Below are positions 1 to 64,000 of a stretch of 64,000 bases of DNA, piece after piece. The notes under the pieces were generated by a model. The model was given only the letters and a program-made list of their open reading frames with translations. It was not told where the DNA came from and ran no database searches. The position numbers and the translations under genes are program-made. Every line of letters begins with the position of its first letter. Positions within the stretch are counted from its first letter, which is position 1. Source of the DNA: Hyphomicrobiaceae bacterium (GTDB taxonomy: Bacteria; Pseudomonadota; Alphaproteobacteria; Rhizobiales; Hyphomicrobiaceae); contig JAEUMD010000013.1 of assembly GCA_016793635.1 (NCBI GenBank), positions 186,001 to 250,000 of the forward strand. Direction: 5' to 3'.

Positions 1-73
1 GCGGCGTACCTGCCGTTTCGGGTCCGCGCCGCCACATCCCTTTCGACCCGCAATTCCACGGAGAAGGCAACCG

Positions 74-913
74 ATGGCGGTTCCGAGCGACCCGAGTGAT
101 CCCGGCTTGTCGCCCACATCCATCGCCGCCGCACCGCGCGCCGCCGAGACGGGCGTGTCGGGTCTCTTCCGCGGCCCGCCGGCATACCGGCCCCGAACGC
201 CCTGGCCCACAGGCGCCGCTCTCGTTGCCGCGATCGGGATCGTCATCTTCGCCATGTCGGCGGGTCTGGCCGGCAGCCTCATCGTCACGCCGCCCGCAGA
301 CGCGCCGAGCGGGGACGGCGTGTGGCCGTTCGTCGCGGCGCTTTCGGTGAGCCAGCTGTCGGCGATCCTGCTCACGATTTACGCGGCGCGTGCCTTCCGT
401 GGCCGCCCACGCGATGTGCTTTCGCTGCGCCCCCCGGCACAGGGGGCCGCCAGCTATCCGGTGGCCCTGGTCATGATGCTGGCGATCTTCGGCTGCTACA
501 CTTGGATCGTCTGGCTGATCGATCCGAATGTCGTCACCAAGGACGTCAGTCCGTTCGTGGCGCTGATGCGGTCCGAGGCATGGTGGCTCGCGCTCGCTGC
601 CATCGCCATCGGCGCGCCATTGATGGAAGAACTCGTGTTCCGCGGTTTCCTGCTTTCGGCTCTTTCCCGCAGCAGGCTCGGTTTCGCCGCTGGCAGCGTC
701 GTCACATCGGCCTTCTGGACGAGCCTTCACGCCAGCTACTCGCTGTTCGGCCTGTTGGAGGTGTTCGCCGTTGGCCTTTATTTCTCCTGGCTGCTCTGGC
801 GCACCGGCAGCCTGCGGGTGCCGATCTTCTGTCATGCGGCCTACAATGCGGGAATCGCGACGTTTCTGATGCTGTACGAGCTGCCGTCCCCAGTTCCGGC
901 GATGGCAGGGTAA
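74..913 (+). CDS. CPBP-family intramembrane metalloprotease
   Basis: Multi-pass inner-membrane protein of 279 residues with the three motifs of the CPBP (CAAX protease and bacteriocin-processing, Abi) family: EELVFR (E185, E186, R190), FWTSLH (F214 to H219) and HAAYN (H254, N258). These form the zinc or catalytic site in known members, which cleave within or near membranes. The substrate cannot be predicted. The first 45 residues are hydrophilic and Pro/Ala-rich, before the first membrane segment at about 46-75. The start at 74 is backed by a GGAGAAGG ribosome site 6 bases upstream, although the frame stays open to the window edge, so a longer protein cannot be excluded. thyA follows 82 bases later on the same strand. 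Confidence 0.85.
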
Positions 914-995
914 GGGGAGAGGGCAGAATCGCTTTACTGCTGCCAGTCAGACCGGCGGCACGCCGCCCATGCACGTTCGATCAGGTCGAGGCTCG

Positions 996-1790
996 ATGCA
1001 GCAGTATCTGGATCTCTTGCGCCATGTGCGCGATCACGGCGTCGAAAAGCACGACCGCACCGGCACCGGAACGCTGTCGGTGTTCGGCTATCAGATGCGC
1101 TTCGATCTCGCCGCCGGGTTTCCCCTCGTCACGACGAAGAAGTTGCACGTCCGTTCGATCATCCACGAGCTGCTGTGGTTCCTCGCCGGCGATACCAACA
1201 TCGCCTATCTGAAGAAGCACAACGTCAGCATCTGGGATGAGTGGGCCACCCCATCCGGGGACCTCGGTCCCGTGTACGGGAAGCAATGGCGGTCTTGGGC
1301 AACACCGGATGGCAGAACAATCGATCAGATCACACAGGCCGTCGATCTTTTGAGGCGCGATCCCGACAGCCGCCGCATCATCGTTTCGGCGTGGAACCCG
1401 GCCGATCTGCCGCAGATGGCGCTGGCGCCGTGCCACTGCCTGTTCCAATTCTATGTCGCGAAGGGAAAGCTCTCCTGCCAGCTCTACCAGCGCTCCGCCG
1501 ACATCTTCCTTGGCGTTCCATTCAACATTGCGTCCTATGCGCTGCTGACGATGATGATGGCGCAGGTGACGGGGCTCGAACCCGGTGAATTCGTTCACAC
1601 CTTCGGTGACGCTCACCTCTATCTCAATCATCTCGAGCAGGCGGACTTGCAGCTCGCGCGCCCGCCGCGGCGCCTGCCGAACATGCGGATCAGCCCGAAT
1701 ATCAACTCGATTTTCGACTTTCAGTATGGCGATTTCGAGCTGACGGATTACGAGCCCCATCCGCACATCAAGGCGCCGGTCGCCGTCTGA
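996..1790 (+). CDS. thyA: Thymidylate synthase
   Basis: Converts dUMP to dTMP using 5,10-methylenetetrahydrofolate, giving dihydrofolate that DHFR must reduce. The protein is 264 residues, the same length as the E. coli enzyme, when started at 996; the catalytic cysteine then falls at C146 in the motif [10 protein letters not shown]. The phosphate-binding arginines are in [12 protein letters not shown] and the C-terminus ends in KAPVAV, as usual. An in-frame ATG at 969 would add nine residues not expected for the family. folA lies 1.3 kb downstream on the same strand, the common thyA-folA pairing, here separated by two lipoprotein genes. Confidence 0.97.
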
Positions 1791-1968
1791 GAAGTGGCAG
1801 GGCTGATGCGACGACGGGTATGGTCTTGGGGCGGGAACAGGGGGCGGAAACAGGCGCTGCCGTGAAATCGCCTGCGCCGCGTCATGTTGTCTTTCGGCGA
1901 CGATGCAGTACAAGGCGCGCTTTTTCCAGGGCACTCTGTCGCAAGGGCCGCAACATGGGAAGCAACGG

Positions 1969-2400
1969 ATGAGTGAGCTTGGCGCTTCGACGCTACCTGT
2001 GTCACGGGTTCTCGCAGCTGCCGTGATCGCCGCGGGGCTGGCGGGTTGCGAAGGCGTGCCGAAGCAGACGTCTCAGCAACAAAGATCGCCACTGTCACAG
2101 CAGATCGCGATCGATACGCCCGGCGTTCCAGGCGCCCACTGCACGCTCTCTTCCGTCACGGTCGGCCGCCAGACGTTGACGACACCGGCGTCCATCGAGG
2201 TCGATCGCAGCCCGGAGATCATCGTCGTGCTGTGCCGCAAGCCCTGCTACCTGGATGCCTCCGCGATGCTTTCGCCCGAAGGCCTGCGCCGCCAGGACGG
2301 CACCGTCGTCTACAGCTATCCCGCCGAAACCGCGATCACACTCCGCCCCGCAGATCGCTGCGATGCCGCGCCCGCCAAGCAGCGCCCTGCTGCACCCTGA
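1969..2400 (+). CDS. Predicted lipoprotein, paralog of the next gene
   Basis: Small predicted lipoprotein of 143 residues. The N-terminus has a hydrophobic stretch ending in the lipobox LAGC, with the lipidated cysteine followed by EGVPKQ. The mature part shares a clear pattern with the product of 2542-2946: DTPGVPGAHCTLSS here against NTPGAPGATCTLSS there, then a TTP, and a VLCRKPC / VLCKKPC pair of cysteines. The C-terminal part differs: this copy lacks the glycine-rich segment of its neighbour and ends in a Pro/Ala tail. An upstream in-frame ATG at 1903 would bury the signal peptide, so 1969, preceded by GGAAG, was chosen. Function unknown; likely facing the periplasm. Confidence 0.8.
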   Translation: MSELGASTLPVSRVLAAAVIAAGLAGCEGVPKQTSQQQRSPLSQQIAIDTPGVPGAHCTLSSVTVGRQTLTTPASIEVDRSPEIIVVLCRKPCYLDASAMLSPEGLRRQDGTVVYSYPAETAITLRPADRCDAAPAKQRPAAP

Positions 2401-2541
2401 TCCAAGTCACAGGGGCCTGCGAAACGGCGATTGTGTGTGGCCGGACTGTCTGGACGAACTCTCACGTCGCCGCTACCAATGATTGCGGCCGTTCCTCGGG
2501 GGAGGGCGGCGGGTAGGCGTTTTGTGCGGGGGGAGGGTGTT

Positions 2542-2946
2542 TTGAACCGTAGACTAGGGCAGGCGCTCGCCGCCGCCGGCATGCTCGTATTGGCCGGCTG
2601 TGCAACCATCACCAAGGGTACCACCCAGGCGGTCGCCATCAACACGCCGGGCGCACCCGGCGCAACCTGCACCCTCTCGTCAGGTGGCATCGGTCAGAAG
2701 GTGGTGACGACACCGACCACCGTCGTCCTCGACAAGAGCCAGGAGAACATCTCTGTTCTCTGCAAGAAGCCGTGCTTCCAAGATGCGGCGGGCATCATCG
2801 CCTCGCACACGGAGGCCATGGCGGCCGGAAACGTCATCGTCGGTGGGCCGATCGGCCTCGGCGTCGACGCTGTCAGCGGCGCCATGAACCGCTATAATGC
2901 CGACAATCAATTTGCGATGGTGCCGATACCCGGTTGCCGCGCGTAA
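2542..2946 (+). CDS. Predicted lipoprotein with Gly-rich C-terminal segment
   Basis: Lipoprotein of 134 residues, with signal peptide ending in LAGC and a mature start CATITKGTTQ that is typical of a widespread family of small alphaproteobacterial lipoproteins. It carries the same NTPGAPGATCTLSS and VLCKKPC motifs as the preceding gene, then a small-residue-rich segment (GGPIGLGVDAVSGAM) like the glycine zippers of other envelope lipoproteins. The start is uncertain: TTG at 2542 follows a GGGGGGAGGG run and gives a 20-residue signal peptide, while GTG at 2524 is the alternative. Tandem with 1969-2400, so the pair probably arose by duplication. Function unknown. Confidence 0.75.
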   Translation: MNRRLGQALAAAGMLVLAGCATITKGTTQAVAINTPGAPGATCTLSSGGIGQKVVTTPTTVVLDKSQENISVLCKKPCFQDAAGIIASHTEAMAAGNVIVGGPIGLGVDAVSGAMNRYNADNQFAMVPIPGCRA

Positions 2947-3067
2947 CGGTATTCGCCGCCTAATCGCCGCCTGAAGCATGACCCGACCGATCGATCGATC
3001 GGGTGTTCGCCCAGATCGCAGTCAGATGGCAGTCCGGCGCGGCATGTGAGGAGCAACCAGCAGCAGC

Positions 3068-3601
3068 GTGGCCACCACAATCGCATTCGTCGTAGCCGTT
3101 GCGCGCAATGGCGTCATCGGCCTCAAGGGCGATCTGCCCTGGCGGCTTTCCTCCGATCTCAAGCTGTTCCGCCGGTTGACCATGGGCAAGCCCATCGTCA
3201 TGGGCCGCAAGACGTGGGCGTCGCTGCCGAAGCGCCCGCTCGACGGGCGCGACAACATCGTCGTCACGCGCGATGCCACATTCGCCGACGAGGGCGCCAT
3301 CGTCGCCCACGATGTCGAGGCGGCGCTCGCCCTCGCCTTCGCGGCGGCCGACCGGCGCGGTACCGACGAGATCGCCGTGATTGGCGGGGCGGACATTTTT
3401 CGTGCCATGCTTCCACTCGCCGGTCGGATCTATCTGACCGAGGTCGATGCGGCTCCCGAGGGCGATGTCTTCTTTCCGGCACTCGACCCGGCCGAATGGC
3501 ACCTCGCCTCCGTCGAGCCGATCCCGCGCGGGCCGCGCGACGAGGCCGGCGCCGAGCTCAAGATCCTCGAGCGGATCGCGCCGGCAAAAGCCTCGGACTG
3601 A
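3068..3601 (+). CDS. folA: Dihydrofolate reductase
   Basis: Reduces dihydrofolate to tetrahydrofolate with NADPH, recycling the product of thymidylate synthase encoded 1.3 kb upstream. The 177-residue protein shows the family landmarks: AVARNGVIGLKGDLPW near the N-terminus (substrate loop), IVMGRKTWASLP (cofactor binding) and IGGADIFR (the conserved GG pair). The start is GTG at 3068; the best ribosome site is GAGGAG, about 13 bases upstream, which is a little far. The short region before it contains a CGATCGATCGATCG run at about 2990-3003. Confidence 0.95.
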   Translation: MATTIAFVVAVARNGVIGLKGDLPWRLSSDLKLFRRLTMGKPIVMGRKTWASLPKRPLDGRDNIVVTRDATFADEGAIVAHDVEAALALAFAAADRRGTDEIAVIGGADIFRAMLPLAGRIYLTEVDAAPEGDVFFPALDPAEWHLASVEPIPRGPRDEAGAELKILERIAPAKASD

Positions 3602-3850
3602 GTGTCGCCCATTGGCCGACCCGGACCTCGCGGCGGCGGCGATGCGCTTGTAGCGATCCGACATCGTCTTGAAGCTCGACGCACGCACACCATGTGCTGG
3701 GGTGAGGTTTGCACTGGCCAACCCCCTGGCTTATAAGCGAGCCGACCTTCCTCAAGGGCCTTGGACGACGGTGATTTCCGTCGTTTCACTGGGACATAGT
3801 TCCCGGGCCCGTTTCCCGACTGGACCCCGCAGAGCGAGAGATCCCGACCT

Positions 3851-5026
3851 ATGCCTTGGAACAATCAGAATGGTGGCGGCGGCTGGAAAAGCGGCGGAGG
3901 TGGAGGCGGCGGCGGTGGAGGCCCCTGGGGTCAGGGCCCGTGGGGGCAGGGCGGCGGTGGCGGCGGCGGCGGCCAGCAGCCCGATCTCGAGGAAATTCTC
4001 AAGCGCGGCCAGGACCGCATGAAGCAGGTGATGCACGGCGGCGGAGTTCCCGGTCCACTGCTGTTCCTGCTCGGTGCAGCGGCGGTCGCGGCGGTCGCGT
4101 TCTATGCCTTCACGTTCACTGTGAAGCCCGACGAGCAGGGTATCGTGCTGCGCTTCGGCGAGTACAATCGCTGGACCGGTCCGGGCCTGCAGTATCGTCT
4201 GCCGTATCCGGTCGAGGAGGTCTTGCTGCCGAAGGTCACGCGCGAGAACTCGATCGAGATCGGCATGCGATCGGTGGGCGCGCGCGGCGGCGTTGCGGTT
4301 CGCGACGTTGCCGAGGAGAGCCTGATGCTGACCGGCGACGAGAACATCGTCGACGTCGATTTCGTCGTGTTCTGGCGCATCAAGGCAGGCATCCGCGATC
4401 CGAAGTCCGGCCAGACCGGCGCGGAGCAATACCTGTTCAACATCCAGAACCCCGAGACGACGGTCAAGGAAGTGGCCGAGAGCGCGATGCGCGAGGTGGT
4501 GGGCCAGAACGACATCACGCCGATCCTAACCGGTGCGCGCCAGAAGACCGAGGCGGCGGTGCAAAAGCTCATGCAGACCGCGCTCGACGGTTACGGCGCA
4601 GGTGTCGAGATAACGCGCGTCCAGTTGCAGAAGGTCGATCCGCCGCAGAAGGTGATCGACGCCTTCCGCGACGTGCAGGCGGCACGCGCCGACCAGGAGC
4701 GCTTGCAGAACGAAGCGCAGTCCTACGCCAACAAGGTGGTGCCTGAGGCACGCGGTGAGGCGGAGCGGATTCTCCAAGCATCGCAGGGCTACAAGGAGCA
4801 GACCGTCGCCGAGGCGGTCGGCCAGGCGGCGCGCTTCCAGAAGGTTTTCGAAGAGTACAAGAAGGCGCCCGACGTGACTAAGAAACGTATGTTCATCGAG
4901 ACGATGGAGCGGGTGCTGGGCGGCACCGACAAGATTATCCTCGACCAGTCGGGAGGCGGTTCGGGCGTGGTGCCCTATCTGCCATTGGGTGAGCTTCAGC
5001 GCCAGCCGAACAAGGGAGGGCAGTGA
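3851..5026 (+). CDS. hflK: FtsH protease modulator HflK (SPFH/band 7)
   Basis: Subunit of the HflKC complex, a membrane-anchored SPFH assembly that surrounds and modulates the FtsH protease. The 391-residue protein begins with a nearly pure glycine/tryptophan/proline tail (residues about 8-42), followed by a single membrane segment (about 58-80) and the SPFH domain (TFTVKPDEQGIVLRFGEY onward), then an alanine/glutamate-rich helical region with repeated EA/AE pairs. hflC follows directly, its GTG overlapping the hflK stop and its preferred ATG 2 bases after it. The glycine tail is a known HflK feature, but the uninterrupted runs here are long. Confidence 0.95.
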   Translation: MPWNNQNGGGGWKSGGGGGGGGGGPWGQGPWGQGGGGGGGGQQPDLEEILKRGQDRMKQVMHGGGVPGPLLFLLGAAAVAAVAFYAFTFTVKPDEQGIVLRFGEYNRWTGPGLQYRLPYPVEEVLLPKVTRENSIEIGMRSVGARGGVAVRDVAEESLMLTGDENIVDVDFVVFWRIKAGIRDPKSGQTGAEQYLFNIQNPETTVKEVAESAMREVVGQNDITPILTGARQKTEAAVQKLMQTALDGYGAGVEITRVQLQKVDPPQKVIDAFRDVQAARADQERLQNEAQSYANKVVPEARGEAERILQASQGYKEQTVAEAVGQAARFQKVFEEYKKAPDVTKKRMFIETMERVLGGTDKIILDQSGGGSGVVPYLPLGELQRQPNKGGQ

Positions 5027-5028
5027 GC

Positions 5029-5946
5029 ATGCGTCCGTTCCTCGCTTTCCTCGTCGTGCTGATCGGCATCGTTGCCGCCGGCGTCTATCTCTCGGCCTTC
5101 ATCGTGCGCCAGACGGAACAGGCGATTGTCCTGCAGTTCGGCAAGCCGAAGGCCACAATCACCGACCCGGGCCTGCACTGGAAAATTCCGTTCGTCGAGA
5201 CGGTCGACTATTTCGACAAGCGCATCCTGGACCTCGACAGCTCGCCGCAAGAGGTGATCGCGTCTGACCAGAAGCGTCTCGTCGTCGATTCTTTCGCGCG
5301 CTTCCGCATTACCGATGCGCTCGAGTTCTATAAGACCGTGCGCGACGAGAATATCGCCCGCCAGCGCCTCGGCAACATCCTCGAGTCGGCCCTGCGCGGC
5401 GCGCTCGGCTCGGCCACGTTCCAGGACGTGGTGCGCGACAAGCGCGAAACGCTGATGCGCCGGATCCGCGATCAGGTGAACCAGGAGACCAAGGGCTTTG
5501 GCATCGAGGTGGTCGACGTCCGAATCAAGCGTGCAGACCTGCCGGAGCAGAACAGCGAGGCGATCTATCGCCGGATGCAGACGGAGCGCCAACGCGAGGC
5601 GGCCGAGTTCCGCGCCGAGGGTGCCGCTTCCGCCAACCGCATCCGCGCCACCGCCGATCGCGAAGCGACAGTCATCAAGGCTGAAGCGACCAAGAAGGCC
5701 GAGCAGGTTCGCGGCGAGGGCGATGCCGAGAGAAACCGCGTGTTCGCCGAAGCATTCGGCCGCGACCCAGAATTCTTCGCCTTCTACCGCTCGATGCAGG
5801 CCTACGAGAACAGCATCAAGTCCGGCGATACTCGCCTTGTGATTTCGCCGAACTCGGAGTTCTTCCGCTACTTCAACGATGTCAACGGCGCCGCTCCGTC
5901 AGGTTCCGCGCGCAGCGGCGGCGCGGCGACACAGCCAAGGCAATGA
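5029..5946 (+). CDS. hflC: Protease modulator HflC (SPFH/band 7)
   Basis: Partner of HflK in the FtsH-associated membrane complex. A short N-terminal tail is followed by one membrane helix (FLAFLVVLIGIVAAGVYLSA) and an SPFH domain (QTEQAIVLQFGKPKATITDPG, shortened here). The coiled region around residues 190-240 is rich in EAT/KAEA repeats. A GTG at 5023 overlaps the hflK stop, but ATG at 5029 has GGAGGG 8 bases upstream and was chosen. The stop overlaps the next start by four bases (ATGA), so hflK-hflC-DUF2065 is a translationally coupled operon. Confidence 0.95.
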   Translation: MRPFLAFLVVLIGIVAAGVYLSAFIVRQTEQAIVLQFGKPKATITDPGLHWKIPFVETVDYFDKRILDLDSSPQEVIASDQKRLVVDSFARFRITDALEFYKTVRDENIARQRLGNILESALRGALGSATFQDVVRDKRETLMRRIRDQVNQETKGFGIEVVDVRIKRADLPEQNSEAIYRRMQTERQREAAEFRAEGAASANRIRATADREATVIKAEATKKAEQVRGEGDAERNRVFAEAFGRDPEFFAFYRSMQAYENSIKSGDTRLVISPNSEFFRYFNDVNGAAPSGSARSGGAATQPRQ

Positions 5947-6128
5947 GCGATATCGCCGTCGCGCTCGGGTTGGTCCTCGTCATCGAGGGGTTGATCTGGG
6001 CGCTCGCTCCAGACTTCGGGCGTCGAATGCTGGCCATGGCCATGGCGACGCCCGAGTCGACTCTGAAGGCCGCGGGATGGCTGGCGGTTGCGGCGGGTGC
6101 GGCGATCGTCTGGCTGATCAGGGGCTGA
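5943..6128 (+). CDS. DUF2065 (YjeT-like) small membrane protein
   Basis: A 61-residue protein made of two hydrophobic helices around a short loop containing the family motif APDFGRRM. DUF2065/YjeT genes lie directly after hflC in many proteobacteria including E. coli, and the same order with a four-base overlap is seen here. This suggests a role with the HflKC complex, but none has been established that I know of. Confidence 0.85.
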   Translation: MSDIAVALGLVLVIEGLIWALAPDFGRRMLAMAMATPESTLKAAGWLAVAAGAAIVWLIRG

Positions 6129-6430
6129 CGGAGAAGGCGCGCTCATCACTACCGTTTCGGCAACGGCGGCTTGCGCCCGCCTGGTGGACACGCCCCACCG
6201 GGGGGCTCTCGAAACCTTCGTCCCCTGGTGACGCGCAGGGCGTTTCGTGGCAGGACACTGGCTGACGGGCGGCCGTCACGACGGTAGACAATCCGGATCG
6301 CGACCTGGACGGGCAGGCGCCCGGCAACGACCTGTCCAAGTGGGCACCGCGCGATTTCCGCGTTGTCGCCATTGACGCCCCAGCGATGCAACGGGGCCGG
6401 CTCTCCGCTGGCCCGCACGGAGATGCTCTG
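6129..6430. other. Intergenic region before the Do protease
   Basis: About 300 bases between DUF2065 and the protease gene. I see no gene, no convincing terminator with a T-run, and no promoter that I can name with confidence. The separation suggests that the protease has its own promoter, which fits a stress-induced gene, but no heat-shock-type promoter with good matches was found. Confidence 0.4.
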
Positions 6431-7945
6431 ATGCTCCAGGCCTGTTCGACCGAACGCAAGGATCGGCCCGGCCGCAGTGGCCGCCGCGATGGTGCGCGCC
6501 TCCGCCCCGCTGCCATGTTCGCGATGCTGATCGCCGCTGTGGCTTTGCTGGCGGCAGGTCCCGTTAGCGCCTTTCGCGGGCCGCCATCGGTCGCGCCGGT
6601 CGCCGAGCCGCTGTTCCCCGCCGTGGTCAACATCTCGACGACGCAGACCGCGAAAGGCCCGCAGGGGCTGCCGCTGCCCGATATCCCGAAAGGCTCGCCG
6701 TTCGAGGACCTCTTCGACGACTTCTTCAATCGCCGCAATGGCGCTCCCGCGCCGCGCACGTTCTCGTCGCTCGGTTCCGGTTTCGTCATCGACGGAAAGG
6801 AAGGCCTCGTCGTCACCAACAATCACGTCATCGCCGATGCCGACGAGATCGTGGTCAACTTTCACGACGGCTCCAAGCTCAAGGTCGAGAAGGTGCTGGG
6901 CCGCGACGCCAAGAGCGACCTCGCGCTGCTGAAGGTCAATCCGCCGAAGCCGATACCAGACGTGCGGTTCGGCTCGTCCGACAGTCTTCAGGTCGGCGAC
7001 TGGGTGATGGCCATCGGCAACCCGTTCGGGCTCGGTGGTACGCTGACCGTCGGCATCATCTCGGCGAAGCAGCGGGATATCAACTCGGGCCCCTACGACG
7101 ACTATCTGCAGACCGATGCCGCGATCAATCGCGGCAACTCCGGCGGCCCGCTGTTCAACATGGAGGGCGAGGTCATCGGCGTGAACACGGCCATCATCTC
7201 GCCGACGGGTGGCTCGATCGGCATCGGTTTCGCCATTCCCTCCGATACGGCGCAGAACGTCGTCGATCAGCTCCGCAAGTATGGCGAGACGCGGCGCGGC
7301 TGGCTCGGCGTCAATCTGCAGACGGTCGGCGAAGACATCGCCGAGACGCTTGGCGTGCCGGACAACACGGGGGCGCTGGTCGCGTCCGTGACGCCGGAAG
7401 GACCCGCGGCAAAGGGCGGCATTCTGGCCGGAGACCTGATCGTCAAGTTCGACGGCAAGGTGGTGGCGAACATGCGCGGCCTGCCGCGTCTCGTAGCGCA
7501 GACGCAGATCGGCAAGCGCGTGGAGGTCGAGGCGTTGCGCAACGGCAAGACCGTTCGCGTGATGGTCGAGATCGGCCGCTTGATGGACGAAACGCCAGAG
7601 GTGCCGAAGCCGGCGGTTCAACCGCCGCAGAGCGGCCCTCCGCCGTCGCGCGAGCTGCTCGGCATGAAGCTTTCCCCGTTGACGGACGAGCTCCGCAAGC
7701 TCCACAAGCTGGACAAAAAGGTGGTCGGCGTCGTCGTCACCGATGTCGAGGGAACGAGCGCAGCCGCGCAGAAGAGCATCAAGCCGGGCGACGTCATCGT
7801 CGAGGTGGCGCAAGATCAGGTGGCGGTTCCGGATGACGTGGCCCGCAGCCTCGAGAAGGTGAAGAAGGCCGGGCGCAAGGCGGTGCTGCTTCGCATCGAA
7901 GGCGCCAACGGCGATCTGCGTTTCGTTGCGGTGCCGCTCGGCTGA
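6431..7945 (+). CDS. Do/DegP-type periplasmic serine protease
   Basis: Envelope quality-control protease of the HtrA family, 504 residues. A basic N-terminus and a hydrophobic segment ending in VSAF act as signal peptide. The trypsin-like domain carries the full triad: H132 in TNNHVIAD, D163 in KSDLALL and S237 in NRGNSGGP. Two PDZ domains follow (about 280-370 and 410-500), as in DegP, DegQ and MucD. The start at 6431 has GGAG 8 bases upstream; an ATG at 6386 would add 15 residues before the signal peptide. The gene follows hflKC, also protein quality control. Which HtrA subtype it is cannot be decided by eye. Confidence 0.93.
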   Translation: MLQACSTERKDRPGRSGRRDGARLRPAAMFAMLIAAVALLAAGPVSAFRGPPSVAPVAEPLFPAVVNISTTQTAKGPQGLPLPDIPKGSPFEDLFDDFFNRRNGAPAPRTFSSLGSGFVIDGKEGLVVTNNHVIADADEIVVNFHDGSKLKVEKVLGRDAKSDLALLKVNPPKPIPDVRFGSSDSLQVGDWVMAIGNPFGLGGTLTVGIISAKQRDINSGPYDDYLQTDAAINRGNSGGPLFNMEGEVIGVNTAIISPTGGSIGIGFAIPSDTAQNVVDQLRKYGETRRGWLGVNLQTVGEDIAETLGVPDNTGALVASVTPEGPAAKGGILAGDLIVKFDGKVVANMRGLPRLVAQTQIGKRVEVEALRNGKTVRVMVEIGRLMDETPEVPKPAVQPPQSGPPPSRELLGMKLSPLTDELRKLHKLDKKVVGVVVTDVEGTSAAAQKSIKPGDVIVEVAQDQVAVPDDVARSLEKVKKAGRKAVLLRIEGANGDLRFVAVPLG

Positions 7946-7971
7946 GCTGTTTCGCGCACTGTTCCCATGGG

Positions 7972-7991
7972 GCGCCGGCTACGGCCGGCGC
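7972..7991 (+). terminator. Hairpin after the Do protease gene
   Basis: A perfect 8-bp GCGCCGGC/GCCGGCGC stem with a four-base TACG loop, 26 bases after the protease stop codon. No clean T-run follows, only ATCCATTT, so termination may be partial. Confidence 0.4.
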
Positions 7992-8019
7992 ATCCATTTC
8001 ATGAAACTTCAAACGAACC

Positions 8020-8029
8020 GGAGGTGATC
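8020..8029 (+). promoter_or_regulatory. Extended Shine-Dalgarno site of psd
   Basis: GGAGGTGATC is complementary over ten bases to the usual 3' end of bacterial 16S rRNA (GATCACCTCC). It lies with its GGAGG core 8 bases before the GTG at 8033, and so decides the start of the decarboxylase gene. Confidence 0.85.
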
Positions 8030-8032
8030 CGC

Positions 8033-8746
8033 GTGTCTAAGGGTCACGGTCTCATCGAAACGATCCTCGGCAGCCTGGTGCCAGTGCACTCGGACGGCCA
8101 CAAGTTCATCGCAGTCGCCGCGCTCGCCGCCCTGCTGTTCTTCCTGCTGTGGCCTCCGCTCGGCTGGGTGCTGGTGGTCGTCGCGCTCTACATCGCTTAT
8201 TTCTTTCGCGATCCGCCGCGTGTGACGCCTGTGCGAGACGGGCTCGTCATCGCGCCGGCGGACGGCGAGATCTCGCATGTCGAGCTGGTGCAGCCGCCAA
8301 TGGAGCTCGGTCTCGGTCAGGGCCAGCGCGTCCGCATCTCTACCTTCCTTTCCGTGTTCGACGTTCACATCAACCGCGCGCCGATGGCGGGCCGCATCCT
8401 GCGCTCGATCTACGTGCCGGGAGCGTTCATCAACGCCGCCGCCGATAAGGCGAGCGAGGAGAACGAGCGCCGCTCGCTCATCATTCAAACGCCCGCCGGC
8501 GATGAAGTGGCGGTGGTTCAGATCGCGGGTTTGATCGCGCGGCGCATCGTGACGTTCTCGCAGGAGGGCGATACGGTCGGCGTCGGCCAGCGCTTCGGCC
8601 TGATCCGCTTTGGGTCGCGTGTCGATGTCTATCTGCCGCCGGGGCGCACCGCGCTGGTGGCGGTCGGCCAGCGCGCGGTGGCGGGTGAGACGGTGTTCGC
8701 TGATTTCCAGTCGAGTGAGCCCGAGCGCGAAGCGCGCAAAGACTAG
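8033..8746 (+). CDS. psd: Phosphatidylserine decarboxylase proenzyme
   Basis: Makes phosphatidylethanolamine from phosphatidylserine at the inner membrane. The 237-residue protein is of the short type found in rhizobia and some other bacteria. It has membrane-associated segments at about 24-60 and the self-cleavage motif RFGSR, where cleavage between G194 and S195 would create the pyruvoyl group. SVFDVHINRAP contains the conserved histidine. The GTG start at 8033 is fixed by a near-perfect ribosome site. pssA, which makes the substrate, follows after 261 bases on the same strand, so the two consecutive steps of the pathway are encoded together. Confidence 0.95.
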   Translation: MSKGHGLIETILGSLVPVHSDGHKFIAVAALAALLFFLLWPPLGWVLVVVALYIAYFFRDPPRVTPVRDGLVIAPADGEISHVELVQPPMELGLGQGQRVRISTFLSVFDVHINRAPMAGRILRSIYVPGAFINAAADKASEENERRSLIIQTPAGDEVAVVQIAGLIARRIVTFSQEGDTVGVGQRFGLIRFGSRVDVYLPPGRTALVAVGQRAVAGETVFADFQSSEPEREARKD

Positions 8747-9007
8747 AACCGGCCCGAAGCGCGAAAAGAATAAGGCCAGTGTGAAGCTCGAGAAGGCTGC
8801 ACCGCGCGACGCGCGAACGGTGTGACGCGGCTCGGAGAGACCGGGCGCGAGGTGGCGGCACCGCCGGCTCGCCAGCACGAGGTGTTCTTCGCCAGCGCGG
8901 TCGAGTAACCGGTACGCGGTGGCGGGTCTCGCTCCCGCCCCGATCGGGTGTATAACGGCGCTTCGGGCGGCCGGTCGGGGCCGGCCATGCCAAGGCGGAG
9001 ACAGCAG

Positions 9008-9985
9008 ATGGACCCCGTGGTTCCGAGACTCGAGCAGGAGGAGCGCCGCCGCCGCGGTCGCCTGATGTTCCGCCACCGCCGCATTCCGGTGCGAATGATG
9101 GTGCCGAACTTCTTCACGCTGCTCGGGCTCTGCGCCGGCCTGTCCTCGATCCGCATGTCGATCGAGGGGCGGTATGAGCTGGCGCTGGCGGCGATCGTGT
9201 TCGCCGCATTGCTCGACGGCATCGACGGCCGCGTGGCGCGCCTCCTCAAGGCGTCTTCCCGCTTCGGCGCGGAGCTCGACAGTCTCGCCGATTTCGTCAA
9301 CTTCGGCGTCGCGCCGGCGGTGATGATCTTCACGTGGGGCCTCGGCGACACCAAGAGCATCGGTTGGATCGCCGTGATGATCTTCGCGCTCGCCTCCGCA
9401 CTGCGCCTCGCGCGTTTCAACGTCATGATCGACGAGGACAAGCCGAAGTGGCAGTCCAACTACTTCACCGGCATGCCGACTCCGGCCGCCGCGATCGTGG
9501 TGCTGCTACCGATCTATCTCGCCCATCTCGGCCTCGACCTGCGCGATGCGCGGTGGATGAAGAACATCATCCTCGCCTACACGCTGCTGATCGCGTTCCT
9601 GATGGTCTCCAACATCCCGACGTTCTCGGGCAAGCTGATGGGTGAGCGCATCTCGCGCGAGTGGGTTCTGCCGATATTCATGGTGGCGGTACTCTACGTG
9701 GCGATGCTCGTGACCTACCCCAACGAGACGCTGGCCGGGACGACGCTGTTCTATCTGGCGATGATTCCGTTTGGATGGCGCAGATTCCAGAAGCGCCTAG
9801 CGGCCGACGAGAACGCCGCCGCCGAGGCGGAGGCCGCGCGATCGGGAGGTGGCGATGCAGGTTCGGCCCCGGGAGGGATGCAGTCGGGCAGCGCAACGAG
9901 CAGCGCGGCACCAGCGGATACGTCAGGCGAGACGGGCTCCAAGCCGCGGCTGGTCGAGTTGAGGCCGAACGAGCCGCGCGGCTGA
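9008..9985 (+). CDS. pssA: CDP-diacylglycerol-serine O-phosphatidyltransferase
   Basis: Joins serine to CDP-diacylglycerol to give phosphatidylserine, the substrate of Psd encoded just upstream. This is an integral membrane enzyme with the CDP-alcohol phosphotransferase signature D-G-x2-A-R-x8-G-x3-D-x3-D at D73-G74, A77-R78, G87, D91 and D95. About eight hydrophobic segments follow. The last 70 or so residues are a hydrophilic Ala/Gly/Ser-rich tail of no known function. The ATG at 9008 has GGAG 7 bases upstream; an earlier ATG at 8948 lacks this. Confidence 0.95.
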   Translation: MDPVVPRLEQEERRRRGRLMFRHRRIPVRMMVPNFFTLLGLCAGLSSIRMSIEGRYELALAAIVFAALLDGIDGRVARLLKASSRFGAELDSLADFVNFGVAPAVMIFTWGLGDTKSIGWIAVMIFALASALRLARFNVMIDEDKPKWQSNYFTGMPTPAAAIVVLLPIYLAHLGLDLRDARWMKNIILAYTLLIAFLMVSNIPTFSGKLMGERISREWVLPIFMVAVLYVAMLVTYPNETLAGTTLFYLAMIPFGWRRFQKRLAADENAAAEAEAARSGGGDAGSAPGGMQSGSATSSAAPADTSGETGSKPRLVELRPNEPRG

Positions 9986-10057
9986 AAGGCGCCCACGCTC
10001 GCACACTCGGTTCAGAGGGCCGCTTCAGGCGGCTCGCTGTTCGAGCTATTTCGTTTC

Positions 10058-11512
10058 TTATTTCGTTTCTTCGGCCGCGCGATGGTAGATGTCGTCGGTC
10101 CGAATGATATCGTCCTCGCCGAGATACGTACCGATCTGCACTTCGATGATCTCGAGCGGAACCTTGCCGGGGTTTTCGAGCCGGTGCCACTGCGTCGCGA
10201 AGATGTAGACGCTCTCGTTTTCCCGCACGAGCTTCTGCGTGCCGCCGATCTCGACCGACGCGGTCCCCTGCACGACGATCCAATGCTCTGAGCGATGGTG
10301 GTGCATCTGCATCGACAGTTTGCCGCCGGGCTTCACGTGCAGCAGCTTGACCTGGAAGCGCGGCCCGAGCGAAAGGGTCTCGAAGAAGCCCCACGGACGG
10401 AAGTTGCGCAGGTGCTGCTCCTGCTCCTTCCGGTTCAGCCCCTTGAGGCGCTGCACGACCTTCGAAACGTCCTGCGCGCGGCCGCGATCAGCGACCAGGA
10501 GCGCGTCCGGCGTGTCGACGATGATGAGATTGTCGACGCCGATGGTCGCGACCAGAGATTTCTCCGAGTGCACGTAAGTGTTGGTGGTGTCCTCGAGCAC
10601 CGTCTCGCCATGGGTGTAGTTTCCGGCTTCATCGTGCGGGGCGATGTCCCAGAGCGACGACCAGGAGCCGACGTCGTTCCAGCCGACATCGATCGGTAGC
10701 ATGGCCGCCTTGTCGGTCTTCTCCATGACGGCGTAGTCGATCGAGATGGCGGGAGCCTTGGCGAAGGACGCGCGGTCGAGGCGCTCGAAGCCGAGATCCT
10801 CCACACGATCGGCATAAGCGGCACGCGTGGCGGCGAGAACCTCCGGCGCAAGCCGCGCCATCTCATCGAGCAGGGTGCGCGCTGACAGCACGAAGATGCC
10901 GCTATTCCAGAAATACTCCCCAGTCGCGATGTAGTGCTCGGCCTTGGCGCGGTCGGGTTTTTCGGTGAAGGCGGAGACGGTGAAGGCACGCCCGGCGAAG
11001 CCGCCGAGATCTCCACCCTTGCGGATGTAGCCGTAGCCGGTATTCGGCTCCGAGGGCACGATACCGAACAAGACAAGGCGGCCTGTCGCGGCCACCTCTG
11101 TCGCTCGCCGCACGGCTTCGAGGAAGCGCGCCTCGTCCTGGATGACGTGGTCGGACGGCATCACTGCGATGACGGCATCCGGATTTTCGGCGAGTGCAGC
11201 CAAGGCGGCCACCGCGATGGCCGGTGCGGTGTTGCGGGCGACCGGCTCGAGGATAATGGACTTGGCCGTCAAGCCCGCGCGGTCCAGCTCCTCACGTACG
11301 AGAAAGCGATGATCGTTGTTGGCGAGCAGGATCGGCGGGGCGAAACCTTTGGCGGCCGAAAGCCGCTTGAGCGTCGAACCAAGAAAGCTCGAGCCACGAC
11401 CGTTGAAGAAGCTGATGAACTGCTTGGGGTAGAGCGCACGGGAGAGCGGCCACAGCCTCGTTCCGGAACCGCCCGAGAGGATGACAGGAAAGACCTGACT
11501 ACGGTCGCTCAT
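10058..11512 (-). CDS. manC: Mannose-1-phosphate guanylyltransferase / mannose-6-phosphate isomerase
   Basis: Makes GDP-mannose for surface polysaccharides. The 484-residue protein has the nucleotidyltransferase signature PVILSGGSGTRLWPLSR at the N-terminus and, after the transferase domain, a C-terminal cupin domain (PWGFFE, then MQMHHHRSEHWIVVQG) that carries the isomerase activity in type II enzymes (AlgA/XanB/ManC). It reads - strand and converges with pssA. The start at 11512 has GGAG 7 bases upstream; the frame continues upstream but the extra residues are low-complexity. A dyad, GTGACC-N3-GGTCAC, lies 27 bases before the start codon. Confidence 0.93.
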   Translation of the reverse strand: MSDRSQVFPVILSGGSGTRLWPLSRALYPKQFISFFNGRGSSFLGSTLKRLSAAKGFAPPILLANNDHRFLVREELDRAGLTAKSIILEPVARNTAPAIAVAALAALAENPDAVIAVMPSDHVIQDEARFLEAVRRATEVAATGRLVLFGIVPSEPNTGYGYIRKGGDLGGFAGRAFTVSAFTEKPDRAKAEHYIATGEYFWNSGIFVLSARTLLDEMARLAPEVLAATRAAYADRVEDLGFERLDRASFAKAPAISIDYAVMEKTDKAAMLPIDVGWNDVGSWSSLWDIAPHDEAGNYTHGETVLEDTTNTYVHSEKSLVATIGVDNLIIVDTPDALLVADRGRAQDVSKVVQRLKGLNRKEQEQHLRNFRPWGFFETLSLGPRFQVKLLHVKPGGKLSMQMHHHRSEHWIVVQGTASVEIGGTQKLVRENESVYIFATQWHRLENPGKVPLEIIEVQIGTYLGEDDIIRTDDIYHRAAEETK

Positions 11513-11909
11513 CGCGGGCTCCATCGTGCGCTGTCCAAGTGACCACCGGTCACGCGGCCTCGGAGAAGATGGACGCGCGGCCGAAACCATCGAGCCATCG
11601 GGTGAATGTCGTGTGCGATGAAAACTTCGCGCGCTTCCATCGCGATCGCTGGCACCCGAAGCCCACGGCTCAGAGCACCTTCGACGGCGATGATGCACGC
11701 ACGCCGCGTCATCCCTGTCGATCTTGCTCTACCGCGTAGTTATGGCACAGGTTCGTCTATGTCGTGGTCCCTTACCCCTCGGGACTATTTGAATAGGGTG
11801 AACGTGCGTGTTGGAGCAGCACCCGCGCCGAAAAGGGGGGACGCACGTTCTGAAGTGAGGCTCTTGGCGGCGCCCGCGCGATCGTCCGACGCTCTCATCC
11901 TTAACCGCG
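11513..11909. other. Region between manC and the HerA gene
   Basis: 397 bases containing no convincing gene. Two inverted repeats are present: GTGACC-ACC-GGTCAC at 11539-11553, close to the manC start, and GAACGTGCGT / ACGCACGTTC at 11800-11809 and 11841-11850 with a 31-base spacer, downstream of the HerA-type gene. Either may be a control site; no factor can be named. Confidence 0.4.
11539..11553. promoter_or_regulatory. Dyad upstream of manC
   Basis: A perfect inverted repeat GTGACC-ACC-GGTCAC centred about 34 bases before the manC start codon. This is the position expected of an operator or an activator site. The binding protein is unknown. Confidence 0.35.
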
Positions 11910-14057
11910 TCATCGTTGGCGCTGCATCAGCCGGTCACGAAGCGAGCGCAGTGTCTGGCTACCGGCCTGATCGCCATCGCCCGCTGCCGCCGGAGGCGGT
12001 GTCGGCGTGTCGCGGCGAAGCATGGAACCGGCGGGACGGGGCGGAGAGGGCGGGGCGAGCTCGCGGCGCACCGGAGCGGCGGCCGCGGCATTCCGGGCGG
12101 GGGCGAGTGCCGGCGTTTCGCCAACAGTCCTGGCGCTCGGAGCATAGGAATCGCTGGTCGCGGTTCGCAGCGGCGCCGGTTCGCGCACCGGCCGTTGGGG
12201 AGCGGGCGCGACGGCAGGTGCGGCAGGTCGGGCCGCGGCGGCGAACGACCCGTTGTGTTCGTCGTTCACGGGTCGCGGCTCGTAGTGGCGCGGTGCGCTC
12301 GGCGGGCTCATGTGGCCGAAGTCCTCGTCGCGCTGATCGCGGCGGGTTTCGTTTCCGAGCACGGCGTCGGCCATCATGGCGATAGACTGATCCTGCTCGT
12401 CGTCCGATGCGCCGGACGAGCGCCAGCGCTCAACGATGTGCTCGAGGAAGCCCTCGTCACCGACCGACTTCTGCCAGCGGTCTGTGAACTTTGCGCTCGA
12501 CGAACGCGGCATCGCCGCCTTCGGTAGCTCGTCGAAGCGGATGCGGACGGGCAGTGTCACGCCGTCGCCGAAAGCAATGGCCTCGCGCTGGCCGAGGGCA
12601 GAAAGGAACTCGAGCAGACCCGAGCCGGTGTCCGAGATGGCCGATTGCACGATCGCCTGGTCGCGGTCGTTCGACATGCGCAGCGCGAAGACCGTATTGC
12701 ACTGGGACAAGATCGTCGGATCGATCTCCGCCGGGCGCTGCGTCACGATGCACAGGGATGCGCCGTACTTGCGGCCTTCCTTGGCGATCTTGGCGATCGA
12801 GCGCTTGCACGGCTCGAAGCCGGCCGAGGGGTTCGCGGGAACGTAGCGGTGGGCTTCCTCACAGACGATGGTGACGGGCACCTGCCCCTCGCTCCACAGA
12901 GCGAAGTCGAAAGTCATGCGGCAGAGTACCGAGACGACGACGTTGACGATCTCGGTCGGGATGCCGGTGAGTTCGAGGATGGTGATCGGCCGCTGGTTGA
13001 CGGGCACGCGGAAGATTCGGCCCAGCACCTGCGTCATGCCGTCGTAGACGGTGAGCGAACCGAACATGAAGCCGTAGCGGCTATCCTGCGAGATGGCGTC
13101 GATACGCTGCTTGAGAACGCGGAAGGGCGAGAGATCGCGCTTGTTCTCGAGCTTGCCCATCCGCTCGTCGATCAGACCCGTTAGGTCCGAAATTCGGTAG
13201 GGCACAGGCGTGTCGACCGTGTAGCGGCCGTGATCGACGACCCCGCGGCGTACGCTGCCGCTCTGCTGGGTGCGGCCGCCCGAGTAGCGCGACTTGGCTA
13301 TCGGTATCAGCTCCTGGAGAATCTCGATCTCGGCCTTGCGCTCCCCGTCGCCGATCAGGACCTCGACGATCTCCTCGAATGTGAGCAGCCAGAATGGCAA
13401 GTGCATATTGCGCGGGCTGATGACCTCGGCCCACTCGGGGAATGCCGTGGCGTACTCGTTGTGAGGATCGAGCAGCACGATATGCGCGGCTGGGTTCTTC
13501 TCGAGGATCGCACGGAGGATCAGCGCTGTCGTGCACGACTTGCCGGTGCCCGTGGTGCCGAGGATGGCGAAGTGTTTGCCGAGCAGGTCGTCGACGCGCA
13601 CCATGGCCGGGATGGAGCTGTCCTGGCGGATGCAACCAACCCGCACCGACTTCTTCGTGTCACCGCAGAACGCGATGGTGAGTTCACTCTTGTTGGCGAT
13701 GCGCACACGGTCGCCGAGAGTGGGATAGATCGTGACGCCGCGGTTGAAAGTCTGTGCCTTTCCGTCGGCAGATTTCCAAAGTTCGCCGACGAGGCCGAGC
13801 TCCGCGATCCAGATCTCCGAATCGCCTTCGCGCTGCGCCGGAACCGGTACGCTCAAAGCGGAGACGATCGCGAGAACGATGGTGTTGTGCGTGTCGATGG
13901 CGAGCAGCGTGCCCATCTCCGGCCGGTGCAATTGCTTGCGGCCGCTCGCATCGATCTTCCCATCGAGCAGCAGGATGGCCTTGGCGCCCGTTACGGAGAC
14001 GATGCGGCCGATCGTGATGTCGGTTTCAGTCGAGTTTGACGTAGAGTGCGGGTGCAT
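11910..14057 (-). CDS. HerA-type ATP-binding translocase (DUF87)
   Basis: FtsK/HerA-clade ring ATPase of 715 residues. An N-terminal HAS-barrel-like segment (ITIGRIVSVTGAKAILLLDG) is followed by the DUF87 ATPase core, with the P-loop GTTGTGKS at 167-174 and Walker B near VTIVCEEAHRY; the arginine-rich region REGRKYGASLCIVTQRP is typical of HerA. The final 130 or so residues are a Pro/Ala/Arg-rich tail. In archaea and some bacteria HerA works with the NurA nuclease in DNA end processing, but no nurA-like gene is adjacent. Instead a histidine kinase gene ends 56 bases upstream on the same strand, so the two are probably co-transcribed. Start 14057 is taken as the first ATG before the HAS barrel. 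Confidence 0.85.
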   Translation of the reverse strand: MHPHSTSNSTETDITIGRIVSVTGAKAILLLDGKIDASGRKQLHRPEMGTLLAIDTHNTIVLAIVSALSVPVPAQREGDSEIWIAELGLVGELWKSADGKAQTFNRGVTIYPTLGDRVRIANKSELTIAFCGDTKKSVRVGCIRQDSSIPAMVRVDDLLGKHFAILGTTGTGKSCTTALILRAILEKNPAAHIVLLDPHNEYATAFPEWAEVISPRNMHLPFWLLTFEEIVEVLIGDGERKAEIEILQELIPIAKSRYSGGRTQQSGSVRRGVVDHGRYTVDTPVPYRISDLTGLIDERMGKLENKRDLSPFRVLKQRIDAISQDSRYGFMFGSLTVYDGMTQVLGRIFRVPVNQRPITILELTGIPTEIVNVVVSVLCRMTFDFALWSEGQVPVTIVCEEAHRYVPANPSAGFEPCKRSIAKIAKEGRKYGASLCIVTQRPAEIDPTILSQCNTVFALRMSNDRDQAIVQSAISDTGSGLLEFLSALGQREAIAFGDGVTLPVRIRFDELPKAAMPRSSSAKFTDRWQKSVGDEGFLEHIVERWRSSGASDDEQDQSIAMMADAVLGNETRRDQRDEDFGHMSPPSAPRHYEPRPVNDEHNGSFAAAARPAAPAVAPAPQRPVREPAPLRTATSDSYAPSARTVGETPALAPARNAAAAAPVRRELAPPSPPRPAGSMLRRDTPTPPPAAAGDGDQAGSQTLRSLRDRLMQRQR

Positions 14058-14112
14058 ATCCGGAGCTTTCAACAACGGTCGTGTCAGCGTTAGAGCAGGG
14101 GTTATGCCGGCC

Positions 14113-14985
14113 TCAAGGATTGAGCTCACCAAAGATCATGTCTCGTCCCTTTGCGGCTGAAACGTCATGACGGGACGGCAGCAGGATCGTAACCGACGTG
14201 CCTTCGCCCTTTCGGCTCCTGATGTCGATGCGGCCGCCATGGAGATCGACCAGCGCGCGAGCGATCGGCAGACCGAGGCCTGCGCCTTCGCGCCAGCGTG
14301 TGCGACCGCCGTCGACTTGACCGAAGGGTGTCAAGGCCACGTCGATCTCCTCGTCGGACATTCCAACGCCGCTGTCGGCGACCGTCACAGCCACAGCGCC
14401 ATCGACCGTGGCCGTGCCCTCGATTTGCACCCGGCCGCCGTTCGGCGTGAATTTGATCGCGTTGGAAATCACGTTGCAGATCGCCTGGCGAAGCTTCGTG
14501 CTGTCGCCGCGTACAGGCGGGAGCGGTGCTGCGACCGACAGCTCGAGCGCGACACCTGCGTCGAACGCCTGCTTCTGGAAGGAGGTGCGGCAGTACCTCA
14601 AGATTTCGTCGATGCTCGTCTCACGCGCATCGATACTGAACTTCCCGCTTTGGATCTTGGAAATGTCCAGGATGTCGTTGATGAGCGTCGCGTATTCGAC
14701 GATCTCCTCCTGCGGCAGGCGCCGCCGGTCGTGCTCTGAGAGGATCTTGGAAAAGCCGATGATCGTGTTGAGCGGAGTTCTGAGCTCGTGGCTCATGTTG
14801 GCGATGAACTCGGATTTCACCCGGTTCGCCAACTCGGTTTCCAGGCGCGCGGAATGCTCGGCCGCGCGGGTGCGCTGGCGCAGCACGGCGTCACCCAGCA
14901 GCGCCGAGTATTCGCCCATGAGAGACCTGTTTTTGCCCTTACCGAAGGCGTCGTTGATCATCGCCTGGACAGCCCGTTTGCGCAT
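14113..14985 (-). CDS. Soluble sensor histidine kinase
   Basis: Cytoplasmic two-component kinase of 290 residues with no membrane segment and no recognisable sensory domain. The dimerisation/phosphoacceptor motif is MSHELRTPLNTIIGFSKIL with H66. The ATPase domain has an N-box (AICNVISNAIKFTPNGG), G1 box (DSGVGM) and G2 box (GAGLGLPIARA). The first 55 residues are helical and charged. No response regulator is adjacent; the gene precedes the HerA-type ATPase on the same strand. The signal may come through a partner protein binding the short N-terminus. Confidence 0.9.
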   Translation of the reverse strand: MRKRAVQAMINDAFGKGKNRSLMGEYSALLGDAVLRQRTRAAEHSARLETELANRVKSEFIANMSHELRTPLNTIIGFSKILSEHDRRRLPQEEIVEYATLINDILDISKIQSGKFSIDARETSIDEILRYCRTSFQKQAFDAGVALELSVAAPLPPVRGDSTKLRQAICNVISNAIKFTPNGGRVQIEGTATVDGAVAVTVADSGVGMSDEEIDVALTPFGQVDGGRTRWREGAGLGLPIARALVDLHGGRIDIRSRKGEGTSVTILLPSRHDVSAAKGRDMIFGELNP

Positions 14986-15332
14986 TCGACAACCAAGACT
15001 TTAATGGCGAACGTATAACTTGCAGTTAATTGGAGCCCGTTTTCGGCGTTTCTCTCGATGAGCCTGGCGGGTGTTGTTGATTTCCAAGTAATTGTTTTTA
15101 TTTAGTAATATCGCCTGATGTTGGGCGTCGGCGAACTGGTCCGGCTCAAATCTTTGTACGGATCGAACGATGGTGGACACGGGCGGCGGTTGCCTCCGCC
15201 CGGTGGACCCTGTCGACGAACCGTGTTCGCAAAGATCGCCGCATTCGCGACGGTGCTGGACGAGTGATCGGCAAATCTGTTTGGGTGGCTTGGGGATGGA
15301 GGACGCCCGAAATTGGGCCGGGAGGGGGAAGA
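14986..15332. other. Divergent region between the kinase and the barrel protein
   Basis: 347 bases between two divergently read genes, so it should hold both promoters. A notably AT-rich patch at about 15075-15115 (TTTTTATTTAG and nearby) stands out in this GC-rich genome and is the likeliest promoter zone. No named operator was recognised. Confidence 0.4.
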
Positions 15333-16310
15333 ATGCGCCGACGCGCACTCGTGACCGCTTGCGTGGCGGCGCTTCAGGCGTGGCTCGCCGGGAGTGTGGA
15401 CGCCGAGCCCTCCATCGGCCAGTTCGAGCTCAAGGATCTCGAGGCCGAGCCGGGCGAGATCGAGTTCCAAAGTCAGAACGCCTGGAGCTTCGGCAATCCG
15501 CGCCGCCGTTTCAGCGAGGAGGCGCCGGGCGCGTTCGTCTACGACGACAATTCCGCGACGAAGCAGCGCCATGCGCTCGAAATCGAGATGAGCCTGACGC
15601 GCTGGTTCCGCACCCGCGTCGGTATCGAGTACGAGAAGGAGCGCCTCGAGGATCCGCCGTCCCCTGCGCTGGCGGATGCCTATGCACCTCTGGAGCTGAC
15701 CGAGGTGGCGCTCGAAGGTGTGGTGATTCTGAAGCACGTGCCGGAAGGCGGCGTCGGTTTCGGCCTGCTCGGCGAGTTCGAGCATCCGCTCGGACGTGGC
15801 GAGATGAACTCGATCTTGTTCGGTCCCATCGTCGGTACGAAGAGTGGGCCCTGGTCGGCGTTACTCAACGTCATGCTCGTGCACAAGTTCGGCTCGGGCG
15901 AGACGTCGGCCGAAGGACTCGAGCGCGATGACAAGTGGGATCTCGCATACGCCGCGCAGCTTAAATACGCGTTTGACCCGCGCTGGGCGCTCGCGCTCGA
16001 AGCCTATGGCACATTCGATCGCCTCGGGCACACCGGCGAGCCGGGCGAGGGGGCTCTGGCGTTCGGCGATCACGACCAGCACCGCATCGGGCCAATCGCG
16101 TACTACACTTGGCGCAAGGGCGAGAGCGGGGCGGTGCGCGGGCTCGGTCGGCTGCCCGCGGGTGGCCTCGACGACGATGACGCCAAGCCTGGTGGCGGCG
16201 GCGAGAAGGACGATGACGTCACGGTGACGCTCGGCACCGGGCTTCTATTCGGCCTCAACGGCAACACGCCGGATGCGACCCTCAAAGCAAGCCTCGAAGT
16301 TGAATTCTGA
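15333..16310 (+). CDS. Predicted outer-membrane beta-barrel protein
   Basis: Exported protein of 325 residues. A signal peptide (MRRRALVTACVAALQAW, continuing to about A24) is followed by alternating amphipathic strands ending in a C-terminal phenylalanine (LEVEF), the mark of an outer-membrane barrel. A charged loop (DDDDAKPGGGGEKDDDV) lies before the last strands. It resembles the MetA-pathway/transporter group of uncharacterised barrels in general pattern, but I do not recognise a specific family. GGAGGGGGAAG just before ATG 15333 fixes the start. It faces the TonB-dependent receptor gene tail to tail across a terminator, which hints at a shared role in outer-membrane transport. Confidence 0.75.
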   Translation: MRRRALVTACVAALQAWLAGSVDAEPSIGQFELKDLEAEPGEIEFQSQNAWSFGNPRRRFSEEAPGAFVYDDNSATKQRHALEIEMSLTRWFRTRVGIEYEKERLEDPPSPALADAYAPLELTEVALEGVVILKHVPEGGVGFGLLGEFEHPLGRGEMNSILFGPIVGTKSGPWSALLNVMLVHKFGSGETSAEGLERDDKWDLAYAAQLKYAFDPRWALALEAYGTFDRLGHTGEPGEGALAFGDHDQHRIGPIAYYTWRKGESGAVRGLGRLPAGGLDDDDAKPGGGGEKDDDVTVTLGTGLLFGLNGNTPDATLKASLEVEF

Positions 16311-16325
16311 TGCCGTTCCAAAATG

Positions 16326-16355
16326 CCGAAGGTCGCCCAGAAGGGCGACCTTCGG
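16326..16355. terminator. Bidirectional intrinsic terminator
   Basis: A perfect 13-bp stem CCGAAGGTCGCCC / GGGCGACCTTCGG with an AGAA tetraloop, placed between the convergent barrel-protein and receptor genes. It can serve both directions. Confidence 0.9.
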
Positions 16356-16382
16356 TGTTTCGCTATCATGCTATGCGCAGGC

Positions 16383-19166
16383 TCAGAACGTCACCTTCAC
16401 GCCGCCATAGATCGCGATCGGCGTGGCGGGCACGATCGAGCGCGGATCAGTAAATGTGAAGCCCGGCGCAACCACCTCTCCGGGTGCCTCATCGGCATCG
16501 AACAGGGTTCCGAAGAGGCCATACTTCCTGTCGAAGATGTTGTTGGCGTAGGCGTAGAACTGGACGTTCTTGTTGAAGTCGTAGGATGTCGACACGTCGA
16601 CCCGCGTGTAGCCTCCGAGCTTGGGCAGCAGGTTCGCGTCGTCGCCGAAGAAATACTGCCCGGAGGTGGCGATGAGGTCGGCGCCGACCTTCCACTTCGG
16701 CGTGACGAAATAGTCGAAGCCCGTCTTGAAGCGGTGGTTGGGGATGCCCGGTATGTTGTCGCCAGGCCGAACCTGAATGCACGTGTCCTCGTCCTGGAAT
16801 ACGCAGGTGTCTCCGAGCGGATGCGCGGGCGAGGAGAACTCGTTCGCCGTCTCGTAGGTCGCCTTGACGTAGCTGTAGCTGGCGTAGGCCGAGAGGGGCC
16901 CCCACGAGTACTTGAGGCTCGCCTCGAGGCCGCGCCGCAGCGTCTCGCCGGCGTTGAAGAAGAAACCGCGTCCCGTAGTTGACGATGCGACGAACAGGAT
17001 GTCGTCTTCGTTGGTCGTCTGGAAGAGACCGAGCCCCCAGTTCAACCGTTGATCGCCCGAGGCGGATTTCATCTGGCCGCGTAGACCGAGTTCGTAGGTC
17101 TTCGACACGACCTGCTCGAGCGGCGGGTCGTCGGTCAGGAAACTCTCGATGGGGCACGGATTGTCGGGGTTGGCGCAGGCGAGTTCGGCCGGGGTCGGCG
17201 CGCGGTTGGCTTCCGAGTACCCGCCATACAGCGTGATACCCGGCACCAGCTCGTAGGTCGCACCGACGGTTGGATTGAAGCGCTGGAACGAGTGCTGCGA
17301 CGTGATGCCGTCGAACTCGCCGGTCAGGTCGACGAGATCGATCTTGGCGTAGTTGAAGCGGCCGCCCGCCGTGACGGTCAGGCGATCCGTGACGTCGAAG
17401 GCATTGAGGAAGTAGAGGCCGAGGTACTTGGTATCGACATCGACGTTGCGCGGCGCGAAGTCGTCCGGTTCGGCGAGAACGATGCCGGAGCCCGTGACGA
17501 CGAAGCGGTTGCCGATGACGCCGAGCTCGGACTTGGTCTGGTAGTTGACGTTGCCCTGGTCGTAGCTGGCGCCGATGATGAAGTGGTTGTTGTGACCGAA
17601 CAGCTTGCGCTTGTCGGCACCCTGGAGCGCGAAGCCGAAGCTCTCGGAGTCCGTGCGGATGTGGTCGATCACGCCGAGCGTCGCGTCGTTGAAATCGGCA
17701 AGGCCGAGTTGCCCCGGTCCGATCGGATTGCCGAACGCATCCTCCACTTGTTGGATCTGGTTGTTCTCGAGTTCGCCGGAGCAAAGGTTGTTGGGGTCGG
17801 TGACGCCAGAGGCGTCAGCGCCCGCATTGTCGGGGTCGTTGATGACCTCCTCGCACTTCTCGAGTTCGGCGACGTTTCCGTCCACAACGCGTGACTTGAA
17901 GCGGCGATAATAGGCGAGTCCCGACACCGTCAGCGTTTCGGACACTTTCACCGAAGCGTTGAACGACGGCATGAACACCTCGAGATCCGTCGTCTGCGGC
18001 GAGGTGTAGGTGCGGCTGCGCTCGATGGCCAGCAACTCGACCGGCGTAGCAGCGATGGCGCCGACTTCGCTGTCGGCCATGGTCAGGTTGAAGTGTGCCT
18101 CGACGCCCGAGCGCTTGAAGCCGAGGTCGAGATAGGCGCGCCGGGTCTCGGCCGGCGAGAAGTCGCGCCAGCCGTCCTCCTGGATCGCCTCGCCTGCGAA
18201 GTACAACGCGAACGGTCCGCTCTGCTGGCCGATCTGGATGCCGGCCTGCTTGCGCCCGAACGAGCCAAACATGGTGTCGATCTCGACGCCCTGGAACTGG
18301 AAGCCGTCCTTCATGACGACGGAGATGGCGCCGCCGATGGCGTTGAGGCCGAAGATCGGATTACCCGAGAGCACCGTCATGTCGGCTATGGCGTGCTTCG
18401 GCAGGATGTCCCAGTTCACGGTATCGCCGAATACCTCGTTGATGCGGACACCGTTCTGGTAGACGGCGAGGCCCTGCGGAAAGCCGTTGAGCGAGCCGGA
18501 GCCGAAGCCGCGATAATCGATCTGGGCGCGCATGTCGCTGCCGGCGGCATCGTTGAGGACGATGCCGGGAACCTGCTTCTGCAGCACGTCCTGCGGCTCG
18601 GTGCTGCCGGGCTTGGTGATCTGGGCGCCGGAGACGGTGCTGACCGAGCCCGGCACCTTGCCGACGGCGATCTCCGAGCCGCCGATCGGCGAAATCCGCA
18701 CGATCTCGCCCTGCGTGCGAAGCTGATCTGTCGTCAACTCGGGCGAGATCGGGCCGGTCGGCTCGACCGGGGCTGGAGCAGGCTCGGCGGCCGGCGCGGC
18801 CTGCTGCTGGGGCTTCGGCTTCGGGGCGGTGCGTGCCGCCACGGGCTTCGGCTTCGGCTTCGAGACCTCTTGCTGCTGGACGACGACGGGCGGCAGTTCC
18901 TGCGCCGCGCTGGAGCCGGCCGGAACCGGTTGCGCGGTGGTGGCAGGCGCTGCGGGCGTCGGGGCAGTTGTCGAAGACGGCGGTTGCGTCGATGAGGCGG
19001 CGGGTGCGGGCGGCGGTGCGGGGGCGTTCACTGCCGGTGGCGTCACCGTAGGAGCGGGCGGAACAGCCGTGCCGGGGGGCTGCTGAGCAAAGGCAGATAC
19101 CGGGAGGAGCGTCGTGCCGCAAAGTCCGATGATCAGAGCTCCGGCGCGTGTTGTCTTTGTTTTCAT
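16383..19166 (-). CDS. TonB-dependent outer-membrane receptor
   Basis: Large gated outer-membrane transporter of 927 residues. A signal peptide ending SAFAQ leads into an unusually long Pro/Ala/Thr/Lys-rich segment (about 30-135). The plug domain follows (QDVLQKQVPGIVLNDAAG, then GLNAIGGAISVV) and a 22-strand barrel ending in GGVKVTF. Predicted loops contain cysteine pairs, one of them enclosing an Asp/Asn-rich stretch (DPDNAGADASGVTDPNN) that could bind cations. No sequence clue identifies the substrate. exbB-exbD-tonB are encoded divergently just beyond the 5' end, providing the energy supply. Confidence 0.93.
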   Translation of the reverse strand: MKTKTTRAGALIIGLCGTTLLPVSAFAQQPPGTAVPPAPTVTPPAVNAPAPPPAPAASSTQPPSSTTAPTPAAPATTAQPVPAGSSAAQELPPVVVQQQEVSKPKPKPVAARTAPKPKPQQQAAPAAEPAPAPVEPTGPISPELTTDQLRTQGEIVRISPIGGSEIAVGKVPGSVSTVSGAQITKPGSTEPQDVLQKQVPGIVLNDAAGSDMRAQIDYRGFGSGSLNGFPQGLAVYQNGVRINEVFGDTVNWDILPKHAIADMTVLSGNPIFGLNAIGGAISVVMKDGFQFQGVEIDTMFGSFGRKQAGIQIGQQSGPFALYFAGEAIQEDGWRDFSPAETRRAYLDLGFKRSGVEAHFNLTMADSEVGAIAATPVELLAIERSRTYTSPQTTDLEVFMPSFNASVKVSETLTVSGLAYYRRFKSRVVDGNVAELEKCEEVINDPDNAGADASGVTDPNNLCSGELENNQIQQVEDAFGNPIGPGQLGLADFNDATLGVIDHIRTDSESFGFALQGADKRKLFGHNNHFIIGASYDQGNVNYQTKSELGVIGNRFVVTGSGIVLAEPDDFAPRNVDVDTKYLGLYFLNAFDVTDRLTVTAGGRFNYAKIDLVDLTGEFDGITSQHSFQRFNPTVGATYELVPGITLYGGYSEANRAPTPAELACANPDNPCPIESFLTDDPPLEQVVSKTYELGLRGQMKSASGDQRLNWGLGLFQTTNEDDILFVASSTTGRGFFFNAGETLRRGLEASLKYSWGPLSAYASYSYVKATYETANEFSSPAHPLGDTCVFQDEDTCIQVRPGDNIPGIPNHRFKTGFDYFVTPKWKVGADLIATSGQYFFGDDANLLPKLGGYTRVDVSTSYDFNKNVQFYAYANNIFDRKYGLFGTLFDADEAPGEVVAPGFTFTDPRSIVPATPIAIYGGVKVTF

Positions 19167-19638
19167 TGTTGCCCGATTCCCGCGTGGATTTTGGCTTGTC
19201 CGGTTATGACTGATTCGCGCCCATCCGGAGATTGGGGAATTTTTCCCGATTATTTCAGGACAAATTCCATAACGCGATGAACTCCAAAGGAAAAACGAGA
19301 TTGCTCAATATCGATGCGGGACCATCACGGATGCGTCAACCCGATTGACGCACTTTCTGGAGTTGCTACAGTGTAACAGTTGCGCGTTGTTGCCGACGGG
19401 CCGCAGGTTGGCCGCCTGAGGCGGGCCGAATTCCCGGAACGGGGCGTGCAGAGGTTCGGTTGCGATTTTGCCGTCGCTGCTGTTATGGGAAGCGCTGCAC
19501 GTCGAGGCCCACCGGTTCCATCGGCAACCCCGGGGCCGTGGTTGAACTAGCGAAGGCGCAAGCCGTGATGGCGCAAACGTCCATGCCCATCGCACCTCGG
19601 TATCGAGTGGGACGCAAAAAAAGTTCGGGAGATTGTGT
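19167..19638. other. Divergent region between the receptor and exb operon
   Basis: About 470 bases that should carry the promoters of the TonB-dependent receptor (- strand) and of the exported protein-exbB-exbD-tonB operon (+ strand). It contains a perfect dyad at 19332-19352 and a short palindrome GGGAATTTTTCCC near 19235. No Fur or Irr box with a good match was seen. Confidence 0.45.
19332..19352. promoter_or_regulatory. Operator-like dyad in the receptor/exb divergent region
   Basis: A perfect inverted repeat TGCGTCAA-N5-TTGACGCA, 166 bases before the receptor start and about 290 before the exb operon. The form is that of a dimeric repressor or activator site. It could control both operons; the factor is unknown. 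Confidence 0.45.
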
Positions 19639-20223
19639 GTGAGGTATTCGCAAAACCCGGTCACGTCAGGCCGTGGACGTGACGCGAGGAGAACCGCGAG
19701 CGATTTCGCGCGTGTGCTCGCGGGTAGGAGGGGGCTCTCCAGCGGGCTCTCCAGGAGGAATGGAACGGCCGCGTGTATCGCAGCGGCCGTGCTGGCAGCC
19801 GGTTCCTCGACCACCCTCGCCCAATCGGCACATGCGCCGACCGCCGCTGCCCCGCAGGGCGACGTGATCGGCGTCGAGCTCAACAAGCTCGAGCCGCTGA
19901 CGAATGGTTGTCGCGCTTATATCGTGATCGACAACGGCGGAGAGCGCACCTATTCCGCGCTGAAGCTCGATCTGGTGCTGTTTCAGACCGATGGCGTGAT
20001 CGGACGGCGCGTGGCGCTCGACCTGTCGCCGGTGCGGGCGCAGAAGCGCAGCGTCAAGCTGTTCGACCTCGACGGCCTGAAGTGCGACGACATCGGCAGC
20101 CTGCTCATCAATGATGTGATGGACTGCAAGACATCGGGTGCCGGCGGGGCCAGCACCGACGAACCGCGTTGCCTCGAGCGGTTGAAGCTCGCCACGCGGA
20201 CCAAGGTCGAACTCTCAAAGTAA
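19639..20223 (+). CDS. Exported protein upstream of exbB
   Basis: Predicted periplasmic protein of about 194 residues, first gene of the exbB-exbD-tonB operon (exbB starts 15 bases after its stop). After a long basic N-terminus, a hydrophobic stretch ([19 protein letters not shown]) acts as signal sequence. The mature part contains [28 protein letters not shown] and cysteines in KCDDIG and VMDCK. Similar proteins occur before exbB in other alphaproteobacteria, but no function is known to me. The start is uncertain: GTG 19639 was chosen for GGGA upstream; internal starts nearer the signal sequence are possible. Confidence 0.75.
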
Positions 20224-20237
20224 GGAAGGGCCGAGCC

Positions 20238-20921
20238 GTGGCTCAGACCGTTGCCGAAGGTGCCAGCCACCTGTCGATGATGTCGTTGATCCTTCATGCC
20301 GACCCGGTCGTTCAGGCGGTGATGGTGATGCTCGCCGTCGCGTCGATCGCATGCTGGGCCATCATCATCGAGAAAATCGTTCGTATCGCCGGATTGCGCC
20401 GACAGGTCGCAAGCCTCGAAGAGCTGGCGGTAGCCGGCCGTCACGACACGCCTGCCGGCCCCGCGGGCTACGCGTCGTCCATCCTCGCGGCCGCGGAGAC
20501 CGAGCGGCGCGACGGTGACCAGCGCGGCGAAGCACTCAACAGCGTGCGTGCACGCATCGAGCGGGCCATGCGCGGCGCGATGCGCGGCGAGCTGAAGCGC
20601 GCGGAGCAGGGGCTTTCGTTCTTGGCGACGGTCGGCTCGGCGGCGCCGTTCGTCGGCCTGTTCGGTACGGTATGGGGCATCATGCACTCCTTCACCGCGA
20701 TCGCGCAGGCAAAGGATACGAGCCTCGCCGTCGTCGCACCCGGCATCGCGGAAGCGCTCTTTGCGACCGCGATCGGACTTGCCGCGGCCATCCCTGCCGT
20801 GATCGCCTACAACCAGATCGCCGTCGCACTCGGCCGCGCGAGCGACCGCACCGGCGCTGCTATTGCACGGATCGCGGCTCAGTTCGCACGCCTGCACGTC
20901 GAAGCGTCCGGAAGAGGCTGA
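20238..20921 (+). CDS. exbB: ExbB proton-channel subunit (MotA/TolQ/ExbB family)
   Basis: Inner-membrane part of the motor that energises TonB. The 227-residue protein has a first membrane helix at about 25-50, a cytoplasmic loop, and two further helices with the family motif [23 protein letters not shown] 20238 follows AAGGAAGGG by 7 bases. The assignment as ExbB rather than TolQ rests on the neighbours: exbD and tonB follow and a TonB-dependent receptor is divergent, while no tolA, tolB or pal is present. Confidence 0.92.
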
Positions 20922-20925
20922 CGCC

Positions 20926-21423
20926 ATGGCCATGCAACTCGGCGGGCATATGCCCGATGAGCACGAGGATGCCGGTTATCGGCCAATGGCGGAGATCAAC
21001 ATCACGCCGTTCGTCGACGTGATGCTGGTGCTGCTCATCATCTTCATGGTCGCGGCGCCGCTGCTCATCCAGGGCGTGCCGGTCGATCTGCCGAGTACAT
21101 CGGCGGCGAAACTGGCGCAGACCAAGAAGCCGATGGTGGTGACGCTCGCCGGCGACGGCAACCTCTATATCCGCGACGAGCAGGTGGCGCGTTCGTCCCT
21201 CGTCGATCGCCTGCGCGAGGTGCGTAGCGCAGAGGGCGACACGGTCGTCTATGTGCGTGCCGACAAGGCCAGCGCCTATGGTGACGTGATGGAGGTGCTC
21301 GGCCGCGTCGGCGATTCGGGCTACGCGCGCGTTTCGCTGCTATCGAAACCCTCGCCGGCCCAGGCCGCCGCAGCGGCGGCTCGTTCCGCGGGCACGACAT
21401 CCGCTTCGCCGGTTGGAAACTGA
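20926..21423 (+). CDS. exbD: ExbD proton-channel subunit
   Basis: Single-pass partner of ExbB, 165 residues. The membrane helix carries the proton-conducting aspartate D31 in ITPFVDVMLVLLIIF, followed by a periplasmic domain (VPVDLPS onward) and an Ala-rich tail. It starts 4 bases after the exbB stop with GAAGAGG upstream; the tonB start lies 6 bases after its own stop, so the three genes are one operon. Confidence 0.92.
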   Translation: MAMQLGGHMPDEHEDAGYRPMAEINITPFVDVMLVLLIIFMVAAPLLIQGVPVDLPSTSAAKLAQTKKPMVVTLAGDGNLYIRDEQVARSSLVDRLREVRSAEGDTVVYVRADKASAYGDVMEVLGRVGDSGYARVSLLSKPSPAQAAAAAARSAGTTSASPVGN

Positions 21424-21429
21424 CACCGC

Positions 21430-22200
21430 ATGAACGTGCTCCGCACCTCCGCGATCGTTCTCTCGACGCTTCTACACGGGGCGGTCGCACTGGCGTTCGT
21501 CGACTTTAGCGGCGGGCGCGCGCTCGAGGCCGGCGACGGCACCGACCAGCTTCGCATCGAGCAAGGTATCGCCATCGAGGGTCTTTCACGGCTCGGTGAT
21601 GCGCCGGAGACGATCGAGGCGCGTGATCCCGAGACGGTCGCGGCAAGCGAGGCGGTGGCCGCGCTGCAAGAGGTGAAAGCCGCCGAGGTGCCGCCCGAGC
21701 AAACCCCACCGCCCGAGGTTCCGGTGATCGAGCAGACGCCCGAACTCAAGGACGTCGTGACATCCCCGCTCGGCCCGGCTCAGGAGATCGTCGCCGCGAC
21801 GGAGCCGCCCCCCGAGGTCGAGAAACCGCAGCCGGCCCAAGTTGCGCGCGAGGAGCAGGTGGAGCAGGTCGCCGTCATCGAGCAGCAGGCGGCGGCGAAG
21901 GGGCAGAGCGGCGGCGACGCATCGGCCTACATGGCCTATCTCGGCTCCCTGCGCACGCACGTCGAGCGGTTCAAGGTGCGGCCGCGAAACGTCAAGCGCG
22001 GGACGGTGGTGGTGCGCTTCAGCATCGACCGCGAGGGTGCGGTTCTCGATCGCACGGTGACGACCAGCTCTGGCTTCAAGGAACTCGATCTCGCTGCGCT
22101 CTCAGCGATCGACAAGGCGGCGCCGTTCCCGAAATTTCCCGACGCGATGACACGCGAGCGAATCGATCTCACCATCCCATTCCAGTTCGTGACGCGCTGA
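21430..22200 (+). CDS. tonB: Energy transducer TonB
   Basis: Links the ExbBD motor to outer-membrane receptors. 256 residues: a short N-terminal anchor (SAIVLSTLLHGAVALAF, with the histidine-containing helix typical of TonB), a long Pro/Glu-rich periplasmic spacer (about 80-160), and a C-terminal domain with YMAYLGSLRTHVERFKVRP and SSGFKELDLAALSAI. It is the last gene of the exb operon and most likely serves the receptor encoded at 16383-19166. Confidence 0.93.
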   Translation: MNVLRTSAIVLSTLLHGAVALAFVDFSGGRALEAGDGTDQLRIEQGIAIEGLSRLGDAPETIEARDPETVAASEAVAALQEVKAAEVPPEQTPPPEVPVIEQTPELKDVVTSPLGPAQEIVAATEPPPEVEKPQPAQVAREEQVEQVAVIEQQAAAKGQSGGDASAYMAYLGSLRTHVERFKVRPRNVKRGTVVVRFSIDREGAVLDRTVTTSSGFKELDLAALSAIDKAAPFPKFPDAMTRERIDLTIPFQFVTR

Positions 22201-22236
22201 GGTTCGCCCGGACCGGTGGCTGTTCGGTACTGGAAT

Positions 22237-22461
22237 TTAGCCGCGGCGCGGAAGGAAGCGCGCGGCGAAGGCACCCTCGACCAGCGGCGGCGCATGCCGC
22301 TCCGCGGCGGCCGCTTCCTCGATCGCGACACCGAGCGCATCGCGCAGCTTTTCGAGGCCCGGCACCCGGCACATGTCGTCGTGCATGTAGGCGAGGGTTT
22401 CGCGCACCGTCGAAAGGTCGATCTGCGGCGGGTACGGCTTGGCGCGTGGGATGCGGAACAC
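22237..22461 (-). CDS. Small conserved-looking protein, function unknown
   Basis: A 74-residue acidic, helical protein containing RIPRAKPYPPQIDLSTVRET and MHDDMCRVPGLEKL. It does not look like a shadow frame, as it has a balanced composition and lies outside other genes. A GTG start at 22461 has GGAGG 8 bases upstream; a TTG at 22476 is less likely because it overlaps that site. It faces tonB tail to tail with 36 bases between the stops. Function unknown. Confidence 0.6.
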   Translation of the reverse strand: MFRIPRAKPYPPQIDLSTVRETLAYMHDDMCRVPGLEKLRDALGVAIEEAAAAERHAPPLVEGAFAARFLPRRG

Positions 22462-22752
22462 GGGTACGCCCTCCAAGAACGCAACGGTTAAAAATCCGTT
22501 GATGAAAACGGTCGATCTCGAAATTCATTCGCAAGAAAGAGGCCATCGGGCAAGCCCGTTAGGCGCCGTTTTCGTGCCTCGTCGCGTGTTTTCATTCGGG
22601 GCAGAGCGGGGCGCCAGCGCGCACGTGTATCAAAGCGGAACAGCGCATCATCTGACGCTGAGTGATGCGTTCGACCCTTCATTCACTTTTTTCGCGGAGG
22701 ATGCAGCAGTTTGGGGCGCCAGCATGAAGCTGCGGCGCAATGGCAATGCTGC

Positions 22753-24018
22753 ATGATGCGGGGTGTAGGCGTGGGGCGTGCAGGCAAGGTACTCATCATC
22801 GTCGAGAATCTGACCGTGCCGCTCGACCGGCGCGTCTGGCAGGAAGCCCGTACGTTGCGTGACAACGGCTACACCGTCTCGGTGATCTGCCCGGTCGGCG
22901 GCCGTTACACCAAGTCCTACGAGATGCTCGAAGGCATCCACATCTTCCGCCACCCGATGCCGTTCGAGGCCGATGGCGCGCTCGGATATCTGCTCGAGTA
23001 TGGCTGGGCACTGGCCTGGGAGCTGGCGCTCTCGGTTCGCGTGCAGGCGAAGGTCGGCTTCGACGTCGTCCAGGCGTGCAACCCGCCGGACCTGATGTTC
23101 CTCGTCGCCGGCTTCTGGAAGTATCTTTTCGGCAAGCGTTTCGTGTTCGATCACCACGACATCAACCCCGAACTCTTCGAGGCGAAGTTCAACCGTCGCG
23201 GCTTCTTCCACAAGCTGCTGACCAAGCTCGAGCGCTGGACGTTCCGCGCCGCCGACGTATCGATCGCCACCAACGACACGTTCAAGGAGATCGCGGTGCG
23301 CCGCGGCGGCATGTCGCCCGATCGCGTGTTCATCGTCCGCTCGATCCCCGACGTATCGCGTTTCCGCCGGGTCGAGCCGAGTGCGGAGCTGCGCAATGGG
23401 CGCCGTCATCTGATCGGCTATGTCGGTATCATGGGCGCGCAGGATGGCGTCGATCTGCTGATCGAGGCGGTGGCCGACCTGGTCCATGGCCAGGGGCGCC
23501 GCGACGTCGGCTGTGTGATCGTCGGCTCCGGCACGGAGCTGCCGCATTTGCAACGTCTCGCGGTGGAGCGCGGCGTCGCCGATCATGTGACGTTCACCGG
23601 GTTCCTGTCGGGCGAGCCGCTGCTCAAGGCATTGTCGAGCTTCGACATCGGCGTCATTCCCGATCCGAAGAACACCTACAACGACAAGATTTCGATGAAC
23701 AAGGCGTTCGAGTACATGACGCTCGGCATCCCGTTCGTCCAGTTCGACTTGATGGAAGGACGCAAGATTGCCGGTGACGCGGCGCTCTACGCGCGCGACA
23801 ACTCGCCCGTCGATCTCGCCCGTCAGATCGCGCGCATCATGGACGATGCGACGCTCGCCTCCGAGCTTGCCGCCGAAGGACGCGACCGGGCCAAGGCGCT
23901 GCTGCGCTGGGATGACGAAGCCGAGCGCCTGCTCGCCGCTTATGACGTGGCGCTGGGGCCGAAGTCGGGAGCAGCCACCACGCTCGAGCCGCAATCGGCG
24001 GCGGCGATCCGGGGCTGA
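22753..24018 (+). CDS. Glycosyltransferase, GT4/WbuB-like
   Basis: GT-B fold glycosyltransferase of about 421 residues, cytoplasmic or membrane-associated, for surface polysaccharide assembly. The N-terminal half shows VLIIVENLTVPLDRRVWQEA and a Glyco_trans_4-like region; the C-terminal half shows VGIMGAQDGVDLLIEA, VIVGSGTELPHLQRLA and NKAFEYMTLGIPFV, typical of family GT4. The start is one of two adjacent ATGs (22753 or 22756); no strong ribosome site is visible. The neighbouring - strand genes encode a flippase and two further glycosyltransferases. Confidence 0.88.
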   Translation: MMRGVGVGRAGKVLIIVENLTVPLDRRVWQEARTLRDNGYTVSVICPVGGRYTKSYEMLEGIHIFRHPMPFEADGALGYLLEYGWALAWELALSVRVQAKVGFDVVQACNPPDLMFLVAGFWKYLFGKRFVFDHHDINPELFEAKFNRRGFFHKLLTKLERWTFRAADVSIATNDTFKEIAVRRGGMSPDRVFIVRSIPDVSRFRRVEPSAELRNGRRHLIGYVGIMGAQDGVDLLIEAVADLVHGQGRRDVGCVIVGSGTELPHLQRLAVERGVADHVTFTGFLSGEPLLKALSSFDIGVIPDPKNTYNDKISMNKAFEYMTLGIPFVQFDLMEGRKIAGDAALYARDNSPVDLARQIARIMDDATLASELAAEGRDRAKALLRWDDEAERLLAAYDVALGPKSGAATTLEPQSAAAIRG

Positions 24019-24089
24019 TCGCGTGCTCTGCCTGCCAATCGCGGTGGCCTGTATCATTTCCCAGGCCAGTGCGGGCGGAAGCTCGCTCG

Positions 24090-24115
24090 CATTCCCCTGA
24101 AGCATTCCCCTGAAG
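24090..24115. repeat. Perfect 13-bp tandem duplication
   Basis: CATTCCCCTGAAG occurs twice in direct succession in the short gap between the convergent GT4 and flippase genes. It is intergenic and of unknown meaning. Confidence 0.8.
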
Positions 24116-24182
24116 CATGGCCGGCCAAGTGAGGCGGGCGCTCCAATCTGCTAAGTTGGCCGCAACGCACCGACTTCTCGAC

Positions 24183-25688
24183 CTATCGCGTTTCCAGCGC
24201 ATATTGTTGCTTGCGCGCGGCGGAGCGGGAGGCGAGTGCCATAAAGATGGCGCGGTTGAGCGCGGGCATGGCGAGGGCGAGCACCGCCGCGATCACTGTC
24301 ATCAGCAGCATTGATGCGGCGAGTTCCACGGCGAGCCCCGCTGTCGTGGAAAGCGCGTAGGATTTGACCAGCAATGCCGCGACGATAGCGGGAACGAGCA
24401 GGAGCGTGCGTTGCAGTGCCGCCGTTCCGAGGCGCGCGTGCGCATGCGGCTCGCGGTGCAGGAGCTGTACGGTCAGCAGGAAGTAGCAGAGCGATAGAAG
24501 CTCGGCGAAGGCGCCAGCCGCTGCTGCTCCTTCGAGGCCGTAGCCGAACCCGAGCGCCGCAAACGCGAAGACCACGCCGAGCGCGCGGATCGTTCCGCCG
24601 GCGAGGAACGGCCGTGTGATCGCGTTGGCCATCAACGCCATTCCGAGCGTCGCCTGGACGATTCGCATCGACCACATCACGGCGAGCCACGTGACGAGTG
24701 TTCCGAGACCGGCATAGGACGGGCCGAAGGCGAAAGCGATGAGCGCGCCTCCGGCGATCGCGAAGGTGGCGAGATACGCGGCCGCGGCGATCACCGTCAG
24801 CTCGAGCATCAACAGGAACCGGGCGGAGAATTGCTCGCGGTCTACCGCGACGCTGGCGAGCAGCGGCAGCATCAGCGCGTTGGCGACTTTCGCCGCGACG
24901 AGACCGGGCACCATCGTCGCCATGAAAGCGGTGGTATAGGCGGCGAGCTGCTCCATCCCGGCGAGGTGGCCGATGACGATGCGGTCGCCCTGGTAGACGG
25001 CAACGAGCGGGAAAGCGCTCGCCCAAATGGGCCAACCGAACGTGGCGATGCGCGAAAGATAGGATCGGTCTGCAGCCAAACGGTATGGGCGTTCGGCGAG
25101 GCCATGCGACACCGCGACGGCGACGAGCGCCTGAGCGACGGCGAGCCAGACGACTGCCGCGTATCCCGCGGACATGAGTACCATGGGAACCGTGAGGGCG
25201 AGAGCAACGGCTTGCGGCACCACCTCGATCAGCATCTGCGGGCGATTGTCGAGCCGGCGCTGGGCGCGGCGCGCGTCGAGATGGAGAAAGCCCTTCACGA
25301 GCGGCGCGAAACCGGCGGCGGCGAAGGCCCAGGCCGCGTCGGGTACGGCGAAGAACCGCGCCATCGGAACGGCGGCGATGGCAATCAGCGCGAAGGTCGC
25401 GATGCCACGCACCGCGAGCGTAAGGTGGGCTGTCGCGGTGAAACGTGCTTCGTCGCCATCGGCGGCCTGCACGATCAGCCGGTCCGCGCCGACATCGCTC
25501 AGCACCTCGATCATCTGCAGCATCATCACGATGGCAGCGGCGACGCCGAAATCGCCTTTCGAGAGCCAGTGCGCCAGGATCGCGTTGCGCGCGAAGGAGA
25601 GAGCCTGCGCGCTGGCGAAACCGGCGAACAGGAGCGCGCCCTGGCCCGCGACGCGCGATGCGATCGAGGATGTCGCGCGCTGGCTCAT
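24183..25688 (-). CDS. Wzx-type polysaccharide flippase (MOP superfamily)
   Basis: Integral membrane protein of 501 residues with about 12-14 hydrophobic helices and the N-terminal pattern of polysaccharide exporters (ARNAILAHWLSKGDFGVAAA, followed by LSDVGADRLIVQ). It would move lipid-linked sugar units across the inner membrane. The start 25688 lies 4 bases after the stop of the upstream glycosyltransferase, and that gene in turn overlaps the next, so the three form one - strand operon. The frame is open for 59 codons upstream, but that part is antisense to the neighbour and was excluded. Confidence 0.9.
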   Translation of the reverse strand: MSQRATSSIASRVAGQGALLFAGFASAQALSFARNAILAHWLSKGDFGVAAAIVMMLQMIEVLSDVGADRLIVQAADGDEARFTATAHLTLAVRGIATFALIAIAAVPMARFFAVPDAAWAFAAAGFAPLVKGFLHLDARRAQRRLDNRPQMLIEVVPQAVALALTVPMVLMSAGYAAVVWLAVAQALVAVAVSHGLAERPYRLAADRSYLSRIATFGWPIWASAFPLVAVYQGDRIVIGHLAGMEQLAAYTTAFMATMVPGLVAAKVANALMLPLLASVAVDREQFSARFLLMLELTVIAAAAYLATFAIAGGALIAFAFGPSYAGLGTLVTWLAVMWSMRIVQATLGMALMANAITRPFLAGGTIRALGVVFAFAALGFGYGLEGAAAAGAFAELLSLCYFLLTVQLLHREPHAHARLGTAALQRTLLLVPAIVAALLVKSYALSTTAGLAVELAASMLLMTVIAAVLALAMPALNRAIFMALASRSAARKQQYALETR

Positions 25689-25692
25689 GGCG

Positions 25693-26553
25693 TTACACGG
25701 CGTCCTTGCGCGCTCCGGGCGCGGTCCAGCCCTGGGCGCGCGGAAGCCGGCGCGAGAGAGTGCGCATCGGCCGCTCGACGAGGCGTCCCGCCAGGCCGCC
25801 GATCTGGTCTCCGGAAAGCCGCAGCAAACTGCACGTCGTCTGCAACCAACGCGGCCGGAGTGCACGCGACCACTTGGCGCGGAAGGCCCGCTCCGTCGCG
25901 GTGAAGTTGTCGTCCTTCTTTCCCGCGGAGAGGTGCGCGAGATGAAAGTCGATCACGTAGGCGTTCCAACCTGCGATGTCGGCGTTGAGACAGATGTCGG
26001 CGCCGTAGAAATGAAAGCCGGAAAGGTCGCGCGAGAAGCCGACGCGGGCCGAGCGTCGAACGACGATGAAGTTCTCGTCGAGGCTCAGGACACGCTGGGG
26101 AAGCTCGCCCACGTGGCGGTCGGCGCCGTGCGGGTCGGTGATGCGCAGCGCGAGAACACCGGGCGAGACGCCACCGGCGTTGCCGGCGAGCGCCCAGGCC
26201 GGATCGACTGCATCGAGGTCCGCGAGGCAGCGGTCGAGATCGCGCCGGCGCTCGGTGAGCAGGCGGATGTCCTGGTGGCACAGGATCACGTATTCGCCCT
26301 GCGCCTCGCCGAGCAGCGCGTTCAGCCCGGAATAGGCGCAGATCTGATCGCCGCGCGTGTTGTCGATGTAAAGGTACTCGCAGTCGCCGGAGAACCCTCC
26401 CGCGCGCATCGATCCGCGCATCGCTTCGTAATGAGCGATATCGTTGACCATCGTCGCGATCGTGTAGCGAAGCGTTCGATGCGGATCGAGATCGACGTCA
26501 GGCCGCACGATGCGCTCGCGGATCTCGGCCGCGTTCAGGTGCTTTGTGGTCAT
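25693..26553 (-). CDS. GT2-like glycosyltransferase (Glyco_tranf_2_5 type)
   Basis: GT-A fold enzyme of 286 residues. It shows EYVILCHQDIRLL in place of the usual DxD strand, then DPAWALAGNAGG and GFHFYGADICLNADIAGW, a pattern I associate with the Glyco_tranf_2_5 group. It probably adds a sugar to a cell-surface glycan. The ATG at 26553 has AGGAAG 7 bases upstream and overlaps the stop of the preceding GT2 gene by four bases (ATGA). It reads into the flippase gene. Confidence 0.82.
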   Translation of the reverse strand: MTTKHLNAAEIRERIVRPDVDLDPHRTLRYTIATMVNDIAHYEAMRGSMRAGGFSGDCEYLYIDNTRGDQICAYSGLNALLGEAQGEYVILCHQDIRLLTERRRDLDRCLADLDAVDPAWALAGNAGGVSPGVLALRITDPHGADRHVGELPQRVLSLDENFIVVRRSARVGFSRDLSGFHFYGADICLNADIAGWNAYVIDFHLAHLSAGKKDDNFTATERAFRAKWSRALRPRWLQTTCSLLRLSGDQIGGLAGRLVERPMRTLSRRLPRAQGWTAPGARKDAV

Positions 26554-27569
26554 GCCCGGACTTCCTGCTGCTGCAACCCGGGTCCGCGCAGTGCCACACG
26601 CGCGCCGCCACCACGCCGGTCGGGGTAACCGCGCTTCCACTCGTGCCGCCGTTTCCAGACCTCGCGCCACGCGGCCGCGTTGTTCGCCAGCGCGGCGTTG
26701 TCCGTGATGCGTGCGCCAACGGCCGAGCCGATCCAGCGCGTCAACGGCCACAGGATCAGCAATAGTCGCGCGAAAGGCCGCTGCAACCGAGGGAAGTGGC
26801 GGCGGACGAGCGAAATCTTCGCCGCGAGGAGTTTGACGACCTTGCCGGCCTGAGTTGCTTCGGAGGCCCCGCCGTAGTGCACGATCGTCGCTGCCGGCGT
26901 GCTCATGGGCTGGGCACCGAGTGCGCGGGCACGCAGGCAGAGGTCGGCCTCCTCGCCGTACATGAAGAAGGTCGGGTCGAAGCCGCGCAGGCTCTTCCAG
27001 AGCTCGGCGGTGATGAGCAGGAAACAGCCCGATACGATGTCGACGGGGCGCTCGGTGTCGCGGCGCCAGCAGCCCAGTGCCTCGCTGTTGAAGAGGGGGG
27101 AGGCCGGGAACAACGCCGTGAGGCCACTGACCCGGCAGACGAGAGACCACAGTGTCATTCGGCCCCAGCAGGACGACGGGTTGAGGGTCATGTCGGCAAA
27201 TAGAGTGCGCCCGCCCCAGATCCCGGCGTCAGGCTCGGATCGCGCGAAGGCGACCAGCAAGTCGATGGAGCGGGGTAGCACCACCGTGTCGGGATTGAGC
27301 AACAGCAGATACTCGCCGCGCGCGTGGGAGGCGGCGACGTTGTTCGCCTGGCCGAAGCCGACGTTCTCATCGAGAGCGATTAGCCGCACACCGGCGGGAT
27401 GCGCGGCGATGGCCGCGGCCGAGCCATCGGTCGAGGCATTGTCGACGACGATGATTTCTTTCCCGACGTGCGTCTCCTCCCAGGCGGACTGGATCGCGGC
27501 GAGCGTCAGCTCGCGCGTGTTGTAGGAAACGATGAGGATCGAGACCTCGGGCCGTGGCGCGGCTTGCAT
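26550..27569 (-). CDS. Glycosyltransferase family 2 (rhamnosyltransferase-like)
   Basis: GT-A enzyme of 339 residues with the N-terminal signature VSILIVSYNTRELTL, the nucleotide-binding stretch VVDNASTDGS, and LLLNPDTVV holding the metal-binding DxD equivalent. FDPTFFMYGEEADLCLRARA matches the catalytic-base region of bacterial rhamnosyltransferase-like GT2 enzymes. First gene of the three-gene polysaccharide operon. An ATG at 27596 is an alternative start; neither has a strong ribosome site. Confidence 0.88.
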   Translation of the reverse strand: MQAAPRPEVSILIVSYNTRELTLAAIQSAWEETHVGKEIIVVDNASTDGSAAAIAAHPAGVRLIALDENVGFGQANNVAASHARGEYLLLLNPDTVVLPRSIDLLVAFARSEPDAGIWGGRTLFADMTLNPSSCWGRMTLWSLVCRVSGLTALFPASPLFNSEALGCWRRDTERPVDIVSGCFLLITAELWKSLRGFDPTFFMYGEEADLCLRARALGAQPMSTPAATIVHYGGASEATQAGKVVKLLAAKISLVRRHFPRLQRPFARLLLILWPLTRWIGSAVGARITDNAALANNAAAWREVWKRRHEWKRGYPDRRGGGARVALRGPGLQQQEVRA

Positions 27570-27893
27570 GTGGTGTCCGTCGCGGTTGAGCGGCATGGTA
27601 CGCCGCGACGCCCCCGCCAGCCGGGCGGGAGGACAGCGGCCACACATCGTAGGCGGTGCCAGCTAATCCCGCGTTAAGCGCTGCGTTAAGGTCCTCGCAA
27701 AAGTTCTCGCAATATTCGGCGGCGGGGGCGGACAGGATGGCACGGCCGGTGTCCCGACGCCTCGCTCGAAGGGGTGGGTGGGGCAGGTGCTCCGCGGGCG
27801 CGCCATAACGAAGCTTCCAGGGGGCGGCGTTGACTGGTAAACGCGGGACGGTCGTGGTCGCCGCGCGGCCGTTCATCAGGCTCGGAGGTTGTC

Positions 27894-30587
27894 ATGGCAG
27901 CAAAGCCGCAGGTCTATCTGTTCGGTCGCGGCATGACCGACGGAAATGCCGGTCTCAAGGAACTGCTCGGTGGCAAGGGCGCGAACCTCGCCGAGATGGC
28001 GAGCCTCGGCCTGCCAGTGCCGCCCGGCTTCACGATCACCACCGAGGTCTGCCGCGCCTATTACGATCACGGGCGCAAGCTGCCGGAAGGGCTCGAGGGC
28101 GAGGTCGGCGCAGCACTCGCACGCGTCGGAGAGGCGGTCGGCAAGATATTCGGCGATCCGGAAAACCCGCTATTGGTCTCGGTTCGATCGGGCGCGCTGG
28201 CGTCGATGCCGGGCATGATGGATACGATCCTGAATCTCGGCCTCAACGACCAGACGGTGCTCGGCCTCGCGCGCCATGCCAACGACGAGCGTTTTGCCTA
28301 CGACAGCTATCGCCGCTTCATCCAGATGTACGGAGACGTGGTTCTGGGCGTCGATCATTCTGTGTTCGAGGACATTCTGGAGGGCTTCAAGAACCTCAAC
28401 GGTCTCGCTCTCGATACCGATCTCAACGCCGACCACTGGAAGGAAATCGTCGCCGAGTACAAGAGCGCGGTCGAGACCGAGCTTGGCGAGCCGTTTCCGC
28501 AGGACACCCGAAAGCAGCTCTGGGGCGCGATCTCGGCCGTGTTCGGCTCGTGGCAGAACGCCCGCGCCAAAACGTACCGCCGTCTGCACAACATTCCCGA
28601 CGACTGGGGCACCGCCGTCAACGTCCAGGCGATGGTGTTCGGCAACATGGGCGAGACTTCGGCGACGGGAGTCGCGTTCACGCGCAATCCCTCGACCGGC
28701 GCCAACCGCATCTACGGCGAGTTCCTGCTCAATGCACAGGGTGAGGACGTGGTCGCCGGTATCCGCACGCCGCAGCCGCTGACAGAGGAAGCGCGCGCCG
28801 AGGCAGGTGAAGAGCTGCCGTCGCTCGAAAGCCTGATGCCGCGATCGTTCGACGATCTGCGGCGCGTGTTCGACAAGCTGGAGCGCCACTACCGCGACAT
28901 GCAGGACATCGAGTTCACCATCCAGGAAGGCCAGCTCTGGATGTTGCAGACGCGCTCGGGCAAGCGCACGCTCGAGGCGGCGCTGCGCATCGCCGTCGAC
29001 CTCGCGGACGAAGGTGTCATTCCGCGCGAGGAGGCGGTGATGCGGATCGATCCTTCGGCCCTCGACCAGCTCTTGCATCCGACCATCGCGCCCGATGCCG
29101 TGAAGCACGTACTGACCAACGGCCTGCCCGCCTCGCCCGGCGCGGCGGCTGGCGAGATCGTCTTCACCGCGGACGCGGCCGAGGAAGCGAAGTCGCGCGG
29201 CCGAAGCGTCATCCTGGTGCGCGTCGAGACGAGCCCCGAGGATATTCACGGCATGCACGCGGCGGCCGGCATCCTGACCGCGCGCGGCGGCATGACGAGC
29301 CACGCGGCCGTCGTGGCGCGCGGCATGGGGCGGCCTTGCGTATCGGGAGCTGGCGCGCTGAAGATCGATGCCAAGGCCGGCACGCTGACCATCGGGCGGG
29401 AGGTGTTCACCGCGGGTGACATCATTACCATCGACGGCGGCACCGGCGAGGTTCTGAAGGGGGCGACGAAGATGCGCCAGCCCGAGCTCTCCGGCGCGTT
29501 CGCGACGCTGATGGGCTGGGCGGATAAGCACCGCACGCTCGGCGTCCGCGCCAACGCCGATACGCCCCGTGATGCCGAGCAGGCGAAGAGCTTCGGCGCC
29601 GAGGGCATCGGCCTCTGTCGCACCGAGCACATGTTCTTCGACGAGGGCCGCATTCTGGCGGTGCGCGAGATGATCCTCGCCGACGACGAGAAGGGCCGCC
29701 GCGCCGCGCTGGCGCAGCTTCTCGAGATGCAGCGCGGCGACTTCGTGCAGCTCTTCGAGATCATGGAGGGCCGGCCGGTGACGATCCGCCTTCTCGACCC
29801 GCCGCTGCACGAGTTCCTGCCGCACGAGGCGCGCGAGCAGCAGGCCGTCGCCGATGCGCTCGCAATTCCGGTCGAGCGGGTGAAGCGGCGCGTCGCCGAG
29901 CTGTTCGAGGTGAATCCGATGCTTGGCTTCCGCGGCTGCCGTCTCGCCGTGCGCTATCCCGAGATCGCCGAGATGCAGGCGCGCGCGATCTTCGAGGCAA
30001 CGCTCGCAACCGAAGCGGCGACAGGCCACGCCGTGGTGCCCGAGATCATGATTCCGCTGGTCATCTACCGGCGTGAATACGACCTCGTGGCAGACGTGAT
30101 CCGCGCCACCGCGACGGCCGTCGAGAATGAAACGGGGAAGACCCTTTCCTATCTGCTCGGCACCATGGTCGAGCTGCCGCGCTGCGCACTCAAGGCGGAC
30201 GAGATCGCGGCCGGCGACGATGGCGCCGGGTTCTTCTCGTTCGGCACCAACGACCTGACACAGACCTGCCTCGGCCTCAGCCGCGACGACATCGGGCCGA
30301 TCCTCACCACCTATCATGATCGCGGCATCCTTCCGGCCGACCCGTTCGTATCCATCGATCAGGAGGGCGTGGGCGAGCTGGTCCGCATCGGCACCGAGCG
30401 CGGCCGGCGGGTGAAACCGGGCCTCAAGATCGGCATCTGCGGGGAGCACGGAGGCGACCCGGCGTCGGTCAGGTTCTTCTACGATACGGGCCTGGATTAC
30501 GTGTCTTGTTCGCCGTTCCGCGTTCCGATCGCGCGCCTTGCCGCTGCGCAAGCGGCATTGAGGACCGGGCGCCCCGTCTTCGATTGA
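27894..30587 (+). CDS. ppdK: Pyruvate, phosphate dikinase
   Basis: Interconverts pyruvate and phosphoenolpyruvate with ATP and phosphate, for gluconeogenesis or reverse glycolytic flux. At 897 residues it is full length. The N-terminal ATP-grasp domain begins GGKGANLAEMASLGLPVPPG; the swivelling phosphohistidine domain has GGMTSHAAVVARGMG with H470; the C-terminal barrel has GICGEHGGDP with C849, the catalytic acid. The ATG at 27894 is preceded by GGAGG at 5 bases. It fits a lifestyle on organic acids, consistent with the acetate-type symporter in this window. Confidence 0.97.
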   Translation: MAAKPQVYLFGRGMTDGNAGLKELLGGKGANLAEMASLGLPVPPGFTITTEVCRAYYDHGRKLPEGLEGEVGAALARVGEAVGKIFGDPENPLLVSVRSGALASMPGMMDTILNLGLNDQTVLGLARHANDERFAYDSYRRFIQMYGDVVLGVDHSVFEDILEGFKNLNGLALDTDLNADHWKEIVAEYKSAVETELGEPFPQDTRKQLWGAISAVFGSWQNARAKTYRRLHNIPDDWGTAVNVQAMVFGNMGETSATGVAFTRNPSTGANRIYGEFLLNAQGEDVVAGIRTPQPLTEEARAEAGEELPSLESLMPRSFDDLRRVFDKLERHYRDMQDIEFTIQEGQLWMLQTRSGKRTLEAALRIAVDLADEGVIPREEAVMRIDPSALDQLLHPTIAPDAVKHVLTNGLPASPGAAAGEIVFTADAAEEAKSRGRSVILVRVETSPEDIHGMHAAAGILTARGGMTSHAAVVARGMGRPCVSGAGALKIDAKAGTLTIGREVFTAGDIITIDGGTGEVLKGATKMRQPELSGAFATLMGWADKHRTLGVRANADTPRDAEQAKSFGAEGIGLCRTEHMFFDEGRILAVREMILADDEKGRRAALAQLLEMQRGDFVQLFEIMEGRPVTIRLLDPPLHEFLPHEAREQQAVADALAIPVERVKRRVAELFEVNPMLGFRGCRLAVRYPEIAEMQARAIFEATLATEAATGHAVVPEIMIPLVIYRREYDLVADVIRATATAVENETGKTLSYLLGTMVELPRCALKADEIAAGDDGAGFFSFGTNDLTQTCLGLSRDDIGPILTTYHDRGILPADPFVSIDQEGVGELVRIGTERGRRVKPGLKIGICGEHGGDPASVRFFYDTGLDYVSCSPFRVPIARLAAAQAALRTGRPVFD

Positions 30588-30594
30588 CGGGGCG
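30570..30594 (+). terminator. Hairpin overlapping the ppdK stop
   Basis: CGCCCCGTC / GACGGGGCG, a perfect 9-bp stem with a 7-base loop that contains the end of ppdK. No T-run follows, so it may stabilise the mRNA rather than terminate. Confidence 0.4.
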
Positions 30595-30799
30595 TGCGAT
30601 CCGGTGCGACGAGGGTGCTCCGCCATCACGCGGCCGCGCCAGGGCTGTTCGCGGGCGGTCGAAGGGCGCTATAAGCTCGCGGACGCGCCCCTCCCGGGCC
30701 ATCCAGAACGACCGCACTTCCGAGGCATAGGTGCTATGCCCCGCACGGAGCCCTTCGCCAACCGGTGGCAGGTCGCCCCGCTCACAGGCCACGAGGAAC

Positions 30800-32239
30800 A
30801 TGTCCACGCCGCCTACCGTCGCCATTGTCGGCCGCCCGAACGTCGGCAAGTCGACGCTCTTCAATCGCCTCACCGGCAAGCGCACGGCCCTCGTGTCGGA
30901 TCTGCCGGGGCTGACGCGCGACCGCCGCGAGGGCGAGTTCAAGCTTGGTCCCCACCTTCTGCGGCTCGTCGATACGGCGGGCCTCGAGGAGGCGACGTCG
31001 GGCTCGGTCGCCGCGCGCATGCGAGAGCAGAGCGAGACCGCCGTGCGCAGCGCCGACCTGGCGCTGTTCGTCATCGACGCCCGCGATGGGGTGACGCCGC
31101 AGGACGAGGTCTTCGCTCGCTTCGTGCGCACCACGGGCAAGCCGGTCATTCTGGTCGCCAACAAGGCCGAGGGGCGCGCTGGCGAATCCGGTTTCTACGA
31201 TGCCTTCAAGCTCGGCCTCGGCGAGCCGGTCGCGATTTCGGCCGAGCACGGCGAAGGCATCGGTGATCTTGCCGACGACATCCTGAAGGCGCTTGGTCTT
31301 TCACTGCCCGTCACTGCGCGCAAGGGTGGCCGTAACCGCGTCCACGAGGATGCCGAAAGCGAAGTTCCGCCCGTGGCGGCCGAAACCGAGGATGCGGCGG
31401 CTAAGCGCCCGATCCGCGTCGCCATCGTCGGCCGGCCGAATGCCGGCAAGTCCACGCTCGTCAACGCGCTGCTTCAGGACGAGCGCATGTTGACGGGACC
31501 GGAGCCGGGCCTCACCCGCGATACCATCTCGACGGAGCTCGTCTGGCAGGACCGCCGCTTCCTGCTGTTCGATACGGCGGGGTTGCGCCGCAAGGCGAAG
31601 GTGACCGAGCTCGCCGAGCAGCTTTCCACCAGCGACACCGTTCGGGCGATCCGCTTTGCCGAGGTGGTGGTTCTGATGATCGATGCGGAGCGGCCGTTCG
31701 AAAACCAGGATCTGACCATTGGCGACATGGCGGCGAGCGAGGGGCGCGCGCTCGTCGTTGCCGTCAACAAATGGGACCTCGTCGCGGAGAAGCAGAAGCT
31801 GCTCAAAGACCTGCGCGAGATCGTCGCGGAAAAGCTGTCGCAGGTCTCGGGCGTACCGCTCGTCACCATCTCGGCGCTGGGTGAAAACGGGCTCGACCGG
31901 CTGATGCAGACCGTCGCTGCCGCCTACGAGGGTTGGAACCGGCGCATTCCGACACCGGCTCTCAATCGCTGGCTGCAGGAGGCGCTAGCCCGCCATGCTC
32001 CGCCCGCCGTCGCCGGCAGGCGCATTCGCCTGCGCTACGTGACGCAGCCCTCGTCGCGGCCGCCGACCTTCGTCGCGTTCTGTTCACGGCCGGGCGAGCT
32101 GCCGAAGTCGTATCTGCGCTACCTCACCAACAGCCTGAGGCAAGCCTTTGATCTGCCGGGCGTGCCGATCCGTTTCAACCTGAAAAAGGGAGAGAATCCC
32201 TACGCCGAGAAAGGGCCGCGCGGCAGGTCGCGGCGGTAG
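30800..32239 (+). CDS. der: Ribosome-assembly GTPase Der (EngA)
   Basis: Double-GTPase protein of 479 residues needed for 50S subunit assembly. The first G domain has GRPNVGKST and DTAGLEEA; the second has GRPNAGKST and NKWDLV; a KH-like domain follows (residues from about 380) and a basic tail. The start at 30800 gives the expected N-terminus MSTPPTVAIVGRPN; an in-frame ATG at 30731 would add 23 unrelated residues. The GAGG site is only 3 bases from the ATG, closer than normal. Confidence 0.96.
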   Translation: MSTPPTVAIVGRPNVGKSTLFNRLTGKRTALVSDLPGLTRDRREGEFKLGPHLLRLVDTAGLEEATSGSVAARMREQSETAVRSADLALFVIDARDGVTPQDEVFARFVRTTGKPVILVANKAEGRAGESGFYDAFKLGLGEPVAISAEHGEGIGDLADDILKALGLSLPVTARKGGRNRVHEDAESEVPPVAAETEDAAAKRPIRVAIVGRPNAGKSTLVNALLQDERMLTGPEPGLTRDTISTELVWQDRRFLLFDTAGLRRKAKVTELAEQLSTSDTVRAIRFAEVVVLMIDAERPFENQDLTIGDMAASEGRALVVAVNKWDLVAEKQKLLKDLREIVAEKLSQVSGVPLVTISALGENGLDRLMQTVAAAYEGWNRRIPTPALNRWLQEALARHAPPAVAGRRIRLRYVTQPSSRPPTFVAFCSRPGELPKSYLRYLTNSLRQAFDLPGVPIRFNLKKGENPYAEKGPRGRSRR

Positions 32240-32421
32240 GGTCCGAGGCAAATTTCACCTGCGATGTTACGTTTTGGTCATGCGACCTTCGCCCGGTGCG
32301 ATCTTCTGGCTCTGGCACACTTCCGCCAGAAACTCTATTTACCCGCCACGTTTGAAAGCGCGCGAGCACAGGGTTTCAATTCGATCGCATCGGCGCGGGC
32401 AATAGAAAAACAGGAAACAGT

Positions 32422-32712
32422 ATGATGAGCAGAGTCCTTCGTGCCGGCGCTATGGTCGCCATGCTTGCAATGACTGCGGGAGCCGGCATCGCGACGGCCG
32501 ACCCCGCTGCGGCGGCAGGCGAAAAGGGTCCCTTCTCGCAGCGCGTCCGCAATGCCTGCAAGAGCGACTACAATCGTTTCTGCCCCAACTACAATCTCTA
32601 CTCGCACGAGCTGCGCCGCTGCATGCAGGCAGCCGGCAAGGCGATCTCGCAGGGCTGCATTCGCGCGCTAGTCGATGCCGGCGAGGTGCCGCGCTCCATG
32701 CTGTCGAAGTAA
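32422..32712 (+). CDS. Small exported cysteine-rich-repeat protein
   Basis: A 96-residue periplasmic protein. A signal peptide (GAMVAMLAMTAGAGIATADP) precedes a four-cysteine core: ACKSDYNRFCP, then RRCMQAAGKAISQGCIRALVDAGEV. The product of 61172-61453 shows the same cysteine spacing and closing motif, so these two genes 28 kb apart are paralogs. The pattern resembles the short cysteine-rich repeat found in Golgi glycoprotein 1 and in several alphaproteobacterial secreted proteins. Function unknown. A strong terminator follows. Confidence 0.8.
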   Translation: MMSRVLRAGAMVAMLAMTAGAGIATADPAAAAGEKGPFSQRVRNACKSDYNRFCPNYNLYSHELRRCMQAAGKAISQGCIRALVDAGEVPRSMLSK

Positions 32713-32759
32713 CCACCCGCCGTCAGGCGGCGGTGAAGCTGACCGTGCATGAAACGACG

Positions 32760-32786
32760 AAGGCCCGCGCTCGGCGCGGGCCTTTT
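32760..32786 (+). terminator. Intrinsic terminator
   Basis: AAGGCCCGCGC-TCG-GCGCGGGCCTT, an 11-bp stem with a 3-base loop ending in a TTTT run, 47 bases after the upstream stop codon. Confidence 0.93.
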
Positions 32787-33005
32787 CGCTATCGTCATTA
32801 CCGCGACGCGGCGTCCGCTCATCCGCCTGCATATCGGGAGCTGGAGCGCAGTGGGCGGGAGCACCCGTGGCGAACATGAAGAAGGCCACGGGGCTCACCG
32901 CCCACACGGGCGTCAACCGTTAGACTGGCGCCGCTCCGGACCACGCGATATAGGGGCATCGAACCGGGGGTTCAAGGGTTATTTTGCCGCCCGTTGCCGG
33001 GGGCT

Positions 33006-33174
33006 CTAGTGTTCCGTCTCCGACACTTGGTTCCCAGTGCGGCATGCGATCGACCAAGTGTCGGAGACGAAAAGAACACTAGCAACTCGATGCTTCTAGT
33101 GTTGCTTTTGTCACTAGCGCTTGGCAGACCACCGTTCTTCAACCGGGAACCAAGCGTTAGTGACGCAACACTAG
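33006..33174. repeat. Composite palindromic intergenic element
   Basis: Two long hairpins in succession. The first (33006-33082) has outer arms CTAGTGTT/AACACTAG and a 17-bp inner stem beginning CGTCTCCGACACTTGG. The second (33096-33174) has outer arms CTAGTGTTGC/GCAACACTAG and inner stems GTCACTA/TAGTGAC and CGCTTGG/CCAAGCG. In addition CTTGGTTCCC (33026-33035) is the reverse complement of 33145-33154, so both units can also fold as one larger structure. The octamer CTAGTGTT appears four times in alternating orientation. The design resembles mosaic palindromic repeats such as RIME/BIME or a small MITE. Confidence 0.85.
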
Positions 33175-33238
33175 TGCAGGCGCGGCGACGCTACATATCA
33201 GCGTGGCGGCATCGATTTGGCGGAACGGACGAGCGCGC

Positions 33239-33700
33239 GTGAGCGAAACGGCGACAGAGGTTCTATTCTACCATCTCGAGCGCCAGCCACTCGAGAAAGT
33301 GCTGCCGGGTCTCCTCGAGCGGACGCTGGAGCGCGGCTGGCGCGCGGTGGTTCAATCCGGGTCCGAAGAGCGGCTCGAGGCGCTCGATCTTGCACTCTGG
33401 ACCTATCGCGACGACAGCTTTCTTCCTCATGGGACGCGCAAGGATGGGTTGCCCGAGCATCAGCCGGTCTATCTGACGACGGGCAGTGAGACGCCAAACG
33501 GAGCGGGTGTGCGCTTCCTCGTCGATGGTGCGGTGGCTGAGGGCCACACAGGCTTCGTTCGTATTGTCTACCTGTTCGACGGCCACGACCCTCAGGCGGT
33601 GGAACTCGCGCGAGGCCAATGGCGCGCGGCGAAAACCGCTGGATGCTCGGTCGCCTACTGGCAGCAGGACGGCGAAGGGCGCTGGTCGAAGAAGGCTTGA
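33239..33700 (+). CDS. holC: DNA polymerase III subunit chi
   Basis: Clamp-loader accessory subunit of 153 residues, which in E. coli links the polymerase to single-stranded DNA-binding protein. It starts with the family pattern TEVLFYHLERQPLEKVLPGL, and contains WTYRDDSFLPHGT and VYLFDGHDPQAVELAR. The GTG at 33239 was chosen; the ribosome site is weak. rlmJ begins 27 bases after its stop. The upstream neighbour is the palindromic element, not pepA as in many relatives. Confidence 0.92.
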   Translation: MSETATEVLFYHLERQPLEKVLPGLLERTLERGWRAVVQSGSEERLEALDLALWTYRDDSFLPHGTRKDGLPEHQPVYLTTGSETPNGAGVRFLVDGAVAEGHTGFVRIVYLFDGHDPQAVELARGQWRAAKTAGCSVAYWQQDGEGRWSKKA

Positions 33701-33726
33701 GCGGGCAGGGCGGGAACAGGGCCGAC

Positions 33727-34623
33727 ATGAACTATCGCCATGCCTATCACGCCGGCAATTTCGCCGACGTCTTGAAGCATCTCGTGCTGACGCTTGTGAT
33801 CGAGCACCTCAAGCTAAAGCCGCAACCCTTCCGCGTCATCGATACTCACGCCGGCATCGGCCTTTACGATCTCGCGGGCGTCGAGGCGGGTAAGACGGGA
33901 GAGTGGCGCGCGGGTATCGCGCGTCTGCTTGCCGCCGATTTTTCGCCCGTCGCGCGAGAGGTTCTTGAGCCCTACCTGTCTGTCGTCGGGCCCTACCTTG
34001 GCGGCGACCTCGAAGCGCCGGGCATGAAGCGCGAGTATCCCGGAAGTCCGCTTATCGCGCGCGACCTCATGCGGCCCGGAGATGCACTCGTGTTGAACGA
34101 GCTGCATCCCGAAGACCGCGCGGCGCTGGAGACGCTCTTTCGCAGGGACAAACAAACCAAGGTGCTCGGGCTCGACGGTTACACGGTCATCAAATCGACG
34201 CTTCCGCCCAAGGAACGTCGCGGCGTGCTGCTGGTCGATCCACCGTTCGAGGAGTCGGGCGAGTTCGACCGGTTGATAAGCGGCATGCACGACGCCTTTC
34301 GTCGGTTCGCCGGAGGCACCCAAATCCTCTGGTATCCGGTCAAGGATCTTCCAGCCGTCGACCGCTTCCGCCGCCGTATCGCCGCTGATGCGCTCGCCGA
34401 GACACTACTCCTGGAGATAGCTGTTCGCGATCCGCGGGCGGGAACTCCGGGGCTCGCGGCGACCGGCGTCGTGGTGGTCAACCCGCCGTACACGCTGCAT
34501 GGCAAGCTCGCGGCGGTCATGCCCGAGCTTCTCAGCGCTATGGCGGGCGTGCCCGAGACATCGCCGGGTGCCTCCTACAGGCTCGAATGGCTGGTCTGCG
34601 AGAAGCCTGCGGCACGCATCTAG
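33727..34623 (+). CDS. rlmJ: 23S rRNA (adenine2030-N6)-methyltransferase
   Basis: Methylates A2030 of 23S rRNA using S-adenosylmethionine. 298 residues, beginning with the family signature MNYRHAYHAGNFADVLKH; the catalytic motif is DPPFEE in LLVDPPFEESG. The N-terminus requires ATG 33727, 26 bases after holC, and the two are probably co-transcribed. Confidence 0.95.
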   Translation: MNYRHAYHAGNFADVLKHLVLTLVIEHLKLKPQPFRVIDTHAGIGLYDLAGVEAGKTGEWRAGIARLLAADFSPVAREVLEPYLSVVGPYLGGDLEAPGMKREYPGSPLIARDLMRPGDALVLNELHPEDRAALETLFRRDKQTKVLGLDGYTVIKSTLPPKERRGVLLVDPPFEESGEFDRLISGMHDAFRRFAGGTQILWYPVKDLPAVDRFRRRIAADALAETLLLEIAVRDPRAGTPGLAATGVVVVNPPYTLHGKLAAVMPELLSAMAGVPETSPGASYRLEWLVCEKPAARI

Positions 34624-35179
34624 AGCGTGATCCGATCGCACGGAACGCGGTGGCGAGGAGGGGTCGGATAAGGAAGCTCTGGCCGCCCAAGGCTAGAGAG
34701 CTTTCATCCGATCAACCGATCCTGCAGTCGGGCGAAACGCGGCCGGTTCCACATTATCGGTTGGCGCTCCAGGCTCCACCGGCTCCCGTCTACCAGGAAG
34801 CAAGCAGGCAGCGGCTGCGGCCCGGGGTGTGATGCGCCGGACACGCTGCTGTTGCATCGCAGCAATGAATTGGTGGAGGACTTTCTTCGATCTTGCGACG
34901 TATCGGACTTTCGTCGATAATCTCTGAACTGGTCGAGGTGGCTTAACGCCGCCGCGTCATCCGGTTTGCGGTTGATCGAGTCCGAAGAAGCGCATTCGCA
35001 ATGGTCCGCACTTCGAAACCAGCGCATGGTGCATTGCAGGATGTTCCGTGCGCCCCCGCCGAGAGCTCTCGCCACGGGCTCCGAGACGCGACTGCCATAA
35101 GGCTCCGTCAGGCGGTGGGGCTCGGCATCGCAGGCTTTGTCAGCCCTCCCCCGGGCTCCACTTGGAGGTTCATAGGCGA
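34624..35179. other. Long gap before the cold-shock gene
   Basis: 556 bases without a supportable gene; short open frames on both strands have no convincing composition or start. It probably holds the promoter and a long leader of the cold-shock gene, as is usual for csp genes, but no specific element was identified. Confidence 0.4.
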
Positions 35180-35395
35180 ATGCGGCAATCTGGAATTGTG
35201 AAATTCTTCAATGCGCAGAAGGGTTATGGGTTCATCACGCCCGACGATGGCGGCAAGGACGTATTCGTGCACGTCACTGCCGTCGAGCGTTCGGGGGTTG
35301 GCCAGCTGAACGAAGGTATGCGGATTTCCTTCGAAACGGAGCCCGACAAGCGCGGCAAGGGCCCCAAAGCGGTGGAGCTTAGAATCGAGAGTTGA
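35180..35395 (+). CDS. Cold-shock protein (CspA family)
   Basis: A 71-residue single-stranded nucleic-acid binding protein with the cold-shock domain motifs RNP1 (KGYGFITP) and RNP2 (VFVHVTAVE), starting MRQSGIVKFFNAQ. It acts as an RNA chaperone. GGAGG lies 11 bases before ATG 35180; an upstream in-frame ATG would add an unrelated extension. A hairpin follows at 35453. Confidence 0.95.
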   Translation: MRQSGIVKFFNAQKGYGFITPDDGGKDVFVHVTAVERSGVGQLNEGMRISFETEPDKRGKGPKAVELRIES

Positions 35396-35452
35396 CGACG
35401 AGCGCGGCGCCTTGTGAGCGGTGCCTTTCGGATGGCGATGAGAAATCTTGCG

Positions 35453-35480
35453 CGCGAGCCCTTCTTCGGCTCGCGTGTTT
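35453..35480 (+). terminator. Probable terminator of the cold-shock gene
   Basis: CGCGAGCC / GGCTCGCG, an 8-bp stem with a 7-base pyrimidine-rich loop, followed by TGTTT. It is 58 bases after the stop. Confidence 0.65.
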
Positions 35481-35497
35481 CGTTTCAGGCACGGTCA

Positions 35498-35562
35498 ACT
35501 TCACGCCCAATCTTCACGCCCGGTCTTCAGGCCCAGTCTTGAGGCCCAGTCCTCAGGCGCGG
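35498..35562. repeat. 13-bp tandem repeat, five units
   Basis: Five degenerate units of about TCTTCAGGCCCAG in direct succession; the middle units differ from each other at one to three positions. Because 13 is not a multiple of three and no gene covers it, this is an intergenic minisatellite-like array. Confidence 0.75.
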
Positions 35563-35716
35563 TCCATGGCGTCTTCGAGTTTGCACCGTCACCCGGTCGC
35601 CACTGCAATCTAGAAAAAGACTTACTCCACAGCGGGCTGTCCTGAGGCGGCGTGCCGCATCGGTCGAAGTCGCGCTACTCTCCTGCAATTCGCATCCATT
35701 GTGGGAGATACAAGCG

Positions 35717-36022
35717 ATGTTCCATTCGAAGTCGTCGGTGAAGCTGGCAGCCCTTGCCGGGGCGATGCTGGTCGCGTCGGCCGCACCATCCTTTGCCGGA
35801 TCGTGCGTGACCAAGGCCGCCGAAGGCACCGGGTCCGACGAGAAGGCAGCCAAGTTCCAGGTGGACGAGGCGCTGCTGCAGGCCGTCGATTGGGGTGCAT
35901 GGGCCGCGTGGATGGCCAATGGCACCACCCCCGGCTACAACTACGGCCCGCGCAAGTACAACTGCAAGAAGGGCGGCATCGGCGTCGTTTGCCGTGGCCA
36001 GGCGAAGATCTGCAAGCTTTGA
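35717..36022 (+). CDS. Small exported protein, tandem paralog 1
   Basis: A 101-residue protein with signal peptide ending SFAGSC and four cysteines in the mature part (GSCVTKAAEG, YNCKKGG, VVCRGQAKICK). The next gene encodes a protein with the same layout: GSCV at the mature start, an EG pair, AKF, an Ala-rich helix, a middle cysteine-lysine pair and a final C-x6-CK. The two are tandem duplicates separated by 43 bases and share a terminator. Function unknown; likely periplasmic with two disulfides. Confidence 0.78.
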   Translation: MFHSKSSVKLAALAGAMLVASAAPSFAGSCVTKAAEGTGSDEKAAKFQVDEALLQAVDWGAWAAWMANGTTPGYNYGPRKYNCKKGGIGVVCRGQAKICKL

Positions 36023-36065
36023 AACGACGGCCGCATCGACCGGCCAGAGTTCAAACGAGGATCAA

Positions 36066-36335
36066 ATGATGTTTGCTTCCAAGCTTGCGACGGGGGCCGT
36101 TTCCGCCCTGCTCCTGGCAGCCGCACTTTCCGCTCCGGCTAGCGCCGGCTCATGCGTGCGGGCCGGCGGCGAGGGCTCCAACGTTCTCCCCGACGTAGCC
36201 AAGTTCATGGCCAATGCCGCCCTCGCCAATTCCATCAGCGCGCTCGGTATGAAAGCCAAGGGTCCGATCGCCACGTCGTGCAAGACGAACCTGCTGCTCA
36301 CGACCTGCGTGTCGCGGCAGCGCGCCTGCAAGTGA
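36066..36335 (+). CDS. Small exported protein, tandem paralog 2
   Basis: An 89-residue paralog of the preceding protein. It has a signal peptide ending SAPASAGSC, then GSCVRAGGEG, DVAKFMANAAL, SCKTN and a closing CVSRQRACK. The lysine and glycine residues of the middle part differ, so the copies have diverged well. ATG at 36066 (or the adjacent 36069), with GAGGATC upstream. Function unknown. Confidence 0.75.
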   Translation: MMFASKLATGAVSALLLAAALSAPASAGSCVRAGGEGSNVLPDVAKFMANAALANSISALGMKAKGPIATSCKTNLLLTTCVSRQRACK

Positions 36336-36396
36336 CAGCCGTACGCGGACACGCCGATTGTCTTCGGCGTCTCCCCAACGGAACATCGCACCCATG

Positions 36397-36428
36397 AAGG
36401 CCCGCCGAATCCGTTCGGCGGGCCTTTC
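36397..36428 (+). terminator. Intrinsic terminator of the paralog pair
   Basis: AAGGCCCGCCGAA-TCCG-TTCGGCGGGCCTT, a perfect 13-bp stem with a tetraloop, ending in a short T-run, 62 bases after the stop. Confidence 0.9.
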
Positions 36429-36571
36429 CCATGGCGTTCAGGTTGCTCGAAATACCGATGGGGCACACCCGGCAGTCCGTCGCTCGATCATCGTCCTGCC
36501 CAAGGCCAGCGGCCCTGCGCGTGTCCGGCGGGCGACAGAGCCCGTCCTTTTCTCTGGAAACCAACGCGTTC

Positions 36572-36601
36572 GTTAGACGTTTCGTTTAGGATTTGGTTTA
36601 G
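36572..36601 (+). promoter_or_regulatory. Phased GTT(T)AG direct repeats
   Basis: GTTAG, GTTTAG and GTTTAG start 12 bases apart (36572, 36584, 36596), about 40-70 bases before the next start codon. Such phasing near the helical repeat is typical of tandem binding by a response regulator. No factor can be named. Confidence 0.4.
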
Positions 36602-36641
36602 GTTGTCTCAGAATGAAGGTGTTCACTGAGAGGCGGGTACG

Positions 36642-36989
36642 ATGAAAGGCAAGATGCTTGTGGCGCTCCTGGCGGCCTGCGCGGCCGTCGTTTCGGTCAG
36701 CGCGCCGGTCGAAGCCGGTGAGCGCGGCTGGCGCGGCCACCATAAGAGCTACTCGCACCGCCGTGGTCCGCAGGTTCGCGGGTATGTCGCACGGCGCGGC
36801 GGGTACTCGTATTCCTATGCAGAGTCAGTCAACACTTACGGCGACTCGTTCGCCCGTTATGGGGCCGGCAATTCGCTGCGCGATCCTTCGATGGAAAATC
36901 AGCAGACGATCGCTGGTCCGTTCGACAATGGGTTCTTCTTCGACTCGGGCAGCAGCGCGCGCGGTGGCGACGCGCCCTACATGAACTGA
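36642..36989 (+). CDS. Small exported Tyr/Ser/Gly-rich protein
   Basis: A 115-residue protein with a signal peptide ending APVEAG, then a basic, aromatic region (GWRGHHKSYSHRRG, then YSYSYAESVNTYGDSF) and a Gly/Asp/Asn-rich tail. There are no cysteines in the mature part. It is probably a small envelope or secreted protein; I do not recognise the family. A very strong terminator follows, so it is likely monocistronic. Confidence 0.7.
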   Translation: MKGKMLVALLAACAAVVSVSAPVEAGERGWRGHHKSYSHRRGPQVRGYVARRGGYSYSYAESVNTYGDSFARYGAGNSLRDPSMENQQTIAGPFDNGFFFDSGSSARGGDAPYMN

Positions 36990-37448
36990 ACCGATCCACA
37001 GTCGTGGGATTGTCGCGGGTGCGTTGCGAAAGCAGCGCGCCCGCGATTTTTTTGATGCGGGGACAGCGCGCGCAGTCTGTCTTCGGCTTCAACAGCGAGA
37101 CGATTGTCCGATCGACGTAAGTTCTCCAAAGGCAGCGTAGAACAGCGGTCTAGATCACGGTGCTAAAGCCAAAACGCAGCGTCACTCCGGCCGCATACGG
37201 AGGCTTTGCCGCTCGAGCGGTGCACTCGGGGCGCACTAGGCAAGCCCTGGCCCTCGCGTCTATAGCTGTTGGCGATGGTATCGGCGCTAGAGCACCACCC
37301 GTCCATTCGCAATCTTCGGAGGCGATGAGCGGGTAGAGCATGCGGCTCGAGAACCAATATGCCGGAGCGCTTCCTTCCGATCAGGGAAACCGCTTGTATT
37401 CCGTCTGATCGGACAGCGCTCGAGTGTCGTAAGAGGGGTTTCGTCGCC
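36990..37448. other. Gap containing a strong terminator
   Basis: About 460 bases. A terminator occupies 37013-37053; the rest must contain the promoter of the next gene. No further gene was found. Confidence 0.5.
37013..37053 (+). terminator. Intrinsic terminator
   Basis: TCGCGGGTGCG / CGCGCCCGCGA, an 11-bp stem with one mismatch and a 12-base loop, followed by seven consecutive T. It is 24 bases after the upstream stop. Confidence 0.93.
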
Positions 37449-37877
37449 ATGTCGTCCATCGCCAAGCTATTGAGCATCGCCGTTGCCGCCACCGCCGTGA
37501 CGGCGGTCGCCGTGCCCGCTGCGCAGGCCAAGTGCACACGCCTCGGTTTCTCCGTGAACGATTACGGCAAGGACGGTCCGACCAAGGACGCCAAGGAGCT
37601 TCTCGACAAGTACATCGCCAAGTGGGCCAGCGAGAAGGGCGTCGCCAAGTACACGGTCGGTAAGAAGGACGTGAACTGCGAGCTGTTCCTCAACTTCATC
37701 GTCTTCGACGAGCACACCTGCCGGGCCGAGGCAACGGTGTGCTGGGGTGATGGCGGTGCGCCAGAAAAGCCCGGTGTCGCTGCCAAAAAGAGCGAAGCCT
37801 CGTCCATGACGACCGGAACGATCGCAAAGCCGGCCGGTGCGGCTCCGGTGGCGCCCGCTGCCAAGCCTGCGCAGTAA
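37449..37877 (+). CDS. Exported protein with four conserved-looking cysteines
   Basis: A 142-residue periplasmic protein. A signal peptide ends in VPAAQAKC; the mature core contains CTRLGFSVNDYGKDGP, KELLDKYIAKWA, NCELFLNFIVFDEHTC and ATVCW, giving four cysteines likely to form two disulfides, then a low-complexity Ala/Lys/Pro tail. I recall similar uncharacterised proteins in rhizobia, but no function. Start 37449 is chosen because the signal peptide follows directly; an in-frame ATG at 37359 adds an unrelated stretch. Confidence 0.75.
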   Translation: MSSIAKLLSIAVAATAVTAVAVPAAQAKCTRLGFSVNDYGKDGPTKDAKELLDKYIAKWASEKGVAKYTVGKKDVNCELFLNFIVFDEHTCRAEATVCWGDGGAPEKPGVAAKKSEASSMTTGTIAKPAGAAPVAPAAKPAQ

Positions 37878-37917
37878 GGCACGCCGGAACTGAGATCGCT
37901 TCGATCCCGTGATTGTG

Positions 37918-37949
37918 AGCGCCCTGGAGCTTGGTAACTTCAGGGCGCT
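37918..37949 (+). terminator. Hairpin between convergent genes
   Basis: AGCGCCCTG / CAGGGCGCT, a 9-bp stem with a 14-base loop, lying between the exported-protein gene and the convergent fetB and touching the fetB stop codon. A T-rich stretch follows on the + strand. Confidence 0.6.
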
Positions 37950-38761
37950 TACGTTTTGGTACGGCGCTGCGAAAGCCGGTCGAGCCGTAGGCGGTGCCGG
38001 TCGTCGGTGATGAGAAGCACACCACCAAATGTCGCAATGACCGCAGCGAGGGCTGTCATGCCCGAGATCAGGAACATGATGAGGATCTGGTATTTGGTGG
38101 CCTCGACCGGATCGACGCCTGCGAGGATCTGACCTGTCATCATGCCCGGCAGGGATACGATACCCGCGGCCGACATCGCGTTCAGGATCGGCATCATTCC
38201 GGTCTTGAGTGCGCGCCGCGTCACCTGAGAGAGTGCTTCGAAACGCGGTGCGCCGAGCGCAAGCCTCGCCTCAATCGCCGCCCGCTCGCGCTCGGCGCCG
38301 CTCGACAAGGTGTCGAGCACGAGACTGATGCCCGTCATCGCGTTGCCGAGCACCATGCCGAGGATCGGCAGCACGAAACGCGGCGCAGCAAGTGGCTCGG
38401 GTTGGATCACCGCGCCGACGGCGAACACGGTTCCGAGCGTGCCGACGAATAAAAGCGTGCCGGTGCCGAGCCCGAACGACCAGAGCCCCGGCAGTCGCTT
38501 TTCCTGCCTCGAAAAGATCTCGTACCCAGCCGCTACGATCATCACGGTCGCGAGCGCCAGCGTCCATAGCGGCGAGGTCTGCGCAAAGATCCACTTCAGA
38601 ACCAGGCCGACGAGCGAGAGCTGTACGATGACACGCAGAGTGGCGACGGCGAGAGAGCGCTCCATGTCGAGACGGAAGGCGAGCGACACGGCGGCGTTGA
38701 CGAGGATCAGGCAGGCAGCCAGTGCGAGGTCGACGACATCGAGGGCAACGTAGCTGCTCAT
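37949..38761 (-). CDS. fetB: ABC transporter permease, FetB/UPF0014 family
   Basis: Membrane subunit of a two-gene ABC exporter; in E. coli FetAB exports iron and protects against peroxide. 270 residues with about seven hydrophobic segments and the family stretch PILGMVLGNAMTGISL followed by LALGAPRFEAL. The ATG overlaps the stop of the ATPase gene by four bases, so the subunits are coupled. Substrate by analogy only. Confidence 0.88.
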   Translation of the reverse strand: MSSYVALDVVDLALAACLILVNAAVSLAFRLDMERSLAVATLRVIVQLSLVGLVLKWIFAQTSPLWTLALATVMIVAAGYEIFSRQEKRLPGLWSFGLGTGTLLFVGTLGTVFAVGAVIQPEPLAAPRFVLPILGMVLGNAMTGISLVLDTLSSGAERERAAIEARLALGAPRFEALSQVTRRALKTGMMPILNAMSAAGIVSLPGMMTGQILAGVDPVEATKYQILIMFLISGMTALAAVIATFGGVLLITDDRHRLRLDRLSQRRTKT

Positions 38762-39384
38762 GCGTCGCCCACCTTGCTTTGTCGTGTGCTGCCGGGCGGC
38801 GTCGGACCGAGCTGTAGGCGCGCGTCGGCGAGGCGGTGCACCTGCGCCGCGTCGTGACTGACGAGTATGACGGAACGCCCGGCGAGCGCCTGATAGCGGA
38901 TGAGTTCTTCGGCGAGGGCCGCGGAAACGGGATCGAGGGCTCCGGTCGGCTCGTCGAGAAGCAGTACACGAGGCTGATCGGCCATGGCCCTCGCCAGTGC
39001 GAGGCGCTGACGCTCACCGGTCGAGAGCTGGGCGAGCGGGCGGTCGAGAATGGCGGCATCGAGGCCAAGGTCGCTGGCTAGCTTGCGCGCGCGTTCGAGC
39101 AGGATCTTCTCGCCGCTGAAAACCTCGGCTGCCGTGTCTGTCCACCAGGCCGGTTCGGCGGCGGCGAAACGTACCTTGCGTCGCCACTCCGTCGCCGGCA
39201 TCTCGTTGCGCGCGGCGCCGTCGAGAGTCAGATAGCCGCTCGCCTCGTCGAGGTCCGCGATGGCGCGAAGCAGGCGCGTCTTGCCGGCACCAGATGGGCC
39301 CTCGATCGCGAGGCATTCGCCGTCGGCGACGGAAAACGACAGCGGCGGCAGGGTGCCTGCTCTCAAGTTTTCGATGCGCAGCAT
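38758..39384 (-). CDS. fetA: ABC transporter ATP-binding subunit, FetA-like
   Basis: ATPase partner of the FetB-like permease, 208 residues. Walker A GPSGAGKT (29-36), signature LSTGERQR, Walker B VLLLDEPTG and switch histidine in VSHD are all present. Start 39384 gives the usual N-terminus MLRIENLRAG; a longer frame to 39423 is possible but adds nothing recognisable. Confidence 0.88.
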   Translation of the reverse strand: MLRIENLRAGTLPPLSFSVADGECLAIEGPSGAGKTRLLRAIADLDEASGYLTLDGAARNEMPATEWRRKVRFAAAEPAWWTDTAAEVFSGEKILLERARKLASDLGLDAAILDRPLAQLSTGERQRLALARAMADQPRVLLLDEPTGALDPVSAALAEELIRYQALAGRSVILVSHDAAQVHRLADARLQLGPTPPGSTRQSKVGDA

Positions 39385-39580
39385 GGGGTCTTTCCGGTTC
39401 ACGCCCACATACCGCAATCGCACGGGTTGCGAAACCGCCGATGGAACTTGCCTGGTCTGCGTTTCAGTCGGCGGGCCTGTTGATGGCCCCTACTCGCTTC
39501 CGAAGCCGCCTCGCGCAGAATGGCGCAGCGAGATGGGCGGTGCGCCGGGGCGGTGAACCCACTTGCGCTTGGGCGGAACG

Positions 39581-39609
39581 CGAAAACGGGGCGCCAGGTG
39601 CGCCCCGTT
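39581..39609 (-). terminator. Terminator of the receiver gene
   Basis: On the - strand, AACGGGGCG / CGCCCCGTT forms a 9-bp stem with a 7-base loop followed by TTTT. It lies 32 bases downstream of the receiver-protein stop. Confidence 0.85.
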
Positions 39610-39640
39610 CGTATGCCCTGCGACGCGACGTTTCGAACCG

Positions 39641-40009
39641 TCAGGAATAAAGCGAGATCTCGGTGATCTTGCCGTCGAAGGCGATGCGGTCGAACGGCTT
39701 GAGAAGGCAGTCGTCGGCGCCGATCTTTTTCGCCCGGGCGATATCTTCGTTGTCGTTTTCGGTCGTCATGTAGATGATGAACGGGTGGCGGTTGGCTTCC
39801 ATCGCGCGCAGTGCGGAGATGGTTTCGAGCGGTGCCTTGCCCGGCATGTGCCAGTCGACGAGGATGAGATCGGGCATCGCCACTTCGCAGCGCATCAGCG
39901 CCTCGTCGCCGTTCTCGGCCTCGGTGACCATGAAACCGAGGCGTTCGAGAAATGCACGCGCCACGCGACGAATGACGTCGGAATCGTCCACCACCATGCA
40001 ATGCTTCAT
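39641..40009 (-). CDS. CheY-like single-domain response regulator
   Basis: A 122-residue receiver domain without output domain. It starts MKHCMVVDDSDVIRRVARAF; the phospho-accepting D52 is in LILVDWHMP and the conserved lysine in LLKPFD. It is encoded downstream of chpT on the same strand and has a perfect CtrA-type site 100 bases before its start. Receiver-only proteins in alphaproteobacteria act as phosphate sinks, chemotaxis regulators or adaptors in cell-cycle phosphorelays; which applies here cannot be told. A terminator follows. Confidence 0.9.
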   Translation of the reverse strand: MKHCMVVDDSDVIRRVARAFLERLGFMVTEAENGDEALMRCEVAMPDLILVDWHMPGKAPLETISALRAMEANRHPFIIYMTTENDNEDIARAKKIGADDCLLKPFDRIAFDGKITEISLYS

Positions 40010-40108
40010 AGGCACGGGCTCCGGAAATATGGATGGCCACGGCCGCTCGCCTCTGCCGCGCGGCAAGCGATCCGTGAGAGCAACATCCAATACATTGACC
40101 CGGGTTTG

Positions 40109-40124
40109 GTTAACTTGGCGTTAA
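40109..40124 (-). promoter_or_regulatory. CtrA-type binding site
   Basis: Read on the - strand, TTAACGCCAAGTTAAC is an exact match to the CtrA consensus TTAA-N7-TTAA, with both half-sites even in the full TTAAC form. It is centred about 107 bases before the start of the receiver gene and downstream of chpT, and so most likely controls the receiver gene. Confidence 0.8.
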
Positions 40125-40267
40125 ATAGCTCGGAATGGAGCAATTCACGCGTGCAATTTTCAATCCAGGCGTGTCCGCGTTCGATTAGGGATCGGTTGCC
40201 AAGGATGACGAGAGAGCGCAGTCGATCAAACGCGGTTCGCTTCCTTCTCAAACGATCGCGCCTCGAG

Positions 40268-40912
40268 TCAGCCGAACGGTTTGGCGGAGAGGAGAATATC
40301 GGCGCCGTCCTTGAGGATCTCGAGGCGCATGCCTGAAGTACCCGCGAGGCGCCACGTGTAGTAGGCCTGGACCGTCAGGGCATCGAGCGCCGGAGGCTTC
40401 TGGCCTGCGACGAACTCGGTCAGATACTGCGGCGGACGTGCGCCGACACCTCGGCAGCGGACGAGGAAGCTCGGAGCCTCAGTCGTGCCGCCCATGAGCA
40501 CGTCGATGTCGCCGCCCTTCGGCAGCGCTGTGATGGCGGCGGAGATGAGGTTCAGCAGCAGCTTGACCTTGTCCTTCGCCATGTGCCCGGCCAGTCCGCG
40601 CCAGTTCAACCGGTGCTTACCCTGGCCAATCAGCCCGTGCGAAATCTGCTCGGCGGTGCCGAGATCGATCAGTGCTCCGGCCGATCCGGCCGCGCCGAAC
40701 GCGAAGCGCGCGAATTGCAGGCGGGCTGAAGCCTGCTCGGTGACGTTGCGGATCACGTCGAGTGCGTAGCTCTTCGATTCCGCGTCGTTGTCCTGGTCGA
40801 AGATCTCGAGACCGTTGTAGATGGCACCGACGGGGCCGATCACGTCATGGCAAATCTTGCTCGAGATCAGTGCGGCGAGCTCGAGATCGGTCGGTTGTGC
40901 GATGCTGGTCAT
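40268..40912 (-). CDS. chpT: Histidine phosphotransferase ChpT
   Basis: Phosphotransferase of 214 residues that in Caulobacter passes phosphate from the kinase CckA to CtrA and CpdR. The four-helix dimerisation region has the motif SSKICHDVIGPVGAIYNGLE with H22, followed by a degenerate ATPase-like domain (AAITALPKGGDIDV). Start 40912 gives the family N-terminus; the longer frame is basic and low-complexity. It is beside a receiver protein with a CtrA-type site and divergent from eipA. Confidence 0.92.
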   Translation of the reverse strand: MTSIAQPTDLELAALISSKICHDVIGPVGAIYNGLEIFDQDNDAESKSYALDVIRNVTEQASARLQFARFAFGAAGSAGALIDLGTAEQISHGLIGQGKHRLNWRGLAGHMAKDKVKLLLNLISAAITALPKGGDIDVLMGGTTEAPSFLVRCRGVGARPPQYLTEFVAGQKPPALDALTVQAYYTWRLAGTSGMRLEILKDGADILLSAKPFG

Positions 40913-41367
40913 AATATGCCCCCAAGTGAGCGACGCGCCGGCGGGCCGCGGTCGCGCGGCTGGCGGTAGTCTCGACGCTCGTGTTGATCGCGGCTGCTCG
41001 AGCGCGAACGCGCTCACGCGAGCAGACAGGGGCCGCTGTAGTCCGGCTTGTCATTCGACAGATACATGCGGTTCGCCACGAAGCAAAGCCCCGCCGCCAC
41101 GATCGGACCGGATGATCAATGTGTTTCACAGGGCTTGGGGCGGGCGGGCAACAAACGGAGCTATCGCCCAGCACGAGCGAGGCCACACTTTGGCAATAGT
41201 TTCCGAGAAATCTGGCGATATAGAGCGCAGAGTTCGAAGGCACTGATTCGCGATCGCGCCCGGCTCACATGCTGTGCGCCAGGCGAGTTGGCCGTTGCCG
41301 CGTCTCCCTCCTGCGTGTGAACGAGGCGCTGGGCGGCGGGTCGCCGCCGTGTTCTAGGAATCGAGAG
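40913..41367. other. Divergent region between chpT and eipA
   Basis: 455 bases that should hold both promoters. I searched for a CtrA-type TTAA-N7-TTAA site because eipA is CtrA-controlled in relatives, and found no TTAA pair here. Nothing else was identified. Confidence 0.5.
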
Positions 41368-42288
41368 ATGCGAGCCAAATTCCGTCACATCCTTGCCGCG
41401 CTGATCGGCGCCGGCATCGTACACACCTCCGCCGCCGGCCCGGCGGCTGCCGCCGAACCGGCCGCCGCAGGCGGCACCGTCGTCGCGCAGGCGAACGACG
41501 TCTACCGGCCGCCGCAGAACAGCTATGGGGGAGGCAGCTACGGCTCCGGCAGCACCTACAACTCCGGCCCGCGCACCGACGATGCCTACCGTCCCCCGGC
41601 AAGCGGAGGCGGATACGGCGGCTCCTACGATGATCGCAGCTACAGCAGTGGCGGCGTTCCGCCGAGCGGCAGCTACGGCGAGCCGTACTCGCCCGCTCCC
41701 GCCGACGGCCGCGTCGCCCGCGAGAATTACGATAACCAGGGCCAGCGCCGTGACTACTACGACGATCGCGGTCCACGCCGGGACGAATTCGACCGCCGTG
41801 CCGACGATACCTACTCGCAGAACGAGATCGTCTCGGCCGGTCACAGCTTCTTCGGTTCGATCAGTCGCGGCCTCGCCAGCGTCATCGAGCACGCCTTCAA
41901 GAAGGCCGGCCGCCCCAACGGCTACATTCTCGGTGAGGATGCCAGCGGCGCGTTCGTCGCGGGGCTGCGGTATGGCGAGGGCAAGCTCCACACAAAGAAC
42001 GCGGGAACTCACCCGGTCTACTGGCAGGGCCCATCGGTCGGTTATGACTTCGGCGGCGCTGGAGCCAAGACGATGGTGCTCGTCTACAACCTCAGAGACC
42101 CCTCGGAGGTCTATCATCGCTTCGGTGGCGTCGAGGGCTCGGCTTACCTCGTCGGCGGCGTCAGCATCCAGTTTCAGAAGCACGGCGACGTGACGATGGC
42201 GCCAATCCGGGCCGGTGTAGGCCTCAGGCTAGGTGCCAATGTCGGGTATTTGAAGTATACCCGCAAACCGACCTGGAATCCGTTCTGA
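41368..42288 (+). CDS. eipA: DUF1134 envelope protein, EipA family
   Basis: Periplasmic protein of 306 residues. A signal peptide (HILAALIGAGIVHTSAAGPA) is followed by a long Tyr/Gly/Ser/Pro-rich linker (about 40-150) and a DUF1134 domain (SFFGSISRGLASVIEHAF to VGYLKYTRKPTW). In Brucella and Caulobacter EipA is a small beta-barrel protein needed for envelope integrity and connected to cell division; the gene is part of the CtrA regulon. The linker here is longer than I would expect. It is divergent from chpT and followed by a coiled-coil membrane protein. Confidence 0.88.
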   Translation: MRAKFRHILAALIGAGIVHTSAAGPAAAAEPAAAGGTVVAQANDVYRPPQNSYGGGSYGSGSTYNSGPRTDDAYRPPASGGGYGGSYDDRSYSSGGVPPSGSYGEPYSPAPADGRVARENYDNQGQRRDYYDDRGPRRDEFDRRADDTYSQNEIVSAGHSFFGSISRGLASVIEHAFKKAGRPNGYILGEDASGAFVAGLRYGEGKLHTKNAGTHPVYWQGPSVGYDFGGAGAKTMVLVYNLRDPSEVYHRFGGVEGSAYLVGGVSIQFQKHGDVTMAPIRAGVGLRLGANVGYLKYTRKPTWNPF

Positions 42289-42570
42289 GCCGCCCGGTCG
42301 CGAAGCGATGCGGCGCGACGGACGGTGACGGACGGGGTTTGCGGTGGGACGCTCGAGGTCGGGCGCTCGAGGAACTGGCGGGTGGGCAAGCGAGCCGGGG
42401 GGCCGCCGTCCGCCCGGGTGCGATCGTTCCTGTTGGAAACGGTCTCGCTTCCTGCGGAAACGTGTTAGGCACGCTGAGCTATCGTTCAGTGGTGTGATAC
42501 ACGGCTCCGACGGTTGCCGGGCGGATTCGACCGGAGCGTGGGCACCGAGAGACATTTCGAGGGACGGCGT

Positions 42571-44079
42571 GTGATCACCATCCAGTCGGCTATGCTCGTC
42601 GCGCTGGGCTTCCTGACAGCCGGTTTCTTCGTGCTGCTCGGACTCCCGCTGTATCGCCGGCGCGCGGAGCGCCTCGCCGTCAATGCGCTCAAGGCCAGCA
42701 TGCCGGTGAGCGAGGGCGAGATCCGGGCCGACAAGGACCGCTTGCGGGCCGAATATGCCATCCGCATCCACCAGCTTGAGACCAAGGTGGAGGAGGCGAG
42801 CAGCCAGAGCGCCCGCCAACGGATCGAGCTCAATCGCCGCGACGGCGTTATCAACCAGCTCGAGAGCAATTTGTCAGTGCTGCGCATCTCGCTCGAGGAG
42901 CACGAGAATGCGCGGCGCGTGCTCGAGCAGACGATCACCGAACGGCTGCCGAAAGTGGAGCAGCGCCTCGCCGACGCACGCAACCTGCTGGTTGAGCGGG
43001 ACCGCGAGATCGAGCGCCTCACCAAGGCCGCGACGACGACAGCGGAAGCACTCGAGGAAGTCCGCCAGATCAACATGCAGCAGAAGGACGAGCTACACCG
43101 TCTCAACGCGACGCTGACCACCCGCCAGGCCCGCAACCGCGATGGCATGGCCGACCCGCGTTTCGATGCCGAGGTGGCCCTGCGGGCCGAGCTCGAGGCG
43201 CTGCGCACACGCTCGCGCGAACAGTCCGAGACCATTGCCCGCCTTCAGCTCGCGGCGAGCCGGGATCGCGACGCGGCGGTGGCGCGCGCGGGCGGCTTTG
43301 GCTTGCCAGCCGACGCGGCGGCGGCGGCCCGGCAGGACGACGAGATCGAACGGCTGCGCGCGAGCCTCGCGGACGCGGAGATCGCGCTCAAGGCGTCGCG
43401 ATCCAGCAGCGAGGCGGACGCGGCGGGGCAGAAGGCCATCCAGCGCGAGATGGACGCTCTGAAGTCGCGCAACCAGGACCTCGTGGCCGAGCTCGCGGGC
43501 GTCAAGGCTGCGCTGCAAGCTTACGAAACTTCGGCAAAGAACGCCGACTCGTTGGCGAAGAACGGCCCTGGCCCCGTCGAGAGCACTACCGCTCTCAAGT
43601 CGAAGATCGGTTCGCTCGAGCAGTCGATGCAGGCGCAGGGCGTCACGATCCAGTCTCTGCGCGCCGAGCTCGCGGCAGCAAACGAACGGCTTGCGCGGCA
43701 GGCTTCGTACTTCCGTGAGGAGTTGCGCCGCCTCGGTGCCGGCACGCAACCGGCCAGCGCGGAGCCGCGTCAGCGGACCGGCCCCCCCGCACCGCAGCCC
43801 AAGCCGGCGCCGCGCCGGCAGACGCTGGCTGAGCGCATCGGCGCGCCAAAGCCCGTCGATGCGCAGCCGGTGGCGCCGACAGAGGACCGCGCCCGCGTCC
43901 ATGCCTACCTGAAGGCGCTCGCCGGTGCCGCGGCACCGGAGCCTGTGGGCTCGACGAGCGTCGCGAGCGAGCCGGTATCGGAACAGGCCAAGTCTGCGTC
44001 TTCGTCCGGTGACAGTGCGCGCCGCCGCACGAGTCTCGTCGAGCGCATTTCGTCGGCGAGCAAGTCCACGGGCGGCTGA
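42571..44079 (+). CDS. Membrane-anchored coiled-coil protein
   Basis: A 502-residue protein with one N-terminal membrane helix (ALGFLTAGFFVLLGLPLY) and then a long, almost unbroken heptad-like coiled coil (about 60-400) beginning with the recognisable stretch VSEGEIRADKDRLRAEYAIR. The tail is Pro/Ala/Ser-rich. Similar proteins with that stretch are common in Hyphomicrobiales, with no known function. The GTG start at 42571 has GAGGGA upstream. By shape it could bridge inner membrane and cytoplasm or organise envelope synthesis; that is inference. Confidence 0.8.
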   Translation: MITIQSAMLVALGFLTAGFFVLLGLPLYRRRAERLAVNALKASMPVSEGEIRADKDRLRAEYAIRIHQLETKVEEASSQSARQRIELNRRDGVINQLESNLSVLRISLEEHENARRVLEQTITERLPKVEQRLADARNLLVERDREIERLTKAATTTAEALEEVRQINMQQKDELHRLNATLTTRQARNRDGMADPRFDAEVALRAELEALRTRSREQSETIARLQLAASRDRDAAVARAGGFGLPADAAAAARQDDEIERLRASLADAEIALKASRSSSEADAAGQKAIQREMDALKSRNQDLVAELAGVKAALQAYETSAKNADSLAKNGPGPVESTTALKSKIGSLEQSMQAQGVTIQSLRAELAAANERLARQASYFREELRRLGAGTQPASAEPRQRTGPPAPQPKPAPRRQTLAERIGAPKPVDAQPVAPTEDRARVHAYLKALAGAAAPEPVGSTSVASEPVSEQAKSASSSGDSARRRTSLVERISSASKSTGG

Positions 44080-44138
44080 GCGAACTCATTCAGCGGGGGC
44101 GATGGTGGCCATCGCTCGCCACCTGACCCAGCATGAGA

Positions 44139-46943
44139 TTATTCGCCGAGTGCCGGTATCGCGGCAGCGGTTCGCGGCTTTTCGTCGGTCCCCAAGCCGG
44201 TGGTGCCCGATAGCGGTACGGTGAACGTGAACGTCGAGCCCGCGCTGCTCGTCGCCTCCACCCAAATGCGTCCGCCGAACTGCACGACGATACGCTCCGA
44301 AATGGCGAGGCCGAGGCCCGTGCCGGCCATGCCGAGCGGATTGGCATCGAGCTGGTTGTTGGCGCGCACCTGATAGAACTTGTCGAAGATCGCTTCGCGC
44401 TCGGCCTCCGGAATTCCGGGTCCGTTGTCGATGACGCTGAGGCGCGCCATGTCTCCATCGCGGCGCGCAACGATGGCAACCTTGCCGCCCGGCTTCGGGC
44501 AGAATTTCTCTGCGTTCGATACGAGATTGATGATGACCTGGATGAGCCGGTCGGCATCGGCGCGCACCGGGCCGAGCGAGTCGTCGATGCGTATTTCCAT
44601 CTCCACGCCGTCGCGCTCGAAGATGGGGGCAAGCGAGGCGGCTGCGTCGCGCACCACATGCTCCACTTCGACATCGCGGATGTGCCATTGCATGCGCCCG
44701 GCCTCGATCTTGGCGAGATCGAGAACCTGATTGATGAGGCGCGTCAGCCGCTCGCTTTCGGATACGATGATACCGAGGAAGGCGCTGCGCTGCTCCGCTG
44801 GCATGTCGGGGTCGTCCTGCAAGATCTCGGAGAACGAGCGGATCGAGGTCAGCGGCGTGCGCAGCTCGTGACTGACCGTGGACATGAACTCGTCTTTGAG
44901 GCGGTCGGCTTCGAGCAGTTGCCTGTTGGCGGCTTCAAGATTGCGGCTCGCGACTTCGAGTGCCTGCGATTTCTCCTCGAGCTGGCGCGAGTATTCCAGC
45001 ACGTGCTGCGTCTCGTCGAGGATCTGCATGATCTCGTCGAGCTGCACCCGCTCACCCTTGACGGCCGACGCAACAGCCACGCGCGCCGACGCGGCGCCGA
45101 TGCTGCCGGCGACGAGTCGCTCGGTGAGGCGCATGAGGCCGCTGTCCCACTCGGGCGGCTGTCCGGCGGCAAGGCCCTGGCGCTGGGCATAGGCGTTGAA
45201 CGCATCTGTTGCGCGGTCGCCGCCGACGTAGCGCGTGGCCAGCTCCAGCAAGGCCTGAACGCTGGCTCGCCCGTCGTCGCCCGAGAGCACGATGTCGCTG
45301 CCCGCCGCCGAGGTCTGCGCGCTGAACGCTTCGACGAACAGCGTCGCCTGTATGCGCTCGATGCGCGATTGGCGGTCCGTCATGGCGACGGCAAGGAAGC
45401 CACCGACGTTGAACATCATGCTCCAGAAGAGGGAGTGCGAGATGTTGTCGAGTCCTTCGAGGCCGAACAGCGCATAGGGCTTGAGCAGCGCGAGGCCGAA
45501 AAGGCCTTCCTTGATGAAGGAATCCGGCAGGAAGCCCGAGCGCGCGAAACTCGGCAGCAGCAACGTGTAAAGCCAGACGGTGAAACCGAGTGTCAGTCCA
45601 GTAATGACAGCGCGCCGCGTTCCGCCCCGCCAGTAAAGTGCGAACAGCAGGGCGGGCGCGAGTTGGGCCGCGGCACAGAATGATACGAGGCCGATGGTGA
45701 CGAGGTGATAGGTGTTGCCGACGACGGCGAGGTAGAAGTAGCCGAGCAGTAGAATGCCGACGATCGCGATCCGGCGGATGTTGAGCAGCAACGAGGTGAG
45801 GTCGCGGCTGCCCGTCAGGCGCGCACTGGAGAACCGCAGCAGCGCCGGCATGATGAGATCGTTGCAGACCATGGTTGAGAGCGCAATCGTCTCGACGATC
45901 ACCATCGCCGCCGCCGCGGAGAGTCCACCCACCAGAACCACCAGCGTCAGTGCCGCGTTGTGCTCGGCGAGCGGCAGCGCGAGCACATAGGTATCGGCAT
46001 CGATGTCTTTCGGCAGCCACATTACGCCGCCAAGCGCGATCGGAAGGACGAAGATGTTGATGATGAAGAGGTAGAGCGGGAATAGCCAAAGAGCGCGGTT
46101 GAGATGTGTCTCGTTGGTGTTCTCGACGAAGGTGACGTGGAACTGACGCGGCAGGCAGATGATGGCGGTCATCGACAGCAGTGTCAGCGTCACCCAGTTG
46201 CCGGCGGATTTCTCCATGCCGACGAGAGGGGCTGTGGTGGCGTTCGCCGCCGCCTTGGCGAAGAGATCGGCGAAGCCGTCGTAAAGCGCGAACGTGACGA
46301 ACGCACCGACGGCCAGGAACGCGATGAGCTTGACCAGCGATTCCGCTGCGATCGCGACGACGAGACCGGCATGGTGCTCGGTCGCCTCGATGTGGCGCGT
46401 GCCGAACAGCACCGTAAACACCGCGAGCACGAGTGTGACGATAAAGGCCATACTGTCAGCGGTGATCGCGGTGGCGAGCACGTCCTGGTCCTGGCGCAGT
46501 ACGACGCCGAAACTCATCGACACGGCTTTGAGCTGCAGGGCGATATAGGGCACGATGCCAACCACGGCGATGACCGTGACGAGGCTGCCAATCGCCTGGC
46601 TCTTGCCGTAACGCGAGCCGATGAAGTCGGCGATGGAGGTGATACGCTGGGCCTTGCAGATGCGCAGGATCTTGCGCAGCAAGAACCACCCGAGCGTGAA
46701 GACGATAGTCGGGCCGAGGTAGATCGGCAGGAAGCCGAAACCAGAGACGGCGGCGCGGCCGACGCTGCCGTAGTAAGTCCAGCTCGTGCAGTAGACCGCG
46801 ATGGATAGGGAATAGACATAGGGGTTGGAGACGAGGTGCGTGCCGGTGCCGTCGCGCGCCTTGCGGTCGCCGTAGTAGGCGAGGGCAAACAGCGCCATGA
46901 GGTAGCCGAGCGACGTAAGGAGTATGATGGAGCTCGACAGCAT
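44139..46943 (-). CDS. CrbS-like symporter-histidine kinase
   Basis: A 934-residue fusion of a sodium/solute symporter-like domain (12-13 helices, residues 1-520), a linker resembling the STAC component (about 530-640), a coiled coil and a histidine kinase. The phospho-acceptor is H692 in MSTVSHELRTPLTS; ATPase motifs are NLVSNAEKF, DNGPGIPEAE and GTGLGLAISE. Proteins of this build (CrbS, CbrA-like) sense or bind carboxylates such as acetate and control their use. It is the last gene of an operon with a receiver protein and a small membrane protein. Start 46943 has GGAG 10 bases upstream. Confidence 0.92.
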   Translation of the reverse strand: MLSSSIILLTSLGYLMALFALAYYGDRKARDGTGTHLVSNPYVYSLSIAVYCTSWTYYGSVGRAAVSGFGFLPIYLGPTIVFTLGWFLLRKILRICKAQRITSIADFIGSRYGKSQAIGSLVTVIAVVGIVPYIALQLKAVSMSFGVVLRQDQDVLATAITADSMAFIVTLVLAVFTVLFGTRHIEATEHHAGLVVAIAAESLVKLIAFLAVGAFVTFALYDGFADLFAKAAANATTAPLVGMEKSAGNWVTLTLLSMTAIICLPRQFHVTFVENTNETHLNRALWLFPLYLFIINIFVLPIALGGVMWLPKDIDADTYVLALPLAEHNAALTLVVLVGGLSAAAAMVIVETIALSTMVCNDLIMPALLRFSSARLTGSRDLTSLLLNIRRIAIVGILLLGYFYLAVVGNTYHLVTIGLVSFCAAAQLAPALLFALYWRGGTRRAVITGLTLGFTVWLYTLLLPSFARSGFLPDSFIKEGLFGLALLKPYALFGLEGLDNISHSLFWSMMFNVGGFLAVAMTDRQSRIERIQATLFVEAFSAQTSAAGSDIVLSGDDGRASVQALLELATRYVGGDRATDAFNAYAQRQGLAAGQPPEWDSGLMRLTERLVAGSIGAASARVAVASAVKGERVQLDEIMQILDETQHVLEYSRQLEEKSQALEVASRNLEAANRQLLEADRLKDEFMSTVSHELRTPLTSIRSFSEILQDDPDMPAEQRSAFLGIIVSESERLTRLINQVLDLAKIEAGRMQWHIRDVEVEHVVRDAAASLAPIFERDGVEMEIRIDDSLGPVRADADRLIQVIINLVSNAEKFCPKPGGKVAIVARRDGDMARLSVIDNGPGIPEAEREAIFDKFYQVRANNQLDANPLGMAGTGLGLAISERIVVQFGGRIWVEATSSAGSTFTFTVPLSGTTGLGTDEKPRTAAAIPALGE

Positions 46944-46947
46944 GCGC

Positions 46948-47286
46948 TCACGTCTCCGCGCGCTCGCCCGACGAAGGCGGGGACTGCCCGCTACGGCGTT
47001 GCGGCTCGGCAAGCTCCTGCCCTGGTGCGTCCTCCGCGGTCCGCGACGACTTTCCGCTTGTCTCGACCGCGGCGGCAAGAAGCGCGATGACGAGGCCCCA
47101 CGCAGCGAAGATGTAGAGGTAAATGACGGGCAACCCCGCCAACTTCGACGACGCTCCCTGGTCGAAGATGCGCAGCATAGGCTGATTGAAGGCGATCAGC
47201 GCCACGAGTGCGACGGCGAGCGTCCGCTCGGGGCGCCGTGGCGGCGCGAGGCTCGGTCCCAATCCAGGATTTTGGCGGTGGGGCAT
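46948..47286 (-). CDS. Small membrane protein of the kinase operon
   Basis: A 112-residue protein with two hydrophobic helices (LAVALVALIAFNQPMLRIF and VIYLYIFAAWGLVIALLAA) and a charged C-terminal tail. Its stop lies 4 bases before the kinase start, and the receiver gene ends 40 bases upstream. Similar two-helix proteins sit at this place in other CrbS-type operons, in my recollection. Function unknown; probably a partner or chaperone of the kinase. Confidence 0.8.
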   Translation of the reverse strand: MPHRQNPGLGPSLAPPRRPERTLAVALVALIAFNQPMLRIFDQGASSKLAGLPVIYLYIFAAWGLVIALLAAAVETSGKSSRTAEDAPGQELAEPQRRSGQSPPSSGERAET

Positions 47287-47326
47287 GCCCGCTCCTTGCG
47301 CGACGAGGGCTCAGCTGCAACCAGTC

Positions 47327-47737
47327 TCAACCAGCGGCGCGCTCCTTACCGAGCATCTCTTTGACGCGGGCGGCGAGTGCCCGGGTCGAAAAAGGCTTCG
47401 TTTCGTAACCATCGGCTCCGAGCGCCAGCCCCTTCTCGATCTCCACCTCCCGCCCCTTCGCCGTCAGCATCAGAATACGGACGCCCTTGAAGCGGTCGTC
47501 GGCGCGGATGGCCTGGCAGACCTCATAGCCGTTGCGCTTCGGAATATTGATGTCGAGGAGGACCAGGTCGGGTGGGCTCGCCTCGACGGCGGCCAGGGCC
47601 TCTTCTCCGTCGCGAGCGAGTCGGACCTGATAGCCGGCCTGCTTCATCAGGTATTGCAGAGACAACATGATATTCGGCTCGTCATCCACAACGAGCACGG
47701 ATTTCGCGGCGGCATTTTCCGCGGGTGCGAGGGTCAT
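47327..47737 (-). CDS. Receiver-only response regulator
   Basis: A 136-residue CheY-like protein: SVLVVDDEPNIMLSLQYL, D62 in LVLLDINIPKRNG, and the lysine in YETKPFS. It has no DNA-binding domain. It is the first gene of the CrbS-like kinase operon and its obvious partner. In systems with CrbR the partner regulator has a LuxR-type output; the lack of one here means the signal must leave by another route. Start 47737 has GGAAGGA upstream. Confidence 0.9.
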   Translation of the reverse strand: MTLAPAENAAAKSVLVVDDEPNIMLSLQYLMKQAGYQVRLARDGEEALAAVEASPPDLVLLDINIPKRNGYEVCQAIRADDRFKGVRILMLTAKGREVEIEKGLALGADGYETKPFSTRALAARVKEMLGKERAAG

Positions 47738-48246
47738 TGGCGTTCCTTCCCCCTGCGTATGCCGCTCGTTGCTGCGAGGCGGGGCGCACGGCGAGGGCCG
47801 CGGCGGCATTCGGCAGGACCAGGAGGAACGATAGCACACGAAAGAGGAGGGGCGCGACGCCGTGTCTCGGGGAAATTTTCTGGCTCCGCCAGGGTGTTGG
47901 CTGCCGGCACCGGTGGTCGGCGGCATGGGGGCGCAGCGAGCGCAAGATTTGATCTAAATCAAAGACAGCAGTCTGATGCGCCGCAGCAAGTTCGTTCCAC
48001 GCAGTTGAATTTGCGCAGTATCGTTGACTAAGAATGTCATCTTCCGTCGTGACTTTTTTGCACACAAACGGCCAGCGCGTGTGACCTTATCCCAAAGTCA
48101 AACTTGCACATCGAGCGGTAGCCACTAGCATCCGCTACTGGGGGAAGGCTGCCGACGATTTCGCCGGTCGTCGACGCATTAAATTACGGCAAACAAAAAG
48201 AACGTCGTCAGCTTTCCGTTCGACGTCGCCAAGGGAGGAAGGATTT
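47738..48246. other. Divergent promoter region of kinase and symporter operons
   Basis: 509 bases between two divergently read operons, containing a perfect FNR/FixK-type palindrome at 47949-47962 and AT-rich stretches at about 48000-48060 and 48175-48205. No gene is present. Confidence 0.7.
47949..47962. promoter_or_regulatory. FNR/FixK-type binding site
   Basis: TTGAT-CTAA-ATCAA matches the FNR/FnrL/FixK consensus TTGAT-N4-ATCAA exactly. It lies 212 bases before the receiver gene start and 285 before the symporter small subunit, so either or both operons could respond to oxygen or to the FixK cascade. Confidence 0.75.
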
Positions 48247-48501
48247 ATGCAACCAGTCAATTACGAGAGGCATTGGTCACGGACCAGTGCGCTCATGTGG
48301 ATCATGTTGATCCTGTGGGCGATATTTAGCTTCTTCATCCACATGTTCGTGGACACCCTCAACTCGATCGTGATTCTCGGGTTCCCGCTCGGCTTCTACA
48401 TGGCCGCGCAGGGTTCGTTGCTTGCCTTCGTGATCATGTTGTTCATCTTCGCCAAGCGGCAGGACACCATTGATCGCCAAGAAGGCGTGGCCGAGGAGTG
48501 A
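48247..48501 (+). CDS. DUF4212 symporter small subunit
   Basis: An 84-residue membrane protein with two helices (WIMLILWAIFSFFIHMFV and GSLLAFVIMLFIFAKRQD). DUF4212 proteins precede VC_2705-type cation/solute symporters and are thought to be their small subunit. GGGAGGAAGG precedes the ATG. The symporter gene starts 10 bases after its stop. Confidence 0.9.
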   Translation: MQPVNYERHWSRTSALMWIMLILWAIFSFFIHMFVDTLNSIVILGFPLGFYMAAQGSLLAFVIMLFIFAKRQDTIDRQEGVAEE

Positions 48502-48511
48502 GGGGCTGACC

Positions 48512-50518
48512 ATGGCAAAAGAATATACGGTCGGAGGCGGCAGCTTCCTCAATAACCTGGGTAAGATCTACATGATCTACACGGGTGGTTTCTTCGGTTT
48601 CGTCGCGCTGCTCGCCGTACTCGAGCAACTCGGCATGCCGAACCGCTGGATCGGTTACGGCTTCGTGTTCCTGACGATCGCCGTCTACGCCTTGATCGGC
48701 GTCCTCTCGCGCACGTCGGAAGTCGGTGAGTACTACGTTGCTGGCCGCTCGGTGCCTGCCTTCTACAACGGCATGGCCACGGGCGCCGACTGGATGTCGG
48801 GTGCTTCGTTCGTCGGCATGGCCGGCACGCTCTTCCTGCTCGGCTACGACGGCCTCGCCTTCGTGCTCGGCTGGACCGGCGGCTACGTGCTGGTTGCGGT
48901 GCTCATCGCGCCGTTCCTGCGCAAGTTCGGCGCCTATACGGTTCCGGACTTCTTCGCCGAACGTTACGGCGGCTCGTTCGCCCGCCTTCTGGCGGTCATC
49001 GTGCTGATCTCGTGCTCGTTCACCTACGTGACGGCGCAGATCTACGCCACGGGCATCATCGCCTCGCGCTTCCTCGACATCGACTTCACGGTCGCCGTTT
49101 ACGTCGGCCTGCTGGGCATTCTGCTCTGCTCGATGCTCGGCGGCATGAAGGCGGTCACCTGGACGCAGGTCGCCCAGTACATCGTGCTGATCGTCGCCTA
49201 CCTCCTGCCGGTGGTCATTCTCTCGGCCAAGAAGTACGGCATCCCGATCCCGCAGCTCACCTACGGTCAGGCGATCCAGGACATTGGCAACCTCGAGCAG
49301 AACATGCTCGCCAAGGGCCTCGCCGATGCCAAGACGCTGAAGCCGCACATCAAGCCGTTCACCACCTACGATCCGCTCAACTTCTTCGCGCTGATCTTCT
49401 GCTTGATGGTCGGTACCGCTTCGCTGCCGCACATCCTGATGCGCTACTTCACCACCCCGTCGGTGCGTGAGGCTCGTTCGTCGGTTGCGTGGTCGCTGTT
49501 GTTCATCTTCCTGCTGTACTTCACCGCCCCGGCCTATGCCGCGTTCTCGAAGCTCGAGGTTTACTCGACCGTCGTTGGCCGCGAGCTGGACCTGCTGCGT
49601 CCGTGGATCTTCACCTACGGTAAGCTCGGTCTCGTGAAGGTCTGCGGCGCCGATGCGATCAGCCACGAAGCCGTCAAGGCGGCTTGCGCCAAGATCGCTC
49701 AGCACCCGGGCGTCGTCCGGCTGCAGGATCTTTCCATCAACACCGACGTGATCGTGCTCTCGACTCCCGAGATCGCGGGCATGCCCTACGTCATCGCCGG
49801 CCTTGTCGCCGCCGGTGGTCTCGCCGCCGCTCTTTCGACGGCCGACGGCCTCCTGCTCGCCATCGCCAACGCGCTGTCGCACGACATCTACTACAAGATG
49901 ATCAGCCCGAACGCTTCGACGAAGACCCGTCTCATCGTCGCGCGTATCCTGCTGCTCGTCGTCGCCGTCATCGCCGCATATACAGCATCGACCAAGCCCG
50001 CCGACATCTTGTCGATGGTCGCCTGGGCGTTCTCGCTGGCGGCAGCCGGTATCTTCCCGGCTCTTGCACTCGGCGTGTGGTGGAAGCGCGCGAACACGCC
50101 GGGCGCCGTGCTCGGCATGATCCTCGGCTTCGGTGTCACGCTCTACTACCTCGTCGGCACGCGCTACTTCGCCGTGTCGTTCTACGAGATGTGGAGCTTC
50201 CTCGCGACCGCGAAGCCCGAGGCAGTCGCCAAGTTCGCCGAGCTCAAGGCCGCGTTTGCGGCGGCGGCTCCGGAGGGCAAGGCTGCCGCCTGGACCGCGC
50301 TCGACAAGCACGCTCAGGGCATTGCGAGCTGGTATGGCGTGAAGAACATCTCGGCCGCCCTGTTCGGTCTGCCGGTTGGCTTCCTGACCATCATCCTGGT
50401 CTCGCTGATGACGCCTGCGCCGTCGCGCAAGGTCCAGGACATGGTCGACGCCACGCGTCGTCCGTCCGGTGAGCTCATCATGTCGGAGAAAGGCTCTGGC
50501 ATGGTCGGCGGTCACTAA
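48512..50518 (+). CDS. Cation/acetate-type symporter, VC_2705 family
   Basis: Sodium/solute symporter family carrier of 668 residues with about 13-14 helices. It contains EYYVAGRSVPAFYNGMATGA and DWMSGASFVGMAG, typical of ActP-like carboxylate carriers, plus the long inserted loop between helices 9 and 10 and near residues 560-610 that distinguish the VC_2705 subfamily. The ATG at 48512 follows the DUF4212 gene. It likely imports acetate or a related short carboxylate; the exact substrate is not shown. A good terminator follows. Confidence 0.92.
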   Translation: MAKEYTVGGGSFLNNLGKIYMIYTGGFFGFVALLAVLEQLGMPNRWIGYGFVFLTIAVYALIGVLSRTSEVGEYYVAGRSVPAFYNGMATGADWMSGASFVGMAGTLFLLGYDGLAFVLGWTGGYVLVAVLIAPFLRKFGAYTVPDFFAERYGGSFARLLAVIVLISCSFTYVTAQIYATGIIASRFLDIDFTVAVYVGLLGILLCSMLGGMKAVTWTQVAQYIVLIVAYLLPVVILSAKKYGIPIPQLTYGQAIQDIGNLEQNMLAKGLADAKTLKPHIKPFTTYDPLNFFALIFCLMVGTASLPHILMRYFTTPSVREARSSVAWSLLFIFLLYFTAPAYAAFSKLEVYSTVVGRELDLLRPWIFTYGKLGLVKVCGADAISHEAVKAACAKIAQHPGVVRLQDLSINTDVIVLSTPEIAGMPYVIAGLVAAGGLAAALSTADGLLLAIANALSHDIYYKMISPNASTKTRLIVARILLLVVAVIAAYTASTKPADILSMVAWAFSLAAAGIFPALALGVWWKRANTPGAVLGMILGFGVTLYYLVGTRYFAVSFYEMWSFLATAKPEAVAKFAELKAAFAAAAPEGKAAAWTALDKHAQGIASWYGVKNISAALFGLPVGFLTIILVSLMTPAPSRKVQDMVDATRRPSGELIMSEKGSGMVGGH

Positions 50519-50544
50519 GACCTTGCTTACCTGATCGAGATCCG

Positions 50545-50575
50545 GAGGGCGGGGCCTTGCGTCCCGCCCTCTTTT
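50545..50575 (+). terminator. Intrinsic terminator of the symporter operon
   Basis: GAGGGCGGG / CCCGCCCTC, a 9-bp stem with a 9-base loop, followed by TTTT, 26 bases after the stop. Confidence 0.93.
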
Positions 50576-50681
50576 GCTGTGATACCCGCCTCTCAGGCAC
50601 AAACCGCGCCCTGGATTTCCATTGCCGTCGACACTCCGTCGCGGCGGCCGGGAGTTCGCCAGGAACCGCCGAGGATACGCC

Positions 50682-50993
50682 GTGAATCCGACCGAGAGCT
50701 TTGCCACCTACTGGTGGTTCCATATCCCGAACTTGCTGATGGCGGCGATGATCTACACCCTGATCGGCCGTTACCTGCTGGAGCTGTTCTTCTCCAAGAA
50801 GCAGGACGCCGTGATTCTGAAGGTGTTCCGCACGGTCACCGATCCGGTCGTCAAACTCGTCCGTCTCGTAACGCCGGCCGTCATTCCCAACGGCCTCGTC
50901 GTCGTCGCGTCCGTGATGTGGCTGATGGCGGCGCGGATGTTTTGGTTTCTTACCGCCGTTACCTACGGCATGCGCCTGACGACGGGAGCCTGA
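50682..50993 (+). CDS. YggT-like membrane protein
   Basis: A 103-residue protein with two hydrophobic segments (LLMAAMIYTLIGRYLLELF and GLVVVASVMWLMAARMF) around the YggT-like stretch VFRTVTDPVVKLVRLVTPAV. YggT proteins are small integral membrane proteins of uncertain role. GTG at 50682 has GAGG 7 bases upstream. The next gene starts 5 bases after its stop. Confidence 0.7.
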   Translation: MNPTESFATYWWFHIPNLLMAAMIYTLIGRYLLELFFSKKQDAVILKVFRTVTDPVVKLVRLVTPAVIPNGLVVVASVMWLMAARMFWFLTAVTYGMRLTTGA

Positions 50994-50998
50994 GCGCC

Positions 50999-51343
50999 AT
51001 GAACGATATGGATAAACGCCAGGAGATGATGCAGCGCGACGTGACGCTGACGGCGATCGCGGGCCTCAGCCTCGTCAATGGGATGCACTTTTCTCCTTGG
51101 TTCGATCCGGTTGCGGTGCTGCTGCGGCCCTTCCTCGCCGGCACCCTGCTGGGATCGCCGCTCGTCTCGCTCTACATCACGTCGTTCTTTCTCTCGGTGA
51201 TGACGCTGCTCGTCGCCGGTGTCCCCGCCGCGCTCTACGAGAGGTTGCGGGGCGATGGCAAGACCTCGCCAACATCACTCTACATCTGGCTCGTTGCCAT
51301 GATCCTGCTGACGATGCATGCGTTGCTCGCCTGGGTCGGCTGA
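50999..51343 (+). CDS. Hypothetical membrane protein
   Basis: A 114-residue protein with three predicted helices. It contains GMHFSPWFDPVAVLLRPFLAG and ends in ILLTMHALLAWVG (shown in part). No family recognised. It is coupled to the YggT-like gene (5-base gap). A second in-frame ATG at 51008 is possible. Confidence 0.7.
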   Translation: MNDMDKRQEMMQRDVTLTAIAGLSLVNGMHFSPWFDPVAVLLRPFLAGTLLGSPLVSLYITSFFLSVMTLLVAGVPAALYERLRGDGKTSPTSLYIWLVAMILLTMHALLAWVG

Positions 51344-51541
51344 GACTTCTCCGGCGGGTCGCTTGAGGCAAGCTTGGGGCGCCCGCCGCTCCGTTGAAGT
51401 GCGGCCGCCGGTCGGGCCCCGCCATCTGCAACCCCATCTGCAACCAAGGCAGCGGCTTGCGCGTTCGAGCCATTCGGGAGATCATTTCCCCCGCGGGAGG
51501 ATTTAACGCCCGTGTAAGAAGATTGGCCGGGCGGGGTTTCC

Positions 51542-51916
51542 ATGCTTGAGCGGATCGAAATCATGGCGACGCACTCGGTTGCTCGTGGGTGCGGCTTTGC
51601 GATGATCGCAATCGGCACGACGATGATCGGCCTTGTTTACGACCCCGTGCAATCGCTGCAGATCGGCGGCATTCTGTCTCTGCTGACGACGCTGGTACTG
51701 CTCGGCAAAGCGATCAACGCGCCGCGCAAGGACTACCGTGATACCGAGCTCTGGCTGTTGCTGTTGCCGAGCGAGCGGCCGGCCCAGACCATCGCGCAGA
51801 GTGTCCTCTCCCGCATTCTTCGCGGCGTGTATCTCAATTTCGCGTACTATTTCGCCAATGGAAGTTGCGTGCTGATCGTTCTGTCGGTCGTGCTCGCCGT
51901 GTTCGGCGCCTCATAG
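51542..51916 (+). CDS. Hypothetical membrane protein
   Basis: A 124-residue protein with about three hydrophobic segments (GFAMIAIGTTMIGLVY, IGGILSLLTTLVLLG, CVLIVLSVVLAVFG) and a cytoplasmic loop containing APRKDYRDTELW. No family recognised. Its last six bases overlap the 3' end of the convergent DUF294 gene, so no terminator separates them. Confidence 0.68.
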   Translation: MLERIEIMATHSVARGCGFAMIAIGTTMIGLVYDPVQSLQIGGILSLLTTLVLLGKAINAPRKDYRDTELWLLLLPSERPAQTIAQSVLSRILRGVYLNFAYYFANGSCVLIVLSVVLAVFGAS

Positions 51917-53368
51917 GCCGAGGCGCGACGGCAGATCGGCACGGAACGTCTCGATCTCGCGCAATGCTCGCCGCAGGCGGGTCTTGTCGCGACCGGACAA
52001 TGCTTCATGCACCACGTAATCGGTGACCGGGCGGCCGGCGCGCGCATCGGCGACCTGCTGTGACAGGATCATTCCGGCGATCGCGCGGAAGCAATCGATC
52101 AGCGTCTCGGCTTCGTCCTTGTCGAGTTTCCCATTTTCGGCAAGCGCTTTGAGGCGAGCCGTCGTGGATGTCGCGGGTATGCGTGCGCGAACGGAGAGAA
52201 GCCGCGCACCCTCGACCAGCGGTAAGGTGCCGCGCATCTTGAGATTGATGACACCCGGCTCCTCGCTTTCGCTCACTTCGCGCTTCAGAAGACCGAGCCA
52301 ATTGAGTGCGACGCCGTGATCCTCCTCGATGCGGTAGAGATCCCGCACGAACTGAGGCGTCGCCGTCATGGCATCGAGCATATGCCGTCGCAACGCGACT
52401 GTGAGCCGTTCGGCGCCGGCGACGTGGGCAACGTCCAGCAACACATCGCTGTTGAGCAGGTGCAGGGGCTGGCGGCGTTGCGCCCACACGTCGATCTGCT
52501 GGCGCCATTCGGTGATCGGCTTGCGCCACACCGGATTGGTCGCCATCACGTTGCCCTTGCACAGCGCGAAGCCGATCGTGTCGAGCGCCGCGGTGAGCCG
52601 CTCGGCGAGCGAGATGAAGTAGCTTTCGACCGCGGGGCGTTGGGCTTCAACATGGTCGGCGAGGATCAAACCGTTGTCCTGATCCGGAAGCAGGAGGTTC
52701 TCGCGCCGTCCGCCCGACCCCATCACGACGAGGGCGAACTCGACGGGCGGTGCGCCCCAGCCGTCGGCGGCAAGATCCTCGACGACGATCGCCAGCGCAC
52801 GCCTGTGCAGCTCGCCGTTGACGTCGCTTAGGAGTTCGAGGATCTGCTCCTCGGGCGTACCGGCCGCGAGCAGGTCAGCGGTCACGTCGGGCAGTTTCGC
52901 GAACGCGCGCCGCAGCCCTTCGATGCTGTCGTCGGCGGCCAGCATCGCGGCGAGCGGGAACGCCGGTGTCGCGCCCGACTTCAGGATCTGGCAGAGCGAT
53001 ACGATGCCGAGGAAGCGGCCACTTCGATCGGTTACGGGAAGTGCCGAAACGCGCGCGCGTTCGAGCAGGACGACGGCATCGAGCAGACTGTCGTCAGCGT
53101 CCAGAGGTGCGCGCCGCTCAGGCAGGAGCGCGGCGATGCGATCGCTGGGCTTGATGCCCTTGGCCAGCCAGTCGAGCACGTCGCTCGGCGAGAAGGCTCC
53201 AACCAACTGGCCCTCGATGTTGAGCACGACCAACGGGGCTCGGCCGTTACGCGCGGCGTCCCATGCGTCTTGCAGCGTCGCCTCCTCGCTGAGCGTCGCC
53301 GCCGGGGCGGTGAGGCTATCGCGAATGCGGGCTTCGAAGAGCCGTGTCGGTTCCGGCATCGAGGGCAC
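51911..53368 (-). CDS. CBS/DUF294 nucleotidyltransferase-like protein
   Basis: A 485-residue cytoplasmic protein. Two CBS domains (about 15-75 and 80-132) are followed by a DUF294 nucleotidyltransferase domain with intact motifs GSGGRRE (from G217) and DQDN (229-232), similar to the GlnD uridylyltransferase active site, and a C-terminal DUF294 helical domain. CBS pairs often bind AMP, ATP or related nucleotides. Such proteins are commonly encoded beside VC_2705-type symporters, as here. The reaction is unknown. Start 53368; 53359 is an alternative. Confidence 0.85.
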   Translation of the reverse strand: MPSMPEPTRLFEARIRDSLTAPAATLSEEATLQDAWDAARNGRAPLVVLNIEGQLVGAFSPSDVLDWLAKGIKPSDRIAALLPERRAPLDADDSLLDAVVLLERARVSALPVTDRSGRFLGIVSLCQILKSGATPAFPLAAMLAADDSIEGLRRAFAKLPDVTADLLAAGTPEEQILELLSDVNGELHRRALAIVVEDLAADGWGAPPVEFALVVMGSGGRRENLLLPDQDNGLILADHVEAQRPAVESYFISLAERLTAALDTIGFALCKGNVMATNPVWRKPITEWRQQIDVWAQRRQPLHLLNSDVLLDVAHVAGAERLTVALRRHMLDAMTATPQFVRDLYRIEEDHGVALNWLGLLKREVSESEEPGVINLKMRGTLPLVEGARLLSVRARIPATSTTARLKALAENGKLDKDEAETLIDCFRAIAGMILSQQVADARAGRPVTDYVVHEALSGRDKTRLRRALREIETFRADLPSRLGL

Positions 53369-53444
53369 GTGTTCGGTCCTGTCTGGGTTCGGGTTGCGGT
53401 CCTCTGAATGGTTGCGAATTACGCAGAACGCAGCGCTCGTCTCG

Positions 53445-55577
53445 TCAGAACTTGTCGCCGAGCCTGCGTTCCTTGAGCATACGGTCAGAAATCGTCACGG
53501 CCTCGCCGAATGTCTTGATCCCGCGCGCTTCCATCACGTCGAGCAGTCTGATCCACAACGCTGCCGTCGCCAAGGCATCACCGACCGCGGTGTGGCGCCC
53601 GGAGATGTCGATGCCGAGGAAGTCGGCGACGCCGTTGAGTGAATGATCGGGTAGCTCGGGGTGCAGGTAGATGGAGAGCAGCAGCGCATCGAGAACGGGA
53701 TTGTCGAACACGACACCCGCCTCGTCCTGCTTCATGGTCAGGAATTTCATATCGAAGGAGATGTTGTAGGCGACGAGAACCGCGTCGCCGACGAAGCGGC
53801 GGAACTGCGGCAGCACGATGCGAGCTGGCGGCTTGCCCTTGACCATATCCGCCGTGATGCCGTGGATGCGTGTCGAAACCTCGGGAATGTCGCGGCCCGG
53901 ATCGATCATCCGCTCGAACGTCTCGCTGGTGAGGAGCCGGCCATTGACGACCTGCACCGCGCCGATCGACAGAAGCTCGTCGCCGTCAGTCGGGCGAAGG
54001 CCGGTCGTCTCGGTGTCGAACACGCAGTAGCGCAAGGCTCTCAGCGGAGTAGCGGCGATGTTGCCGTGCGCCGCTTTGAAGAGATCGAAGTCATAGTACT
54101 CGGGGCGCGGCGCGAGGGCTGCGGACTTGGGTTCGGGCTCGGGGTTCTCGGCGGGGCGCAGAGGCAGGCGCAGCATGGCGATACCATCGCCCGCCATGGT
54201 GCTCCACACCTCGCCGCCGTGGCGTTCGATGATCTGGCGCGGCGTGCGGCTGGCGATGGCGCCCGCGAGCGATTCGTCCAGCCAGGACTCGAGCACGTCC
54301 GCGTTGATCGGCGCGCCCGGCCAGGAAATCTCGACGTATGCATAGGAATCGCCGCGCGTGACGCCCGCGTCGAAACTCTTGAGGCCGGTCTCTTCGGCGA
54401 GCCGCCGCACGAGGTACTCGAGGGCCAGCATCAACGCGTGGCTATCGGCGCGCAACCAGACCGGCAGGCCGACCGGTGTGACAGTGATGCCATGCGACTG
54501 GCCCACATGCTTCTGCACGGCGCGGAAAAGATCGAGCGAGCGTACGTCCGTCATCGCCCAAGGGCCGACATCGAGGCGGTCGTAGCGCTTGGAGGCATCG
54601 ACGAAGCGCGCGTTGATCTGGGTGAGTTCCTTGGAGACGATGTCCTCGAAGGCGGCGCGTTCGGGCGGGGAAAGCGCCGCGCCATCGGTCAGCATTTCGA
54701 CCGCGGCGGTGAGGTTGGCGAGCGGGCGGCGCCATTCGACCATCACTTCGCGCAGAAGCGTATCTCGCGCTGCGAGGCTCTCGATTTCGCTGCCAATGTC
54801 CTGGAACGACAGCACGTAGCCCGATAGTTCGCCGGCTTGATCGACGACGAGACGCATGCGCGTCTCGACCAGGGTGCCGAGATCGACGGTCGAGGCCATG
54901 AAGCGGCGGATCGCGGTGCCTTCGTCGGCCGGAACGGCCTTGCCGTCGGCTTCGCCGCTGCCGCGCTGCGTCGGGCGGCGCGCGAGCGTATCGAGCGCAT
55001 GCAGCACAGGCTCCCGCGTCAGAACCCCGAACAGCGGTCGGCCGAGGCCGGTCATCTCGCGCAGGCCGAGAATGCGTTGAGCCGCCTCGTTGTAGAGAAT
55101 GATGCGATGATCGCGATTGCAGACGATGACGCCCTCGGTGAGGTCGAGGAGGATGGTTTCGAGCTGGCTGCGTTGCTGGTCCGCGGCGCGCGTCGCGGTC
55201 GCGACGGCATCGCCGATCTCGCTTTTCGATCGATGGAGCGCGCGGGCGAGGCCGCCGATACTCGTCGCCAGCCCCTCCACGAACTGCGAGCGGGGGACGA
55301 TCGGATCTCGGTCCTGCGGAGTGAGCGCCAAGGCCCGTGCCTCACGCGCCAATCCGGCGAGTGGCGCAACAAGGTACAGAGAGAAGAGGCCCCAGGCGGT
55401 AAGGAACGCCAGCAGCGTCACGCCGAAGCCGATGGAGATGAAGGCATTGGCACCCGCGGATTGCTCCGCGGCGGCGGTCGCCGTCTGCATCAGCGATTTC
55501 ACCACCACGACGGGCAGAACGAAGCCCGGCAAAGCAACGATGAGCAGCAGGACAGGTACGACGACGCGAAGGGGCAT
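53445..55577 (-). CDS. Membrane PAS / kinase-like / DEDDh exonuclease fusion
   Basis: A 710-residue protein: two membrane helices (5-28 and 46-72), a HAMP-like linker, a PAS domain (about 136-262), a kinase-like dimerisation region and ATPase remnant (270-475), then a DnaQ-type 3'-5' exonuclease (512-690). The kinase histidine is replaced: MVEWRRPL has V280 where active kinases have His. The exonuclease is intact: D521 and E523 (FDTETTG), D609 (YNISFD), H662 and D667 (RHTAVGD). It lies between two DUF294 genes on the same strand, within the carboxylate-symporter region. Function unknown. Confidence 0.88.
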   Translation of the reverse strand: MPLRVVVPVLLLIVALPGFVLPVVVVKSLMQTATAAAEQSAGANAFISIGFGVTLLAFLTAWGLFSLYLVAPLAGLAREARALALTPQDRDPIVPRSQFVEGLATSIGGLARALHRSKSEIGDAVATATRAADQQRSQLETILLDLTEGVIVCNRDHRIILYNEAAQRILGLREMTGLGRPLFGVLTREPVLHALDTLARRPTQRGSGEADGKAVPADEGTAIRRFMASTVDLGTLVETRMRLVVDQAGELSGYVLSFQDIGSEIESLAARDTLLREVMVEWRRPLANLTAAVEMLTDGAALSPPERAAFEDIVSKELTQINARFVDASKRYDRLDVGPWAMTDVRSLDLFRAVQKHVGQSHGITVTPVGLPVWLRADSHALMLALEYLVRRLAEETGLKSFDAGVTRGDSYAYVEISWPGAPINADVLESWLDESLAGAIASRTPRQIIERHGGEVWSTMAGDGIAMLRLPLRPAENPEPEPKSAALAPRPEYYDFDLFKAAHGNIAATPLRALRYCVFDTETTGLRPTDGDELLSIGAVQVVNGRLLTSETFERMIDPGRDIPEVSTRIHGITADMVKGKPPARIVLPQFRRFVGDAVLVAYNISFDMKFLTMKQDEAGVVFDNPVLDALLLSIYLHPELPDHSLNGVADFLGIDISGRHTAVGDALATAALWIRLLDVMEARGIKTFGEAVTISDRMLKERRLGDKF

Positions 55578-55909
55578 GAGACTCTCTACTGTAGCCGGCT
55601 GCCACTGCGCGGGGGCGGCACGAGAGCGGCGTGCACCGATGAAGGGTGGAACGGCATCATAGAAGGCGGTGGGGGCCGTTCAAGGCACCGTTCGTTGGGA
55701 TTGTCGCGGACGCTTTAGAATTTTGCACTGCGTTGAACGTGAGAAAGGTTTGAGCGCTCGAAGCAGGTCCATGCGGTGCGAAGAAATCCGCGTGGCGCCG
55801 CATGTTTCGAACATCGCGCGCTTTCAGCTCGTGATGCTTCGCCTCTTTTGATGTTGCAATGCAGAAAGTGGAGCGTGCCCGCGCCGCCGCCCCACTTTCC
55901 TGCTCTGCA
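55578..55909. other. Gap with inverted repeat
   Basis: 332 bases between two same-strand genes. A hairpin, GAAAGTGG / CCACTTTC with a GC-rich 20-base loop (55864-55899), lies just after the upstream gene's stop. Flanking GCAG/CTGC extends it with one bulged base. No T-run follows. It may be a weak terminator; no gene seen. Confidence 0.45.
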
Positions 55910-57994
55910 TCAGAGACGCCCCTCCGAGACGAGATCGATGGCGGTGCGAACCTGATTGATCGCCTTCTTGAGGGCCGAGCGTCGGTCGCCGTCGAGGCGG
56001 GCGATCTCGACGCGTGGCGATAGCGCGATACCACTTTCGGCATCGATGAGCTGCTGCTCGAGCATGACGCCGAGGATCGTCTTGTGAGCATCTACGATCG
56101 CAGCGATGTCGTTGGCCGATCCGACTCCCTTGGCACTCACCGCCAGGAACCGGCCGGGCGTCGAGCGCTCGCGGATGAGATGCTTGATCGCCAGTACGCG
56201 CCCGACCGTGAACATCGGCATCAGGCCGAACTTCTTGAGGTCGAGGCGGCCGCTCTCCTCCGTCCGGAAGCCGCCGATCAGCGTGAAGGGTGCCGACCAC
56301 TTGCGCGCGTTCTCGGTCAGCAGAGACTGGAAGTCCGGTGCCGTGTTGCCGATCTTGAGCGCGTAGTCGCGGATCTCCTCGCCGAGCGCCTTCTCGCCGT
56401 GCACGGGGATGCTGTCGAAGAAGATATCAACGTTGAGCAGATCCTCCGGCCGCTGGCGGCGAATCCAGCCGTTGATGAGTTGATGCCAGCCGTCGACGCT
56501 GTGGCGCCACGCGGCGTTCTTCGCCATCACGCCACCCTTGCAGAGCGGGATGCCGGCTTCATCGAGATACTTCGCGAGCCGCGAGCCGAGCTCCTCGAAC
56601 CAGCGGTCCTCGCTACCGCCCGGCTCACCCTTCTCGAAGACGATGGCGTTGTCCTGGTCGGCGGCGAGCAGACTTTCGCCGCGGCCGGCGGAGCCCATCA
56701 CCAGCACACAGAATGGAACCGGCGGCGTGCCCCAGCCATCGGCCGCCATGCTCGCTTCGGCCAACTCGGCCGCGCGCCGCGTCGCCGCACACAGCTCCGC
56801 GCTGATGACGTTGGCAATTCGCCGCGGCTCGATGTCCTCGTTGAACAGCGAGCGCGACACACGCGTCAGCCGGCCCCAGGCGGCCCCGAGTTCGGCTGAG
56901 CTGTCGGCGGCGTCGATGTCCTCACCGAGGACCAGCGCCGCGGTGGCGCGCTGGTGCAGCAGGTCGCGCGGAGTGACCGCGCCGATGATTTCGCCGGAGG
57001 CGCTTTTGACCGCGAGGTGGCGGATCTTGAGCTTCTCGATACGGGCGATGGCGCGATAGAGGAACGCATCCTGATCGACCGTGGCGAGCGGCTTCGACAT
57101 GATCGATGCGACGGTCAGATCGAGTGCTTCGGCGCCGCGCTCATTCATCGCCTTCAGCAAGTCGCGCTCGGTGACGATGCCGGTCTCGCCGATGCCGTTG
57201 GTCGCGAACAGCGAGCTGATCCGCTTTTCGAGCATCATCGCCATGGCTTCGCGCAGCGTGGCCTCGCCGCGGATGAAGCTCGGGGTCGTCATGACCTCGG
57301 AAACGGAGTGGCTGTAGGGGTAGCTGTCGAGCTGGGCGATGCGGTGCGTGTCGGCGAACTGGGGTACGGCGGAGATCGCGTCTCCGAGATCGTGAGACAT
57401 CATTTCGCGGCAGGCGGCGGCGGCCTCGGCGAGTGTCCTGATCTCCTTCTCGCGCAGTCGTGGCACGAGGGATTCGAATATGCGTGCTGTTGCCATGGCG
57501 GTCGCTCCAGCGGATTGCAGGTCGGAGCATGGCAGCTCCAGCCACCTGCAGTAGTCGGGGAGACCATCGCTCGAGAGCGGCGGCGCCACGAGCCGGGCTA
57601 GCCGCTTCACGTCGATGGCGATGAAGCCCGGCCATGGCCTCTCGAGCCGCTGATACTCGGACCGCAAGACGCCGATGTCGTAGGCGACGTTGTGTCCGAT
57701 CAGCAGGTTCTTGCCGACATAGGCCTCGAATGCGCCGAGAACTTTCTCGAGCGAACTCAAGGTGTCGCGCTTGAGGCGCCCGAGGCCGTTGAACTCGGCC
57801 TCTTCGGGCAGCGGCGTTTCCCCGGGCACCGCAAGACGATACGACTGCGCGTTGGGCACGAGCTTGCCGGTCTTGATGCGGGCCAATCCGATGCGTGTGA
57901 TGCGGGCGCTGGTGGCGTCGCCCTCCGTGGTGTTGAGATCGAAGGCAACGCCGTCGAGAGCGATAAGCGGTGTGGCAGCGAGCGGTGCCGGCAT
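55910..57994 (-). CDS. Pseudo-exonuclease / CBS / DUF294 protein
   Basis: A 694-residue protein: an N-terminal exonuclease-like fold (10-180), two CBS domains (about 232-290 and 298-350), and a DUF294 nucleotidyltransferase domain with intact GSAGRGE (from G434) and DQDN (446-449). The N-terminal fold has lost catalytic residues: the ExoI glutamate is N21 (FDLNTT), and the ExoIII His and Asp are Q160 and T165; D19 and D106 remain. It is therefore probably a binding domain. Start 57994 has GAGGAGG upstream. Same strand as the PAS-exonuclease fusion and the other DUF294 gene. Confidence 0.87.
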   Translation of the reverse strand: MPAPLAATPLIALDGVAFDLNTTEGDATSARITRIGLARIKTGKLVPNAQSYRLAVPGETPLPEEAEFNGLGRLKRDTLSSLEKVLGAFEAYVGKNLLIGHNVAYDIGVLRSEYQRLERPWPGFIAIDVKRLARLVAPPLSSDGLPDYCRWLELPCSDLQSAGATAMATARIFESLVPRLREKEIRTLAEAAAACREMMSHDLGDAISAVPQFADTHRIAQLDSYPYSHSVSEVMTTPSFIRGEATLREAMAMMLEKRISSLFATNGIGETGIVTERDLLKAMNERGAEALDLTVASIMSKPLATVDQDAFLYRAIARIEKLKIRHLAVKSASGEIIGAVTPRDLLHQRATAALVLGEDIDAADSSAELGAAWGRLTRVSRSLFNEDIEPRRIANVISAELCAATRRAAELAEASMAADGWGTPPVPFCVLVMGSAGRGESLLAADQDNAIVFEKGEPGGSEDRWFEELGSRLAKYLDEAGIPLCKGGVMAKNAAWRHSVDGWHQLINGWIRRQRPEDLLNVDIFFDSIPVHGEKALGEEIRDYALKIGNTAPDFQSLLTENARKWSAPFTLIGGFRTEESGRLDLKKFGLMPMFTVGRVLAIKHLIRERSTPGRFLAVSAKGVGSANDIAAIVDAHKTILGVMLEQQLIDAESGIALSPRVEIARLDGDRRSALKKAINQVRTAIDLVSEGRL

Positions 57995-58222
57995 GTTTGC
58001 CTCCTCGATGTCGATAGAATGGAAAGGCGCTGATCCGCGCCATTGCTCCTTGATGGGCGTCAAAGTCACGCGTGCGGCGCAGCAATTTTTTCTTAGGATG
58101 GGGCGTGGACAACGCGAGACGGGGCGGCGCAGCCTGTCATGATGCCGCACCCGTCGCAAGCCGCGCCGGCTCGGTCGCAGAGTCGTTTGCAGGGAGTTTG
58201 CTACCGGGCTCGCCGCCGTGTC

Positions 58223-60943
58223 TCAGGCGCGCTGGACGAAGCTGTCGATGACGCGTTTGGAGCCGGCTTTGTCGAACTCGATGGAAAGCTTGTTGCCATC
58301 GACGTCGACAATGCGGCCATAGCCGAACTTCTGATGGAAGATGCGCTCGCCCACGGCGAACCGCGGGGGGCTGGAGGAGGAGGCGATCAGTTCGCCTTCG
58401 ATCGTCACCGGCGGGCGTGGCGCGGATCGGGAATCGTAGGTCTTGCGTGCGGCGGGCCGACCCGCCTGGGCGTCGTCGGAATTGCGCCCGGCGCGCCGCC
58501 AGCCGGGCGTGTCGTAGGTCGAGCGTGAGCCGCTGGGAGGAGGCCCGCGCCTATCTTCCCGGGACTCGGATCCGCCGTCGCCGCGCTCGAAACGTGACTG
58601 CCCGAACGGGTTAGCGTAGATGCTGCCGAAGCTCTGGTAGGCGCCGCCGAACGGGCTCTTCGCTTCGATGACCTCGACATTGGCCTCCGGCAGCTCGTCG
58701 ACGAAGCGCGACGGGATGGCGGACTGATACAGGCCACGCGTGCGCCTGTTCTGTGCGAACGAGATCTTGGCGTGCCGTTTGGCGCGCGTGATGCCGACGT
58801 AGGCGAGGCGGCGTTCCTCCTCGAGTCCGGCCTTGCCGCTCTCGTCGAGGGAACGCTGATGCGGGAACAGTCCCTCCTCCCATCCGGGCAAGAACACGGT
58901 GTCGAACTCGAGCCCCTTCGCCGCGTGCAGCGTCATCAGGCTGACGCGATCGCCGTCGTCGCCCTGCTCGGCGTCCATCACCAAGCTGACGTGCTCGAGG
59001 AAGCCCTCGAGGGAGTCGAACTGGTCCATGAAGCGAACCAGCTCCTTGAGGTTCTCCAGCCGCGATTGAGCTTGTGGGCTCTTGTCGGCCTGCCACATCG
59101 CCGTGTAGCCGCTTTCGTCGAGAATGAGTTCGGCTAGCTCGGTGTGGCGCATGGCGCCGATGCGCGAGCGCCAGCGCGCGAAGCTCTGCACGAGGTCGGA
59201 GAGCGAACGGCGCGCCTTGCCCGTCAACTCCTCCGTCTCGATGATCTCCAGTGCCGCCTGGAACAGGGGCACGCCGCGCTCGCGCGCAAGCTCGCGGATC
59301 TGCTTCAAAGAGCTTTCGCCGAAGCCACGCTTGGGCACGTTGACGATGCGCTCGAACTTCAAGTCGTTCGCGGGATTGACCGTGACGTCGAGATAGGCGA
59401 TCGCGTCCTTGATCTCCTGGCGCTCATAGAAGCGCGGGCCGCCGATGACGCGATAAGGCAGGCCGAGAGTGACGAAGCGGTCTTCGAACGCGCGCATCTG
59501 AAAGGACGCGCGCACCAGAATGGCGATCTCGTTCAGCCTGTGCTTCTTGCGCTGGAGCTGCTCGATGTCCTCGCCGACGATACGCGCCTCCTCCTCGTCG
59601 TCCCATACCCCCGTGACCGTCAGCTTCTCGCCGGACGAGCCATCGGTGAACAGGGTCTTGCCGAGGCGGCCTTCGTTCCGGGCGATGAGGCCAGAGGCAG
59701 CGGAGAGGATGTGGCTGGTCGAGCGATAGTTGCGCTCGAGCCGGATCACTCGTGCGCCGGGGAAGTCGTGCTCGAAGCGGAGGATGTTGTCGACCTCGGC
59801 GCCACGCCAGCCGTAGATCGACTGATCGTCGTCTCCGACGCAGCAGATGTTGGGCGAGCCTTGCGCGAGCAGCCTCAGCCAGAGGTATTGGACGACGTTG
59901 GTATCCTGGTACTCGTCGACCAGGATGAAGCGGAAGCGCCGCTGGTAGTCGGCGAGGACGTCGGGATGCTCCAGGAACAGCCTGAGGCATTCGAGCAGCA
60001 GGTCGCCGAAGTCGCAGGCATTGAGTTCCTTGAGACGGCGCTGGTAGGCGGCGTAGAGATCGCGCCCCTTGCCGGCGGCGAACGCGGCGGCCTCTCCAGC
60101 CGGTACCTTTTCGGGCAGAATGCCGCGGTTCTTCCATCCGTCGATCAGCGCGGCGAGTTGGCGCGCGGGCCAGCGGTCCTTGTCGAGGTTGGCGGCCTCG
60201 ATCACCTGCTTCATCAGGCGGAGCTGGTCGTCGCTGTCGAGGATGGTGAAGCCGGATTTGAGGCCGACGAGTTCGGCGTGACGGCGCAGGATCTTGACGC
60301 CGATCGAGTGGAAGGTGCCGAGCCACGGCATGCCCTCGACGGCTCCGCCCACCAGCGCGCCGATGCGCTCCTTCATCTCGCGGGCAGCTTTGTTGGTGAA
60401 CGTGACGGCGAGAACCTGACTCGGCCATGCCCGGCCGGAGGCGAGAATGTGGGCGATGCGCGTCGTCAGAACGCGGGTCTTTCCGGTGCCCGCGCCGGCC
60501 AGCACCAGCACCGGGCCATCGAGTGCTTCGACCGCGGCACGCTGTTCGGGATTGAGGCCGTCGAGATAGGGCGCACCCGCGGGTCCGCCGGAAGCACGCA
60601 GTGCCCGCTCGGAAATGGAGAGGCGCCGCGGCGGCTCGTCGGGTATGGGGTCGTGCGCCGGGTCGTGACGGGGCGGCAATGGCGGCGGGGGAGGAGGCGC
60701 AAGCGGCAGCCGGGACAACTCTTTGGGCGGGCCCGCTGGCTTTTCCCCCGGCCAGTCTGCCGGCGTCACCTTGGGCATGTCCGTTGGCGCGGCCGAACCT
60801 TTGCGCTCTCCAGGGCGCGAGGCCGCCTTGTCGCCACGGGCCTGCGTCGCCTTCCCCGGAGCCTCCGGGAGGTCGAACGGCAGGTCATCGAACAGTTGCC
60901 CGACCGGGTCTGTGTTCCCGCTACGTTTGCGATTCATGGCCAT
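58223..60943 (-). CDS. UvrD/PcrA-type DNA helicase
   Basis: SF1A 3'-5' helicase for nucleotide excision and mismatch repair, 906 residues. Motifs: Walker A GAGTGKT (K155), DEYQDTN, GDDDQSIYGWRGAE, RNYRST, VSLMTLHAAKGLEF, YVGITRAKR. The C-terminal Tudor-like segment is FHQKFGYGRIVDVDG. It is about 120 residues longer at the N-terminus than E. coli UvrD; the extra part is Pro/Ala/Lys-rich, with a run of nine prolines broken by Leu. The first ATG (60943) is followed by a second in-frame ATG two codons on (60937). Confidence 0.95.
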   Translation of the reverse strand: MAMNRKRSGNTDPVGQLFDDLPFDLPEAPGKATQARGDKAASRPGERKGSAAPTDMPKVTPADWPGEKPAGPPKELSRLPLAPPPPPPLPPRHDPAHDPIPDEPPRRLSISERALRASGGPAGAPYLDGLNPEQRAAVEALDGPVLVLAGAGTGKTRVLTTRIAHILASGRAWPSQVLAVTFTNKAAREMKERIGALVGGAVEGMPWLGTFHSIGVKILRRHAELVGLKSGFTILDSDDQLRLMKQVIEAANLDKDRWPARQLAALIDGWKNRGILPEKVPAGEAAAFAAGKGRDLYAAYQRRLKELNACDFGDLLLECLRLFLEHPDVLADYQRRFRFILVDEYQDTNVVQYLWLRLLAQGSPNICCVGDDDQSIYGWRGAEVDNILRFEHDFPGARVIRLERNYRSTSHILSAASGLIARNEGRLGKTLFTDGSSGEKLTVTGVWDDEEEARIVGEDIEQLQRKKHRLNEIAILVRASFQMRAFEDRFVTLGLPYRVIGGPRFYERQEIKDAIAYLDVTVNPANDLKFERIVNVPKRGFGESSLKQIRELARERGVPLFQAALEIIETEELTGKARRSLSDLVQSFARWRSRIGAMRHTELAELILDESGYTAMWQADKSPQAQSRLENLKELVRFMDQFDSLEGFLEHVSLVMDAEQGDDGDRVSLMTLHAAKGLEFDTVFLPGWEEGLFPHQRSLDESGKAGLEEERRLAYVGITRAKRHAKISFAQNRRTRGLYQSAIPSRFVDELPEANVEVIEAKSPFGGAYQSFGSIYANPFGQSRFERGDGGSESREDRRGPPPSGSRSTYDTPGWRRAGRNSDDAQAGRPAARKTYDSRSAPRPPVTIEGELIASSSSPPRFAVGERIFHQKFGYGRIVDVDGNKLSIEFDKAGSKRVIDSFVQRA

Positions 60944-61171
60944 CGTTAGCGACTATAGCACCTGCCAGCCGGCAGGAAGGGGGCGGCGGGCAGGCTCCAC
61001 AGGGAAGCGGCGGTGATCGGGACCAACTCGGTTCGGCGCATTTTTTAGGGCCATCGTCCGGAGAGTTACCCAGGAAACTGCCCGGGGCTGCGCCAGGGCG
61101 TAGAAATAACTCATCAGACACGAGGTGCACGCCTCTCACCCGCAACCCAGTCCAGCCCCGGAGCCGCCGCC

Positions 61172-61453
61172 ATGATCGCCAACTTCGCCCGCGCCGCCCT
61201 TGCCGCCCTGACCCTCACCGCCGGCATCGCCGCCCAGACCTCGGGCGCCGCGGCGATCTCCAACTCCGTCAAGTTCGCCTGCATGACCGACTATTTCTCC
61301 TACTGCTCGCAGCACAGCCCCGAAGGCTCGGGCGTCCGCCAGTGCATGCGTGCCAACGGCCTCAAGCTTTCCAAGCGCTGCGTGAACGCCCTCGTCGCCG
61401 CTGGCGAAGTCTCCAAGGAGGAGGTTGCGCGTCGCTCGGCGGCGGCCAACTGA
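61172..61453 (+). CDS. Small exported cysteine-rich-repeat protein
   Basis: A 93-residue periplasmic protein with signal peptide (about 1-26) and a four-cysteine core ACMTDYFSYCS then RQCMRANGLKLSKRCVNALV, closing AAGEV. It is the paralog of the protein at 32422-32712: same cysteine spacing, DY after the first Cys, R-x-C-M-x-A in the middle and ALV-x-AGEV at the end. Function unknown. It is followed by a strong terminator. Confidence 0.8.
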   Translation: MIANFARAALAALTLTAGIAAQTSGAAAISNSVKFACMTDYFSYCSQHSPEGSGVRQCMRANGLKLSKRCVNALVAAGEVSKEEVARRSAAAN

Positions 61454-61478
61454 GCCCTCGATCCGGCGGAGGCTCCGA

Positions 61479-61505
61479 GGGGGTGGCGAAAGCCACCCCT
61501 TTTTC
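61479..61505 (+). terminator. Intrinsic terminator
   Basis: GGGGTGGC-GAAA-GCCACCCC with five T immediately after, 26 bases past the stop of the cysteine-rich protein gene. GNRA-type tetraloop. Confidence 0.95.
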
Positions 61506-61568
61506 TTTGCTCATTTCGGTTGGAAAGGAAGGAGCGGCGCCCGGGGGCACTGGGCACAGTTTGCCGCT

Positions 61569-61988
61569 TCAGCGCGCGCGCAGACCGCCGATCGCCATTC
61601 CCAGCACCAAGCATAGGGTGGCGGCGCCGCCGAGGACGAGGGGCAATCCCCATTTCTCGGGAAAGCTGTCGATGACGCCGCTCGCCGGGTCGCTCGCCGG
61701 ATAGAGCACCGGCACCCGGTCGCCGAGAGCGTGGGCGGGCGCACGCCATGACCACCCGGCGACGAACCGATGTGCCTTGCCCGTGCCGTCCGTGAACTCG
61801 ACGACGGCTGCGACCTTCGGTTCTGGCTGAGGCCCCTTCTGAACCGGCGGAGGCGTCACGCCGCGGAAGGCGACGACAATCCCTGTCGATCGTGCGTATC
61901 CGGAATAGGCGGTCGCCTTGACCATCGCCGTCGTGCCTGCGCCGAGTGCCAGGGCCAGGGCGGCGAACAGCAGTGCCTTTGCGAACAT
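61569..61988 (-). CDS. DUF3592-type membrane protein
   Basis: A 139-residue protein with a helix at each end (ALLFAALALALGAGTTAM and LVLGGAATLCLVLGMAIGG) enclosing a beta-rich domain of DUF3592 type (GIVVAFRGV, VVEFTDGTGKAHRF, GDRVPVLYPASDP). No function known for the family. It lies downstream of the ClC gene on the same strand with a 49-base gap. Confidence 0.75.
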   Translation of the reverse strand: MFAKALLFAALALALGAGTTAMVKATAYSGYARSTGIVVAFRGVTPPPVQKGPQPEPKVAAVVEFTDGTGKAHRFVAGWSWRAPAHALGDRVPVLYPASDPASGVIDSFPEKWGLPLVLGGAATLCLVLGMAIGGLRAR

Positions 61989-62037
61989 CGAGCGCCACTC
62001 CCTTCCGGTTTGTTCGACTGGATCGCCGTGCCGCGTC

Positions 62038-63777
62038 TCAGCGGTGCTCCTCGACGGTCGCGTCGATCAGGGCGCGGTTAAACGCGTTGAGCGCCTGGAT
62101 GCGTTCCGCATAGCCGATCACGACCGTCGTGTCGGCGTCGGATACGACGGCGATGCGGGACTCGCCCGTGGTGTCGAAAGTCCGCAGCGCGCGTTCGAGC
62201 GTGTCGGATGGCAATAGCCAAGGGCTGCCGGACGCCGGATCGAGCCGCGTGGCACCAGCTTCGTCGCCGGCCGCGGCGGTCATGAACGAGGACACCATGA
62301 GGCGCCGCATGATGCTTTTGTGCGGACCCTCCTGCAGGAATAATCCGCGCTTTCCGAGCTGCCAGTGGAAGAAGCTCTGCCCCAGCACGGCCTGGCTCAA
62401 CGCCACGGAAATGGAGACCGTGAGGAGTAGGGCGATGGTCATCGAGTAGCCGCCTGTCAGCTCGAAGCAGATGAGCGTCGTGGAAAGCGGTGCTCCGAGC
62501 ACGGAGGCGGCCACCGCCCCCATGCCGAGGATTGCATAAAGGCCATGGCTTGCGCCGACGTCGGGAAACGTCGAAGTGGCGATGATGCCGAAGGCGGCGC
62601 CGGTCGTCGCGCCGAGATAGAGCGAGGGCGAGAAGACCCCTCCGGCGAAGCGGACCGACATCGAGATCGCGGTCGCGGCCGTCTTGGCGACGATCAGCAT
62701 CAGCAGCATCGACAGCGGCAGGTTGCGGTAGAGTGCCTGATCCGTGGTCTCGTAACCGACGCCCAGTACCTCCGGGAAAACGAGCGCAATCGCGCCGACC
62801 GCGAGGCCGCCGAGGCCGGTGCGCAGCCACAGCGGCATATCGAACCGCCACACGACGCGTTCGCTCAGCATGATGGCGACCTGGAACAGAACGGCGACGG
62901 TGGCGCACGTCACGCCGAGCAGCACGAAAGCCGGGAATTCCCAGTAAGTGGTGATCTGGTACTCGGGCACCGCGAACGCAGCAAAGTTGCCGAAATGCAA
63001 GCGGCTGACGATGCCGCCTGCGACGCTGGCAATCACGATCGGCACGAGGGCTCGAAGTGCGTAGTGGCCCAGGATCACCTCGTGAGCGAAGAGCACGCCG
63101 GCGATGGGTGCGTTGAACGAGGAGGAGACGGCGGCCGCGACGCCCGCCGCGAAGAGCGCCCGCCGACTGGCCGGTGTCAGGCGGAAACGGTCTTCGATCG
63201 AAGATGCCAGCATCGCGCCGAGGTGCACCACGGGCCCTTCGCGTCCGAGGCTGGCACCTGATCCGAGCGACATCGCGGCGAGGAACGCACTCCAAAGTCC
63301 GGTGCGGACGTCTATCCGACAATCCCGTAGAGCCCGCGACTCGATCACATCCGCGACGGCGTGTGCGCGCCGTCCGCCGACAAAACGCTCGAGTAGGAAG
63401 CCGACGATCAGTCCGCCAATCATGGGCGCAAGCAACACGTTCCACCAGGGTACCTGCGCAGCGGCCGAGACCACCCGCTCGCTCGCGGTCCATAGCCAGG
63501 GAAGCTGGAACATCCCGATGGCGAGGCGGAAGCCTAAGGCCGCATAGCCGACCGCGACGCCCACGAACGCCGCCAGCACCCAGATTAGTGGCTGCCGCTC
63601 TGCCAGAAACTCCCGGAAATTGTGGCCGAGGCGCTCGCTGACGACGCCAAAGGTCGAGGCGAGGTTGCGTGCGATCGCGCGCCGCGCGCCGAGGATGGCG
63701 ACCCCCAAGCGCGAGGGCCTGGTCATGGCGCGTGTGTTCGCCGGGCTTCCGTTCGCCTCGCCGGGGCTTGCGCTCAT
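62038..63777 (-). CDS. ClC-family chloride channel/transporter
   Basis: Integral membrane protein of 579 residues with the ClC motifs GSGASLGREGP (gating glutamate in GREGP) and GGVFSPSLYLGA, and about 17 membrane helices. The C-terminus has a single, incomplete CBS-like segment (SRIAVVSDADTTVVIGYAER). Whether it is a channel or a Cl-/H+ exchanger cannot be told from these motifs. Start 63777 chosen; ATGs at 63804 and 63726 are alternatives, since no strong ribosome site is visible. Confidence 0.9.
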   Translation of the reverse strand: MSASPGEANGSPANTRAMTRPSRLGVAILGARRAIARNLASTFGVVSERLGHNFREFLAERQPLIWVLAAFVGVAVGYAALGFRLAIGMFQLPWLWTASERVVSAAAQVPWWNVLLAPMIGGLIVGFLLERFVGGRRAHAVADVIESRALRDCRIDVRTGLWSAFLAAMSLGSGASLGREGPVVHLGAMLASSIEDRFRLTPASRRALFAAGVAAAVSSSFNAPIAGVLFAHEVILGHYALRALVPIVIASVAGGIVSRLHFGNFAAFAVPEYQITTYWEFPAFVLLGVTCATVAVLFQVAIMLSERVVWRFDMPLWLRTGLGGLAVGAIALVFPEVLGVGYETTDQALYRNLPLSMLLMLIVAKTAATAISMSVRFAGGVFSPSLYLGATTGAAFGIIATSTFPDVGASHGLYAILGMGAVAASVLGAPLSTTLICFELTGGYSMTIALLLTVSISVALSQAVLGQSFFHWQLGKRGLFLQEGPHKSIMRRLMVSSFMTAAAGDEAGATRLDPASGSPWLLPSDTLERALRTFDTTGESRIAVVSDADTTVVIGYAERIQALNAFNRALIDATVEEHR

Positions 63778-64000
63778 GGCGCCCACCGTGACGGCGCCCG
63801 GCAACCTGCTCTCGCGTGGGCATTCCCGATCGCGAATGTCGGGTTGCGTTTCCGGTCCCGTCGCCGAGCGGACCGCCGGAGTGCGCAGAGCTGCAAGTTC
63901 ACACTTGAATTCCTCGGCAGGGTGTCAAAGTTTGGTCCGGGGCGGATGGCAAAACCTCATGCGGGCGTTCCGCTATATTGTGCGTCAGAAGCGTGAGGCC

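Follow-up and report, generated by a model that had tools for sequence, protein, structure and literature searches.

Two-component systems usually deliver their output through a kinase that acts on a DNA-binding regulator. Kinase-like modules can also work without classical phosphotransfer, as in NifL, which combines PAS and a kinase-like module, acts on NifA and binds adenine nucleotides. In Caulobacter, DivL carries PAS and a histidine kinase module without the phospho-accepting histidine, and reads the stand-alone receiver DivK through the DHp helix, including the arginine three residues beyond the histidine site (H+3). This arginine (R553, three residues past the tyrosine at the histidine site) is required for DivK~P binding, replacement of the tyrosine by histidine does not reduce the binding, and DivL feeds another phosphorelay (PMC4211667). 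The SLC5/STAC kinases CrbS and RpuS join an SLC5 domain to HisKA and HATPase domains and are described with LuxR-type partner regulators (PMC9100948, PMC5715377). The stand-alone exonuclease/CBS-protein pair of Pseudomonas is also already known: under MxtR/ErdR (CrbS/R) of P. putida, the RNase_T-family putative exonuclease PP_0353 shares an operon with the CBS-domain protein PP_0354 and is tied to acetate/pyruvate uptake genes and the SLC5 kinase system, and PP_0353 is reported to be important for growth on pyruvate but not on acetate under the authors' conditions (PMC9927547).

We analyzed a 64,000-nucleotide stretch of DNA from a Hyphomicrobiaceae bacterium (GenBank assembly GCA_016793635.1, contig JAEUMD010000013.1, positions 186,001 to 250,000 of the forward strand), hereafter the window. 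One of its genes (53445..55577, minus strand, ATG start) encodes a 710-residue membrane-anchored protein composed of a PAS domain, a pseudo-histidine kinase and a DEDDh exonuclease. The initial annotation had proposed that PAS and kinase-like domains are joined here to a DEDDh exonuclease, on which Pfam, the AlphaFold2 model and Foldseek agree. The membrane anchor that it assumed corresponds to two N-terminal hydrophobic helices (aa 1–85, 55323..55577), seen in both the model and the sequence, with a short connecting loop and no large periplasmic domain. The PAS domain (aa 138–262, 54792..55166) is recognized by Pfam and in the model. It is followed by a DHp-like hairpin without the histidine (aa 262–333, 54579..54794; R283 is the H+3 residue) and a CA-like domain (aa 340–475, 54153..54560), which contains W458 and from which the N-box asparagine, the G1 aspartate and most of the G2 motif are missing. 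The conserved linker motif RPEYYDFDLF (aa 491–500, 54078..54107) precedes the exonuclease domain (aa 516–706, 53460..54032), whose complete catalytic set is supported by Pfam, the alignment, the model and Foldseek. All of these features lie on the minus strand.

Pfam matched the PAS fold to residues 138–261 (E 8e-8) and RNase_T to residues 519–674 (E 2e-31); a HisKA match to residues 281–317 fell under the Pfam cut-off (E 0.011). NCBIfam returned DnaQ/PolC-type exonuclease models and, weakly, the WalK and NblS kinase models. The AlphaFold2 model (pLDDT 79, pTM 0.45) begins with helices 3–34 and 37–85, a signal helix and the PAS domain, and continues with the DHp-like hairpin (262–297/304–333), the CA-like domain (343–473), a low-confidence linker and the exonuclease fold (516–706). 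Because of the pTM of 0.45, the packing of the domains is uncertain. With Foldseek, the middle of the model resembled WalK/VicK-type kinases, ThkA and NifL (PDB 9qq6), and the C-terminus resembled DnaQ epsilon (2gui, rmsd 1.9) and the PolC exonuclease. Unlike NifL, the family to which the window protein belongs has no nucleotide motifs. A family profile built from the window protein and 55 relatives matched VicK-like 4i5s (E 1e-20), ThkA 3a0r (E 4e-9) and DivL 4q20 (E 1e-5) over the PAS-DHp-CA region, and exonucleases, namely PolC 2p1j (E 1e-46) and DnaQ epsilon, at the C-terminus. The RPEYYDFDLF motif is among the best-conserved stretches of the family, and model confidence is low directly ahead of it (residues 479–494); the motif may serve for docking.

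The alignment of 132 pseudokinase modules with 61 SLC5 kinases taken from the loci retrieved showed the H-box histidine in 61/61 kinases vs 0/132 modules. The initial annotation had noted valine in place of this histidine, and V280 of the window protein indeed occupies the H-box position; glutamate or aspartate stands there in 93/132 modules. The histidine is also absent from all 143 aligned family members (8 gapped at the site), from a 100-row alignment, and from the 19 members with a residue at that site among 30 loci read later (9 on plasmids and 21 retrieved by searching the class). We sought homologs with intact kinase motifs and found none among the 143 members or these 19. The Mg-binding N-box asparagine is gone in 129/132 modules and kept in 3, with arginine or lysine in 105/132 (R392 in the window protein). 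The adenine-binding G1 aspartate is missing from all 132, with tryptophan instead in 127, and the GTGL of the G2 motif is gapped in at least 131. In contrast to a sensor histidine kinase, the window protein therefore has neither the H-box histidine nor the N, G1 and G2 boxes for Mg-ATP. Other positions are retained: the H+3 arginine in 128/132 modules (119/120 among members with an adjacent receiver gene) and the DHp helix-2 glutamate at 317 in 129/132. The alignment indicates that kinase residues are exchanged for other conserved residues rather than lost at random, and a new function of the module is probable because several of the replacements reach the degree of conservation expected of catalytic residues.

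We considered three simpler readings of these losses and rejected them. An active kinase using a shifted histidine finds no support, since the commonest nearby histidine (H-4) is present in 45/100 rows and missing from the window protein. Decay confined to one genome disagrees with the loss of kinase residues throughout the 143-row alignment. An assembly or gene-fusion artefact disagrees with the full-length relatives (32–52% identity), which occur across many genera and also on plasmids from named isolates.

As for the exonuclease domain, D521, E523, D609, H662 and D667 sit where the initial annotation had placed them. The first three are invariant in 143/143 members and the other two are found in 142/143, the exception being a single gapped row; the full set is present in 30/30 later members, and in the 100-row alignment the residues likewise vary only by gaps. 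With this catalytic set and fold, the window protein belongs to the DEDDh (DnaQ/RNase_T) exonucleases, and the nearest DEDDh folds are DnaQ epsilon, the PolC exonuclease, DinG and ExoX. From the observed catalytic set, the domain would be expected to remove 3' nucleotides. Since the histidine was never found while the DEDDh set was kept, the earlier proposal that the output is exonucleolytic rather than phosphotransfer stands as a well-supported interpretation. It had overlooked the likely input, namely a receiver and an SLC5 kinase, and a DUF294 partner.

The window's genome has one full-length copy. Relatives were found in 53/398 genomes of a phylum sample (E 1e-30), 24/385 of a class sample (E 1e-38) and 23/297 of an order sample (E 1e-60), counting the window's genome and short kinase-less forms. 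The best 80 of 490 confirmed stretches in a genome collection, assigned to classes from their record titles, are mostly from Betaproteobacteria, with some from Alphaproteobacteria and Chloroflexota. One contig labeled Actinomycetota (L046) carries an exonuclease that groups with Chloroflexota and sits among Betaproteobacteria, perhaps through a binning error or transfer. Two loci (L159 and L160) encode short PAS-exonuclease forms of 483 residues, in the same order and without the kinase-like part.

The surroundings of the gene in the window form a cassette. Searching the window's genome with neighbors from other loci revealed, across the symporter from the exonuclease gene, an SLC5-fused histidine kinase (44139..46943, minus strand) and a stand-alone receiver of about 137 residues without an output domain (REC; 47327..47737, minus strand). 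The kinase retains SHELRTPL as well as intact HisKA and HATPase domains, the only domains, HATPase_c and HisKA, that Pfam reported for it (E 0.01), and it shares with CrbS-type systems the fusion of an SLC5 domain to an intact kinase. The receiver lies beside it, about 5.7 kb from the exonuclease gene. On the plus strand follow a small protein (48247..48501; 83 bits with an in-house profile) resembling those that precede symporters in related loci, and a sodium/solute symporter of the VC_2705 family (48470..50518; TIGR03648, E 6e-210), which also resembles the acetate symporter ActP, though in weaker matches. The small protein may be of the DUF4212 type. The label of a carboxylate-transport locus, derived solely from the symporter family, is putative. 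Three small plus-strand ORFs between the symporter and the DUF294 gene (50622–51916) gave no Pfam match above cut-off. The minus strand continues with a 485-residue CBS-DUF294 nucleotidyltransferase (51911..53368), whose GSGGRRENLLLPDQDN motif is intact by Pfam and a motif check, and, beyond the exonuclease gene, with a degenerate DEDDh domain fused to CBS-DUF294 (55910..58159; ORF of 749 residues, start uncertain). Elsewhere in the window (39641–41017), a small receiver gene adjoins another ORF, presumably encoding a ChpT-type phosphotransfer protein.

Elsewhere, a common order is small protein, symporter, DUF294, SLC5 kinase, REC and pseudokinase-exonuclease, sometimes with AcsA. Among 66 loci of at least 15 kb, an adjacent REC was found in 56, DUF294 in 55, the symporter in 50 and the SLC5 kinase in 46. 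The same gene row appears in the deposited annotation of named isolates such as Paracoccus aminovorans and P. denitrificans PD1222, the latter with DUF294 (PDEN_RS25395), SLC5 kinase (RS25405), REC (RS25410) and pseudokinase-exonuclease (RS25415) in one row. The cassette was also considered as a defense system and rejected, PADLOC yielding only DEDDh, PDC-S48 and receiver-region matches.

Upstream genes were counted for 143 exonuclease genes with at least 450 nt of upstream sequence (4/147 with less were left out). An REC was called adjacent when on the same strand, within about 0.6 kb and above 60 bits, and a module was called clear at a score of at least 80 bits. The REC lies directly upstream in 119/131 members with a clear module vs 1/12 with a lower score; the latter is L178, whose module is barely detectable (26 bits). 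The exonuclease gene overlaps 54/114 adjacent RECs by 4 nt, and the phospho-accepting column holds aspartate in 121/121 RECs. The family thus shares with DivL the lost histidine, the retained H+3 arginine and a stand-alone receiver gene, which in the window belongs to the cassette without being adjacent. Natural fusions of REC to exonuclease or of kinase to REC were absent from the loci scanned. Used as a yes/no test for REC along the tree, the module score was uninformative, with 2 supported independent pairs.

The 12 clear-module members without an adjacent REC, the window protein among them, were followed individually. In three Accumulibacter-type genomes, whose module is normal, the REC is paired with the SLC5 kinase elsewhere in the genome. 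In four Rhodoferax-type genomes, the SLC5 kinase was not found at 1e-60; an REC search at 1e-25 was negative in three of them, and in the fourth it turned up only a longer frame matching at 43%. These absences may reflect incompleteness, since three of the four genomes are metagenome-assembled. In three genomes of family f21 and in genome G534, the best REC matches (6e-23 to 3e-25) lie in frames of 239–318 residues, and a search for a full-length SLC5 kinase of this type was negative. E-values alone would permit a divergent REC in f21, f31 and G534, because the adjacent REC of family f41 itself scores only 5e-21; among the matches listed for f21, f31 and G534, none lies in a frame shorter than 200 residues. 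REC-bearing members match 0.82 of the conserved DHp columns and the Accumulibacter type 0.73, compared with 0.60, 0.20 and 0.33 in the REC-less lineages. All nine of the examined f60-family genomes in which a full module is missing contain a 44–47% identical SLC5 kinase with an adjoining receiver match (in a frame shorter than 190 residues in six of the nine), so that such RECs exist without the pseudokinase. This pair may be a second system, because genome G643 has the module with its own REC in addition to an f60-like kinase-receiver pair. Conversely, f41 and f44 have REC and pseudokinase with no close SLC5 kinase, and the upstream kinase is therefore not fixed. The link between REC and pseudokinase looks tighter than the link to the SLC5 kinase, and the kinase feeding the REC may vary between lineages.

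A single residue of the CA-like domain follows the receiver closely. We scanned the 95 columns conserved to at least 90% in 123 REC-bearing members (L178, left out, would also have had Trp458), and W458 was the only one to have disappeared from each of the four lineages with a CA domain but no adjacent REC. Trp458 is present in 124/124 members credited with an REC vs 0/19 others (12 with a different residue, 7 without this part of the protein), and it thereby matches REC status in 143/143 rows; for the window protein and three Accumulibacter-type rows, the credit refers to an REC elsewhere in the cassette or genome. The number of independent losses is small: five of five supported independent pairs agree (p 0.0625), or four of four without f60 (p 0.125). 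The combination of Asn/Ser at H+8 with the H+3 arginine was tried as an alternative REC marker and set aside as weaker, with 116/123 REC-bearing rows fitting and 7 failing; it is missing from 10/10 REC-less rows (f60 rows left out).

Because Trp458 had been chosen from the data, the 30 further loci were read under the fixed rule for adjacency. Trp458 was present in 13 REC-adjacent rows, and valine in one, a Cupriavidus plasmid locus (L222). L195 and L202 combine a clear module and Trp458 with no adjacent REC under this rule, and L216 and L204 have a tryptophan aligned at 458 with no module detected. Closer inspection placed an REC with an SLC5 kinase about 5 kb from the gene in L195, a weakly scoring adjacent REC (44 bits) in L202 and an annotated response regulator next to the gene in L216, giving Trp458 in 16/17 REC-bearing later members. 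No REC was found in L214 (module of 60 bits) or L221 (43 bits), where position 458 holds alanine and glutamate, respectively. L217 is ambiguous, with no REC, no tryptophan and no module by score, and the tryptophan aligned in L204 and in the uncounted L205 falls in sequence without a detected module.

The association with DUF294 is broader. DUF294 (E 1e-15) occurs in 53/53 exonuclease-bearing genomes of the phylum sample, against a background of 145/398, and in 23/23 of the order sample, against 101/297. The hypergeometric probabilities are 3e-26 (phylum, two fusions left out) and 3e-12 (order), calculated with ancestry ignored on overlapping samples; the matching of genome lists and the count of 101 were done by eye. 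At 1e-3, the order search gave some DUF294 match in 234/297 genomes; the weak matches in frames near 1000 residues are taken to be GlnD. The DUF294 motif is complete in 113/116 cases, the three misses being short fragments, and the nucleotidyltransferase adjacent to the exonuclease gene in the window has it intact. DUF294 remains near the exonuclease gene in f60 and Rhodoferax-type loci without module and REC, and L169, L170 and L184 carry an intact DEDDh domain fused to CBS-DUF294. The 749-residue window protein is a fusion of the same type with a dead exonuclease part, in which the catalytic glutamate, histidine and last aspartate are replaced; this dead exonuclease adjoins the live-looking one. 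The window's genome holds two further symporter/DUF294/exonuclease modules (L188 on contig 19 and L189 on contig 4) with DEDDh residues intact by eye, L189 lying beside a CrbS-like hybrid SLC5 kinase and acetyl-CoA synthetase. Since DUF294 stays with the exonuclease where the REC is gone, and in view of the fusions, exonuclease plus nucleotidyltransferase is the most constant core, onto which pseudokinase and REC look like an added input.

Our preferred reading, to which we give slightly less than an even chance on the strength of gene order, the H+3 arginine and Trp458, is that the exonuclease is switched by the pseudokinase, which would read the REC in the way that DivL reads DivK~P. The SLC5 kinase would sense or transport a carboxylate and phosphorylate the stand-alone REC, which, probably as REC~P, would dock on the DHp/CA-like module. 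Being unable to autophosphorylate, the module would act as an input. The resulting change, joined by the PAS input, would pass via the linker to the DEDDh domain, which would remove 3' nucleotides, and this nuclease output would work with the neighboring DUF294 nucleotidyltransferase, whose association is observed, to adjust carboxylate uptake and use. The complete chain, from transporter-kinase through REC and pseudokinase to a DEDDh eraser opposing DUF294, in which cycles of nucleotidylation and its reversal would govern carboxylate uptake, is unlikely in its entirety.

The same genes admit other explanations, which differ in what they ask of the module and of the nuclease. If the module were itself a small-molecule sensor and the REC a mere operon neighbor acting elsewhere, one would understand why W374, D378, W432 and H453 of the CA domain are still conserved in REC-less Rhodoferax-type and f21 members, and these residues give the module some use without REC; yet loss of the adjacent or genomic REC accompanies loss of W458 in each supported independent pair, and a poorer DHp match (0.20–0.60 vs 0.82), which leaves this explanation rather improbable. 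Still harder to believe is a kinase that has simply decayed, joined to a house-keeping DnaQ-like exonuclease and without a signaling role: the kinase motifs are indeed missing, but the residues that took their place are conserved in Alpha- and Betaproteobacteria and in Chloroflexota, and the operon structure is kept.

For the nuclease, the presence of DUF294 in every exonuclease-bearing genome of two samples suggests that it may undo a nucleotidyl transfer. DUF294, a putative nucleotidyltransferase with a GlnD-like motif, would modify a protein or an RNA 3' end with a nucleotide that the DEDDh domain would take off again, and this would set the activity of the symporter or a regulator. Such a cycle is compatible with the receiver-input model, and agrees with the intact DEDDh-CBS-DUF294 fusions, with the persistence of DUF294 after module and REC loss, with its nearly always complete motif and with the two additional modules in the window's genome. 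We nevertheless regard it as a fairly doubtful possibility: in P. putida, growth on pyruvate was slowed by deleting PP_0353 but not PP_0354, so that the two are not a simple pair there (PMC9927547). That the membrane exonuclease is a selective RNase, trimming or degrading certain mRNAs or small RNAs involved in carboxylate metabolism, is a possibility of comparable standing. The authors of the P. putida study suggested mRNA decay for PP_0353 (PMC9927547), and the DEDDh fold is nearest to DnaQ epsilon, PolC exonuclease, DinG and ExoX; on the other hand, the closest structural matches are DNA exonucleases, the sequence names no RNA target, and the DUF294 link would be left unexplained.

The locus resembles each of the described systems in part, with DivL as a precedent for the mechanism and PP_0353 as one for the physiology. 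As in DivL, PAS and a histidine-less module accompany a stand-alone receiver, but DivL has tyrosine at the histidine site; in the window family, nucleotide motifs are missing from the CA domain, a fused nuclease provides the output and receiver binding is presumed. Like PP_0353/PP_0354, it pairs an RNase_T-family protein with a CBS-domain protein near an SLC5 kinase system, but the description in PMC9927547, in the part compared, mentions no PAS or pseudokinase portion of PP_0353, and the regulator there is LuxR-type rather than a stand-alone receiver. The window kinase has the SLC5-HisKA/HATPase arrangement of CrbS and RpuS in a carboxylate locus, and an output-less receiver where their described partners are LuxR-type (PMC9100948, PMC5715377). 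A literature search, covering the top-ranked matches for broad queries with subscription journals mostly outside it, returned no description of the PAS-pseudokinase-exonuclease or its REC.

DivL already shows that a kinase module can become the reader of a receiver. If our preferred reading is true, a widespread family in which such a module drives a nuclease would add a type of output to two-component signaling, and the biochemistry of DUF294 would become directly testable, for example in Paracoccus denitrificans PD1222.
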